Below are positions 1-64,000 of a stretch of DNA of 64,000 nt, piece after piece (positions within the stretch are counted from its first letter, which is position 1; the number at the start of each line of letters is the position of its first letter). Below the pieces are notes generated by a model, which ran no database searches, was not told the DNA's origin, and saw nothing but the letters and a program-made list of their open reading frames with translations. This DNA comes from Fistulifera solaris (lineage: Eukaryota > Bacillariophyta > Bacillariophyceae > Naviculales > Stauroneidaceae): positions 1 to 64,000 of the forward strand of contig AP026129.1 in NCBI GenBank assembly GCA_030295235.1. The letters are read 5' to 3'. Made by a program: the position numbers and the translations under genes.

Positions 1-682
1 CTCCTAACTCCTAACCCTCCTAACTCCTAACTCCTAACCTCTAACCCTAACCCTAACCTAACCCTAACTCCTAACTCCTAACCCTAACCCTAACCCTAAC
101 CCTAACCCTAACCCTAACTCCTAACCTAACCCTAACCCTAACCCTAACTCCTAACCCTAACCCTAACCCCAACCCTAACCCTAACCCCAACCCTAACCCT
201 AACCCCAACCCTAACCCTAACCCTCAACCCTAACCCCAACCCTAACCCCAACCCTAACCCTAACCCTAACCCTAACCCTAACCCTAACCCCAACCCCAAC
301 CCCTAACCCTAACCCTAACCCTAACCCCAACCCTAACCCCAACCCTAACCCTAACCCTAACCCTAACCCTAACCCCAACCCTAACCCCAACCCTAACCCT
401 AACCCTAACCCCAACCCTAACCCTAACCCTAACCCTAACCCTAACCCTCAACCCCAACCCTAACCCTAACCCTAACCCCAACCCTAACCCCAACCCTAAC
501 CCTAACCCTAACCCCAACCCTAACCCTAACCCTAACCCTAACCCTAACCCCAACCCTAACCCTAACCCTAACCCTAACCCTAACCCTAACCCTAACCCTA
601 ACCCTAACCCTAACCCTAACCCTAACCCTAACCCTAACCCTAACCCTAACCCTAACCCTAACCCTAACCCTAACCCTAACCC
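1..682. repeat. Telomere, (CCCTAA)n
   Basis: The C-rich telomere strand reads 5' to 3' from base 1, as expected for a left chromosome end. The inner part (about 545-682) is nearly pure CCCTAA. The outer part mixes in CTCCTAA, CCTAA and CCCCAA variants. The array stops abruptly at 682 in unique sequence. The long Val-Arg and Leu-Gly open frames across it are artefacts of the repeat. Confidence 0.97.
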
Positions 683-1331
683 GACGAGACTTTACTCCAC
701 TCGTCTTTTCTGTGGATGGTTTGATGGTGAGCAAGCTACTGCCGTCTCATGACGCCTGGCTCGCCGCCTGTCCAAAAAGTGGGGGCTTATCGTATTCTAC
801 CGTGTGGATTTGTACGATCGCTGCCTGAGTATCTCACTGGTCCGGGTCTGTCAGCATGTTGCCGCGCTGCTGCCGAGGGATGGAGCCCCTCCAAGGCGAT
901 AGACCCACCTGGGATGGCTCAGGTCTTTTGCTCTATTAGAGCTGCTGCTCTCCCATCTGGAGTCCATTCTTCTCTTGTGCAACCTGCCACTTGTATTCCT
1001 GGTCGCATCATTCTCATTGCATCCTCCCCATCACCCTACATGTCTCATCAGGCTGGTTTTCGTAGTTCTAGCTTAATTTCTTCCGATAGCTGCGTTTTTT
1101 CCACCCTAACCCTAACCCTAATCCTAACCTTAACCCTAACGCTTCTTTGATTCCTACTTCCATGTACATTACCACTACTCAAATTCCAAATTCCTACTTC
1201 TTAGTTACCGTTTCTCCAATTCCTACTTCCTACTTCTACGTTTCCTTGTTCCAAGTTCCATGTTCCATATCCCAATTCCCAAATTCCTAACCATAACCCT
1301 AACTGGTCCTCACAGAACATAGGCCAGACCA
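683..1331. other. Subtelomeric spacer, no recognised gene
   Basis: This stretch lies between the telomere and the retrotransposon. An open frame on + (749-1150) has no family resemblance I recognise and runs into telomere repeats at its end, so I do not call it a gene. Around 1150-1290 the sequence is a tract of TTCCTACTTC- and CCAAATTCC-like words. A short degenerate CTAACCATAACCCTAAC piece sits near 1287-1303. Confidence 0.6.
1103..1140. repeat. Interstitial telomeric repeat
   Basis: About six CCCTAA-type units, with TCCTAA and CCTTAA variants, lie 420 bp inside the telomere boundary in the same orientation as the terminal array. Such islands are usual where subtelomeric sequence has been rearranged or healed. 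Confidence 0.85.
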
Positions 1332-1842
1332 TGTTGAAATTTCTACCAAGGGTCTGTAACTGCTCTCGGCTATCGGGACTCCACACACCCCAGACGAAAG
1401 ACTATTGAAACAACGAACTTTTGCCCAAACACTCGTTTACAGAATTATGACGATTTCCTACGATTACTTTCGCCTTCTTTTTCACTGGTCTCCGATCTGA
1501 TCTTGATCTGATCATGATCCGATCTTGCCAAGTCCATTTCTCCAATAACAACTTTAGGATAAAATAGCCCTTTCTGCCAATCCACCAGATTCTCCATTAT
1601 TGCATGTTCCTTAGCAACTAGCAACAGTCATCGGCCCATAATTGCATACTGGATTCTTCCGTGATCCCAAATCCCCAAACATATAGTTCGAAACACTTCC
1701 GGTGACTCCTTTCACGAGTAGAATGCTTTCCCAATAAACTAGGCGGTCATTTCGAACCATTCCGACATCCGATGACGTGTCAACTCATGACTGAATAAAT
1801 CTTTCAGTCCGACACTCAACCTCGACCTCGCCTTCTTTGACA
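1332..1842 (-). repeat. 3' LTR of the copia element
   Basis: On the plus strand this begins TGTTGAAATTTCTACC and ends TTTGACA. It matches 6210-6718 almost throughout. It is the downstream LTR because the coding strand is minus. Confidence 0.95.
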
Positions 1843-1853
1843 TCCTCCCTGTC
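1843..1853 (-). promoter_or_regulatory. Polypurine tract of the copia element
   Basis: On the minus strand the bases just before the 3' LTR read GACAGGGAGGA. A purine-rich run at exactly this place normally primes plus-strand DNA synthesis. Confidence 0.7.
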
Positions 1854-1869
1854 GGCTGCTAAGATTAAC

Positions 1870-3856
1870 TGCGTCATGAGTCCTTCTCAACAACAGGCAC
1901 CAAAAGATCATGGATTTTCTCTGTCACATTCTTGGTTTCCAGATCTGCAATATTCCTTTCCGATCGAATAAACTTCACAACCAGCCTGGCTTCTTCCTTC
2001 TCCGTTGCAGCCATCATCTCCCCTTATAAAATGCATTCGAATATCAATGTGTTTCGGCCCTATTCCCCACAACTTGTTTTTCCATCAAGAAGATTGCGCC
2101 CGTGTTATCTTCAAACAAGGTAGCCGGTCGAATCTTCACCTTCGGAAACAATTCTTCAATAACATCTGCAAAACTTGATGTCCGTCGCGACACGTAGATG
2201 CCGTGATAATATTCGCCCTCCGTACTTGACAGTGTCACCGCCGGTTGCAACTTGCTTGAAAAGCCACACAAACAACCTCCAATGGTAACAAAGTAGCCAG
2301 TAACACTTTTCCGCGACTCCTTGTTCGTAGCAAAGTTTGAATCCACCCATGCGTAAACCTTCAAATTAACAGGCTCGCGCAACTTCAAATGAACGTCCGT
2401 ACTCTCGAGATAGCCAACCAATCTCTTCATCGCTCTCCAATGTTCTTCGCCTGGCGAATCCATAAACATTGCAAGCTCCCTGACTGCATTTCCACATTCC
2501 GGAGCTACTTTCCGCACCAGCCACATGAGACGTCCGAGAAACTTCCGATACTGATCCTTATTAACTGGATCGCCTACGTTCTTCACAAGCGATTCCCCTG
2601 GATAGCCCGGTGTCTTCTCAGCTTTCAACGGTCCAATCAGCTCCTTCCAATCCTTTACTATCTCGTCTTTGTACTCATCCATTCGCACTTCGTAGAACTC
2701 TCCTGCTTCATCCGATTTTCTCTCGCACCAAACTCCCAAGTGTTTCTGAATCGGGCCCATTTCGGTAATGTTGAAGCGCTTCTTGATCTCTCTCTTGAAC
2801 CAATTGATTTCTTCTTGGGGACCGGCAAGGATACAATCATCGACATACACCACAATGATTAATACTGTCTCGCCGTTCACCACTTTAAACCAGACACACG
2901 GATCCGCAGCACTCTGAATAAGCCCCAGCTTCCTCAATTGGGCACAGTAGAGCATGAAGTACTCTCGTGGACTCTGGACCAAACCGTACATCGCCCTCTC
3001 CAATAGGATGATGTAGTCAATTAACTCTTCATGCGTGATGTACCCAAACTCATATAGCCCAAAGGGCCATTCAAGATACACCTCCTCTCTCAACTTCGCT
3101 TCTAGAAACGCAGCCTCAACGTCAATAACTTCAGTGACCCACATCTTCTTCCACATGTAAAGTACCACTGCCAAAACCATTCGAACCGACATGTCCGATG
3201 CAACAGGTGAATGCGAAAGAGTGAAGTCCACACCAGGGATTTGAACAAACCCCCGCGCACAAGTCCGAGCTTTGAAACGAATTCCCGTTGCCTCTTTTCT
3301 TCTTTTTGAAAATCCACTTCGGCGTAACAGGCTTCCGTCCTCTCTCCTTCATCTGCTTTCTAGGAACCATCTTCCAAGCATCTCTTTTAATGAAATTTTC
3401 AATCTCCTTCTTCATTGCCTCTTTCCACTTGTCTGCATCCGGACCAACCAAGGCTTCCTTGTAAGTTTTCGGCGCACCAGGATCCGACGCCAACTCCGTA
3501 TTCAAAACGTAGTGAAAATAACCTTCCGACACATCGATTGTATTGATCTCTCCTTTGGCGTTCATTGTTGGGTTATATGAAGTGTCCAGCCTTGCCATTT
3601 CTCTATTCAGTCTTTTCATCGTCGATTGCGTCTCTTTCCGTTGATTCGGTGCTGGAGTATTGTCCGCCGTAGCCTCGGGTACCAGAGCTTCCGTAGGACC
3701 TTCCACAGCCACTTCGACAACTTCCTCTGCCGCTTTCTCTTCCACAACTTTCCTCCCTGCTCCAGCATCGACATCTTCGAGCATCACCGGTTTGATTGCG
3801 ACTTCCTCCCCAATTTGGTCATCCTTTAAGTCGACTTCCATTCCAGCTGCAAACAT
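1870..3856 (-). pseudogene. copia reverse transcriptase / RNase H region, frame-broken
   Basis: The linker and start of RT (DAWKMVPRKQ ... KPVTPKWIFKKK) lie in one frame. A one-base excess in an A run near 3297 shifts the rest into a second frame, which reads FVQIPGVDFTLSHSPVASD. That frame carries the RT catalytic box YVDD (in IIVVYVDDCILAGP) and the RNase H signature TLSSTEGEY with the downstream FEDNTGAI acid. A further shift at about 2044 moves the RNase H tail (KHIDIRMHFIRG) to a third frame that ends near 1870. All domains are otherwise well conserved. Confidence 0.9.
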
Positions 3857-3973
3857 CCTTAACTCTGATGCAACTGAAGCACTCGATCCATGCCAGTCTG
3901 CCCAAGTGACGTCACGTGAGAGAATGACAATATTTTCATCCGGCTTGTAAACACGATACGTATCGCCCGCATG

Positions 3974-5251
3974 CTAATCCGCGTACCCAACCATCACGCA
4001 TTTCACTGACTTCTTCTCCAACTTGGGCTGTTTGTTTCGTAAAGTCACATATCCGATCCGCCCCCACTGAACCAAGTGTTTCAGTATCTTAGGATGCTCG
4101 CCGTACCACGCATAATCAGGGCTCGATTCCACATTCCGATTCGGGACAGCGTTATCCAACTTCGTTGCCGTGTGAACAGCCTCGGGCCATAACTTTCCTT
4201 GATGCTCATCCGACAACTTCGCCGCCAACATCATCGCAAGGGCCTTATCGCGAATTGTCGTGAACTTCCTCTCAACAACACCGTTCATCTGCGGAGTATG
4301 CGGGGCAGTAAACTCCATAGTTATGCCCCTCGCCTCACAGATCTCCTTGAATGTTCCGTTCTCGCCTGCATTATCACACCGAATGTACTTTACGATTACG
4401 TTCGGATCTCCTTTCAAGCGATCAAGAAATAGCGTCATGACTTTGCCAATCATCGACTTCTTTGTAACGAAGTAACTCCAAGCTTTGCGCGTGTAATCAT
4501 CCACCAATAAGATCCAGTAGCAACTCTGTCCCAACGATTTCTTGTAGGGCCCACTCGTGTCCACGTAGAATCGTTCTCCTTTCGCCGTTGCTTTGATAGC
4601 CGTCGACTTGCACACCGCCTTTGCTTTCGCCTTCGCATACGCGCACGCCTCGCATGTCTCCTTGGTTCCAGTTAACTCGATTCCCAACTGTTTCATGAGA
4701 CTCTTCAAAGGAATGTCGCTTGCGTGTCCGTACATATCGTGCGCAGCATTTATGTCCATCTTCACTTTGGTCTCCACCGCATGGACATCTGACTTAACAA
4801 CGCTAGCCTTCAAGTAGTATAACCCATAGTGTGACTGAGGTACCGTCAACACACTCTTTCCGGAGGGGTCAGTGATCTTCATCGCACAACTGGTTATCTC
4901 AATCTTGCACCCTTGCTTCACTAAAGCCCCAGTACTGATAATATTCTTCGCGAACGTCGGCGCCACCTTGACTTCACTCAACTTCATAGTACCACCCACA
5001 GTAGCGAGCATGAGTGTACCCTTCTTGTGTACTTGGACTTCCTTTCCGTCACCGACGACCAAATACTCCTTCGTCGAAATAACATCGCGCAAAATCGTTT
5101 CATCCACAACAACATGGCACGTCGCTCCACTGTCGAGAAGGAACCTTTCCTTGTCTTTGACTCTCGACACTTCGACCGCGCCAACTTGATGAACGACGCC
5201 ACAGAACTCTTCGCCGCCTTTGCCGACCTCATAGCACATGCCGACGAACAT
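3974..5251 (-). pseudogene. copia protease and integrase region
   Basis: An uninterrupted frame of 425 codons. The protease active-site motif DSGATCH lies near residue 41. A GAG-pre-integrase HHCC-type finger (HDMYGH ... CEACAYAKAK) precedes the integrase core. The core has the D,D,E triad in FYVDTSGP, RCDNAGENG and MNGVVERK. It continues upstream in frame through the zinc knuckles, so it was part of a Gag-Pol polyprotein. The stop near 3974 separates it from the RT half, and the expected joining frame is lost between about 3856 and 3974. It is marked pseudogene because the polyprotein as a whole is broken. Confidence 0.9.
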
Positions 5252-5264
5252 GTTCAGGTCCTTG

Positions 5265-6138
5265 TTCTCCGACTTCGGATCCTTGCCGTTCGACTTGTCC
5301 GGACACTCGCGAGAGAAATGGCCTTCCTTGCCACAGTTGAAGCAGACTTTCTTCTTGTCGCTCTTGCACTCCGCTGCCTTGTGTTCTTGTTTGCCGCAGT
5401 TGCGGCACTTTCCTTGAACTTCTTCTTAAAACCACCCTTGCCCTTTTCGACGTTTAATGCTAAATTTTTATTTTCTTTTTTGTCTTTTTTCTTTTTCTTC
5501 GCTTTTCTTCATCGTTCTTGGGCTTGAAACAGCGCTTCCACTTGTTCCGGATCTCCTTCTCGAGGTCTTCAATCGAGGTCTCGTTGATCTTTCCGCTCAA
5601 CTTCGTGATCACATCCGAATACTCGTCAGGAAGGTTGGCCAAGTAGTGGGCCTTCAAAACTTAAACTTGGCTTCACATACCGCGATCCGATTGTCTTCAA
5701 ACGATTCTGCAACCGATCGCACTCCAGGAAGAACTTGTCAGGGTCATCTTCCTTCGACGCCAACTTGCACCGTCCGAACTCCCGCCAACACTTCCCGCCA
5801 AATCTTCCTCGCTGTTCCGGGCTGCATTTAGCATCCAAAAGCTTGAATGCGCTCTCTCGCATCGCCATCCGCTCTCTTGACAAGACCCAAAGGAACGCCT
5901 TCGCACGCTAATCACCAACAAATCGATGATCTCGAGATTGCTTCGATACAACTCCTTGTCCTTCGCCGCCGCCGTCGCTCCCATCGCGAACTTCCTTCGT
6001 GGGGATCTCGGCCTTCAGGTCATCGAACACACTCGTCCAACCTCTCTTCGTGATCAACGACATCGCCTTGAACTTCCAGTCATCGTACGACTTCTCAGCG
6101 ACCTTGTCGTCCAACGGGTAGAAGGTCAAAGCCCTCAT
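5265..6138 (-). pseudogene. copia Gag and zinc-knuckle region, frame-broken
   Basis: The frame opens with ATG at 6138 (MRALTFYPLDDKVAEKSYDD) and continues through pieces in different frames to about 5460. The recognisable parts are the N-terminal Gag-like stretch, a middle segment (SPEQRGRFGGKCWREFG) and LANLPDEYSDVITKLSG, typical of copia Gag. Two CX2CX4HX4C zinc knuckles follow at 5366-5407 (CRNCGKQEHKAAEC) and 5303-5344 (CFNCGKEGHFSREC). The knuckles share a frame with the protease/integrase frame but are out of frame with the preceding lysine-rich segment. An A-rich tract at 5460-5520 and a short G run near 5412 are likely break points. Confidence 0.85.
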
Positions 6139-6197
6139 CTTCTCTCCCCTCGTCGGTCATCTTGTCTTGTCTCAGAACTTTTTTTCTCTCAACGCCA

Positions 6198-6209
6198 CGC
6201 TTATAAGCG
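6198..6209. promoter_or_regulatory. Primer-binding region with perfect palindrome beside 5' LTR
   Basis: CGCTTATAAGCG is a perfect 12-bp palindrome directly abutting the inner edge of the 5' LTR, where the tRNA primer-binding site should be. I cannot match it confidently to a specific tRNA. Confidence 0.5.
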
Positions 6210-6718
6210 TGTTGAAATTTCTACCGCGGTCTGTAACTGCTCTCGGCTATCGGGACTCCACACACCCCAGACGAAAGACTATTGAAACAACGAACTTTTG
6301 CTCCAAACACTCGCTTACAGAATTATGACGATTTCCTACGATTACTTTCGCTTTCCTCTTTTCACTGGTCTCCGATCTGATCTTGATCTGATCATGATCC
6401 GATCTTGCCAAGTCCATTTCTCCAATAACAACTTTAGGATAAAATAGCCCTTTCTGCCAATCCACCAGATTCTCCATTATTGCATGTTCCTTAGCAACTA
6501 GCAACAGTCATCGTCCATAATTGCATACTGGATTCTTCCGTGATCCCAAATCCCCAAACATATAGTTCGAAACACTTCCGAGACTCCTTTCACGAGTAGA
6601 ATGCTTTCCCAATAAACTAGGCGGTCATTTCGAACCATTCCGACATCCGATGACGTGTCAACTCATGACTGAATAAATCTTTCAGTCCGACACTCAACCT
6701 CGACCTCGCTCTTTGACA
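6210..6718 (-). repeat. 5' LTR of the copia element
   Basis: This is the partner of 1332-1842, with the same TG...CA ends. It should hold the element's promoter. It contains a GATCTGATCTTGATCTGATC run near 6374-6393, also present in the other LTR. It is followed on the plus side by AGACCA, the presumed target duplication. Confidence 0.95.
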
Positions 6719-6832
6719 AGACCAAAAGACACAAAACACGCAGCAAGCAAGAAGCACGCAATCGCATACACAAACAACGAAAGCGAGCTGCCGACAGCAA
6801 ATGGTGCAATAAATAAGTCAAGATTGACTTTT

Positions 6833-6858
6833 ACATTCATTCATTCATTCATTCATTG
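6833..6858. repeat. (ATTC)n microsatellite
   Basis: About six ATTC units lie immediately upstream of the kinase start codon at 6876, in its presumed 5' leader or promoter. Confidence 0.85.
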
Positions 6859-6875
6859 CAATCGGTTTTCTTAAC

Positions 6876-8172
6876 ATGGGCGCGCATCAAAGCAGAGATT
6901 CTTCCCCTCCTCCTCCGCCTGCCACGGCAGATGATAAGACATGCTCGCCTTGTTTTTTCTTGGACGGAATTGCAGAAAGAATACGCTCTAACTCAAAGTC
7001 GGATCCAATTGGCTCTCCTCTTCCTGAGACACCAGTCATTCAGAGAAGGCGACAGCAGCATCAAATAGAGGAAGCTGTGAACGATGTTCGCAATCTATTT
7101 TCGGCAAAATATGGGAAAGAATCAGAGGTGAAAGCCGACGAAGATGACAGCGTCGGCATTCACGAAGGTCCGAATTGCGAAATGGAACTGCACGGAAAGT
7201 ACGAACTTCTAGAGGCCATGGGTGTTGGATCTACATCAACGGTTCATAGATGTGTGCATCGAAGGACAGGAAAAGAGTACGCCTGCAAAATCATCGACTG
7301 TGTTCTTATTGAGGAGCGCTTTCAGGGAATGATGAGTCAATTTCAAACTGAAATTGAATTCTACGAAAGCTCAAACACCCTGGAATCATAGAGCTCTATG
7401 ATGTGTATTTGGCTGACTCGAAAATATTCATAGTCATGGAAATCATGAATGGTGGTGAGCTTTTCGAATACGTCGTTCAAAAGGGGACGCTCACAGAGGA
7501 TGAAGCGGCAAAGATTGTTCGGAAAGTCACCAGTGCGCTAGTTTACATGCACGACAACAATATTGTTCATCGCGATTTAAAACCAGAAAATCTACTTCTC
7601 AAGAGAAAGCCCCAAGGACCGGTGACGACATTGAAGTCAAAATTATTGACTTCGGTTTATCAAAGGCCATGGAAGAACCAGTGGCACAAACGTTCCTGGG
7701 CACACGAGGATATTTGGCTCCAGAGATGCTGCAGCGGCGAAATTATACAAAAGCTGTCGATACGTGGGCGCTGGGCATCATTGTCTTTGTTTTGGTTTGT
7801 GGATGTTTGCCTTTCGATGATGACTCGGCTACAGTCCCAAGTGATGACTTGGTAAGAACTAGGTTTGTCTTACGTTTTCCTAGATGGGCTAAAAATTTGA
7901 GTAAATCGGCCAAGGATCTTCTATCGCACCTTCTGGATGTGAACCCAGCGACGCGATACACAGCTGAGCAAGCGCTGAATCATCCGTGGGTCAAAGGAGA
8001 GACGGCAGTTAAGGGCAATCTCCTCGCGTCTCCAGGAAAAATTAAGAAAAGTCCTGCTTACACAGGTAGTGCTAAACCTGGAAAATACATACAAGCGGGA
8101 CGAAGAGTTGTACATCCAGGTGAGAGTCCCCTTTCTCCTGATGTTCAAAGAGTTCGCAAGAATAGTCTTTAG
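6876..8172 (+). CDS. CaMK-like serine/threonine kinase, N-myristoylation signal, two frame breaks
   Basis: Protein of about 432 residues once two one-base breaks (near 7357 and 7620, both looking like a missing base) are allowed for. The start MGAHQS matches the N-myristoylation consensus (Gly2, Ser6), suggesting membrane attachment. A Pro/Ser-rich linker precedes the kinase domain, which begins near residue 108. It has a glycine loop (GVGSTSTV), the ATP lysine (EYACKII), HRDLKPEN, DFGLSK, GTRGYLAPEM and the CAMK-type tail SAKDLLSHLL ... HPWV. All catalytic residues are present. There is no EF-hand after the kinase, so it is not a classical CDPK; a calcium/calmodulin-type or PKD/DCLK-like kinase is closer. 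The two breaks are either consensus errors or early decay of a subtelomeric gene; I cannot tell which. Confidence 0.8.
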
Positions 8173-8350
8173 GGCGGTTTTTTTATTGGGGAATAGCATT
8201 TCCATGACTATTTGTACTTTCGTTGGTGTGTTTTTTTGTCTGTGTGCCGTAGTTCCCTTGTTTTTAGGCTTGCGTTCTTGTCTATTTCAGCACCTTGACA
8301 AATTCGAAGAGTATAATTTTCCAGTCGCGTACACTCTATGGATAGTAGTT
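8173..8350. other. Kinase 3' flank before the large element
   Basis: A T-rich stretch between the kinase stop codon and the left inverted repeat at 8351. An open frame overlapping the kinase end (8069-8464) runs into the repeat and has no recognisable domain. Confidence 0.5.
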
Positions 8351-8517
8351 CCGGAGACTGCGGGAAATATGATAATTATGAAAAATGGAAATAACATGAA
8401 AATTTATTGTTTAATTCAACTGCAAAATTTCGAAAAATGGACAAACTGCTGCTACTTTACATAAAAATAGATCAAAATACGAAAAATGAGATTTTGAGTT
8501 TTTCGTGGCTGAGAACT
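8351..8517 (+). repeat. Left terminal inverted repeat
   Basis: It begins CCGGAGACTGCGGGAAATAT. The outer 52 nt and the inner block at 8477-8517 have counterparts, reverse-complemented, at 15339-15508. The about 75 nt between the two blocks is only weakly similar. Confidence 0.85.
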
Positions 8518-9345
8518 TAGCTCACGCTTACCTGGTAGCGCGGTTTCAGCGTTACTGGAGTCGAATGAGGCCGTCAGTCCGCTGCCGATGCCTGTGACGT
8601 ATATACGGACCGACGACACAAGATTGGAAAACCTTGAGCCGAGTCGAGCAGTCGAGGGTCCAAACTCAAAGGTAAATAAAAATCTCGATGTTCTTATCGT
8701 CGTTGTTCACTATCATCCACATTGTAGCACATTCAGTTTCTGTGTCTTCCTGTGATTGACTGTCGAGTGCGGCGTGTGAAGTGTGAAGTCTGAAGGAATA
8801 AAGGATTATTGTACGATCTGGAGTCTGGAGTCTGGAGTCAGAAGTAGGAAGTTGCGAAGTAACACTGCCAACTGCCACGCACCATTCAAGAAATTTTTAT
8901 GTAGTAACAATGATCAAAAATAGCTTTGATTTTTATAGCCTGCCGCGTCATAAGCCCCTTCAACTAGTGCCACCTGCCGCAAATTGATTTCTGTATGCCG
9001 AATGCCGACTGCCGACTGTGAGAGAAATTGCAGTAACAATTAACAATTCAATTTGGAACGCGGTACTGTCATATGATCGGCTCGCACTCGTGACTTCTTC
9101 TATATCGTGAATAGTAGGTGGTCTTGGCGACATCGTCCTTTTCCACGCTAAGCATTACAGTCTCCATTGAGACTCTCTTAAGTAGTAGGAGAGTTTCATG
9201 GAAGAATTGCCGTTCTCGTCCTCTCTCCATCTCGCACTTTGATCGTCAACCTTCAATTATCACGAGGGCCGGGAACTCCCACAAATAATCACAAATCACT
9301 CTGGGCGCGCATTTCAAACCACAATAACAACAGATCTTATCAGCA
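8518..9345. other. Low-complexity spacer inside the large element
   Basis: No gene seen. It holds tandem TCTGGAG units (about 8818-8838), GCCGACT-type words (about 8995-9020) and ordinary AT-rich sequence. Confidence 0.6.
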
Positions 9346-10750
9346 ATGCCAAAGAAAAACGACAACGACGACGACGTTGATGCTAATCTTCCCAAATGGG
9401 GCGAGGGTACAAAGGGTTGAGACACTCTCATCTTCATGCTGAGCAAGAAGATGATTTCAGTCGAAAGTAAATCTGCTGGTGGTCAAGGACCGGCAGAGGT
9501 GAGAGCCATGAGCCCTCTCTTCAAATACAAATTGGCCAACTTTACCGCCAATCTTGATAAGATTCGGAAGAATTGGAATGGGAAGAAAAAAGAGTGGCTC
9601 AAAATCTTGGACACCAAACGGTCGACCCAGAAATTCTTGCAAAGGCCGGAGCAGCGGAAATGGGGGAAATGCGGGAAACGAAGGTGGTGGTGACGACGAC
9701 GACGATGATGATAACGGGCGATGCCGGGTTTGGGTGATCTAGACAATGAATTCGGTGGTAAGCGCTTCTTCTGCTTCTAGATTTTTTTCTTCTATCTGAC
9801 AAATTTCCATTTTTTACAGGCATGAACTTGGATCCGGAAGGTGATGCTGAGAAGAAAGCAACACCAAAGAAAGACATCAAGAAGCCAGACTCGGAAGAAA
9901 TCGTGCTGCCGGAACCTTGTGATCGGATGGATGGGTTCAAACCAGGCGCAGAATCTGACAGTTATCGCGACGCCCTTCCTGTAGGCTTTGGCGCACTCCA
10001 GCTCCAGGAAGTGGTTTGAAGAGCTACGCCACTGCTGCGACATTGAAAATTCCCTCACAGCCACAATCGCTATTGATGTGACTGACGATACTATCCATGA
10101 TCCTATCAAATTCTACAACAAATTCTGGGGTCGCTACCAAATTCGGGTACAGAGCACGTGAAAGTTGTCGGACACCACACTGCAGTCCGTCTTCTCAAGA
10201 ACAACAACCCTCGCAGTTTATCATCAAAAAGTGCCGCATCCAATTGCCTTTTGAAGTCGAACTTCAGTGGAATCCTGATATCCCGACGGTCGAAAGCAGC
10301 TGGTCATGCTCAAAATTGGAGTAGACGGTAGTCAAGAGCAATACGTTGTCATGGAGATGAAGGAAGCCCTTGCAAAGGAATTCAAAAGCCACAACGCTTT
10401 CTGTCGCATGGGATACTTGTTATGATGACGGAACCAGTAGTAGCTACTTAATGATGGAACGGCCACTGGTGCTGCGCAAATGTTCCACGCTCGGAAGATG
10501 ATGATGAAGGCGATGAAATGGACATTGACCGAGACCCCAAGAAACGCAAGTCTTACGCTGTCGGTGACCGACCGCACGTAAGAACCCACGCGACTTTGTT
10601 GACCATCTGATGAAAGGAGTTCCGGTTGAGACTGTGAATGAGACAGATGAAAAGGAGAAGGATGACGGAAAGAAGACAAAGACGGTTCCTATTGGCCAGC
10701 CGAAAGATGGCTCTCATTACAAGACTGATACGAATCACGCCACAGCTTAA
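9346..10750 (+). pseudogene. Decayed gene for an acidic, unrecognised protein
   Basis: Coding-like segments follow one another in all three frames, starting with MPKKNDNDDDVDANLPKWGE. One good intron (9758-9819, GTAAGC...TTTACAG) joins GDLDNEFGG to MNLDPEGDAEKK. Other coherent pieces are MSPLFKYKLANFTANLDKIR, RKWFEELRHCCDIENSLTAT ... DPIKFYNKFWGR, and PFEVELQWNPDIP. Near the 3' end comes an acidic/basic stretch EDDDEGDEMDIDRDPKKRK resembling a nuclear localisation signal, then the tail GQPKDGSHYKTDTNHATA. At least six frame changes, plus in-frame stops, mean it is not a working gene even allowing for sequencing indels. I do not recognise the family. It lies inside the inverted-repeat element, convergent with the gene at 10849-11491. 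Confidence 0.6.
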
Positions 10751-10848
10751 ACGCTACGAGGATAAAAGCTGATTGGCTTTGTCTAGTATATATTTCTACA
10801 ACTATTATAGTATATCGTGAATGTATTTGATGCTAGATTGCTTTATCA

Positions 10849-11491
10849 TCAAGTTTGAGGCATGCGAATATTGCGTTTGGCACCCTGAGCTAAAGGAGAA
10901 TAGAAACCGCCGTATTCTCCTTGCATTTCCAAACCTGCTGTAATCTCAGGACAGTTCCGCGCTCCCATAAAAGCAATGCGAGATCCACTCGGATACTCCT
11001 CCGCAATCGGAACAAAAGTTAGGTAGTACCGCCATTGGTAGTTTCTGCTTGTGAACATAAACAATAGAATTTGCCATTGATGTCGTCTTGAGGTCTTTGA
11101 TAGCCTTCATATGGGCGACAACCTTTGGGTGTGTTTCCGAGTAAGCAGCTTCCCGTTGTTGCGTGACACAGCACGCCAGAATTCTGCAGGCATCATCATG
11201 TACGAATTGTCCCCCTTCATCCGAATCTCAGTTTCGGTCCGAGACTCGTTAATGGAGCAATGGACATCCGCTTGGTCAACACCAGAGAGCAGAACTGTCT
11301 GCTGTGACAATCGCTTGTACTCCAGGTCTTCCCATTTGTAAAGGAGTGAGCCTGGGAGTTTGACAGGGACTTCAATGGTTCTCACACGTTCGTCGTTATC
11401 GTCGTAGTCTGGGTCGAAGCATCAAAGAAAACGGATCAGTTAGCAAGAAATTGTTGAAGCCGATCAAACAGGAACGCTACATACCAGCCAT
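10849..11491 (-). pseudogene. Broken member of an unrecognised family also present at 12572
   Basis: A 7-nt first exon (11491-11485, MA plus one base) is joined by a GTATGT...CCCAG intron (11484-11409) to an exon reading DYDDNDERVRTIEVPVKLPG. The segment KLPGSLLYKWEDL ... LLSGV ... EIRMKGDNSYM resembles KLPASLIYSWHDR ... LLSGL ... EIMIDITDSAM of the intact gene at 12572. Both then have an HPxVVAHxxKxK motif. In this copy that motif (THPKVVAHMKAIKDLKT) is read in a shifted frame between two opposite one-base changes, near 11158 and 11075. The original frame then resumes (MFTSRNYQWRYYLTFVPIAE) to a normal stop, giving about 188 residues. The two shifts cancel, so a sequence error is possible. 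Function unknown. Confidence 0.6.
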
Positions 11492-11584
11492 TATGGATTT
11501 TTTCAAGAGGACATTGTCAACAAGATGCAAGATGCAATTGAAATGAGCTTGGCCAAGGTCAACGAATCGCAGCGATTTGCATAG
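11407..11584 (+). other. Coding-like segment opposite the start of the family gene
   Basis: The plus strand reads SLGRSIKENGSVSKKLLKP, continues IKQERYIPAIMDFF and then, one frame over after a T run at 11502-11507, QEDIVNKMQDAIEMSLAKVN to a stop at 11582-11584. The composition is protein-like in both parts. It overlaps the intron and first exon of the minus-strand gene. It could be the last exon of another, largely lost gene. I do not recognise it. Confidence 0.4.
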
Positions 11585-11790
11585 TGAGTGCTTGCTGCGG
11601 GCGCACTGCTCGTGCTCGGTCTTTTGTCAAAGGAGCGAAAAAAGCCCAGAACTTGCGAAGTGTGTGTGTCTTCTGTAAAATAATAATGATGAATATCAAA
11701 CTTCACTTGGTACGCTTCATTGTTCTATGGTTATAGATTAAACAAGCCCAGTACACTGTACTAATGAGCCAAAGGAATTTTATGTTTTTT

Positions 11791-12052
11791 GTTACGTTAT
11801 GTTATGTTATGATTTGTTATGTTATGTTATGTTATGTTATGTTATGTTATGTTATGTTTTGTTATGTTTAGTTAGGTTCAGTTATGTTTTTACTACTCGA
11901 AAAAAAAGATGGTACAACTTTTGTGTAGATTCTACTCGATTCACGAGTACATTTTTCAGACACGTTATGTTATGTTATGTTTTGTTATGTTATGTTAGGT
12001 TAGGTTAGGTTAGGTTAGGTTATGTTATGTTATGTTATGTTATGGTATGTTA
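11791..12052. repeat. (TTATG)n satellite with TTAGG variants
   Basis: Two blocks of TTATG pentamers (about 11791-11882 and 11964-12052), with a run of TTAGG units near 11995-12018, are split by about 80 bp of unique sequence. Open frames reading MLCYVMLCY in this area are repeat artefacts. Confidence 0.9.
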
Positions 12053-12571
12053 TGGTATTCTTTTCTGTAATGTTTTCAGTAATAAGTTATGATTTCAGTA
12101 CAAAATGTATATAGAGAACAAGGAACACGTTGAACTGTCAATTTCTCTGTATCTTTCTAAACTAGCTTCTTCCTTTGTCATACTCGATACTCGATACTCG
12201 ATCCGTCAACATTAACGACTGATTACTGATCAAGATGCATACTCTGAGTTTCTACTGTAGCTCCATTCCCAGTTTCGCTTCCCCCTCATTCTAGTGTACC
12301 GAGTGTGTGTGTGTGTGTTGAGTGTTGAGGTGTTGAGTGATGGATTGGACAGTCTCGAGGAGGAGGAGGAGGAGTCGTCTCGAGTGTGTGTGTTTTTCGT
12401 GTGATGATGATGAGATGAAAAGGACGACACGCTGGTGCGCACTGCCTGTTGCGGTTTCCGCCATCATCATTCTTGTCACAGCTCAAATCCGATTCTCCAG
12501 TCAAGCCCAAATTCTTACGGAATCTCAGAAGCCTCACCAACTTTCAAAAATACACAAATATCACGAAAACC
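12053..12571. other. Upstream region of the intact family gene
   Basis: No gene seen. It contains CGATACT tandem words (12183-12200), a GT run with GTTGAG units (12303-12340) and a GAG run (12357-12373). It presumably holds the promoter and 5' leader of the gene at 12572. Confidence 0.5.
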
Positions 12572-13891
12572 ATGTCTGAGTTTGGCGAGAGCGAAGAGAC
12601 CGTCATTATTGAGGGGAAACTCCCCGCGTCCCTCATATATAGCTGGCATGATAGGCATGCCAATCTTCGCATTTCACAATACACAAACCTTCTTTCTGGT
12701 CTCCGTCAACGAACCGCATATGGTAGAGAAATTGTTGAATGTTGTGTTGATGAAGAAGGGACTGAAATTATGATTGACATCACGGACTCTGCCATGTTCC
12801 GCGACGATTTCTTTGTCAACTACGGCAATAGAAGCGAGGATCACCCGCTTGTCGTTGCGCATAGGCTGAAAATGAAGGAACTCAAAGGTGACAGCAAGAA
12901 GATACTGTTCTCGCATCGTGAGACTATCGAAGAAGGCACGGTCACACTGAAAAGAATGGATGATATTGATTCTCAAGCCTTCCGTATCATTAGAAGGAAC
13001 AATACATCTGGGGAAGAAACAGATACTGTTGCAGCAATTGAAATGGAAAGTAACTCTTTGAACTTTGTAGGTCAGGAGCACGGCCAGCTCAAAACACTTT
13101 CTATGCCGGATCGAATGGACACGACTCCTTCTACTGAGTCGAGCCAGGAGCCGCAAATGGCTTTGAACGAGCTATCTGTGGCTGACATGATTCAGCAACC
13201 GAACCACCAGCCTGTCTTTCAAACACTGGCACGCGATGTCACTGTAGCAAAGCAGGAACACAGCGAGGATTCTTTTATTTCTACTTTCGTGGAGCAGCAA
13301 ACTGTTGTACAGCAGCTTTCGAAAAGATCCATTGTAAGCTCGGGTGGCTCACTAACCAAAGCCCTTGTGTCGGATGCGTCTTATGAGATGAGCCGCAAGG
13401 TCAAAAGCCGCGGCCGAGATTCAACGTTCGACCAGACTTGGACGGATTCACAAAAGAAAACAGCAGACCAGCTAGTTACATCCGAAGTGCATGGCAACCT
13501 ACCTGGGACAAACGACGGACTGATGTCAGCATTCAACGAGAATATGGGTGCTTGGTATACCATCAAGATAGGAGAAACAGCAGAGATACCAAGTGTTGCA
13601 GCAAGACTCGCGAATCTCCGCCCTACCCGACCATCATCTCTCTCAAGGGCGATAGCTGCGATACCAGCTAATCCTTCAGATGACGTAGCTGAACAAGCAT
13701 TGGCTCTAAATCAAGTGCCAATTGACGTGGAAATGAATTACGAATCACTGGGAAAACGTGATTTTGAATTTTTCAGTACGAGTGTTGACGCTGGAAAGGA
13801 ACCGAGGCACGGGGGGGAGATTGTTGTGTACGAGGGCAACCAAACTTCAAGTAACCTTGTTCACACTGCCAAGAAACCGAAAAGCCCTTGA
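12572..13891 (+). CDS. Intact member of an unrecognised protein family (inside the inverted-repeat element)
   Basis: Single-exon protein of 439 residues. I chose the ATG at 12572 (MSEFGESEETVIIEG) rather than upstream starts because it aligns with the start of the broken paralogue at 11491. The first about 120 residues form the shared region: KLPASLIYSWHDR, LLSGLRQR, EIMIDITDSAM and HPLVVAHRLKMKE. The remaining two thirds are polar, Ser/Thr/Gln-rich and probably largely disordered. No catalytic motif, zinc ligand or membrane segment is visible. It is convergent with the transposase, with about 140 bp between the stops. A DNA-binding or transposition-accessory role is possible from position only; nothing in the sequence proves it. 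Confidence 0.75.
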   Translation: MSEFGESEETVIIEGKLPASLIYSWHDRHANLRISQYTNLLSGLRQRTAYGREIVECCVDEEGTEIMIDITDSAMFRDDFFVNYGNRSEDHPLVVAHRLKMKELKGDSKKILFSHRETIEEGTVTLKRMDDIDSQAFRIIRRNNTSGEETDTVAAIEMESNSLNFVGQEHGQLKTLSMPDRMDTTPSTESSQEPQMALNELSVADMIQQPNHQPVFQTLARDVTVAKQEHSEDSFISTFVEQQTVVQQLSKRSIVSSGGSLTKALVSDASYEMSRKVKSRGRDSTFDQTWTDSQKKTADQLVTSEVHGNLPGTNDGLMSAFNENMGAWYTIKIGETAEIPSVAARLANLRPTRPSSLSRAIAAIPANPSDDVAEQALALNQVPIDVEMNYESLGKRDFEFFSTSVDAGKEPRHGGEIVVYEGNQTSSNLVHTAKKPKSP

Positions 13892-14031
13892 TTCGCACCT
13901 GTAATCCTTGAGGAAGGCACCCACCAAGAACCAAAAATCTGAAGAAGAATAAATTGCGCGCCTATTCTCATTCATTCGATTAAAGTTTGCATGCTATAGG
14001 TTAATTGAATGATATTTATCTACTTTAGTGT

Positions 14032-14962
14032 CTACTTCGGTAGAGAGTTGATAGGGTTATCGGTTTTTAGTCGAAGCTGTACAACCGATGCAACTGCTCG
14101 GAAGTAATAAACATGCCGTTTCAATTCATGTCGGAATTGCTGGCGCAGACATCCAAACCGCTTAATTCGTTGATTTACGTTTTCATGACGCGCCAAAGCT
14201 TTTCCAATCAAAATCAATTTCCCTTTCTGATGACCACGATTTTTTATTGTCAGCTGGGAGATCGAACGATAGCCTTGGTCTGCTATTCCTTTTTCACCCT
14301 TCGAAAGCTGACCGGCAAGGTTTCGTCGAAAAATCTTTGAATCAGGAAATTCCCCGCAAGGAAAAGGGCCATTGATCCAGATCATTTCACTGTCAAAAAG
14401 CGAGACAGCAATTTCATAACGTAGTCCGGCGCTTCTGAATTTGTGCGAATACCATTTGGGCGAAAACGGACTCGGTTCGTTAATCGGACAGTCAGTCCCA
14501 TCAACCGAAAATGTATGAATACCAGATTTCGTTCGGCTGTTCCACTTTATCTATAAGAAAACATATTGTTAGCGATATACAAAGTGCAACAGGTAATCAG
14601 CGCAAAAGACTTACCAATCGAGTAGAGAGCAATGCCAGTGCAGTGATAAACTGGTCGGACCACTTTCGAAAGGTCTTTTCATCGCATCCGGCCATGCCAC
14701 TTAAAACTTCCTCTGTTGCATAAACTTTCAATTTCAGTAGGGCCCAAAGCAGATGCTTGAAGCGTCCATTCTCAGGGACTTTCAATAAGATCCACAGCTG
14801 AGAGCATTGTGTTGGCGATACGCCAAAGTGCGACATGAAGCGTCGCGTTTGAACCAAAGTGGGCTTGTAGCTGCGCATGTCCAGCGACTCGCCCATTATG
14901 AAACACCCACTTCTCAAGAACTCTCTAGTCTGATTAGAAGAATAATTAAACTGTATCTTCAT
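14032..14962 (-). CDS. DDE-superfamily (PIF/Harbinger-like) transposase
   Basis: Two exons (14962-14615 and 14550-14032) joined by a 64-bp GTAAGT...TTATAG intron give 288 residues with no break. The N-terminal half has a helical, Trp-containing segment (SPTQCSQLWILLKVPE ... DEKTFRKW). The catalytic half has SVDGTDCPI (first Asp), GEFPDSKIF (second Asp), the ADQGY box and ALARHENVNQRIKRFG with the candidate Glu. The arrangement fits the DDE_Tnp_4 group, which cuts and pastes DNA. Frame, intron and motifs are all intact, so it may be active. It reads outward-to-inward from the right inverted repeat at 15339-15508. Confidence 0.85.
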
Positions 14963-15338
14963 CGTAACTTGATGATCCAATCACCAAGAAAAATTCTACT
15001 TGTTGACAGCTGAATGGCTGAATGTGCGAGAGCGTGACAAATCGCAACTTTCTGTTTGTGTGTGTACGGAGTCGAGGACTCTATCGCCAAATGTCGTTGC
15101 CAGTTGCCAGGATGGTGGCATTGTCATATATGTGCTTGTGTATCGTTTCCACTGTACTTTGTAGGCTCCACGCTCCACGCTGCACGATTTTTTCAGCACT
15201 ACGAACCACGACTGAGGTCAGGATTTCAGTCTCTGTTGTTGGTCCGTATGACCGTCTCGTACTTGGTACGTAGCACGTAGCACAGTACTGCACCGGCAAC
15301 TGCAGTGTGCAATTTTTCTACAATCTCTGCGAATTCAG
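14963..15338. other. 5' flank of the transposase inside the element
   Basis: No gene seen. It contains GTACGTAGCACGTAGCAC-type short tandem words near 15268-15287. The transposase promoter should lie here. Confidence 0.5.
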
Positions 15339-15508
15339 AGTTCGCATCCAGGAAAAATTCAAAATCGCATTTTTTGTATTTTTTCTGTTTTTTAAAGAAA
15401 AATCAACAGTGCGCCTTGATTCAAAGGACATTTTACAGGTACATCAATGCCTATCTTTTTCGTGTTATTTCCAGTTTTCATAGTTATCATATTTCCCGCA
15501 GTCTCCCG
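15339..15508 (-). repeat. Right terminal inverted repeat
   Basis: Read on the minus strand it begins CGGGAGACTGCGGGAAATAT. It differs from the left end at four of the first 52 positions. The inner block at 15339-15379 pairs with 8477-8517. Confidence 0.85.
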
Positions 15509-15757
15509 ATACAATTAGCAAGAATGTAAACTTTCTCTTGTTTCAATACCGTTCTTTCACAGTAAATACCATAGCATTCGAAACAGCAGCGCCTGGGCAT
15601 GCAGTGAACAGTGGGCAGTGGGCAGCGCATTCGATGATTGTCTTGCTTCGATGATCTATTGACATTGACCCGTCCCATTCCTTTTGAGTCATCTAAACAT
15701 CCATACCTGGTACCTGGTACCTTTCCTCATTGAGAGCACTCTGCACGAGATAGATTA
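15509..15757. other. Spacer between the element and the methyltransferase gene
   Basis: A short unique region. An ACCTGGTACCTGGTACCT tandem word lies at 15707-15724, one of several GTACC-rich clusters in the gene-free spacers of this window. Confidence 0.5.
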
Positions 15758-16682
15758 ATGAAAATGTCAAAAGTATCTTCCGGAGCTTGGATAAAATCGT
15801 TTCCTTATGATACAGACTATTGTGATCACTTCGAAACGCCGCGGCAAGCTTACGATGATATTGCTCCTATTTTAGACATGTTATTACTGTCCACGCAAAG
15901 ACCTAGCCGTTCGAAAATAACAATTTATGATCCTTATTTCTGTGATGGCCGCGCTGGAAGAATTCTTCGTGAACTAGGCTTTCAAGTGCAGCATGATATA
16001 AGGGATTTTTACAAAGATATACAAAACGGTGAAATTCCTCATCATGATATTTTGGTAACAAATCCGCCTTTCTCCGATCAGCATAAGAAGGTAAATTACA
16101 TGAGCAACTGCTGTATTTCTGTCTTTCAAGTCTTACAATCGCTTCTGGACCTTCGTTTTACAGAAGTGCCTCGAATTCTGCTTCGCGCAACTTCGAGGCC
16201 CGACAAAGCGCCCATTTGCGATACTCATGCCCAACTACGTCGCAGCGCGAGAGTATTACAAGAAGCTTCTTACACAACAGAATAATAAAGAAGATGTCGT
16301 TTATCTCATTCCGGCGACAAAGTATCATTATGACCATCCCGATGGAACGGGTAAAGACACTCCGCCGTTTGAGAGTTTGTGGTTCATTGGTGTCAACGTA
16401 AACAGAGATTGGAATAAAGTTTTTTCTCGTGGGAAAATAGCGGAAACACTGAAGGCTTTATCGACTTGGAATGATTCATTCAAAAGGATTTTCCAGAAGC
16501 GACCCAATCCAAAGCAACGGAAGAAAAAGGGCAAGAAAAGAACAATTGAGCTCGGAACGAACGCAGTATTTGATGTGACTAATCCCCAACCCGTCGAACC
16601 CTCACAAACCGCTTCCAATCAAAATCGAAAGAAAAGTAAATATCGCGATGCAGCTGGTGTGAGGAAACAGGGCCGATTTTGA
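15758..16682 (+). CDS. NPPF-motif SAM-dependent methyltransferase (N6-adenine type, target unknown)
   Basis: Two exons (15758-16090, 16164-16682) with a 73-bp GTAAAT...TTACAG intron encode 283 residues. The fold begins ETPRQAYDDIAPIL. IYDPYFCDGRAGRILRELGF looks like the cofactor-binding strand and loop (motif I region), and HHDILVTNPPFSDQHKK contains the NPPF catalytic motif (about residues 104-107) used to methylate an amino group on adenine. The intron falls directly after the NPPF helix. The C-terminal 80 residues are basic (KQRKKKGKKR), suggesting nucleic-acid binding or nuclear import. The substrate, DNA or RNA, cannot be told from sequence. It is not an MT-A70 (DPPW) protein. Confidence 0.75.
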
Positions 16683-16888
16683 ACGATGCTGGTGCTCTTC
16701 GCGCATAGGGAGAGGCTTTTGGACACTGGAGGGGTAAAACAAGCGAACGGCAGCGATTATCTTTTCGTCAATCTTCGAAAGTTCAATTTGTCTGTTAAAG
16801 GCGGAGTTTTATGTTGGGAACGTCGTTTGAGACCTACTGAGGAGCTTGAACCAAACGTGGAATTAAATAAAAGAGCTACGTCATCGCA

Positions 16889-20300
<3,412 letters not shown>

Positions 20301-20822
20301 GGTGATTATCACATTGATGTTGACTTAGTGAAGTATCTAAGCACTGTCTTGTTACAGGTTCATTCGTAATGCGGAAAAGACGCGTTCGATGATGCGGCCG
20401 CGAGACGCGAGAGGAGGGAGAAGGACAAAGGTGTGGAGGACGGACGCGTCTTTCGGAGGTCTCGGTATAAATTGTACTCCGTATCTTGTACGCAGGACCT
20501 GGTAATGGTAACAGCTCTGTGGACGGTGCGGGAAATTGTGTACTTTCGCGTAGGCCCCCGTAGAGAAATGTACCAACCAGAGGTGCGTTCCCGTGTCTCC
20601 CTGGTCGATTTCATCTTTTTAAATGGAATTTAGAGTCTGGAATCATTTCGTTTTTCGCAACTAATACAAAAATCCCAATAATCCGAATGCGATGGCCGAT
20701 AAAAAATTCGAACGGAAAATGCACCATTAACCATAAACCATTCGACGTTCGACTATAATTGATCGACGATGGGCGATCATAAACCAGTTGATGGTCAAAG
20801 AGATAATATTAAAGGAGTAATA
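20301..20822. other. Shared upstream region of PRP2 and the carrier gene
   Basis: Divergent promoter space of about 520 bp. No gene seen. Near 20700-20770 short words around CCATTAACCATAAACCATT and TCGACGTTCGACTA recur. Confidence 0.5.
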
Positions 20823-22336
20823 ATGAATGAAAAAGTATTGAACCCTTTCACGCTGATTATAGTCGCCCTTTTGTTAACGAAGGCGAAGGCAAATGATTCT
20901 TTCTCCTACAACCAAGTGTACAATGTAAACTTGGAATCTCCATCAGACGCAAAAATCGGAAATAGCGACTGTGATTTCTCGGTATCGTCACTGGCGCTCA
21001 TGGGAGATAAAGAATCTTTTGGAGATATCAACATGATGTTTCACTACAGTGAAGGATCTGACAGTCATGACGATGATGATAACGACGACGACGACGATCA
21101 GGGAGGACGATGACGGAAGCTGCAGCATGCTATCCAACGAATCACTTTCTCGGAGTCAGTATTCTACATTTACCACCACAACCTACGTATGCAAAGAGGA
21201 AAACAAGCAAAGGACGACAAAGTCGCACAGAGTCAAATCTTCGCCAACTACGGCAGCATTAAGGCTGCGAGGAGGAACAATCACGAGTACTGGGGCCTCA
21301 ACAATGGTTCTCCGTAAGCTTCTCGTTGTAGCTTTAGTGACTCTTGTCTATGAGGGATTGGTTGGTACGTAGACTCAATAAGACGTTTCTGTGTGTATTA
21401 TAATCTGCAAGCAATCTCAAATAAGCATTGTGAAACACAGGTCACCTTTTGGAATTCTTCAAAATTGTCATGCAGACCGCTCCGGAAGGAGTAACATATC
21501 TTGATATTTTACGAAATATAACAGCTGCTAAAGGTATCGCGGGGCTTTGGGATGGCTTCTTTCCGTGGGGTGTCGTACAAGCGGTCTTCAAAGGATCTGT
21601 CTTTGGCTTGGCTCATGCCACGGCTTCCAATATTTTACTACCGTTGGTCGATCAAGGTAAAATGACTTTGCCTATGCTATTGACATTGGCTGGTGGTATT
21701 GGAGGAGGTCTTCAGGGATACGTACTATCCCCGACGCTTTTGTTGAAAACGAGGGTCATGACGGATCCAGTTTTTCGTCAAAAAATGTCACCTTTTCGAA
21801 CGACATGGTTGAGTCTTTGCATTGGATCAGCCGTCGTGAAACGGGAAGGAATCAGGGCCTTGATGAAAGGTGCAAATACTTTTGCTGTAAAGCGCGTTTT
21901 TGATTGGTCAACCCGATTCTATTTCTCAGATCTCTTTGAGACGATGATGCTTCAATCAAAAGGAGGGCTTCAACTTACGACGGCCGAAAAGAGTATGGCG
22001 TCGTTTTTGGGCGGTGCACTATCAACATTGAGTACTCTTCCGCTAGACGTGATTGTTGCCAAAACACAAGATGCGAAAAGTGCGGGCATAAAGGTGTCTC
22101 CTTGGACTTTATTCAAATCGGAATTGAACGAGAAAGGATGGAGCGGTGTGCGGAAAACTTACACGAAAGGGTTCCTTGCACGGTTGTTACATGTCTGTAC
22201 AACCACAATGGGTAAGTTTTCTTGCTTGAGTATCGTTCTCTACCTATACAAAATCTCATCTTTTGTGAAATCGACAGCCATCAAGACAGGCACGCCTATT
22301 GTTTATGATCTCATTTTCCAGCCGGCACACGTTTAA
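20823..22336 (+). CDS. Mitochondrial-carrier-family protein with N-terminal signal peptide and LRLRGG motif
   Basis: Three exons (20823-21364, 21441-22211, 22278-22336) give about 456 residues with one extra base allowed near 21101 in a GGG run. It starts MNEKVLNPFTLIIVALLLTK, a signal-peptide-like segment, followed by an Asp-rich stretch (HDDDDNDDDDD) and ALRLRGG (21256-21276). The C-terminal about 280 residues look like three carrier repeats: GVTYLDILRNITAAKGIAGL; SPTLLLKTRVM; and LPLDVIVAKTQDAKSAG with GFLARLLHVC. No metabolite can be assigned. A signal peptide is unusual for this family and suggests an endomembrane or plastid-surrounding site rather than mitochondria. The cleavage region (TKAKA/NDSF) lacks the Phe of diatom plastid leaders. 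The last intron (66 bp) is in frame and has no stop. Confidence 0.65.
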
Positions 22337-22440
22337 CAACAAAGTATTATCGCGCATTGGGTCGGGAAAGAATATTATCATTAGTTTTTGTTTCATTAAA
22401 ACAGAAAAGTGTTCCATGCATTCCAAACTCATCGCGTATC

Positions 22441-24286
22441 TTATTCACCGTCAAAAGCCGACTGCTTTCGCGCACTCAAAAGTTCTCGTTTCGATGGTGG
22501 AACAACGGTTGCGGGCAATTCACTAGGAATGGGTCGTCCTTTCTGAACCACGGCGTCGCACAAAAACATAGCCACCACATATTCATCAAAATCAAACAGG
22601 CCATCTCGATCCATGTCAGAAAGATTCCATATCTGACGCAACTGATCTTTTTCTAAACCTGTTCGCAAAAGCACGTCCCGTGCTTTCTCGGTGGACAAAT
22701 AGCCTCCCTCGGGCCCTAACTGTAGGTAGCTATTTTTGAGACGATCGGCAGAATCTTGCAGTGCCCTATACGAAACCAAATAAGTTAGATCCCGGCAGCA
22801 AAATAGCGACAACTCACTCAAAGACACATGCATATCACTATCTCACCAGTACCGCTCTTGATCGGTTTCATCATAACCAAATGGATTCCCTTCGTAATTG
22901 TCGTCTTTCTTTCCAAATTTACCGGCCGCTTTCGGAATGGGCATATTCTCCGGGCTGGTCATTTTGTTTCGTAGTGTCTCCGGCGAATCTCGTTCGGATG
23001 GAAGTTGCGACATGAGTTGTGGAATTTCGTCCGTCAATACACGTTCCAGATCATCAATATACTTTTGATTCAATGGCGCCAATTCTTGAAACTTGACTTC
23101 TTGTAACTTTGCCGCAAACGATTGTATTTCAGGGAAATCACCGGCAGCCAGATTGTACTTTTTGAGAATGGATCGAAAGACATTGGGCAAGTCTTGAATG
23201 AGTTTCTGTTGTTTCTTTTCCTTGCCCATGAGGGTTGGCATTTGTGACTTTAGGTGCCCGATAATGTAAGCGAGCGTCTTTACTTTACGAATGCGTTTGA
23301 CGAGTTCATTGATTTTTCGGACGGCACTCTGGCGAGGCAACACGGCCAAATCCTTCATGAGATCGCGTTCCTCCATTTCGAACAAGGCAGCGTTGTCCAT
23401 ACTCTTGAGTGGCTCTTGCCAAAAGCTCCCTACGTAAACTCGAGCTACTTCCGGTGACGACATAGTCTTGCCCAAAGACCACAGCAAGGCTCCATAGACA
23501 CGCATGAGTTGTTGTCGATCAATTTGATCGGCCTTGTTCAGAATGCATCTGATTTTATCTTCGTGTCCTTTGAGGACGTCAATGGCGCCTTTGAGTTCAT
23601 CCGATATATCCAACTTGTGTGCATCGAACAAAAGAATGATCAAATCTGCCTTTTCCGCAAACCACGCAACGACTTTCGTGAAATCATAGCCTCGATTGGT
23701 GCGCTGTTTCTCTCCCGACAAGATTCCAGGTGTATCAACGAGTGTGACGCTGCGCAACACAGAACTAGAGAGTTGACTTCCCTCTAAACGACTAAGAAAA
23801 TTGACTCCGAATCGTTCCAATCCCTTAAAGGGTAAATCGGGGTGTACCGACAGGGCATTACCAGGGATGGTTCGTTCTTCTGGACCATTTAAGAGGACGG
23901 TGAAGCGATCAGTAGTTGGTTCTGGGCCGATGCGCTGACCGGGAAAGTCACGACCTAATAAATATCGAATGAATGATGTTTTTCCGACACTATACTGTCC
24001 AACGAGAAGGACCTGGGGTTTCGCTATATCGCGAATGTTGTGAGTCGAGAATTGTGTGAGCGTATTTGTTGCCTGTAGTCGTCAGCACATCTATTCTTTG
24101 CAACGTACCATCAAATTCTACATCACTTAGAAAAGGACTTTCAAAGAAGAAGTCGTATTGATATTTCTTTTCAACAGGATAAACGTATTTCTTGTAAATT
24201 TGTTTCAAACGAGCAGCTACTTGTGCGGTGCGATCAGACACTTCGTTTGCGCCCGCATGCTTTTCGGGGCTACCAGAAGACGCCAT
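22441..24286 (-). CDS. EHD-family membrane-remodelling ATPase
   Basis: Three exons (24286-24109, 24023-22847, 22765-22441) with introns of 85 and 81 bp encode 559 intact residues, near the family's usual 530-550. EHD proteins are dynamin-related ATPases that tubulate and cut endosomal membranes. The P-loop GQYSVGKT (about residues 68-75) begins just after the first intron. DTPGILSGEKQR, FDAHKLDISDE and LNKADQID follow. The C-terminal EH domain (about 452-559) has one clear EF-hand-like loop, DMDRDGLFDFDEY, and would bind NPF-type motifs in partners. The last intron sits exactly between helical region and EH domain. The start MASSGSPEKHAGANEV was chosen as the first ATG in frame. The 3' end faces the carrier gene, 104 bp away. 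Confidence 0.95.
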
Positions 24287-24699
24287 GAGAGATTTATCAG
24301 CTAATTTTAGTCGAATACAAACAGTAGGAGGTGAAGGAAATAGCAACGGGAAGGGGGGACAGAAGTATGCAATAAACGCAAAAACTTTTGTAAAAGGTTT
24401 GTCGTCTGTTTTGTCTCTTGCGTGTTTTGTGTTTTCTCGCGTCGTGCGTGACGTTGGCGATGGAAAGCATCCGTTGAGACGGACCAAGACGGACCAAGAC
24501 GACTGAAATCTTAGCGGTACCCGAGACCTAAGTACGAAGACTACTTCAACCGGGACTCGACTTAGACGGGACAAGTTCCAACATGGCAAAACACAAACAC
24601 AACAGGCAAGCAACGAGATGAACTTACGACAATGACTATTTCAATCAAGTCTTTACACCATATCTTTCATTATTATTTGTTATATTTTTGAAACATAAT
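24287..24699. other. Divergent promoter region, EHD / PIG-C
   Basis: About 410 bp between two divergently transcribed genes. It includes a GACGGACCAAGACGGACCAAGACGAC tandem (24478-24503) and an AT-rich stretch just before the PIG-C start. No gene seen. Confidence 0.5.
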
Positions 24700-25695
24700 A
24701 TGCCTTCTGATCATAGGCACGCACGGAAGCGACTTTGGGACTCTCACACACAATCAGCTGCGCCAGATGAGCTCTCAACAGTCGAGTCTGTTCTCGTTCT
24801 CTACGCGACGCGGCCGTCAAAAATCAAACTTTTTACACTGTGTTGCAACGCGCTGGTCGTGGTGCAGGAATTTTCATTGACTTGCTTCGTTTTGGCACGG
24901 CATCGAATGGTATGGTTACAGCAGGAACTGTTAACGCACAAAACACAGCAGAATTATATTGAAGCATCGAATTTATTTCTCATTGCCGCGCTGCTCGTCG
25001 CTGTAGCTTGCGGCAACTCGCAACCAACGACACAAGATCGAAGCACAAAAGTTAAACAACGAGTTGTGGATTCGGTTTTGTTATCATTCGCCTTGCGATT
25101 CGCATCGTCCTTTCTGCAAAGTTTAACCGCTTCCTACAGTTCCGATACTGTTCATCGTTTGGCTATATTGGGAATGCTATGGCACGTTTTAGCGTGTGAT
25201 TACTCCTATGCCAATGGCTGTGTCAAAACAGGAGTGACAAGTGGGTCACGTCCTATCTTTGGTGGTGGGACCTTCTCCCTGAATGCAGCTCTATTTTCTA
25301 CCACTCTGCTCGTCAGTCGAATCTACGACAATCAAACGGTCTTCTTGTTCATTTCCCTCTCTGTGGTGGTATTCGCTTTTTATAGTACGACGCGACATGA
25401 AATGGCTAAAACACATCCTGCACACTCCAGTGGTACGTGTGATTTCGATACCCATCGGCTTCATTGTCGAATTTCTCTCACCGCCCCAGACTCAGTGGCT
25501 CCCTGGCTTATTACAGCACTTGTCATCATGGCCACGCTCTGCCTAATTTTTAACAACCTCAATCTTGCTACCACGTTCCTGCTTTGCAATTTGATTTTGG
25601 GTGGAGTGGGTCCATTTTGGAAGCATTCTTTACAGCATTTCCAAGTTCTACTAAATGGTCCGTGGGATGTAGCACAGATCGTTCCCCTTGCGTAA
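24700..25695 (+). CDS. PIGC: PIG-C/GPI2 subunit of GPI-GlcNAc transferase
   Basis: Single exon of 331 residues, starting at the ATG at 24700 (MPSDHRHARKRLW). PIG-C is a multi-pass ER membrane subunit of the complex that adds GlcNAc to phosphatidylinositol, the first step of GPI-anchor synthesis. Family landmarks are VESVLVLYATRPS near the N-terminus, LTASYSSDTVHRLAILGMLW, ACDYSYAN, SLNAALFSTTLLVSRI and the C-terminal NGPWDVAQIV. About eight hydrophobic segments are visible. The length is slightly above the human 297. The frame is intact and there is no intron. Confidence 0.93.
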   Translation: MPSDHRHARKRLWDSHTQSAAPDELSTVESVLVLYATRPSKIKLFTLCCNALVVVQEFSLTCFVLARHRMVWLQQELLTHKTQQNYIEASNLFLIAALLVAVACGNSQPTTQDRSTKVKQRVVDSVLLSFALRFASSFLQSLTASYSSDTVHRLAILGMLWHVLACDYSYANGCVKTGVTSGSRPIFGGGTFSLNAALFSTTLLVSRIYDNQTVFLFISLSVVVFAFYSTTRHEMAKTHPAHSSGTCDFDTHRLHCRISLTAPDSVAPWLITALVIMATLCLIFNNLNLATTFLLCNLILGGVGPFWKHSLQHFQVLLNGPWDVAQIVPLA

Positions 25696-26209
25696 ATTGT
25701 GGAGATATGACGGTGTTGAGTTCTTTTCAATGCGTCAAACATCGATCCAGTGCTCCAGTCGTTATTTTGTACGGAGTAAATCCGTAAAGTTAGGGATAGT
25801 AAGCATTGCGTTTCGAGTTTCGCGTGGCTGTAGACGATGACGACTAACTGGTCTGACATACAATAGGTACCGGTACGGTACCAGCTACTGGTAACTGGTA
25901 GTGTCGCACGGTCCGCTCTTTAGTGTTCCCAGCTCCCAGCGGAAGTGGTTCGTGGCAATGACATGTTAAAGGTAAATCGTAAATCTACAATCTACCGTAG
26001 TCACAATAACGTAGGATGTCGTAGTTTTTGGCTGGATTGGACATTTTTGTTTCCCAGCAACAATACAGAATGCATCGGACATCGGACAATTCCGGACTGC
26101 CTACCCTACGCATACACCCTACATAGACTGTGGAATGGGGCTATTGATTTGTTGGCTGTCTGGTAACTGGTAACTGTAACTATGCCTCGTGCTCATTCTC
26201 GTTTCTCGT

Positions 26210-26473
26210 TATAGTTCGACACGCTCTAAAATAACAAATAACGAATACCGATATTCACGTTATAATAATGTATTATATCAGAGCCATTTTTCCCAATATC
26301 GATATTTGTCGATATTCGTACGCCTGACAGACGGATTTGTGGCTTTATACGCTAAAATGGCTGTATTTTGCGGGCGAAGACAGACGGTCGCCGATATTAA
26401 TATCGGTTATTATATCGAATAATACGATATTGATATTCGTAAAAATCGAAATATCGATATTTGTCGAACTATA
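26210..26473. mobile_element. MITE copy A
   Basis: 264 bp with perfect 12-bp ends TATAGTTCGACA / TGTCGAACTATA, no coding capacity and many GATATC- and TCGATATT-type palindromic words. The inner CGCCTGACAGACGG and CAGACGGTCGCC are shared with copy B. The outer TA on each side fits a TA target duplication as made by Tc1/mariner elements. Confidence 0.85.
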
Positions 26474-26767
26474 TTTCTCGTGCTCGTATCTCGTGATTTC
26501 GATCTCGACTCTCGTCTCTCGACGCTCGATCACTACTTGGTGCTTGATGCTTGGTCGTTGATCGTTGATCGTTGATCCTTTGATCCTTGATGATTTGGTT
26601 GTACTGAATTACTCTTTCAATTTTCAATCCTAAATTTGCCAGGACGATTTCAAGTACATCGTACTAACTAGAGTCAATACTTTGTAGCTTAATACGGAGT
26701 ACTGCGGTATTCAATACTGTTGACCGGGCGGAGCGGTAAGGTGTAAAGTACCGGGTAGGGGTAGGGT

Positions 26768-27006
26768 TATAGTTCGACACCCCCTCAAATATCATAACGA
26801 ATATCGATATTCGCGCTATAATAGCGTATTATATCGATATTTGCCGATATTTGTACGCCTGACAGACGTATATGAGGCTCTTTACGCGCGCATAAATCGG
26901 TGCATTTGGCGGACGCGGACAGACGGTCGCCAAATCGGTTATAATATCGTATAATACGATATTGATATTCGAAAAAAATCCAAATATCGATATTTGTCGA
27001 ACCATA
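26768..27006. mobile_element. MITE copy B, inserted in telomere-like sequence
   Basis: 239 bp, the same family as copy A and the same orientation. The right end carries one change (TGTCGAACCATA). The left neighbour is GGGTAGGGGTAGGGT and the right neighbour CGTAGGGTTAGGGTT, so the insertion appears to split an interstitial telomeric patch. Confidence 0.85.
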
Positions 27007-27650
27007 CGTAGGGTTAGGGTTGTTTCAAATTTCAAATCTCTAGTGGGACTGTCCAATGCTCTCATTCCCGCGTGCCTGACAAAGCGTAAAGAGTAATAAG
27101 TCCCAATTACTGTGAAAAATTCTACATATAAATGGTTCTCGAGTCTGGAGTCTCCAGAGTTTCGTCAAAGTACTGGTATACAATATACTACACCCTAAAA
27201 GGTAGAGAAGAGTTTCTGACTCATTTTAAAGGATGATGATTCTTCATTCTTCAGTTTTTCTGAAATACGCCACAGTCCACAGTACCTGACACGCGTCAAG
27301 CGTCAACGCGCAACGAGCAACGCCAAACACAAGAACATCAGAGAAACAATGAAGAAGTCATACGCCAATAGAGATAGATCTCAATTCTCGTCGGTAATGT
27401 CCACGGAACAAAGAGAATTAGCCTACTTTCTTATCAATAGCTGTTTGCTTTTTGCCGCTCTACATCGGCTTATCGGCTTCTGGCTTCTGGCTCTCATCAA
27501 AAAATTATCGGGAAGACGGCGAGCGTGCAAACGATAACCACTCCTAGAGTCCATAAAAAAATCTCGTCTGAATCATCACATAAATAACAGAATATCTTCT
27601 TCGAAACCGGCGCAAACATCGAAGAATCTGATTTGCTGCCCAAGACACAC

Positions 27651-29093
27651 ATGGAAGCGAAAGGAGTTGACGCCGAACCGGAGCTCAACGAAGCTGCATC
27701 GACGCTGTCACCGGATCGCAAGTTATCACGGAGTGAGGACTGCTCAACATCATTGCCCGTACAAGTTATTGCTCTCTCATCGGAGAAAGTCGATTCGGTC
27801 CAGCAAAGCTTAACTTTCGTTAAGAATGAGCAAGACAAGCCACGGGCATTGACAGATGTTATTGACAAGCTTTCATATGAAAAGTATCCCGAATACGTTC
27901 GAAAGAACGATTCTACACTGTCCTTTCCGGAAAAGGTAAGACACCATGCGCTCTACTCAGACTTGGGGATCGGAACTGATACTATTTCTTTGTTTATTTG
28001 TAGCTTATGCTGATGCTGATCCATGTAGAACGAGTTTACGCAAATCACGTAAAGAAACTTGAAGATCAATCAATCGGCTGGTCTAACAACGGAAAGTCTT
28101 TTATTATACGTGATAACGACGCCCTTTGCAAGTCTTGGATCCCTACTTTCTTTGGCCAGGCCAAGTTTTCTTCTTTCACACGCAAGCTGTACAGGTGAGT
28201 TTTCATTTGTTGTCGATTTCTAAAGACAACGCGTTTCTTGGAGCAGTTCCTCATGCTTTCTTTCCAGGTGGGGTTTCCGCAAAGTCAACGTCTCGATAAA
28301 TGACAAGGGAGAACAAAGCGTGGTATTTAGTAACGAGAATTTTCAACGCGGTGACGTGTCTCGATTAAGCAAAATGCAAAGCATTACAGCTGCTAAAATC
28401 CGCAACCAGCTTGCTGTAAGAACCGGTTCTCGAAAGGAGTCGCCTCCGGAGAGCACAAGTATCGGTCTTCTCGAAAACGTTTCTGATCCACGAAGCGCTA
28501 TCGATCAATTGCTGCGAGAACGCTTTCCACTTCCAGCGACTGCGGTAGCACACTTCGCAAATTCGAGTGTTTTGCAGTACCGATGTGAGCGTGAGCAGGA
28601 AATACTTCGCAACAGAAGTCTACTAGCGACTCAACTTAGTAACACCCCCTATCCGACGAGTAATATTCTTGGACTAGAAGATGCTTCGCTGCTAGCGCGA
28701 CAACAGGCCGTACTGGACCGTTACCGTCAATCTCCCACATCTCTACCCACACGAGGTGATGTTGCGCAATCTTCGCCAAGAAGATTGAGTCTCTCAGCGA
28801 GATCGCAGCTTGAAAACTTAAGACTTCTTGAAGCTTTGGATCATCAACGAGCAGGCAGCATTAATTCTCTCTTTAGTGAAGGCGCATTTGAGCAGCTTTT
28901 GTTGCAAAGACAGCTTCGCGCTATTCAGTCGCCAGCCTTAGACCTTGCTTCAAATGTGGATGAAAGCAATCTGCTCAACCAAAATCTTCGCGCAGCCTAT
29001 CTACAGCGACTAGAAAACAGAAGTGGTGGAAATGTTGACCGCCATTATTTAGCCGCTTTGGAGGCTCTTCTGCAACAAAATGACAACAGATAA
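27651..29093 (+). CDS. Heat-shock-factor-type transcription regulator
   Basis: Three exons (27651-27935, 28004-28194, 28268-29093) give 433 residues, frame intact. The HSF DNA-binding domain spans about residues 92-190: FPEKLMLMLIHVERVY, then IGWSNNGKSFIIRDNDALCK, then SFTRKLYRWGFRKV with the recognition helix; an intron splits the RW codon, as is common for HSF genes. HSF proteins bind nGAAn arrays in nuclear DNA. Diatoms have many HSF genes, not only heat-responsive ones. The rest is Ser/Leu/Arg-rich with repeated ARQQAVLDRY- and LLLQRQLRA-type helices, a possible oligomerisation region. The first in-frame ATG (MEAKGVDAEPE) was chosen; there is no ATG further upstream in frame. Confidence 0.92.
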
Positions 29094-29597
29094 TGTGATG
29101 CGTCCGATCTATCGAGGAATCAAAAGCCTGCACCATGATATTCATGCAAGCAAGACTCACAAACTTTTATCATAAGTGTGCTCGTCGTTTTTGTCAAATA
29201 ATCCTTCTCGTTTTCTATTAAGTCAGTAGACATGACGAAATTAGCGAGACTTTTTAAACCCTGTACTCGTAATTTTTGACTTCCTAGTTTTCATCCCGAC
29301 TGTTCTCGCAGCGCTGCGAAAAAATAGAAGAAGAAGGAGTCGTCGTGCAAAAAAATAATGTGTGTTGCTTCAAGTGTAGACAGAAATGGCCTGTTGGGTT
29401 CGTTTTGGCCGTTTAGGCTTAAAAGGAATTTCCTGATCCTGAACCTTACCAGGATTAGTCTAAAATGTTCGTAGTATCGGAGTAACAAAATCCGAGATGA
29501 TTTCGTGCGTGTTGTCCCGATGATGTATATTTGATTGCTACTTGATTTCGTGATCAAAGTAAATACTTTTCATTATTATTGTAAAAATTTACAATTA
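29094..29597. other. Spacer between HSF and the divergent kinase
   Basis: About 500 bp, AT-rich, with no gene seen on either strand. Confidence 0.5.
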
Positions 29598-31042
29598 ATG
29601 TCAGCCGTCCGCTCAAGGCGTGCGCCAGGAAAGACCGCGGCGGGTGTGGAAACAGAAATAGAACATCGAATAATCAAAGAGGGCAATAAAGGCAGAAGGC
29701 GATCGTCCGCAAGTTCTTGTTCGACTCGCCTGCTTATCGCTCTCTGCGGCGTTGCATTGTCATTCTCAATCGCATCTATCGTGTATTCCTCGCATTCTCT
29801 ATTGGAAAGCCGTAATCAGCGTACCCCGCTTCGCGCGTGTTGTAATATTAAACAACGATCGCAATGAAACGCTCGACTCGATTTCAATCGACACACAACA
29901 AAGCCGAAAGCACGCCAGAAAAGTTGAACACATGATCGGTAATCGTGCAAGAGCCGAAATTGCAGAATCAAAGAGGTATGCTGAGTTAGATGAAATTGAT
30001 TGGGATGGCAAGGAAGACTGCCAGCTTGATTACGAATGGCAGCGCACGAGTCGCCCCGCTTGCAATTCCATGCATGAATTCGATTTGACTACGCCATCCC
30101 TGGATACTGGAGGCTCAAAATACAAATTCTTAACGCACGGATTTTATCGGGATGTCTTGTCGGCGTTTGATCAAGTTGGTGAACCCTTTGTATTCAAGCC
30201 CATGCGGAGGAAACATCGCTTTACTTATCGCAATTTTGATCGAATGCGACGTGATGCGGTCATTATGGATCGACTGACGGCGCACAAGTATATTCTGAAT
30301 ATTTACGGCTTTTGTGGTACATCCGCTTTATTCGAGTTCGCCGACGGGGGTGATATCGATTCGACGCTATGGCCGGATGGTGAAACTATAGCTAACTTGA
30401 CACAACTGGAAAAACTTCACATTGGTATGTTTGATTGTGACTTGCAAAGCAATGTGAACCTTTCCCTCAAACTCTATCTTTAACTTTCTCAGCAACACAA
30501 GCTTCTATGGCTTTGGCAAGCGTCCACAATGTCGACAAGGAAGGGCGCCCTTCGATCGCTCACACAGATATCTCGACAGGACAGTTTATAAAGGCCAACG
30601 GCATATACAAACTCAATGACTTCAATCGTGCGCGTTTTATTCATTATTCACGGAGTACAGGGAAGGCATGTCCGTTTTATGTTGGAATGAATGCTGGCAG
30701 TAATCGATCGCCCGAGGAATACGCTTACGAAGGCGAAAGTGAAAAAGTGGACGTTTACTCGTTGGGAAATCTCTTTTTACGATTCTTCAGGGCGAATGGC
30801 CTTTTGAAAATGAAGCTTCGGACGATGCAAAAGCCAAAGTTTTGAACGGGACGCGACCGGCAATCTATGGTGACTTGTGGCACAGTACTGATCCCGTCAA
30901 TGTAGCATTAAAAGAGGCCATGATTCTTTGTCACACGCATGATCCAACGGAGCGTCCTTCCGCACGATACATCGAGACCTTTTTCCGTCGTAAAATGAAC
31001 GAAATAGATCCTGGACGATTGGAAGAATGGGGTGACGCGTGA
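29598..31042 (+). CDS. Divergent membrane kinase with HTD and DFN in place of HRD and DFG
   Basis: Two exons (29598-30424, 30493-31042), about 458 residues if one extra base near 29820 and one missing base near 30787 are allowed. The N-terminus MSAVRSRRAPGK is basic and followed by one hydrophobic segment (LLIALCGVALSFSIASIVYS), so a type II membrane protein is likely. The kinase-like domain starts near FLTHGFYRDV. It has a lysine in FVFKPMR, AHTDISTGQF where HRDxKxxN is usual, NDFNRARF where DFG is usual, and RSPEEYAYE where APE is usual, then VDVYSLGNLF and ERPSARYIETFF. The fold is kept while the metal-binding DFG Gly and catalytic-loop Arg and Asn are changed. It resembles a diatom-expanded group; activity is uncertain. 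Confidence 0.75.
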
Positions 31043-31142
31043 TCCTTTCGTTGTACCTAGATGGCTATGCTGGACTAAACGAACTTAGAAATTTTATGAG
31101 CATAAATTACAGTAAAAATATTTTTGAAGATTTTATAGGTGA

Positions 31143-32714
31143 TTAGTAGAATGATGAAGGTGGCGGTGGCGGAGGGGCAGCTGGGGCACTACCTAAAGGT
31201 TCAAGTCCACTACCTGCAGCTCCGCCCATGACAAAGCCTCCACTGTTGTTTTCGTCATCGTCGTGGTTGTCATGATTAGCCGGTGCCCACGCCACTCGGA
31301 GACTAGACGAGACAATTGACGGTGTTGTTGTGGTAGGCGGTGCCACTGGGTGTGGTTGATCGGATATTCCCATAAAAGCCATCGAGACATTCATTGTATT
31401 CAAAGCAGAGGCGCCGGAGGGTGCATTGGAAGTTGAAGAGTTGGCATGAGAAAACGACGGTAGAGTGGGGGCTATGGAGGGCCCCAGCGTATCAAAAAGC
31501 TGAAAAGGGATCATTGGACAGTGCCGTGGTTGTTGATGTGATAGTGCGGGTGGTCATCGTTGAAACGTTTTGAGAAGATATTGCCAAGACGGGTGGTTGC
31601 CAAGAATTCGGCGCAGGAGCAAATGGGTCCAAATTTGGCGGCTCGGTAGAAATGGTGACGAGACTCAATAGATCGTCGCGTCCCGAAGAATGGTTGTTTG
31701 TTTTACTTGTCGCAATGCTGGTGGTTTCTCCGAAATCCAAAAGATCAATGGCTTCACCTGACTCTGTGCCAGCATCAGGAACACTATTTGTATGGTTGTT
31801 TTGACAATCGAGCAAATCTTCCGTCCGATCATTTGGAGTATTTGAAGACAATGGTGTCTCATAATCGGCAAATCCAGCTACTAGTCTTGAGCTTTTTGAC
31901 AGTTGAGCAGCAGAAGGCTCGTCTCGAAATTGTGCCTGCTTTGCAGCTTCTTTCCTCCTGGCATTTTCCATCATTTCTTCTAAGCTATGTGATGCACCAA
32001 CAATCGATTGACCGTCGCGAGACGAAAATCCGCCTCCAAAGCCATTATCTGCCTTAGCCAGATTACTTTTTTGTTGCATGCGTTCTTGAAGTTGCATGCG
32101 TTGTTGCAAATACTGCAAGCGCTGTGCGTCTGTTGCAAACGCTATTTCCTGATTGCTTCCGATCGGTACTAAAGAAGTGGGATCTGCATGTTTTTCTCGT
32201 TCTCGCAGTAAGTCATGTCGTGGCATAGAGAGCAATGCAAACAGACCCTCCGCTAATTCTCGCACGGGTCCTCCTTCATCGACAGTCCCCCCTTTAAATC
32301 GAAGCCATACATTTGCGGATTGTTGCTGTTGCTGAATCAATGCCGTATTGTAACCCCGTAACGCGGCTACGGCAGGTTTGAGGATTTGTGCTTCTTGCAT
32401 GACCTTCTCGGCCCCGACTAAAAGAACGTGGCGTGCAACAACAAGTGCCTTTTGTAAAGTGAGAGTACTTTGTTGCGTCGGATGCAAGAAGAGCGATTGC
32501 AACAATTCAAAAATGCTTCACATAAGTCATCTTCAGCCGAATGTTGCCCTTCATGATATGTGAGTGTCGCCCATTGATTGAGTTCAAACGAGGATAAAAT
32601 TTGGATGCTATCATCTTGCAATACATTACGGAGTTTGCGCTGCAATTTATCCTTCTCCGAAGTAACGGAGGAACCACTAAAGGCGGTATTTAGGAAATCA
32701 GTGACGTTGAACAT
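31143..32714 (-). CDS. Epsin-like (ENTH/ANTH-type) clathrin adaptor
   Basis: Single exon of about 523 residues. There is one missing T near 32513 and one extra T near 31498, both in runs of A/T, so the total length stays in frame. The N-terminal about 190 residues are helical: MFNVTDFLNTAFSG ... ALVVARHVLLVGAEKVM ... WLRFKGGTVDEGGPVREL, the last being an ENTH-type landmark; such domains bind phosphoinositides. The tail is disordered and carries adaptor motifs: EDLLDC, IDLLDFGETT and DDLLSLVT (clathrin-box-like), plus NLDPFAP and NDPFSAF (DPF-type AP-2 binding). The C-terminus is Pro/Gly-rich. This combination is typical of endocytic or Golgi-endosome adaptors at the membrane. ENTH and ANTH cannot be separated by eye. 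Confidence 0.8.
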
Positions 32715-33412
32715 GCTATAAACAGGGCAGATCAAGAAACAAAATGATCATGTAGATAGAGATGAGCCTGTTGTAAATAATTTCATCACGAACAAACAAA
32801 CAAACAAAAGGCGCCTTTATAATGCGAAACGCGCACTTGAAAAGCGAGAAATACCAGTACCCCTTTGTACTTGTACATACAAAGTAATATTCGATATTCG
32901 CCCACATTGTTCTCGACAGAGGAGAACCCGGATATGGTCGAGTGTTAGTATTGACCTCACCAGTTCTCGCGTCTCTTGCAACAAATCTCACTGTAAATTT
33001 CAGCTGCCAAGTACATGGTTACTGCGCGTTGATAATGAATACAAAGTAATGAAAAAATGAGTAATCGGCGTCAAACCAATCTCAAACGTTAAAAACAGCA
33101 ACAATGAAATACTTTGAAAGCCTACATCTAAAATACGTATTAGATACCGGTACGGTACCTACCTGGTAGACCCCTTAGCAAATCTATCAATGTTGGAAAA
33201 CCCGGATATGATGTTTTTCTGTCGAACGTGATAATACAACCAATTTTTCCGATAGCCCAGGATATTGAATGGCAAAAAGTAACTATCATTATCTCACATC
33301 TTTTCAATCAGCAAATCTATGGCGACCTGTTAGTTGTTAGGAGTTTGGATTTGTTACGCTTTGATCGTCGTCCAAAGGGGAAGAAGAGCAATTAATTAAA
33401 AGAGATCCAACG
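32715..33412. other. Divergent promoter region, epsin-like / prolyl hydroxylase
   Basis: About 700 bp with no gene. It contains AAACAAACAAACAAA (32793-32807), a GTACTTGTACATACAAAGTA stretch and a TACCGGTACGGTACCTACC cluster (33147-33165). Confidence 0.5.
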
Positions 33413-35599
33413 ATGTTGAACTGGCATTCGCTTGTCATTTACTTGATTTTTCCTTACTTTCTCGCCTTGGTCATCCTTTACTGGTTTCCAAATCACCAGG
33501 CAAACGTCTCTTCAAAGCTCTTCTCTCTGCGGCTGTCTTATACGTCCAACATCTTACAGGATAAGACAAAATCACCTACGAACTCTGTCGGCGAAATATC
33601 GTGGCAGGTATCGTGTTATCACCAATTCCTTGACAAAATTGGAGTTATTCTTCCCACAGTTTCGGTTGAAGTACATGCAAATGGACAAGCAAAACCTTGT
33701 AGTATCATTTCTGTAAATGAATTATTCAATGACAGCAACGTTTTGTCAGCCTTGCGAGTACTCGACCAATGTCCCGATTGGAAGTCACAGTATTTCACGG
33801 ATTCCTTTCTGACGCGATTGTTACACGAAATATCGGGTCCGGCGTGTTCCTTCGAAGATCACCAATCAGGATTTCATAACTTTTGTGACAGAGGCCTGAA
33901 ACGCACGCCCATCCTTCATGATCATCGTCTACTCGTTCCATATAAGTTGACAGAGGATGGTCCAACCTTTTGCCGTGCCATTTTCACAATGCGAGCGGAT
34001 ACCGTCTTTCGTCGCTCTCTTTGTTGCGCGAATGGATGCAAGCCATGTCATGTGAACAAGACGATTACACTACTGGAGAGACGTGTACAACGAATTCTCC
34101 TCTGGAACTTTACGCAGTGCCCGCAGGTCGGCATTTCATGTTCGCACCCAAATACATTGGAGAAACCATTCCACTGCCTCACGTCACGGGCGGTGATCCA
34201 ACTCAACCTGTTTATTTGGAGGTCTTGTCCGTGTCGCCGCGTGTATTCGATCTCGTCAACTTGTTTTCCAAACAAGAAAGTGAGGATTTAGTTCAAAGAG
34301 CTTTGGCGGAGACCAGAGAATCATATCGTCTTCAAAGAAGTACCACGCAATCGAACGGACGACAAGTCAATCGATATCGAACGTCGGAAACTGCATTTGA
34401 TGCTGTGGGAGAAACTGCCATGAACATTAAACGGTATGACGCCTGGTACTTGAATATTTGTCGCGAAACTCCACAACCACTAACATATTCTTCTTTTTTT
34501 TCCTGTGTACCAGACGAAGCTTCGCTGTTCTAGGTATGAGCAAATACATTGAATCATACGCCGATGGTGTGCAAATATTACGATATCAAAATGGAACGGC
34601 TTATCAAAAGCACGTGGATTGGATTGAACCGAATATTCGATCGCAGCACGACTACGACTCGGCCGGCCAGGGAAGTAACCGATTCGCCACTTTTTTGCTC
34701 TACATGAGCAATCTCGAAGCAAATCAAGGAGGTGAAACTGTGTTTGCCAACGCGTGGCCGCTCGACGTTGCAGAAACAGAGCGACTTACCGTCGAACAGG
34801 TTAGTACATGTATCAGGAGCGCAGTTTACTGCTTACAACTAACAACTAACAAGACGACAAAATCTCTTTTTGTTTGGACTCCTTTTGGAGGACTCCTGTT
34901 GATGTACTGACACAGGCAAAAGACCAGCTTATGGAATCGGATTTTGCTCATTTTTTAACGCCGGGCTCCTGGGAAGAAGACCTCGTAAGTTGTGAATGGT
35001 GTCTTGGTCTTTTCCATGTGCATGTTTTGCATGATTTGCTAAGTTTGAAATTACGTCGCCTTTAGGCTGGTTGGTGCCGATCTCGTTTAGCTATCCGGCC
35101 CGCGTCAGCACGTACTGTATTGTTTTATTCCCAGCTACCAGATGGAGAAGAGGACAAGTCCTCTCGACATGGTGCATGTCCCGTCTTTAATACGACAAAG
35201 GTAAAGTATTGCGATAATTCATTACTGGCGGTCGAGGAATTCTTTGTTCGTCAGTTTTCCTCAATTTCCTTTTGACCTCCATTTCAGTTCGCTGCCAACG
35301 TTTGGGTTTGGAACGCAGCTAGAAGTGGACACCCCAACAGTCCAAAGAATCCGAATTACAAGAAACCACCTCGAGCCACTCCAATTGAAGCGACATTCAT
35401 CAACACAGGGGCGAATCCGGACATGGACGACGCCGAACTCTATTATAAAGACACCCTTTGGGGGAGGTTGCGTCCTGACGGTACGCCAATTACGGCTAGT
35501 ACATTGAAGGAACATCAGTGGACCATTATTGTGGACGGAAAGCGAGTCAAACATTTCAGGATAGCGGCTCGTCCCGAAAAGCAAGTGTTTGAAATATAA
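33413..35599 (+). CDS. Membrane-anchored prolyl 4-hydroxylase (2OG-Fe(II) oxygenase)
   Basis: Five exons: 33413-34433, 34514-34799, 34916-34984, 35066-35200, 35288-35599. With one frame change at a TCTCT run near 34016-34020 the product is about 607 residues. The N-terminus (LVIYLIFPYFLALVILYWF) is a signal anchor, placing the enzyme in the ER/Golgi lumen. The catalytic domain is C-terminal: LRYQNGTAYQKHVDWI with the iron ligands His and Asp, FATFLLYMSNLEANQGGETVF, SRHGACPVFNTTKFAANVWV with the third iron ligand His and the Lys/Trp surroundings. It would hydroxylate proline in secreted proteins using oxygen, 2-oxoglutarate and ascorbate. A preceding SKYIESYADGVQILRY region agrees with the family. 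About 300 N-terminal residues are of unknown fold. Confidence 0.9.
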
Positions 35600-35727
35600 A
35601 AGCGTACGCGTTGGGAGCATAATCAGGATTAACAGTGAACACTTAAGTCTCGATGAAATTCTACTTCATGCTGTAAAGAAGGGGGACAAGCTTCGATCAA
35701 TTTCCTCTCGAGTCAAAGATTTCTTGT

Positions 35728-37794
35728 TTAACAGTTGCTGCAACAATTAAACGGACAGATCTCACAATCTGCATTGAGTGTTGTTCCTCTTGTGATCTTC
35801 AAGAGACAGACGGGCTGGGGAATTTGTTCTGTCAGCAAGTTATCCTCAAGTCGCAACTGGGTCAAGCCTGTCAAGGCACCGAATTGAGAGGGCACGGCTC
35901 CAGTAAACGAGTTGCCGAAGAAGAAAAGTTGGCGCAGATTGGTCGCAAGTAATCCCAACTCAGAAGGAAGTGGTCCGGACCAGTTGCAGTTTGTGACAGA
36001 CAATCCGCCTAAATTAGTGAGAGCCCCCCAGAAGGTCGGGAAGGTCCCTGTAATGCCTGGATTCTCGTCTGTCCAAGACTCTCTGATAGAAACGAGATTC
36101 TGCATGAAGTCGATGCCACCTGTAATGCTGGATCCACGGGCATAGAAAAATTGAAGGTTCGGCAAGAGACCGATTTCGGTTGGAATTGGTGAATTGAAGG
36201 TGTTGAATTCCATTTCAATGTAGGCTGTGCAGAAAAATCAATCATGTTATTAGAGATGGCAATGCAGACAAAGATCGAAAACGATTGTGTACTTACAAAG
36301 TTGAGTCATATCCGATGGAAATGCCAAAGAACTTATCGTTCCAGCATAGCGGACATTAGAGCATTCATAAAATTGCAGCTTTTTCAATAAGCCGATCTCT
36401 GTTGGAATTCCGTTCTCATTGATAAAGTTCGTGTCTTCATAACGCAAGGAAGTAAGTTCCGTTAGGGTACCCATCCATGAATTGAAGACTTCTCCGCGAG
36501 TGAAAACTGGGTTTTTTCCCACATCGAGATTTGTTAGAGTCGACTTCAAGAGAGTAATTTCTGGAGGAAACTCTCCGGTCAGGAAGTTATTGAACTGGAA
36601 CAGGATACTTGTCAGTTCTTATCAGTTCGAGACAAACGTTTTGGAAGGGTTGTACTTACAAAGTCAAGTCGGATCACAGAGCCGGTAGTTTGTTGGTCAC
36701 AGAGAGTATTGGACCATGTGCACTCATCGGTATTTGTCAACCAGTCGCGTGCATTGTTCCACGGGATGATGTTTCCGGTGCCCAGGATGAGGTCGGTGAA
36801 GTTGGTCCGCACCTCATATGTTGCATAGTAAATGGTTGCTAGAGCGTAACGCTGTATAACTTTTGCATCACTGTAAGGAGTAAGATCTGAGCTGCAAAGC
36901 CAGGCCAAAGCTTTGCTTTGGTATGTTTCTGGATCTTCGAACTCAGCCCCTCCAAACAAAGCGACGGGTCGGATAACATCCTCACAACGTCCGCCAACAG
37001 GAGTCGGAACCGGCGCTACTACAGGGGATGGGGCAGGAATGGGAGCTGGGACCGGTGCCGGAACGGGGACAACAACTGGTGTTGGCGCTGGAACGGGGGC
37101 GACAACCGGCGTTGGAACAGGCACTGGGGCTACAACCGGCGTTGGAACAGGCACAGGGGCTACCACAGGACTCGGAGCAGGCACAGGAACAGGTGCTGGA
37201 ACAGGGACCGTAATCGGCGCAACAGGAGCGATCACTGGTGTCGGTAAAGGTACAGGGGCAACTACCGGCGCTGGCACGGGAATACGGGGTAAGGTTGGTT
37301 CTGAAGTGGCCGGGACTGGCGCAACTACGGGCGCCACAGGAGAGATTACCGGCGCAACAGGTGTAGTTGGAGCACTTGGTGGCAATCCCATGCTCGGCTG
37401 CATAGAGGGAGTAGGAAGACTTCCAGACGTCTGAAGAAATCTTTGCCAGTACGAAAGGTCCTCGGTCGCGACATTTCCAAGTTTCCTTGCTTGACTTTTT
37501 TGTTTTTCTCGCCAGGTTTCGGCGTCTCTCGTCAATCATGGCGACGAGCTTTCTTACTTCCTTATCATGCAGGTCAGCGGAAACATCTATCGACTTTCTT
37601 AATTCATCGTACTCTTGATATGATCGAATGGCGTATTTCTTCCAAAGCTCGTTGTCTAATTCACTGCGATTCTCCCTCTCAGCCTCTTCAACGCTCCAGG
37701 ACAGCTTGGATGACGGCCGATGATAGATATCGTTCGCCGCGCAAATCGCAAGCGTCAAGAAGCAACACGAAGTTTTCCAAAGTGCCAACTTCAT
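35728..37794 (-). CDS. Secreted leucine-rich-repeat protein A (two introns)
   Basis: Three exons (37794-36660, 36594-36297, 36224-35728), about 642 residues with one extra base allowed near 37500-37535. It starts with a signal peptide ([20 protein letters not shown]). A charged coiled segment leads to [13 protein letters not shown], then a Pro/Val/Ala/Thr-rich spacer of VAPVPVPTP-type units (about 36990-37370). An LRR-cap-like module follows ([16 protein letters not shown] ... [19 protein letters not shown]). At least five LRRs of the plant-extracellular type come next ([40 protein letters not shown]), then a Cys-rich end [12 protein letters not shown]. No membrane segment is seen, so it is probably secreted or wall-bound, perhaps for recognition or adhesion (inference). 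It is a tandem paralogue of the gene at 38339-40696, in the same direction. Confidence 0.85.
36985..37375. repeat. Pro/Val/Ala/Thr minisatellite coding the spacer of LRR protein A
   Basis: Degenerate repeats of 9-24 bp encode [10 protein letters not shown]-like units on the minus strand. The opposite strand reads as long Gly-Thr open frames, which are shadows. Confidence 0.85.
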
Positions 37795-38338
37795 GGTGTA
37801 TCTTCTTTTTCCCTCTTCGGCAAAATTGAAAAATGATTTGTGAGCACTTCATTTCACTTCCGCAATCGCTGATTGCGCAAAGATTGAGCGACCATAAATG
37901 TGCCTTGTGCTATGCAAATTATTGTACGATTTCTTCGAATAGGTAAAGCAGGTCGAATTTGATTTAGAAGACAACTATTGGCGAGTACTTTCTTTGTTAT
38001 AGAGATAACGTCTGAAAAGGACAATTCTGTCTAATACTAGTAGGCAAACGAAGTAGACTTGGTACAGTACCAGGTACCACGTCCATGATGTCGTTTCGAG
38101 AACGCCCTCGTCCGCGAACTTATTTCCGACACGAAACGTTGACGATGATACTTGTAGATGCACGACGAACGACGAGAGAACACCTCCAAAATCAATCAAA
38201 ACAAGGCAGGCTTTCATAATTTCATAAACAGGCTAAAATCCATATCGATTGTATATTTCTTTACTATCAAAGTTCTTTACATCCAATCCGTATGATCGTT
38301 TTTAAATTAAATCATTGTAAAGATATTCGGCCGCTTCT
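37795..38338. other. Spacer between the tandem LRR genes
   Basis: About 540 bp, presumably the terminator of gene B and promoter of gene A. A TTGGTACAGTACCAGGTACC cluster lies at 38058-38077. No gene seen. Confidence 0.5.
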
Positions 38339-40696
38339 TCAGCAGTTCGTGCAGCAGTTGAAGGGGCAAATCTCACAGTCTGCTTGCAGATTGAGCCCTC
38401 CAGTGATCTTTAACAAGCACACCTCGCTCGGGATCTGAGTAGTGAGAAGATTATCTTCAACTCGAAGCTGTGTAAGCGCAGTCAAACCTGAATATTCGAT
38501 CGGGATTCCGCCGGTCAAAGAGTTTCCGTAGAAGAAGAGTTGCTCTGTTTTACGGGGGGAAAAAAGATTGTGAGACAAAAAAGGCACCAAAGAATGACGA
38601 TCAGAGCCTCCCATGTGCACTTACGAAGACTGGCCGATAACAAGCCGAGTTCTGTGGGAAGGGGACCTGACCAGTTGCAGTTTGTCACAGATAATCCACC
38701 TGTACGTCAAAATACAGAGAGAAGTAAGGGATTTGACAAGCAATGCCAAACGGAAATAACATTACAACAATGGCTTACCGAGATTTGTCAGTGCTCCCCA
38801 GAAAGTCGGAAGGGTACCCGTAATACCTGGATTGTCATCTGTCCAGCATTCACCTGGAGAGGAAAATCATTCATAAGATGAGATCCAAATTCCTCGTTTC
38901 GATTGCCTCACCAGCTAGTTATTAACTTACGCATGTTTACAGCACTTTGCATGAAATCGATATTTCCTGTGATACTCGATCCACGGGCATAGAAGAATTC
39001 GAGACTAGGAAGCAATCCAATCTCAGTTGGAATCGGCGAATCGAATGTATTATACTCCATCTCAATGTAAGCTTGCAAAAGGATCACCGTAAGTTTGGAT
39101 TTCTATAAGGTGAAATGAGAGCGATCACGAATGGCTCAAGTTGCGGCTTACCAAGATTAGTCAGGGTGGAGGGGAAAGCTAGACTGCTGATGGCTCCGAC
39201 GTAACGAACATTTGTACACTCGTAAAATTCCAAGTTGGTCAGTAGCCCAATCTCTGTCGGTACACCGTTGTCGTTGATAAAGTTCGTGTCTTCGTATCGT
39301 AGAGATGTCAGTTGCGTCAAAGTACCGAGCCAAGAATTGAAAGTTTCGCCGCGGGTAAACACAGGGTTTCTTCCAAGATCAATGTTCGCTAGTGTCGCTT
39401 TCAGAAGGGTTACCTCGGGAGGAAACTCGCCACTCATGAAGTTTGCAAACTGTCGTAGGATAGATCAAATAACAAGTTAAAACTCGTGCCGAAATTCAGT
39501 TCAGTCAACCAATCTGTCAAACGCATATACTTACAAAGTCCAGTCGAATCACCGAGCCTGTTGTTTGCTGATCACATTGAATGTTCGACCAAGTGCACTC
39601 GTCGGTGGCGGTCAACCAATCTCGAGCAATATTCCAAGGAAGGACGGTACCATTACCAAGAAGCGCGTCCGTGAAAGCCGTGCTCACGTTGTAAGTAGCG
39701 TAGTAAATACTAGCGAGAGAGTAACGCTGAATCATCTTGGCGTCGTTAGTCTCGTAGGCAGTTGATTCGGGACCACATAGCCAGTTCAGTGCTTTACTCT
39801 GGTAGCTTTCCGGGTCGGCAAACTCTTCCCCGCCGAAAAGAGCAACCGGTGTAATAATCTCTCGGCATCTACCCTCAACAACAGGCGCTACAGTCGGTGC
39901 TACGACTGGTACAGCAACGGGTGTTGGGACCGCCACTGGGGTAGCGACAGGAGTTGGGACGGCAACTGGTGTAGCAATGGGAGTTGGAACGGCGACGGGA
40001 GTTGGGAATGCAACTGGAGTTGCAACAGGGGTTGGTACGGCAACGGGTGTTGGGACTGCAACTGGCGTAGCAACAGGAGTTGGGACTGCAACGGGCGTAG
40101 CAACAGGAGTTGGGACTGCAACGGGCGTAGCAATGGGTGTTGGGACTGCAACGGGCGTGGCAATGGGTGTTGGGACTGCAACGGGCGTGATAACCGGCAT
40201 ATCCATGGTCGGAACAGGGCTAGGAATGTCAGATGCGCTTGAATCATCAGCAGTAGGCGCTTCAGTGCGAGGGACTGTTGGAACAACGGGTTCCGTCGGT
40301 GATCGAGTTGGAGTGGCGACAGGGGCATCAGTCTCAATGCTACCGCTCGTCTGCAAGAATCGCTGCCAATAGGAGAGATCGTCTTCTTTTTAGAGCACGG
40401 GCTTCCTTCTTCGCTTCGACACGCTGCACCAGCTTACGAAGTTCGTTCGGATGAAGATCCTGATCGAGAGAGATCAGCTTTCTGTCTCTGTCATAGTTCG
40501 GATTGATCTTCACACCTTTCTCGACTATAAGCTGGCGTTGCAAATGTCTCTGATGTAAACGATGGCGATGCTCACGATGTTCGTCTTCCATAGTCCACGA
40601 CAATTTGGACGAAGGCTGATGATACTCATCGTCGATCGGAACAGCCAAGCCAACTTTCAACGCCAGGGCAAAACCGGTAATCTGGAAAAGTTTCAT
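38339..40696 (-). CDS. Secreted leucine-rich-repeat protein B (five introns)
   Basis: Six exons: 40696-39535, 39449-39152, 39071-38931, 38853-38779, 38699-38625, 38544-38339. About 651 residues with one extra A in a run at 40387-40391. It has the same layout as its neighbour: signal peptide (MKLFQITGFALALKVGLA), charged segment, [12 protein letters not shown], a VAVPTPIATP-type spacer, the cap module ([15 protein letters not shown]), LRRs and the end [12 protein letters not shown]. Introns 1 and 2 are at the same sites and phases as in gene A. Introns 3-5 are absent from A. All LRR introns are phase 1 and two exons are exactly 75 nt, one 25-residue repeat each. Confidence 0.85.
39893..40200. 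repeat. Pro/Val/Ala/Thr minisatellite coding the spacer of LRR protein B
   Basis: Near-perfect 18-30 bp units encode ATPVAVPTPV- and ATPVAVPTPI-type blocks on the minus strand. They are more regular than in gene A, suggesting recent expansion. Confidence 0.9.
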
Positions 40697-41469
40697 GGTT
40701 CCAAACAAGCAACGAACTAAGAATGATTAACAAAACCGGTAGAGATTTCTTTTCTGATTGCCCGTAAATTGTGAACGATCCTATTTGATCAGATCTCGTC
40801 CTCTGTATTTTCCCTACATGATTATGTGACATCGATTACTTGGGAAACATGTGAACGAGGAAGTCAGTCTCGACATAGATTCTAAACTTGGTCTTGCAGT
40901 CGCTGAAGCGAGAACATCTATAATTAGAGTACGTTGAGGAAGGAATACTTAGATGATGAGCCGTTAAATATTTAGGTTGTTACACTCGCCGAGAGCCAGG
41001 TCGTCACGAGTCACGAGTCGTCGTAGCGGTATGTAAGGGTTTTACGGGACTCGTCTGCCGGCTGTCGGCTGCCGGCTGTCCGCTGTAGCAGACCGCCGTC
41101 CGCGCAGTGCAGCAGTGCCACGACGAACAGTTATTTACAAAGTAGTCTACCAGGGACGTTGGAGAACGCGTGTACACTTTGTAATCCATGACTTACATAT
41201 TCCTCTCAAAAACTTTTTCCGTTGGAGACCCGATTATCAAGATCACTTATGGGGCCGACAAGGACTTGCGCGCGTCAATCCCCTTGCCGGCAACTTCGAG
41301 AGGATTGTTTTGAATAATTACGAGCAGATCGTTTTGTGCGAAGGTATTGTTAGTAAAACTATACAATAACCGTGCCTCACAACTCCCGATTGTATTCTTC
41401 TTGTGGGAAATCTAACTATCTATCGTAGGCTTGACATAGACAGCGCACACACGGGGTTAGTTCGGCGCT
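40697..41469. other. Divergent promoter region, LRR B / membrane protein
   Basis: About 770 bp without a convincing gene. GTCTGCCGGCTGTCGGCTGCC-like words lie at 41045-41085, and CACGAGTCACGAGTCGTCG occurs near 41008. An open frame at 41115-41369 has no recognisable domain. Confidence 0.5.
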
Positions 41470-42741
41470 ATGAAATTACGCAACTCAAAGATAACAATCT
41501 ACGACATGTTTTCGCGATGTACCTTTGCGGCGATGGGGATTCTTTCGCTCTCGGCTAGTTTCACGAATGCATGGGGAGGCAATAGCAACAGCGCTCAACT
41601 TTCCGTCTATGGGAATGCGTTGGAACGCGACTGGCTTTACAGTTCATCATCTATTTCGCTGAAACTAGAAGGTTGTACTTGGGGATATGTCGAAGACAGT
41701 GGAGAAAGCGGTTGTCTTGAAAGGGGCAGTGAAGATGGAACAACCTATTGGTATCAAATGGCGAATTGTCGAAGAGCTCAAGCTGTCTTTTCCTTGTATG
41801 CAAGCTCCTCTGGCAGCACTAGCTGCAATAAGAACACATTTCAAGAGACGGTAGGTCTCATTACAGGCTGAATGTCTTTTTTTCACACAAATCACTCTTC
41901 GTTCACTTATCAATGACGACTCTTTCACTCATCTTTACCGTTCTCACAGTTTGTCACGAAAAACGGTCTGTTGGAGTTTATTTACTACATGAATCAATAT
42001 GATAGCAACAATGCCTTGAGTGACTATGCCGTCAACTATCACCAAGGAGGAGACAACAATAAGGACAAAGACAAAAACAACAACAATAATAACAACAACA
42101 ACAATTATAACAGTGGCGGAGAGTTTCTTCCAATGTGCGAATATGTCAACAATGGGTATGTAGGTTTGGGTTGCAGCGGCGACGGAACCTTTTCGCTGCA
42201 GTATTTCAGTGACGAGTACTGCCTCAGGCCAACAGGACAAGTCTACGACAATCTCAAATCTCTCAATTACGCATTGAAAACGTACAAGGGGTGTCATGGA
42301 ATCTACAGCAGCGGTGACGGAAACAATTTGGCTCAGATTCTTGCCTACAACGCCGATCCGTGCTCGTCGTTAGATAGCGATCTTTGCACAGATACTACCA
42401 GCATGAAGACCCGACGAAGCTCCAGCGGGGCATCGTCCGCTGCGAGAAATGCCGTCGGCAAATTCAGTGTTGGCTCAAAAACATGGATCACCAAGACAAA
42501 ATATGTCGGTGGGGGTATGTTTCTGTTGGCGTCATTTGTCATGTTTACTGGTATCCTCTTCACCAATCGCAGAAGGCGTCGCGCTCTCATGCAGCGCAAG
42601 TATCGCCAAGCCAAGCTTCGCGGTGAAAGCTCTCGTCGAAGCAGCAGTAAGCGCTCGAAAAGCAAGGGACGAGACATTAGCAAGTCTCGACGCCGATCGA
42701 AAAGTAGGGGTAGAACGGAGGCGGACGGAGTATTTACGTAG
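41470..42741 (+). CDS. Type I membrane protein with Cys-rich ectodomain and basic RS-rich tail
   Basis: Two exons (41470-41850, 41950-42741) with a 99-bp intron encode 390 intact residues. The signal peptide probably starts at the inner MFSRCTFAAMGILSLSASF and is cleaved after TNA. The ectodomain has scattered cysteines (LEGCTWGYVEDSGESGC, MANCRRAQ, MCEYVNNGYVGLGC, YKGCHGIYSS), an Asp/Lys/Asn low-complexity run (KDKDKNNNNNNN) and a YYMNQYD motif. One C-terminal membrane helix (MFLLASFVMFTGILFTN) is followed by a very basic cytosolic tail (RRRRRALMQRKYRQ ... SRRRSKSRGR). I recognise the general layout as a type found in diatoms but know no function. Confidence 0.75.
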
Positions 42742-42857
42742 AAAGGGGGTCCTCAATGTATTACGTCTCGCTGAAGAGTATAGTAGGCGACAAAATTATA
42801 TGTTACATCATGATGCAACGCAACAGCGTAGTCTAGTTCTCTGGTGCCATATCTTTA

Positions 42858-44375
42858 TCATGGCATTAGTTGATTATTTCCCGTCATTATATCATTCAGC
42901 CCCAAAACCTCATTCTCTGCGTGACTGCGCTCGTATTCTTCCAAAAAGAGATTATCGTCTCTTATTTGTGAACCTACTCTCTCATTTGCTAATAGAACCG
43001 TATTGCCGGGTCGAGGACCCACAAAGGAGTTGGAAAGTGGATCCGTCAATATGAGCTGAAAAGAAAAATGTTGCCCACGTATCACTTCTTTCATCATGTT
43101 CAAAAAGTCATTGAAGCGGTTTGATAACTCGTCTTCTTGTCTTGCACTGTCGCCCGTCCTTTTGATGGCAGAATCGCCCGTCGCAAACGGATTGGTAGTC
43201 TCTAAATGTTCCACTATCTTGGTCAAAATTCCTTCAACGGTCGAATAGACTCCTCCGAGACTACTCCCTCCGACTTCCAATTCAAACTCCGGTATGTTTA
43301 TTGTGGCTGTCGTGCTTGTGAGCACATCACGAGACAAATCAACCATGTCGGTGACATTCAAAATGATTCGAGTTCCGCGCTCCGAAATGGCGCCACCGTT
43401 TCCCTGAATATCATTACTACGATAGCCACAGGTCGAACAAAGCATACACATGAGAATAACTGATTGAAAGTGGGGAATATCTGTCGAGCACATATTTGAT
43501 TCCGCGGGGCATCGACAGCTCGGACATATAGTAGGGAAACGCATGATTTCGTCTTTGGGGACACATTTCTCGGTCAGCTCAGATCTTTCATCCCCGCAAG
43601 CGTACATTGTGTAGCGAAGAGCCTTTGAATTGGTATGGTCAGCATTGTTTTTGGTATCGAAAGGCGGTTGCAGACCCAGGACTGCATCTTGTTGAAGAGT
43701 GCGACGGTACGGTGTATGTGTAAGTTGAGGATCTCGATGCGGAGCTTGAAAATTTTCAATGTCAGAATTCCCAGCTGGATCATCAAGGATGACGTCAAAG
43801 GGAAATTCGGAAGTATTATCGGTTCCAGGAGTCTCGTTCTCGGATACGGTTTCCGAGCGACTGATCCACCGCTGTATGGTGTCGATGACTGCACGGCAGC
43901 GATGAAAATTGTCCACGTCCCCTGAAAGCAATCGTTCTGCCTGCTGTTGAGTGAGATGATGGACTGTCGTTTGTAAAATTCCCTCCAGCGTTGATATTTT
44001 CCCTGGCTGTGTTGAAGGAGGGATTTCAAAATCGAGCGTTGGAAAGAAAAGGGTCGCCGAATCGGATTTCACAATTTGGCGATTCAAATCCTCGAAACTG
44101 CGAACAATGAGTGTAATTCGCTGCCCCTTATCTTGAATGGACCCGCCAAAGGATACTTGGGCATTGCGATAACCGCAGACTTCGCAGCAAAGGTTCATGA
44201 TGATAAGTTCGCGGAAGTAGGGAACCTTTGTTAGGAGTATTGTTGTCGTAGCCTTACCGCTTCGACAAGCCGGGCAGTAGCAATCCTTCACAATAGATGG
44301 TTCACATTCTTTGTGGCTCATTGTAGATTGCGGTAACGTTACGCATTCTTGCTTATCTTTGTGATTGTTATTCAT
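42858..44375 (-). CDS. ZPR1: ZPR1 zinc-finger protein
   Basis: Single exon of 505 residues, frame intact. ZPR1 has two copies of a zinc finger plus beta domain and acts as a chaperone for translation factor eEF1A. Both fingers are clear: CYCPACRSGK ... LCCEVCGYRN (near residues 33-69) and ICPSCRCPAES ... LCSTCGYRSN (about 285-325). Each is followed by the conserved GGSIQDKGQRITLIVRS or GGAISERGTRIILNV segment and by the STLEGILQ / STVEGILTK helix. The linker between the halves is longer than in human ZPR1 (459 residues). The 3' end faces the membrane protein gene, 116 bp away. Confidence 0.95.
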   Translation of the reverse strand: MNNNHKDKQECVTLPQSTMSHKECEPSIVKDCYCPACRSGKATTTILLTKVPYFRELIIMNLCCEVCGYRNAQVSFGGSIQDKGQRITLIVRSFEDLNRQIVKSDSATLFFPTLDFEIPPSTQPGKISTLEGILQTTVHHLTQQQAERLLSGDVDNFHRCRAVIDTIQRWISRSETVSENETPGTDNTSEFPFDVILDDPAGNSDIENFQAPHRDPQLTHTPYRRTLQQDAVLGLQPPFDTKNNADHTNSKALRYTMYACGDERSELTEKCVPKDEIMRFPTICPSCRCPAESNMCSTDIPHFQSVILMCMLCSTCGYRSNDIQGNGGAISERGTRIILNVTDMVDLSRDVLTSTTATINIPEFELEVGGSSLGGVYSTVEGILTKIVEHLETTNPFATGDSAIKRTGDSARQEDELSNRFNDFLNMMKEVIRGQHFSFQLILTDPLSNSFVGPRPGNTVLLANERVGSQIRDDNLFLEEYERSHAENEVLGLNDIMTGNNQLMP

Positions 44376-45452
44376 AGACTATAAAACGAAAGGTACCGGT
44401 ACGCTAGAGTTTGTGGCTGCTGGCAGGAAACGGCGTTAAAATTCTGCCTCGTCGTGGACGCTACGTAGAATCTTGTACGGGAGGCAGAATTTTAACGTCC
44501 TTCCCAGGCTTCTGCGAATACACGTGGGAAAGTATTTTTGACAAAATAAAACGAAAAATGGAAAATTCAGTCGAATGTCGAAATTCCATTCTGATTTTAG
44601 GAAATAAGGAATAAATATAAGGATCTAATTTGTTTTTTTTGAAACTTGTCTCTACAAGTAGTCCTTGTTAATGACGAGATACATGGTGTGACTCAAATTG
44701 ATCGAGTCCCGGACAAAAGTAGGTACCGTAGGGCCGAAATTGAGGCATATTTCCGTTCTGACTTTGAGGGTAAGGTGTACTTAGAGCAATTCGAATTTTT
44801 TCGACCAGTTTGAAGTTTCGCGCCTGGAAATGCAACCAACTTTTTGACCTATACAAAGTTAGGCTGGCGCTCTTTGCATATGCATTTTCGTTTTTTCAAA
44901 CGATTGTCAACGATGTGTCGACCACGCACAGCTTCCTTTTCGTTGCGAAGATATGCCATTTTTTCCGTTTTCGTCCGCCCGAATCCCTACTGTCATTCCT
45001 ACGTAGTTTTGGCACGGTAGCAACACGCCGAAAAAATTTGCCCTCACAAACGAAGAGAAAATGAAGATTGCGGTCGAAGCCAAAAACTTTGAACGCAGAA
45101 AGAAATTGCTGCAAAGTATAACAATTATGTGAATGAAAAATGGAAAATTCAGTCGAATGTTGCCCCCGCCGGATGATGCGGACGAGATTCACATTCGTTT
45201 CAATCAGCAAGGATCGGTCCAGATGACAGAAGCCGTTACATCTCTCGCAGGCACTCGTGAATCGTTACCAACATCATTGTTGGTGGTGGTCACCACTTCG
45301 ATGATCTACGTTCAAGAAGGAGTGCTGAAAGAATCAATCAACGCCAGGAAGGAGAGTTGCCTCGTGAGGCTATGTTAAGGCATGTACTTATCACGGGAGA
45401 ACGAAGACCAATTCCACAACCGCTGAAGACATTAAAAGTAGAAGAAGTGATA
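44376..45452. other. Spacer with direct repeat, no recognised gene
   Basis: Besides the hairpin, it holds a direct repeat of AAAAATGGAAAATTCAGTCG at about 44554 and 45136. A frame at 45133-45378 begins within the second copy and reads MLPPPDDADEIHIRFNQQ. I cannot assign it and it may be a remnant. Confidence 0.5.
44434..44497. repeat. 17-bp perfect inverted repeat (hairpin) upstream of ZPR1
   Basis: CGTTAAAATTCTGCCTC at 44434-44450 and its exact reverse complement at 44481-44497, separated by 30 nt, begin about 60 bp upstream of the ZPR1 start codon. Confidence 0.85.
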
Positions 45453-47434
45453 TTACAAATTAACACGAACTAGTAACTTAGGCTTTCGAGATAAGTGCAC
45501 TTTACCCATTGAGTTTCTTCTCCAATGATTCAACCTTGTCCTCCAATATTGCAAGTTCATCTCGCACATCCAATATCTCATCTTGGATTGCATCTTTCTC
45601 TTCATTAGGAGTCTTTTCCAATTTCCGTTCCAAATGACGGATTTTTTTTCCAGAACAATGATTTTGTCATCGAGTGCGGCCTTTCGGTTGAGATCAGCAC
45701 TTCTTTCCTGGAGAAGCTTTTCCCGTTCGAACTGCACTCGGTCAGCCTCCTCCCGATCTTTCTTTTCTTGATCATAGCGCTGCTTTTTCTCTTCCCTTTC
45801 CTGGGGCGATCAGCTGTCGTTTCTGGACCCACTTTTCTTCTTCAGTAGTCTGGATGACACTGATCAATTTTTTCAAAGCAATCGCTGACCATGACTTCCG
45901 GCCGGAAGAAGATTTTGATGGGAAGCAGTCAGGCTATCGAGTGGTGTGAGGTCCATTCGACCATGGGACGATGCTACTCGAGAAGAGATCATCTGTAGCG
46001 TTGTGCTCAGCAAACCATTTTCATCCAGCAACTCCCAAAAGTAGAGCAGATACGGCGGGTCATTCTTCTTCAAGAAACTGTAGCGATTGTCCGATGTGGG
46101 TGAATAGTTGCACACGTGTCCCCACTTTCGTGTAGTAGCACCGGTGTTACTTGCGGTCGCGGTTGCCAATTCCGCTATGTCCCGACTTTCCTGGATAACC
46201 ACCAGCTCCGACTCCTGTGCTGGTTGTTCGGCAATTGCCACCATTGTTTCCGATTGTTCCTCACTTGCAACATTACTTGCGCTCGATGCTGCGTCATTAT
46301 TAAGTAGTACCACGATTGGGTCAGGATTTATCTCCATCATGTCAGGATCTTGGTCTGTGGTTGGCATGAGTCCACAGTCACCAGCACCACTTGCCTCCCA
46401 GCGCTTCATGATGTGGTACATTGCAACCTTCATGGCCTGCAGGCGGTCCTCGCAGGCACCAGGATTGGGGTGCGAATAATCTTTGACCAACTCATAGTCA
46501 AGAGCAATAGGATGCTTGAAACTAACATGGACAGAAGAGGCTTTTGTCAATGGGTTGAAGGATGGATCTGCCCATTTTGCGGATAACAACTCCTTCCAAT
46601 CAGGGCGGTGCAACATCGGAATCCTTGCCGTCCAATTCAGGTCGGCTGAGATGCCGATACCGCTCAAATACAACCGCTTCACTTCATTGTCCAACAGGCA
46701 ATGCATTAAACGCAGAAATGGAAGACGGTCGCGCCACTGTTTTCCTTTTAAAGCTTCGTTCTGATCCGCATCTTGACCGCATTCCAATCTCTTCAGTTTG
46801 TCAACTTGCAATACCAAAAAGCAACGTCCTCAGTCTTGGTGACTGGGTTTTCCTCTAACCACTTAGTCGCCTTCGCTTTTTGACCAGTGATTGGGCTTTT
46901 CAGGCTTTCCGAGGATCTTGGCGCGGCGCACGACTTCATTGGCGCAACATTGCTGTGTTCGGTGTAATGTTGCGTTTACCAAGTTGAAGACAAAGAGTTT
47001 TAAGAGGATCTGTATCGAGGGACAATAATGGCTGCCCTTCAACACAAATACCAATCGAAAAAACCCACAGGAATTCCAATTTGCCACCATTCTCTTCGAA
47101 AATAGATTGGACAGAATGTTGAGGAACTGGGGTGGAAGCAAATGGGCGACTGGAAGCGGAATCTCGCGCACTACCACTGCTGAGATTTCCTGGTCGCATT
47201 CTCTTGAACGGACAGCTGGAGTGAGTACGCCTTCATCAGAAGAATCGTCGGAATCAATACTCCCATGGTCTGCCAAACGAGCGACTGCCTCGTCCATATC
47301 AGAGCTCTCGGCTCTCATTCTTGTGATGCTTCGTCACCAACTGAGCCGGAATCATCGGCTCTCGTGCTAGCCGGATCAACAGGCAGGTTCCCTTCAGCAA
47401 CACGTTGCAACAAGGGGGGTATTATAGTTACTCA
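45453..47434 (-). pseudogene. Broken gene for an unrecognised acidic/coiled protein
   Basis: Segments in shifting frames read as one protein of about 650 residues. A plausible start is MSNYNTPLVA (47434). Acidic Ser/Asp stretches follow (DHGSIDSDDSSDEGVL), then CANEVVRRAKILGKPEKPNH, then a Trp-containing motif ATKWLEENPVTKTEDVAF. The longest frame (46817-45873) runs QVDKLKRLECGQDADQNEAL ... LMHCLLDNEVKRLYLSGIGI ... DWKELLSAKWADPSFNPLT. A charged coiled coil (REEADRVQFEREKLLQERS) ends it. At least five breaks occur, several at A/T runs (46816-46820, 46877-46881). I do not recognise the family; the look is that of a dispersed diatom repeat gene. It is called pseudogene because of the number of breaks. 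Confidence 0.5.
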
Positions 47435-48437
47435 TGAGATTTTCTGATAGGAAAGACAGTGGAATAAAGAGAAAGTAATTATAGAAATGGCAGATTTTGA
47501 TATGCCGACGTTCAATAATTTGGGGAGAAAGGCGGAAAACGGTGCTACGGACGAACTCTGTTTTTTCAACTCGATTTTTTCCGAGTTTGCAACTCCATTT
47601 TTTTTCTTGGCAAACTCCGAGTTTGCCGAGCCGAAAAAATGGACTTTGAGTACCGGGAAAGTGGATGTGGCACTCAAAGTCCGTTTTTTTTTCCTTTTTT
47701 TTCCCTTCCGGTCGATGAATGGGCATGGCCTTAGATTCTGAGGATTAAAAACTTAGGAATAATATTACTGGTAATTCACGAAAAAAAATATTTCTCAATC
47801 GCAGGTCTCACGTTGGTTGTTGGTTGACCCAGTTTGCAAAGCTTGACTGGAAGCTGCAAGTTGCCGGATAAGCACAAGAAGAAGAAGTACACGCTTGGTT
47901 TTTTTTGGTCTTATACTTCGATTTTCTATAAATTTCAATTATGTACTACGTACCCTCATCCCCAGTACCGGTACCGCACTCAGTGCTCAGTGGGCTGTGA
48001 TCTATCATCTATGATGTACTATTTCTAATTTATGAATTCTCTTTTCTCTTTCCAATTGCACTCTTGAGAATACCTTATGGCTTCTGGCTTAAGGGTTTAA
48101 CTCCAAGTGCGAACACAAAAGATATTGTTTATGCCCCTCGAGTTCACGATTACGATTATAATCCTTTTAACTTGAATCTTCCGACTTCCGTGCTTCCGAG
48201 TCAAGATCGATGGTCGATGGTTGGATCTGATAGTAGTAAGTAAAACATACAGCCTTAAGACTTAAACGCACCTGGTATTCGTTCTGAGGATTAGTGCCCG
48301 TGCCCGATGACCAATGTGAAAACGGGTGTGACTATCTTCGTTGAGCAATGGTGTTTTCTATTTATTTTTTTTTACCCAAAACCGAAACCCAGCACAGCGA
48401 AAGGACGCCTTCCCTACTTTCTACTGCATACGAATTA
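47435..48437. other. Gene-free interval with hairpin and oligo-T tracts
   Basis: It contains CAAACTCCGAGTTTG near 47611 and GGACTTTGAGT (47641-47651) paired with ACTCAAAGTCC (47672-47682), followed at once by a T run, all among several T6-T9 tracts. Also a CAGTACCGGTACCGCAC cluster near 47965. No protein gene seen. Confidence 0.5.
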
Positions 48438-49401
48438 CAAATGACACGTGCAAAATACATATCGCACAGCGAAAGCGATTTTGATCTCTGTTCTTTTGTT
48501 TTTCGAACGCGAACACTCGAACATCGATGCACTGGCGCAATGCGCAATGCTTCGCATACTCATAGAAATTGGAAAGTCAGCAGAATGGATATCGCGCATC
48601 GTTTTCACGGAACAGGCGTCAAGCTTTACCGAGAGGGTCGCGGCTCTGAAGCATTTGATCAGTTTTATGCGTCAATCGAGGTTCAGATGCTTAGCCAACG
48701 CAGGACGATGATGTTGCTTGACTTGAATCAATGCCAATCTCTTGCTTTCCATGATTCTATTGCTAAAGCCCTCAAATTGGATTCATGTAAAAGAAATTAT
48801 CCCTCAGTGAGCTTGCAGGCGCTTGACTTTCTTTCCCCCGAAGCCTGTTCTTTTGAACAGGTCAGACAAATGTGCACAACAACCGATGGTCTCTCCCATC
48901 AAAACAGTCCTCCAAATCATCATAGATTTGCCAGAACCGAAGATCCTTACATATTTGACAGAATTTTCCGCTGGAAAGCTCCTGAATGTCCAAGCTATGA
49001 ACAATTTGTCGTGCACCTTGCAACGGACTTTTTTCAATATGGCCTTAATTCTCCAACAAGGGTTCATGAATCACAAAATGAATCGCTGTCTCGAACGGGC
49101 GATGGTGCTCTACAATAATGCGGGTGAACTGTTGTGGAAGAATTTAGGCATGGCCTTAGTTCGCTCTTGTCCCATGGGTGTCTCCCTATCAACTTTGTAC
49201 TGTGCCGTGCTCAACAATACCGGGTACTTAATGCATCAAATGGGTCGATTTGACTATGCAGAGATCTTTTACTATCGCTTGAATGGGGCACTTGAAGTTC
49301 TCGAGCCGGCGGAGAGTTTAGAGGAGCAAAGCGATCGGGATGCTTTGCAACTCAATGTAATCGTACGGTATGGCGCCTGTACTGCCGCCGGCTCGGCCTA
49401 A
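48438..49401 (+). CDS. TPR-like helical-repeat protein of a diatom-type family
   Basis: About 320 residues, with one extra T allowed in the run at 49029-49034. The start is uncertain: ATGs at 48348, 48438 and 48540 are in frame, and I give the middle one. Landmarks are KLYREGRGSEAFDQFYASIE near the N-terminus and FNMALILQQGFMNHKMNRCL followed by ERAMVLYNNAGELLW, VSLSTLYCAVLNNTGYLMHQ and FDYAEIFYYRLNGALEVLE. These are paired helices with the LFNMAL ... ALLNN pattern that I know as a recurring, uncharacterised diatom family. It is probably a protein-interaction scaffold. No catalytic residues are seen. Confidence 0.65.
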
Positions 49402-49736
49402 CAGAGTCTTGGAAAGTTTTTGTGGTAATTCTGTAAAAAGAAAAAGAATAAAGCTTTTCTGCGTTAACGTCGATGCACATCGCACATCGCATGATCTCTA
49501 TATCGTCACTTCTGTTCTAAAGGAGTCCCCGGCTTTTAAACCTTAACACCCCGTCTGATCGTCATCCGTCAGACGGTGGTTTTCGTTTTGCTGTTTGCTG
49601 TAGTTTGCTGGTAAAAGCTGTTGTTGTTTTTGTTGTCGTCGTTGTGCGAGGTACTTGTAGTTGTATTGTCGCTCAATCGATCATGCATCTCTAAAGCTAT
49701 AATCTATCCCGTCTCGACACACAATAATCAACGAAA
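49402..49736. other. Spacer before CWC25
   Basis: About 330 bp. It contains GTTGTTGTTTTTGTTGTCGTCGTTG (49619-49643). No gene seen. Confidence 0.5.
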
Positions 49737-51142
49737 ATGGTACAAGGATTAGCATTTCTCTCCAAAAAATCATGGCACACGAAGAACTTTGCAAATCAGG
49801 GAGAAAAGGTGTGGCTCGCGGAGGAGCAAAAGCGAGCCGAAGAACAGAAAACAAAAGAACTTGCACGGCAAATACAACAAGAAAGAGAAGAAGAAGAATT
49901 AGATAAAGTTGCTGGAACAAAAAGAAAAGAGATCGCGGAATTGATTGGATGTATGAAGGAGGAAACGCACAATCCGAGCTAGCGAAAGAAGATGCGAAAA
50001 AGCAGGCCGAAGAGTATTTGCTGGGAAAGGAATTTGCAGCAACGCAACAGTCTGGAGGACATTTCAATGCCGAAGACAAAAATGAAGGGATACACGCGGT
50101 CCTAAAACAGCCGCCTGTCTCAAATGACGCGGAAGAAACCGTGACTACTAGAGAGACTTCCATGAAAGAACCGGCATCCTCAATTCATTTACCTTCCGTG
50201 CACGATCGAAATGAATCATTTCGTATGCGATACGAAGATCCTATGTTTGCTGTATCGCAAAAAGCACGCGAAAAGCAAGAAAAACTTGAGCAAACAAAAG
50301 CGCTCTACGAACGCGTGACGGGGAAAAGTGTGCTCGATCGAACAGACGAAAGTGAAACACAAAGAAAGTCACGAAAGCGATCGAAGAAGGAGAAAAAACA
50401 TCACAAAAACCATAGAAAGAAAGAAAGGAAACGACGCTACGACGACTCAGATAGTGACAGTAGAAGCTACCGTAAACGTCGAAGACGTAGTCGAAGTCCT
50501 TCTCCTCGGCGAGACCGATCGTTGACTGCCGCAAGACGTCATAGTAGTCGAGGTAGAGAAAGAAGTAGGAGTCAGAGTGGGGATTCGTCCAGATCCAGCG
50601 ACTACAGTCATAGCTCTAGATATGACGATCAGCGGTACAGAAAGAGGGAGTCCTCGCACAATTCGAAAATGAGCAAGACCCACCGTTCATTCTCTCCGGA
50701 TGAAGGCGCACCATTTAAGAAGTCGGGCTACGGTCTCATTAGATCACGAGATGAGACTCTACAACTTATGGGACCGGATACATTGGGTCCAGATCGAGAC
50801 TTGCTCGATTCAAAGCGTCAATCTAGGGAAGAAGAACGTCGCCGACAACGGGAGCGAGCATCCACCCGGCGTCACCGTACTTTTGAAGAGCGGGAGGCTG
50901 CTCTACGTGCCATGGAAATGGATGCACGGCACCGCGGAGAGTCGCGGCACGATTCCACAAGAGTGGGTGGGCCCGATGGGCTGTCAGATCAAACACCGGA
51001 GGAAACAAGGCATCACAATCCGAGTTTTCTGCACGACGTGCGCCGAAAAGTGAATGGGTTGCAAGGCAATCCAGGTCTTGCAGATCGCATGCGTCGAAAT
51101 CGAAATACAAATCAAAGACCGGATAGTGATCGGTTTTTATGA
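49737..51142 (+). CDS. CWC25: Splicing factor CWC25
   Basis: About 468 residues with one missing base near 49944 (the frame changes between KRKEIAEL and DWMYEGG). The N-terminal Cwc25/CIR domain reads LAFLSKKSWHTKNFANQGEK with KVWLAEEQKRAEEQK. The conserved downstream motifs WMYEGG and AEEYLLGKEF follow. The rest is a long Lys/Arg/Ser-rich domain (RSRSPSPRRDRS), usual in nuclear speckle proteins, and an Arg-rich helical tail. CWC25 joins the spliceosome after PRP2 has acted and promotes the first transesterification. Human CWC25 is 425 residues. PRP2 is encoded 30 kb away on the other strand. Confidence 0.9.
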
Positions 51143-51240
51143 ACAATATGTGTTCGTGGTATGGAAGTGGACCTTCTTCGCTAAATTCCAGTTTCAACCT
51201 AATATTTTAAAAAAGGATCCGCGTTAGCCGTAGCAATTCT

Positions 51241-53751
51241 TTATACTCTTGAAGCCGACAAAGCATCCGTACTTCGTTTTCCAGGTTGCGGCCCGAACCA
51301 ATTACGGAGAAATGCCAAGAGGATACCCATGAACAAAAGACCACTAAGAATACGAAGAAACACTGACGACCCGGTATGAATACGTATCTTGTATCCCCAC
51401 ACAGCATCTTTGGTGTGTATTAACACATCTGTTGTTCCATCTCCATCAAAATCTACCAATATAGGACGACGAATTGAAGTTTGATGGAACGTAGCTGAAG
51501 TCAGAAGCTTCCCCGTCGAAGCTGAGAGGAGCACAAGCGAATTTTCCCCAGCAAGCAAGACGGGTCGTGTCGATGGCACCGTCTGAATAGTATCGATACG
51601 AGTGAGTAAGGCTCTGGCTGGTTCATTCCAATGAGGAAAGTTAGCGCCCTCTAACAAATGTTCTGAACGCCTTCCTTTGAGTCTCCAGAGCTGCCGTCCC
51701 AAAGTTCCGTGAATTCGGTTCACAACACCCGAGTTGATCGCCACTACAATATCCCAACCCTTCCGACCATCCATTGGTTCCATCAATAGCGGCGCTACAC
51801 CTCGTAATTCTTGTTGATTGGTAGGTGATAGGTAGCCATTGCAAAGGTGCGACGAATACAACTCCTCACGACTCGGTATTCCCGAAAGAACCATCAGGTG
51901 GCATAAAGAAGTTCGCTGCAACGGAGCCGCCACATCTATTTTCGTTTTCTTAAATGCTTCACCTTCCGCAACCCGTCGAGCCAAGTTGGTGATGAAACGG
52001 AAATCGTCATCTGCCTCCTCCTGCTGTAAAGGTTCCTGTTTGAATGCGTGCGTACCCAGAGCGAGTTGTATACTTTCCAAAGTACCATCGTGGTTGACAT
52101 CGGCGTACAGAGCATTTTCATTGAGAGCTAGTCGGCACAATATGCGTCCGTTTTTAAATGAACGCACTTGCAGTCCTTGTTGATTGTGTAAAACAACAAC
52201 ATTAGGACGGCCATGTAGGACGGTAGATTTTGAATGACGCTTTCCTTTTGAATTTGTTTCATGCTGATAAAGATGATGATTGTTCTTCTTGTTCTTATTA
52301 TCATTTCTCTTCATCTTGTCGCTTTTGTGCGAGTGGGCCGCAGGCTGATCGAGATCAAAATGCACAACACGTGTTGAAGCATCTTGTTGGGAGGAATAAA
52401 CAAAAGGCAATGCTGCTTCGCCGGGCAAAGACGACGTCGACGTTAACAGCGGTCGTCGAAAATACGACTGCATACAATGCTGTTCCGGTAGCAACGCGTT
52501 TGACGTTGAGGTCGAATGGAGATCAGGAATCAAAGAACGTCTCCGTGCGACAGAAGAGGTTCCTCTCGCCTCCACGTCCCGTAGTACCATCGGTGTATCG
52601 TGCAAAGAATGCTTTGTTTCGATCGCCTGATCTGACATTTGAAACTCACGCCACACCACTTGGCCTGTTCTCGCGTGAACTGCCACAGTCAATTGTGCTA
52701 CTACCGCATCAAATCGCGGAAGCTGTTCATGAAATATGACCTCGATCGCGGCACTCACCAAAACAAGACCACTATCATTCCCGGCATCCACCGCATCGAC
52801 AAACTGCAAGGTCGATTCGATCCACGAAACGATATGAAAGTGTGTATGCTGTTCCGGAATTAGATTCAACGTCCACATCGTTTCAAACTGGAGTTGTTTC
52901 GCTGGTTCTTCTGTAGAATCCCTTCGGCGGTTGGTGCGCGTAGCCGTCCAGCTATGAAATGTAAGAATGGCATTCGACCACAAAAGCATGACCGATGGTA
53001 AACCTCCCACGGGAGACAAAGCATAAGTACTTGTCACATTACGAGTATCCAATAATCGCGAGTCTGACGACGAAGGGGGCTCTTTTAAGGATTGCTGTCG
53101 TTGTTTCGCTTGTGCATCACACGGTGTATCGGCAAAACAGCGTTGACCATCTGGACAGTCACTACTCCTACCCGTAGGACAGTGTGTTTGACACGATTGC
53201 GCAGCGTGATGCCAGTCGGTTCCACAAAAATAATGTCTAGTTCGATCTTGTTGTTGTGTAGTTGATGTAGCTGTATCCTTTTGTTGTTGTTGTTGTTGCT
53301 GTTGTTGCTGTTGCTGCGATCGTTGTAGGATGCTCTCGCGTTTGGGTATAAGGACATGACCTACCGTCATGCGTAACGGCTCCAAAGGCGGAGAAACTGC
53401 GGATGAACGATTTCCTGGACTAATAAGAGTCGATTCTAGTATTGTTTCCGGTATTTGTGGACGATGATTGTTGTTATATTTCGAGATTGGGAGAGATAAG
53501 ACTTTCAACTTCCATGACGATGGCTGATTATTCTTTTCTTGATAAGCAGTATCTTGTGAAAGACGAAGCAATTGTACAAGTGATTCTGGTGTTCCGTCCC
53601 CGTCTAAATCCATGGGAGAAAGAAATGATGATTGACTCAGATAGAAGGCGAGACGCACTGTTGCAGATAAGGATTCCTGTTCATTCCAAATCAAATGAGA
53701 CAACGCTATAGCGAAGAACACAGCAGCAACATCGCGTTTGCGAATCAGCAT
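51241..53751 (-). CDS. FG-GAP repeat type I membrane protein with Cys-rich CFADT domain
   Basis: Single exon of 836 intact residues from the ATG at 53751. A signal peptide (VAAVFFAIALSHLIWN) leads to an FG-GAP calcium-loop motif MDLDGDGTPESLVQLL. A 12-Gln run follows, then a compact Cys-rich module CGTDWHHAAQSCQTHCPTGR / SSDCPDGQRCFADTPC, which I know as a common module of diatom secreted proteins resembling chitin-binding domains. Further propeller-like blades carry calcium loops DVNHDGTLESIQL and LVDFDGDGTTDVLIH near the C-terminus. One membrane helix (VFLRILSGLLFMGILLAFL) and a short cytosolic tail end it. A cell-surface beta-propeller that may bind glycans is a reasonable inference. Confidence 0.85.
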   Translation of the reverse strand: MLIRKRDVAAVFFAIALSHLIWNEQESLSATVRLAFYLSQSSFLSPMDLDGDGTPESLVQLLRLSQDTAYQEKNNQPSSWKLKVLSLPISKYNNNHRPQIPETILESTLISPGNRSSAVSPPLEPLRMTVGHVLIPKRESILQRSQQQQQQQQQQQQKDTATSTTQQQDRTRHYFCGTDWHHAAQSCQTHCPTGRSSDCPDGQRCFADTPCDAQAKQRQQSLKEPPSSSDSRLLDTRNVTSTYALSPVGGLPSVMLLWSNAILTFHSWTATRTNRRRDSTEEPAKQLQFETMWTLNLIPEQHTHFHIVSWIESTLQFVDAVDAGNDSGLVLVSAAIEVIFHEQLPRFDAVVAQLTVAVHARTGQVVWREFQMSDQAIETKHSLHDTPMVLRDVEARGTSSVARRRSLIPDLHSTSTSNALLPEQHCMQSYFRRPLLTSTSSLPGEAALPFVYSSQQDASTRVVHFDLDQPAAHSHKSDKMKRNDNKNKKNNHHLYQHETNSKGKRHSKSTVLHGRPNVVVLHNQQGLQVRSFKNGRILCRLALNENALYADVNHDGTLESIQLALGTHAFKQEPLQQEEADDDFRFITNLARRVAEGEAFKKTKIDVAAPLQRTSLCHLMVLSGIPSREELYSSHLCNGYLSPTNQQELRGVAPLLMEPMDGRKGWDIVVAINSGVVNRIHGTLGRQLWRLKGRRSEHLLEGANFPHWNEPARALLTRIDTIQTVPSTRPVLLAGENSLVLLSASTGKLLTSATFHQTSIRRPILVDFDGDGTTDVLIHTKDAVWGYKIRIHTGSSVFLRILSGLLFMGILLAFLRNWFGPQPGKRSTDALSASRV

Positions 53752-54769
53752 TTTCACTGAAACTTCTATGTGTTTCTTTTTGGTAGTGAGAATGGGAAAT
53801 AGAGGAGCGAGTGAATTACAATTACAAGTACAAGTAACTGCTTTGCATTATTGCGCCAGAGTTGCTTTGGTGGTTGTAAAAAGGCGTGCTACCAGGTACA
53901 TACAAAGTACCTAGTACGGTACCACGGTACCAGGTACCGTACCGGCACTAAAGGGTGTCGCACTGAGCTTGTGAAAGTCAGCCCTGTCCCTCTAATCCCC
54001 AAACTACGCAGTCCTACGTACATTTACGTAGGTTGGGTACTTCAAGTGAACTCACCGAAGTCTCAAGTAAAGTGAAAGTAAAGTAAACTTCAGGTGCATA
54101 AGTGAAGTTGCGAGTTACAGTGAAAAAGCCACATGTCTAACTGGGATCACGTTTTTGCGTCTTACAAATCAAATCACGATAGTTCGTGACTTGTTTAGCA
54201 CGTCGGCACGCAGATTTACAAAAGTACAACGATCTGACGATTAAAAAATTAGGAATAATATTATGATTAAAAAAACAACGATCCTTCATCACGGAATACA
54301 AAAGAAATAAAATGATTTTTGAGTCGCAAGTTGACGTGGCATGCGTTTTCACGCCAGCTAGCAAGTCTCTCTCAGTATACTCTCTCTACCTACTCTATAT
54401 TATTCTCTATTGTTCTCGCCTGTCCTCCCTGACCTACCGCGAACTATAGTTAGTAAAAAAAGAACATCGCGGTCAAAACTCAAAACGGGCAAACGACCAA
54501 AACCAAAACGCCACGTTCCCCACGTTTGCGTCGCTCTCTGTATTTATCGCGCGCACAATACTCCATGTAATATTCGGCGTGCATTGTTTCCTTATTCTCT
54601 CGTTCGCCTTTCAAACGCTTTAAAAGGTTGCTTGTTACTTCGGTTTGTTTGATGTGGGCTGATCGCGAAACGGGGAATTATTTGCCTTTCAATTGATATG
54701 AAGAATCGAGGACAACTTGTTCATTGCATCCTTTCTAAGCAACAAGAATATAATAAATAGGAAAAAAGC
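53752..54769. other. Divergent promoter region, FG-GAP / PPP4R2-like
   Basis: About 1 kb with no convincing gene. It holds the densest GTACC cluster in the window (53890-53945), the inverted words CCTACGTA...TTACGTAGG (54012-54031), AAGTAAAGTGAAAGTAAAGTAAA (54063-54087), and TTAGGAATAATATTA at about 54248, also found at about 47753. Confidence 0.5.
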
Positions 54770-56801
54770 ATGTCAGCGGCTGTCGTTACAACGCGAGAGC
54801 CGTCTCCGACATCATCAGCAGAGGAAACGGCTTGTTCGCCTCGATCTACTTCGAATAAGCAACAACCACAACAAACGCCGCAACAACATTCCGCGTCGTT
54901 AGTCGACGAGCAAATGTCGTTCCCCAATCTGAAAAATGAACTCGATGAAACGCGACATGACAATCGATATTCTCCACTCAATACTAATAGGGCTGCAACA
55001 GCAGATACAGCGGAAATTGTACTCGTGAAACCGCAACCGAAACGATTCACACCTTGCAACACTTCTTCTCCATTGCCCGCGGAAGCCAAACGTATATTGA
55101 CGCAAGTAGCACAAACGGGACAGTGTACGCACCTTCCGTGGTCAATAGGCTCTTCGTCGCACAATCTACCTCGGAAACGTCCTCGGACGGAAACGCAGCA
55201 GCATCGGAAGCAAGACGATTACGACACTAATGATGCAGAGTCCCCAAATTATAACAGTTTGCAACAAGTCCTGCGAGTGAGTGTTCAGGCCGTATTGGAA
55301 TTCTTTTATAACACCAAAGGAGGCTACAAACTGGCTCCTGCGGAACGCTTACGGTACCGGACGTCTGCATCATCAGTAGAACATCTGTCAACGGATCCGC
55401 CGGAGCCAACATCCAAGACAACCCCGGCAACAACAGTAATAACAAAAACTTTGGAAGAACAAATATTCCAACAGAGGGTACAGCGTCTCTTATCAGCCTT
55501 GGAACAAACTTCCGTGACAGATGGGCAAGCTCCTTTCACCGTGCAACGGATTGCTGAAGTACTCGTGGCACCCGAACGCTATTACACTCAAACACACAAA
55601 CTGTGCAATTGTCTTGAAAAATTGTTCTTAGTGACTGCTTCGGCCAGTGCCTTTGGTGGAATGGATGGAGGAGATACAGCACAAACAAGGAAAGAAGCGC
55701 GAGAAAGGGCGGCATTGGAAGATGAAAAAAGTCGATTTCACTCGCACTATTTGCGTCGACAACATCATCATCACTTGCAACAGCAATCTTCCTCTCCTCC
55801 TCTATCGCCAACAAACACTATGACGGCACTGCAACGCTATTCGCCGGAAATTTCATCACCCGAATACGCAATATCTGGTTCCCCGGACCGAACGACAACC
55901 ATTCTGTACCATTCACCATCATCACCCTCGCCTACTTCTCCTCCGCCACCCGAATCATCGGCAGAAGACGCGGCGCGCGAAGTTTTAGAAGCCGCGGCAC
56001 GTGCATCCCTGCGCACAAAATTCGATCACGTTGGGTTGGTGGATCAAGGCAATCACAAAAGGGATGTCGCAGCTCGAATGATGATGTCTGAATCGTCTAG
56101 GGGTTTAACAAACTCTCCTCCGCCACCGAGTGTATCTTCCATGGCGGTGGCGGCACATTCTGACGGGACATGGAAGTAGTTTGTTACGGACGCAACAACA
56201 CCATCATCACGAGCCAACTACGGAATTAGGACGAGCACTGGCGTGTTCATCGCCTACGAATGGCGCTACACCGACATCTCCATCTTCCTTGATTTTTCCT
56301 GAGAGTATGCATACGAATCACTTATCCATGTTGCGCGGAACTACTCTTTCTGGGTTGACGCCTTTGGAGTTGGCCGCCTTTTCAGCGACCGACCTCAATA
56401 ACAGTAGTAGTAATAACAAGGATGCGGATTTGGAAAGTCGTTCATCTGCCTCGTCTGATATTGACTCTGAGTCAGATGACATTTCCTTGGACGATTCTGC
56501 GTCCGATCGGAGCGACGGTTCTTCCGATCCTGAACCATTAACGACCCGAGCCATGGTGTGGCGTCAACAACAGCAACAACGCTTATCTCAATCGCAACGT
56601 CTGCAACTTTGGAGTTCCTTGCAAGTCCAACAGCAACTGGCTTCTACAAACAGCAATGTGAGTGCTTTAAACAGCAGCAGTTCTAATAATCTTTCGAACA
56701 GCAACGCGAACGAAGGCGGAGACAGTGAAGGCCCTCCTCACGAAAGTCGTACGGATGATTCGGGCGGTAGTGATTCTTCCATGTCGGACATGACAGATTG
56801 A
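54770..56801 (+). CDS. PPP4R2-like protein phosphatase 4 regulatory subunit
   Basis: About 676 residues with one extra G allowed in the GGG at 56165-56167. The conserved core is in two parts: LPAEAKRILTQVAQTGQ ... LPWS (near residues 105-125), then QRVQRLLSALEQT and APFTVQRIAEVLVAPERYYT with KLCNCLEKLFLVTAS (about 235-295). These match the PPP4R2 family, which guides PP4 in DNA-damage and splicing-related dephosphorylation. An insert with KRPRTETQQHRK separates the parts. The C-terminal half is low complexity, ending with acidic Ser-rich stretches (DIDSESDDISLDDSASDRS) as in other PPP4R2 proteins. Human PPP4R2 is 417 residues, so the inserts make this one long. Confidence 0.75.
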
Positions 56802-56864
56802 CGAAGAGAATAAACCCGTACATTTGTGGTGTTAGTATTGTATTAGAATGACTCTTCCTACCGT

Positions 56865-57519
56865 TTAGCTCCTCGGTTTCGCGCACTTTCTTGATTCTTC
56901 AATGCCGGTTTCCGGACATACCATTGTATTCCAGCTCTTTGGTTGCATGACTGTCCCACTTTTTGCGGAAAGTGCATACCATACACCCAATTGCGGTTCT
57001 GCTAAGGTCAACATATACCGTTGTGTATCTCCAAGCGACAAAACACGTGCAACAATCCAGTCCCCCGGTCGCACCGCTTCGATGACTTGCCACGAAGTCT
57101 TGTTATTATTGTTATTACTATTCGTATTTGTCGTATGAGTCACCGGTACAGTAGAACCAATGTCTTCTCTCCGCACAATGGCTTCTGTCGGATATTGTAA
57201 AGTTCCTCCTGTTTCCGTCGCAAAGATGGAAACATGCGCTTCGCGTCCAGGAAACGCGATCGACTTTGGCCAGTACAATTTGCCCTACCAAAATGACACG
57301 ACGACTCGCAAAGTCTTGTTCTTGAGGAGGTGTCACTGTTATTAGCGACTGTTGTTCTTGCTGTTGTAATGATAAACGACCCGCTGTCGAAGCATACAAA
57401 TGTCCTTTGCGCGCACTCGTTCCTGGACCCGGTAATGTTGTCTTGAAAAACGAACCCAAGCGATCTCCTGGAACGACAAACGAGTCGATTTCGTAGCGTA
57501 ATCGCAGATTGCTGCTCAT
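56865..57519 (-). CDS. EXOSC1: Exosome cap subunit CSL4/EXOSC1
   Basis: About 217 residues (human 195), with one extra base allowed in the AAA at 57252-57254. CSL4 is one of three S1/KH cap proteins on the RNA exosome, which degrades and trims RNA in nucleus and cytoplasm. The N-terminal domain reads VVPGDRLGSF ... ARKGHLYASTAGRLS. The S1 domain starts VGQIVLAKVDRV. Near the end are VRREDIGST, EAVRPGDWIVARVLSLGDTQ, YMLTLAEPQLGVWYALS and the conserved tail MVCPETGIEESRKCAKPR. An Asn run (TNTNSNNNNNKT) is inserted in the S1 domain. The start MSSNLRLRYEIDS was chosen as the ATG next to the conserved PGDRL motif. The stop is 64 bp from that of the convergent PPP4R2-like gene. Confidence 0.9.
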
Positions 57520-58318
57520 TATTATTTTGTTGATGTTATGCTTGTGGTTTTGTGACAAGCAACTAATAATTGTGAACGACAAGTACATAGAGACCTACTC
57601 TACATCATCATTCTCATCATCCCTTCACAATCATCACTTTCCATCGTCGTCAAAATTCGTCCTACTTCCTACTCCGTAGTAATTTCTTTACCCAGGACGA
57701 AACAAGGACGGACCATTGACTACCATTGTCATTGTGACAAAAATGTTCTACGAAGCCACGACTGCAATCCAGTCATGAGGGAGGAGGAGTCAGTCGTTCT
57801 CCTTAGGAACATCTGACGCAAGGAATCAATCTCGTGATACATTGTGATGACGTGTGAATATAGTCTTTAGTCGTTTCGTAAGAGAAATGCTATATACCTG
57901 CATAGACTAACACAACGAAGGATGATTGGATAGCAGACTGGTTCCGAAAATCATCAGGATGTTGATAATTGATGATTCGTGACTGATATGTGGTAGGTCG
58001 CACCTGCCTTTCGATCACGATTATTTTTTCATCTCTCTACTCTAGAGTACAAAGTATAAAAAAGTGTTGACTGTTTGTGTTGCGGTATCCACTCACCCCT
58101 CACTGACTTCGAAACCAATGCCGCGATAAAAAAAGGCGGGAAAAACAAATCAAACCTCAAGCAAAAAGCAACTCTCTCAACATCACACAACAAATAATAC
58201 AAAAGCGACAATTGCATACACAAAGCAAAGCAAAACAAAGAAGGGCACTGTGTGCAATTAGGACTAGTTTCGTGAAGACTATCGCTCCTTCGCTGTTTGT
58301 GTAGCGCCATAGACGAAA
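57520..58318. other. Divergent promoter region, CSL4 / CTF18
   Basis: About 800 bp with no gene seen. AAAGCAAAGCAAAACAAAG (58220-58238) lies about 80 bp before the CTF18 start. Confidence 0.5.
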
Positions 58319-61264
58319 ATGGAGTACAACGAAGGAGGAGAAGACGAATGGGATGATCTCATTCAACAAGATGTGAATGAACCTTATGATGAAGATGATT
58401 ATTATCAAGAGCCTATGGATTATTTGTCAGGAGAAGACGAAGAAACAGAGAAGAATCAGCAACAAGAAGCGAATAAAAAGGAAAGCGCTCCTCCCACTGC
58501 ATCTTCTTTGTCCTCTACGCCTCCATCTTTAGCGACACCTCAAAGTGCTGATGACGTTGATGAAGATGAAGATGAATTGACATCACAGCGACTGCAACAA
58601 CATCCTTCATTAGTTCTCAGTAAGATCAACAACAGCAGCGATAATGATCTCTTTTCTTTTGAAAGGTACGTTCGAAATAGCCTTCCATTCTTCAAGTTAT
58701 TTCGTGTGTTGCCGTCACACTTATTCTACTTCGTTTGCATCACCAGATACAACAAAGGCATGAGTTGGCGACAAGAAGTTGTCACTTCTCCGGATACTAT
58801 GAAAGCGAAACAGTTTGCGCGAAGCAAAGCGACGGCCTCTTCTTTGTTTGCTTCGAAAAACAAACAACGACAGCAGCAACACCAGCAACGTCCTCTGTTG
58901 ACGCACACCATCCAGACACACACGACCAAAGTAATTATTCATCCCCAACGGATGACATTGCGTCCGATACCAGGTATAGGTATATCCGTATCCATGACAC
59001 TCAAAGATGGGCAACGTCTTTATATGAAGCAGACGACAACGACTAATGATACTACCACTACTGCTGCTGCTGCTGCTACCACAACGACAAACTATCCCTT
59101 GGGAGAATCCATGCGAGCCATTCGGGCCAGAGTTGATCGTCGAAGACGAAACGCGGCTACTGTTTCCGCGGCATCGACAACGAGGAATCACGATTCTTCT
59201 GTCAACAACATTCGTACCCGTAAACACGAAGATCAGCTGTGGGTCGATAAACATGCTCCCACTTCTTGGTCTCATTTGCTATCGGAAGAACGCGTTAATC
59301 GACAAGTACTCAAAGCACTAAAAGCGTGGGACCCTTATGTCTTTGGTCGGCCCGCGCCCATTCAGAAACACAATCCCAATAATCAGTCTGCAACGACCAC
59401 AACCGGCACGCAAAGCAACGACACACGTCCGCCCGTTCAACAGCGCGTCATCTTGCTCTCAGGCCCTCCAGGCACGGGAAAGACCACATTAGCTCATTGG
59501 GTGGCAAAGCATTCCGGATACCGTCCCCTAGAAATCAACGGATCGGAAGATCGATCCGCCACTGTGCTCATGCAGCACATAACAAGGGCCATGGAATCGT
59601 CCACTCTAGATCATCATTTGTCGTCTTCTACTACGTCTCAGCACCGCCCCAATTGTCTCATACTCGATGAAATTGATGGCGCTGATGCCAAGGGCGCCAT
59701 CCAGGCCATTGTCGAATTGATTCAAGCCTCCAACAAACAGAAACACTTTCTCCGACGTCCTATTCTGTTTCTCTGCAATCACAAATACGCTCCCGCTTTG
59801 AGACCTTTGTTGCCTTTTGCGAAACAATTCGACGTGCATCCTCCGGAACCTCAACGACTCGTACAGCGATTGCGAGGAATTCTCACACACGAACAGTGCA
59901 TTGTGCCGCAATCTAATTTGCTGCACGATCTGGTCACGGAAACGGCAGGAGATATACGGTCGTGTTTGTTTACTTTGCAGTGGGCGAGGGCGGCGGCCAT
60001 GCAAACGAGTACACGAACAGTTGATTTGACGCGCGCATTAGAGCAAGCTTTGCAAGGGAGTGGGCTAAAAGATGAACGAAATGATGTTGCGAGTTGTCTA
60101 ACGACCATCTTTCGACGCGAAAAACGGCATAAAGAGGGGTCGAATTCTAGCTTGGATCAAGTGTTGCATTCAGTCGATCGCTTTGGAGATTCATGCAAAA
60201 TATTGGATACATTGTTCATCAATGCGTCGCAGGTTTCATACGTCGATCCTACTCTGGATCGGTGTGCCACCATCTACGAGTGGTTATCTGCGAGTGATTT
60301 GTTCCGGTCGTCATTTTCGTTGGAGGCTTGGCACACGCCAATGGCTGCTGGAGCAGCACATGTTCTTGGTCGTGTCGAACGGCCTCCTAATTTGGTGTTT
60401 TCGACTCGGTTCTTTTCTGATTTGCGCTATCAGGGTGAGGGCAATGTAGCTCTGTTGCAACGATTCGCCGAAGGGCTACCGCATTGTCAACTCGTTTCGG
60501 TCTGCCGCGCTGTTACGGAAACCATTCCTTATGCCGTGGCGATTGTAGCTACTTTGGTCGCGGCGCACATTCGCCGTACCGTAACATCTGTAGAAGTATT
60601 GACTCCCGCCGAGCGCGTATCATTTGATCAGGCAGTACGAATTATGACTGGCCTGGGTCTTTCGTTTGTGGCCGCCGATAATTTCCACCAAGATCCGTCC
60701 AGCGGATCTTCTGGTAAAAGTGTACGACTGGATCCCCCTGTCGACCGCTTAACGATTTTTGAAGGGTCATCGTCTCTGCAATCGCAAGTTCCATTGCCGG
60801 TAAGTGATATCACTCGATTCATGTGTTTTGATTCGATTGTACAAAATGACTGATTGTTTTGCCCCTGTCAGATTAAAGAACTAATCGCAAAAGCGATTGA
60901 AATTCGACGATTGCAATCACAGGAAATTGTGGATGAAAGCACGGACACTCTAGATGAACCGCAAATAGAAAAAGCGACTAGAAACTCAGTTGAAAACATG
61001 TCGACTGAAAAAGGAGTGGAAAGTCGTGTAATGGGACAATCTCACACCGCAAATGCAAGCAACTTTTTAAGGATAGGCGCCAAGCAAGCCAAAGCTGCCC
61101 GTTCAGCGAGATCGGCTCTCCGTGCCGGTATCGATCGCTCATCGAAACGGCAAAAGCTATCGCATTCCGGTAGTGGTGTTCCGCTGAATCAGGTGATTCG
61201 CCTCAAGTACGTCAAAGGCTTCACGCAAGCTGTTAGAACGCCATGCTTCCCAGAAGATCTCTAG
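58319..61264 (+). CDS. CHTF18: CTF18 alternative clamp-loader large subunit
   Basis: Three exons (58319-58665, 58747-60799, 60872-61264) give 930 residues, frame intact; human CHTF18 is 975. CTF18 replaces RFC1 in a clamp loader that works with PCNA in replication checkpoint and sister-chromatid cohesion. The acidic N-terminus (EDEWDDLIQQDVNE) is followed by the LWVDKHAPTSWSHLLS box (about residue 279), Walker A GPPGTGKTTLAHWVAKHSGY (about 354), INGSEDRSA, Walker B LILDEIDGA and an FLCNHKYAPALRPL sensor-1-like strand. DIRSCLFTLQ follows. The C-terminus LKYVKGFTQAVRTPCF is the CTF18 tail that binds the CTF8-DCC1 module. Poly-Thr and Gln/His tracts (TTTTTNDTTTT, QQQHQQ) lie before the ATPase core. 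Intron 1 is 81 bp, in frame and without stops. Confidence 0.95.
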
Positions 61265-61365
61265 CTGTTAAATTTTAAATCCTAGAAACGACAATAAACC
61301 ATGTTTCCGTAGACTACTCAACATACAGACTGAAGAATCAGCACCTTGAAATATTCCTCACATTA

Positions 61366-64000
61366 TTATGTAAAGAGCGCTTTCATGTCTTCGGCGGCGA
61401 GCATCTTCAAACTACCCGCATCTCGACCTACTGTCCCATCGAAAACGAGTCGCTTTTTTCTCCTGTAGCTGAAGGACACGTTCCTCTACGGTACCTTCAG
61501 CCACAAATCTCACGGCTCGAATGGGTCTATGCTGGCCGATGCGATGGACTCGATCCAGAGCTTGCATTTCGGCGGCAGGGTTCCACCACAAATCCAAAAG
61601 ATACACCTCAGATGCGGCCGTCAAATTCAATGCTACCCCAGCTGATTTTAGTGACATTAAAAGAACCCGAACATCATGATCTTCGCGAAATGACTTCAGC
61701 GCCGCGTCTCTACTTTTCACATCCATTCCGCCGTGCATGATCTTCACTCCTAAATCTAGATTAGCAAGGTAGGGGTCGGAATGAAGTCTCCAACGAACAA
61801 GATCGAGCATATTGACAAACTGACTGAAAACAAGCGCCTTGCTTCCGGGACGCCTACGCCTCATTTCAATTAGTTCTTGAACCAGTACCTCAATCTTTGT
61901 AGAAGTTGCAAAGTCGGCGAGATTGATTCGCCTCAAGATTGACCCTGTCGACACGTGAGGCATATCTCGAAGAGAAGGGACTGGAGTATTATCCTTTTGC
62001 CTTCTGAGCTTCGCAAAGCGCTCCCACCGGACCCCATAACAGTAGGACTCTCTTGATTCAAATCAATGCTAAAAGGTTCACGGCAGCACGGACAGGGAGT
62101 GCTCATTTCTCCGCCAGCGCCACTAATATAGTCCACAACACATGTGCGACAAAAAGCAGCTTTACAACACGAACTAGAGACACCATCCGTGGGTGGTTCA
62201 TGGCAGATTTCGCAGTCAACAGAGTCAAGAACGGTTGGAGAGGAAGCTGAAAGAGCTGCGTGTGCATGGCGTGTCTTTGAGTGCACAATCAAATAAGGGT
62301 GATTTACAGCTTGACGCATCTTGGTTAGCAAGTCCTTTTTATTTATACAAAGTGTGAGAAACTTCAATAGCGAAGCGAAAAATGCTCAAGTCCAGTACTT
62401 ACGAAGATATGGGCGTAGTTGTTCAAAAGCGTTCCTTCTGCCACGTAATCATCAAAGCTAGATTTCGTCTGAGTGTACAATGCATTGTAAAAGTCTTCTT
62501 CAATCGGATGCAGACGGATACTTCTCAGTGTTACAAGCCGTGGTGGCAACTCAAGGTCTGCTGCCTTCGTCTCCTTCGTGCGTCGGAGTAAGCCTGCGCA
62601 AAATTACAAGAGTAAGACTACCAAGATGACGACGTCGAAAACTCAAAATGGAATATGACCTTACATTTGTCCAGGACGTCGTTTTTCAGCGTAAACATAG
62701 CTCTGCGACCATCTCCACTGTAACCATCCCGTTGGATAGGATTCAAGACATACTTGTTAAAATGAGCAAAGTGGGAAAACGAACGGTGACCACAGTCTTG
62801 GCAAATACCATTTGCCATCCGATAGTGCAGTGACCTGCATGTGCAGTCTTTTGACGGCAAAAATAATACGCCATAGGTTCGATGCGTAAAAATCGAATTA
62901 GCGAATAAAGCTCCCCAACGCGGTTTTGCAAAGGTGTCCCTGAGAGGCACCATCGATGGATCGCTGTCAAAGCAAAAGCAGCAGCACTACGCAGCCAAAG
63001 CCGTGAGAAGTGATAGCTTGTCAAACAATAAGATAATCATTTCACTTACGAAGTTTGACTAGCCCGTGATTTGATCATGTGCGCCTCGTCAAGAACTATT
63101 CTCCACCAGCAGAAAGAGTGTAGAACACTCATTCTCGATCCTGCGATGGCTTGATTGATCAAGTCATCCATATCAATTCCATCCATTGGATCAACAGAAT
63201 CAGCACCGTCAGACCTATCACTGGAACTTTCCTCGTCAAATTTCTTTTTGCCTTGCCCCTTGGTAGCCTTTTTTTTGGGTCATTTTCTTTTTACCCTTTC
63301 CTTTCGAAATCTTCTTCAGTGCCTGCTTCTGTTTTTCCAAAGCTCGTTCAACCGCCTCGTCCTTTACTTTACGTTTCAAGAAGTGTTTCGAGGCAGTGAT
63401 AGGTGGGTCAACTGTGTCGGAGTCAGAATCCGCCGAGAAAACATCCTCATTACTACTGAACGTGCTCTGCTCCGAACTATCTGAATCCTTCTTCGCTCCG
63501 TTGCTCCATTCTTTCATAGAGCCTTTCATTTTCCTGGCCGCTTTGATGGCTGCCGATCGTGAGGGTCTAACCGGAGAATCATCTATCAAGGCATCCTGAA
63601 TAGACACTTCGCTTTCTGAATCGTAATCAGGTGTCGCGTGGAGTTTGACAGATTTAGATGCTTTGGTTAAAGGTAGCCTCGACTGCGGAGCCTTGGCATC
63701 TTTGGTGTTCGACTTTGGCTTCTTACTGGAATTGTCACCACGGTTAGGGCGACGATCTAGTTCTGCCGTTCGGCGTTGTCGGGCTTGTGCTTCCGTTCGT
63801 CGCGCATTTTCTCCGCAAAAATACTTGAGATGAATCTTCAGTTTGCTGATTTTGAATTTCCCGCCACAGTTTGGACAAGCGACTTTGTTGGGAGACATCA
63901 TCTTGCGATAATCTTGTTCAAGCACTTGATAAGTGGTCAGAACAACATCATACTTGTGCATCATATCAAGAGGCATTTCCGAACTTCGCTTGGGACCGTG
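61366..64000 (-). CDS. RAD16-like SNF2 helicase with internal RING finger, 5' end cut by the window
   Basis: Four exons lie in the window: from the right edge to 63050, 62986-62665, 62593-62403 and 62334-61366. Visible motifs are [12 protein letters not shown], a zinc finger [12 protein letters not shown] ... KYFC, the Walker B box [30 protein letters not shown], the RAD16-type metal cluster [10 protein letters not shown] ... [37 protein letters not shown], a C3HC4 RING (CEICHEPP ... [10 protein letters not shown] ... CPCCREP), [15 protein letters not shown] and [18 protein letters not shown]16 works with RAD7 in global nucleotide-excision repair and as a ubiquitin ligase. The Walker A part is outside the window. 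Single-base shifts near 63273, 62850, 62045 and 61456 break the frame. The acceptor at 62335 (AAAAAG) is unusual. It is convergent with CTF18, with 101 bp between. Confidence 0.88.

Follow-up and report, generated by a model that had tools for sequence, protein, structure and literature searches.

A Harbinger-type transposon of the diatom Fistulifera solaris with three accessory genes, probably of one family

Canonical PIF/Harbinger transposons duplicate a TWA target, have a mean length of about 4.1 kb and carry a second ORF with a Myb/SANT domain, as stated by Han et al. 2015 (PMC4482050). The NuwaI elements described there from 16 animal genomes also have a second ORF with Myb/SANT; their target duplication is CWG and their mean length is about 4.5 kb. 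The same paper describes the function of the extra ORF of Harbinger-type transposons as unknown in 2015. Harbinger-type elements with other accessory genes are presented in PMC12730594: PHISTA, with TET/JBP and TA duplications, and HarbingerS, with a SET gene. No description of the family considered below was found among the open-access papers covered by the literature searches.

We analysed a stretch of 64,000 nucleotides of the F. solaris genome, hereafter the window. As fits a diatom host, this genome gave 23 matches to silicon transporters; in 14 control genomes no match exceeded the cut-off, and a single one of them gave a weaker match. It contains an element of 7,152 bp (8354-15505) flanked by CCG on both sides (8351-8353 and 15506-15508). 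The left terminal inverted repeat (8354-8520, plus strand) and the right one (15339-15505, minus strand) match in two blocks, with 94% agreement between the ends in positions 1-49 and 86% in positions 121-164 and 124-167, respectively. The outer arms, 8350-8402 and 15457-15509, are 53 nt long and match at 92% of positions. Thus the inverted ends with an inner second block, noticed in an earlier sequence-only reading, hold, and the span given there, 8351-15508, equals the element with one CCG per side. A pentanucleotide microsatellite of the ATGTT type (11745-12109) differs in length among copies.

The genome contains four near-identical copies of this 7.15-kb element and one older relative. 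The three further copies (C35:50139-57246, C8:935233-942295 and C6:1898786-1905895) are about 7.1 kb long, and in all of them both ends recur paired, in the correct orientation and at about this distance. The four copies differ by 0.07-0.13% substitutions (one gene and the microsatellite excluded). The genome was searched for the ends using the first 17 bases as the pattern with at most two mismatches, and the reversed pattern as the control. There were 28 matches, versus 5 for the control. All ten perfect matches are ends of the five elements. The remaining 18 (one with one mismatch, 17 with two) contain no additional convergent pair, as judged from the listing rather than singly, and no non-autonomous copies were found in the genome by this pattern. 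The test of a transposon named beforehand was whether several copies share both ends, enclose the transposase and are flanked by short duplications, and this is what was observed.

Homoeologous contigs lack the insertion at all five sites examined. Four of the five matches span the junction, and these four fit a 3-bp C-N-G target duplication. The empty site of the window copy, on the homoeologous C9, has one CCG (the single copy was read by eye from the alignment). The outer C and G are present in all five occupied sites, where the duplications are CCG/CCG, CTG/CTG, CAG/CAG, CAG/CGG and CTG/CAG: two pairs are equal and conform to CWG, one is CCG/CCG, and two are unequal at the middle base. The unequal duplications, which belong to the C8 and C35 copies, count against the cut-and-paste interpretation given below. 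As the copies are nearly identical, with traces of consensus error, one could think of segmental duplication or an assembly artefact instead of transposition. However, the identity stops at the inverted-repeat ends, the flanks of the four copies are unrelated, the homoeologues have no insertion, and the ends recur in a divergent element of independent standing. This explanation has practically no probability left, the empty sites largely ruling it out.

The transposase gene (14032-14962, minus strand) encodes 288 aa in two exons, 14615-14962 and 14032-14550, separated by an intron at 14551-14614. The product matches PF13359 (DDE_Tnp_4) with E 1.6e-8 and 34.8 bits at a cut-off of 24.8, and the candidate catalytic residues, from our alignment of five transposases, are D133, D207 and E239. 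The window copy does contain an intact DDE transposase, as the sequence-only reading had it. The features of the Harbinger/PHIS type were found together: the transposase is of the DDE_Tnp_4 type, the ends are terminal inverted repeats, and the target duplication lies within the short range of 0-3 bp. A helix-turn-helix match in the transposase does not reach the cut-off, and the best PDB match by sequence (E 0.24) is not credible. In viral contigs, six pattern stretches for exon 2 and two for exon 1 yielded no relative by tblastn.

Three accessory genes accompany the transposase. The acidic-protein gene (9346-10750, plus strand) has an intron at 9758-9819, its 3' end at 10750 is estimated, and it has relatives in a second element. 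The P189 gene (10849-11491, minus strand) consists of a main exon, 10849-11408, and a proposed exon 1, 11485-11491, deduced from the nucleotide sequence only; the proposed intron carries a CTAAC resembling a branch point. The P490 gene (12572-13891, plus strand) encodes 439 aa from the ATG. Its N-terminal part is homologous to P189 (E 1e-8 and 1.2e-7 in two comparisons), so that, as judged by similarity, P490 and P189 are paralogues. Two members of an unrecognised family had been claimed in the earlier reading, and the genes at 12572-13891 and on the minus strand near 10849-11421 are indeed homologous. The second half of the acidic protein is similar to P189 (E 1.3e-5, probability 81%; E 7e-5 by tblastn), so that this protein probably joins the P490/P189 family as a third paralogue, its link to P490 being weak (E 0.0019, probability 14%). 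The earlier interpretation stands as regards a recently mobile Harbinger/PHIS-type element with its own accessory family and no Pfam Myb motif; it is probably to be corrected in setting the acidic gene apart from that family.

No credible Pfam domain was found in the accessory proteins. Pfam and NCBIfam matches to ParE_like, SKA2, ARM_TT21_4th, Pneumovirus_M2, CDC45, DMP1, PDDEXK_3, AcrIIA4 and XXXCH are below the cut-off and were judged to be due to chance. Searches of PDB by sequence gave no credible match for P490 (best E 0.59) or the acidic protein (best E 2), and none at all for P189. Relatives of P490 outside this genome were sought in viral contigs with no match; there, 35 pattern stretches for P189 and 159 for the acidic protein yielded no relative by tblastn. 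Structure modelling of the N-terminal part of P490 was unsuccessful (mean pLDDT 34.5). A 64-aa piece of the N-terminal part of the acidic protein, which omits the W-G start of the domain, is predicted to be helical (mean pLDDT 76), and has no Foldseek match in PDB.

One possibility is an ordinary NuwaI-type element in which the acidic protein derives from the Myb/SANT partner but has changed so far that it is no longer recognisable as such. The 3-bp C-N-G duplication is close to CWG, as given for NuwaI, and the predicted helical piece would be consistent with such an origin. However, a Pfam search allowing E values as high as 10 gave no Myb/SANT match in the accessory proteins, a similarity too remote for Pfam being conceivable. 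The sole Myb-like match, MADF (E 0.12, below the cut-off), lies inside the DDE part of the transposase. Moreover, the CCG duplication of the window copy departs from CWG, there are three accessory genes rather than one, and NuwaI is reported from animals only (PMC4482050). We consider this origin rather unlikely.

As assembled, every copy lacks an open frame in at least one of its four genes. Two of them, the acidic gene and P189, are disrupted in the window copy. P189 is frameshifted there, and open in the C8, C6 and C35 copies. The acidic gene is not open in the window copy, and its longest frames are in the C35 copy; the two differ by 20 indel runs, none of them a multiple of 3. The decayed acidic-protein gene of the earlier reading is thus real in the sequence as it stands, but consensus error may account for part of it. 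The differences between copies in this gene cluster at CG dinucleotides. RIP-like mutation was ruled out, because they include many indels.

The older element, C8:729649-736472, is divergent. It shares the ends and carries all four genes in unchanged order, with interrupted frames in exon 2 of the transposase and exon 1 of the acidic gene. In hand-chosen stretches of all four genes, the N-terminal part of P490 and the second half of the acidic protein among them, dN/dS is 0.06-0.19 where defined; since dS is saturated, these ratios are rough. The compared stretches are under purifying selection, and therefore the accessory genes seem to be functional components of the element.

The element is, very probably, a recently mobile cut-and-paste transposon of the Harbinger/PHIS type, with three accessory proteins proposed to assemble at its ends. 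The copies, ends, empty sites, gene set and conservation were observed directly. The spliced DDE transposase would recognise the two-block terminal repeats and excise the element, and insertion at C-N-G with a 3-nt stagger would create the 3-bp duplication. The acidic protein would replace the Myb-like partner. Its helical head would bind the ends, and an acidic linker would lie between this head and the shared domain. P189 and P490 would assemble with it and bring the transposase to the ends. The DNA binding, assembly and recruitment by the accessory proteins are what we infer by analogy. Somewhat short of an even chance, these proteins might serve the element outside the transposition reaction, for example in anti-silencing or host regulation. 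Other transposons, among them Harbinger-type ones with SET or TET/JBP, are known to carry anti-silencing or chromatin genes (PMC12730594), and no domain match speaks against such a role; on the other hand, both divergent elements have retained the full set under purifying selection, which fits either role. A bolder and improbable reading is a separate Harbinger-type lineage, in which a complex of three paralogues replaces Myb, the middle base of the donor is carried into the new C-N-G site, and one accessory gene undergoes CG-linked change. Carrying over the middle base would account for the two insertions, out of five, whose duplications are unequal.

The genome has other Harbinger-like elements. 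The transposases of three of them (L051, L052 and L053) have 31-33% identity to that of the element, and L051 is flanked by CAG/CAG. In L051-L054 a different partner gene, recognised by eye, adjoins the transposase; the L051 partner, the only one compared, showed no match to the acidic family (E 0.18). The transposase of L050 has 37% identity to that of the element, and its acidic gene is similar by eye. However, the profile link between the two acidic proteins is poor (E 0.032, probability 1.6%), a second comparison gave nothing, and neither acidic protein recovered the other when used to search the genome. L050 is suggested as a possible relative; neither an empty site nor a second copy was found for it.

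In this lineage the Myb partner appears to have been naturally replaced by three related proteins, a set that selection has maintained in both divergent elements. Recent copies and empty sites in one assembly make the role of the partner testable by swapping or dropping genes, and the element could become a transposon tool for diatoms.

Among known systems, ISL2EU differs by its AT duplication and by YqaJ, for which the element has C-N-G and no match, respectively. Spy has no duplication and inserts in AAATTT, whereas the element has a 3-bp duplication. The ANT duplication of Pangu is absent, the site being C-N-G. PHISTA and HarbingerS, as presented in PMC12730594, are likewise Harbinger-type elements with non-Myb accessory genes, but the element has no TET/JBP or SET domain match. 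With canonical PIF/Harbinger, as described in PMC4482050, the element shares the DDE_Tnp_4 transposase, terminal inverted repeats, a 3-bp duplication and an extra ORF; it differs in that the duplication is not TWA, a Myb/SANT partner was not detected, and the length exceeds the mean of about 4.1 kb. As compared with NuwaI, which the same paper reports from 16 animal genomes with a mean length of about 4.5 kb, the element is found in a diatom, has a length of 7.1 kb, has ends starting with GAGACT or GGAGACT and not GGG, and carries three accessory genes with no detected Myb/SANT. Its target may have C as the middle base (CCG/CCG), and in two of the duplications the two sides differ. On the other hand, both have a DDE transposase of the same superfamily and a 3-bp duplication whose outer bases are C and G. 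Although a Myb/SANT partner is undetected, the C-N-G sites recall the NuwaI group.

The inverted ends that the sequence-only reading placed at 8351-15508 are confirmed. Their outer arms are 92% identical over 53 nt, and comparison of the ends yields two matching blocks, at positions 1-49 (94%) and at 121-164 versus 124-167 (86%). As that reading had proposed, the ends were searched against the assembly that contains the window (61 contigs, 51.7 Mb). The left end produced eight matches, representing both ends of four elements, one each on contigs C10 (the window), C35, C8 and C6. The window element spans 8354-15505 (7,152 bp), and the three other copies are 7,063, 7,110 and 7,108 bp long. The pattern of the first 17 bases has 28 matches with at most two mismatches; ten are perfect and form the ends of five elements. 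A second, older element lies at C8:729649-736472 (6,824 bp; positions 3150-9973 of extract L048) and has the same first 15 bases at both its ends. A 22-nt stretch of the accessory gene P490 (13753-13774) resembles the inner end block (15352-15373) in inverted orientation at 20/22 positions, which may be chance.

By eye, the element is preceded by a protein-kinase-like host gene (6828-8172, plus strand) and followed by a host gene carrying NPPF, a motif of adenine methyltransferases (15734-16682, plus strand). On the minus strand, 3974-5425 holds what, again by eye, looks like a retrotransposon polyprotein frame, with a zinc knuckle and integrase-like motifs. The assembly contains 23 silicon-transporter matches, a mark of a diatom, and the pairing of its contigs suggests an allodiploid host, possibly Fistulifera solaris.

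The flanks of the four copies are unrelated to one another. The copies themselves differ pairwise by 4 to 7 substitutions (0.07 to 0.13%) outside the acidic-protein gene and a microsatellite, counted over segments of nominally 5,467 bases with indels left out. Empty sites were sought with the joined flanks of five insertions, and related sequence was observed on other contigs, in the pairs C7/C8, C9/C10, C34/C35 and C5/C6, the last of these less securely, from 87 bases of left flank. Four of the matches extend across the junction, at 84, 85, 87 and 69% identity, and the element is absent from the partner contig at all five sites. The empty site of the older element has TAA opposite CAG/CAG, and that of the C35 copy has CAG opposite CTG/CAG, both with a clean 3-base gap. 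At the C10 (CCG) and C8 (CAG) sites a single copy is seen by eye, the aligner placing the gaps elsewhere; the C6 site aligns on the left up to CTG and is not alignable on the right. It follows from the anatomy of the element and the empty sites that it moves by cut and paste, and it is very probably a transposon with its own gene set.

The occupied sites carry the pairs CCG/CCG, CTG/CTG, CAG/CAG, CAG/CGG and CTG/CAG, so that the outer C and G of C-N-G are present in 5/5. The middle base is unequal at C8:935230-942298 (CAG/CGG) and C35:50136-57249 (CTG/CAG); both empty homoeologous sites read CAG. Later mutation would make two of four duplications unequal with p of 5e-5 to 2e-4, given 0.05-0.1% divergence per copy; consensus error is a possible source.

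The transposase (288 aa) is spliced, with an intron at 14551-14614, and matches DDE_Tnp_4; a helix-turn-helix match falls under the cut-off. Alignment of five transposases from the same genome points to D133, D207 and E239 as the putative catalytic residues, D207 and E239 being separated by 31 residues. The transposase is open in the window copy, as the sequence-only reading had it, and so is P490. The family of two accessory genes proposed there is likewise borne out, P490 and P189 being homologous to each other. Within the acidic protein, the second half resembles P189 (profile comparison, E 1.3e-5, probability 81%; tblastn, 7e-5) and, more weakly, P490 (E 0.0019, probability 14%). The C6 copy has open frames for the transposase, P490 and P189; acidic frames are longest in the C35 copy, yet its transposase is interrupted. 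As assembled, none of the copies keeps the full set of four genes open.

Over 9300-10600, at the acidic gene, the copies are far more divergent than elsewhere. Between the window and C35 copies this region has 29 substitutions as well as 20 indels, compared with 2 substitutions and no indels in 8353-9300; P189 has two indels. With the differences merged into events, 30/35 (C10), 20/25 (C6) and 8/11 (C8) fall no more than 3 bases from a CG, with 40% expected (p 3e-8, 5e-5 and 0.03, respectively). Nearness to GC is also raised (24/35, 15/25 and 7/11 versus 39%). The acidic gene is no denser in CG than the remainder of the element, and thus its CG content cannot by itself account for the focus. 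The differences may reflect a mutation process focused on this gene, or long-read consensus error at methylated CG; we prefer consensus error.

The older element contains relatives of all four genes in unchanged order and relative orientation. By tblastn, the transposase is 87% identical in exon 1 and 88 and 78% in exon 2, whose match falls in two frames, so that this exon is interrupted. The P490 relative is 39% identical (408 aa), that of P189 62%, and the acidic pieces 53-63%, acidic exon 1 likewise in two frames. At synonymous sites divergence has reached saturation, with dS from 1.5 to 2.6 (infinite in transposase exon 1) and dN of 0.09 to 0.28. The dN/dS values, which are rough, being obtained with our own Nei-Gojobori script on hand-chosen stretches, are 0.06 for transposase exon 2, 0.12 for the N-part of P490, 0.19 for P189 and 0.09 for the second half of the acidic protein. 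Mainly because of these low ratios, we treat the accessory genes as probable working parts of the element.

More distant transposase matches occur at seven further places in the genome, and the open frames of all seven were read. At one locus (L050) the transposase is 37% identical to that of the window element. A single-copy candidate element, 3915-9380, is flanked there by GTC/GTC, and its candidate 15-bp ends are similar to those of the window element (GGAGCTACCCGAAAT). One of its genes resembles the acidic gene by eye. However, profile comparison with the acidic family scores poorly (E 0.032, probability 1.6%), and using the acidic proteins as genome queries turned up no link; thus kinship of the L050 accessory genes is not established. 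Another locus (L051) has a Harbinger-like element at 4258-9825 (5,568 bp) with long inverted repeats and CAG/CAG flanks; its partner protein differs from the acidic family and has W-x-NS-x-AR repeats.

It is conceivable, if somewhat short of probable, that the place of the Myb-like partner is taken by the acidic protein together with its paralogues. This is suggested by their position and conservation, by the fact that Pfam gave no Myb match in the accessory proteins, and by a 64-aa piece of the acidic protein that a structure model predicts to be helical. Non-Myb accessory genes are described in Harbinger-type elements (PMC12730594), as are CWG duplications for NuwaI in animals (PMC4482050) and Harbinger-like elements from the diatom T. 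pseudonana; therefore we rank the element as a variant and not a new kind.
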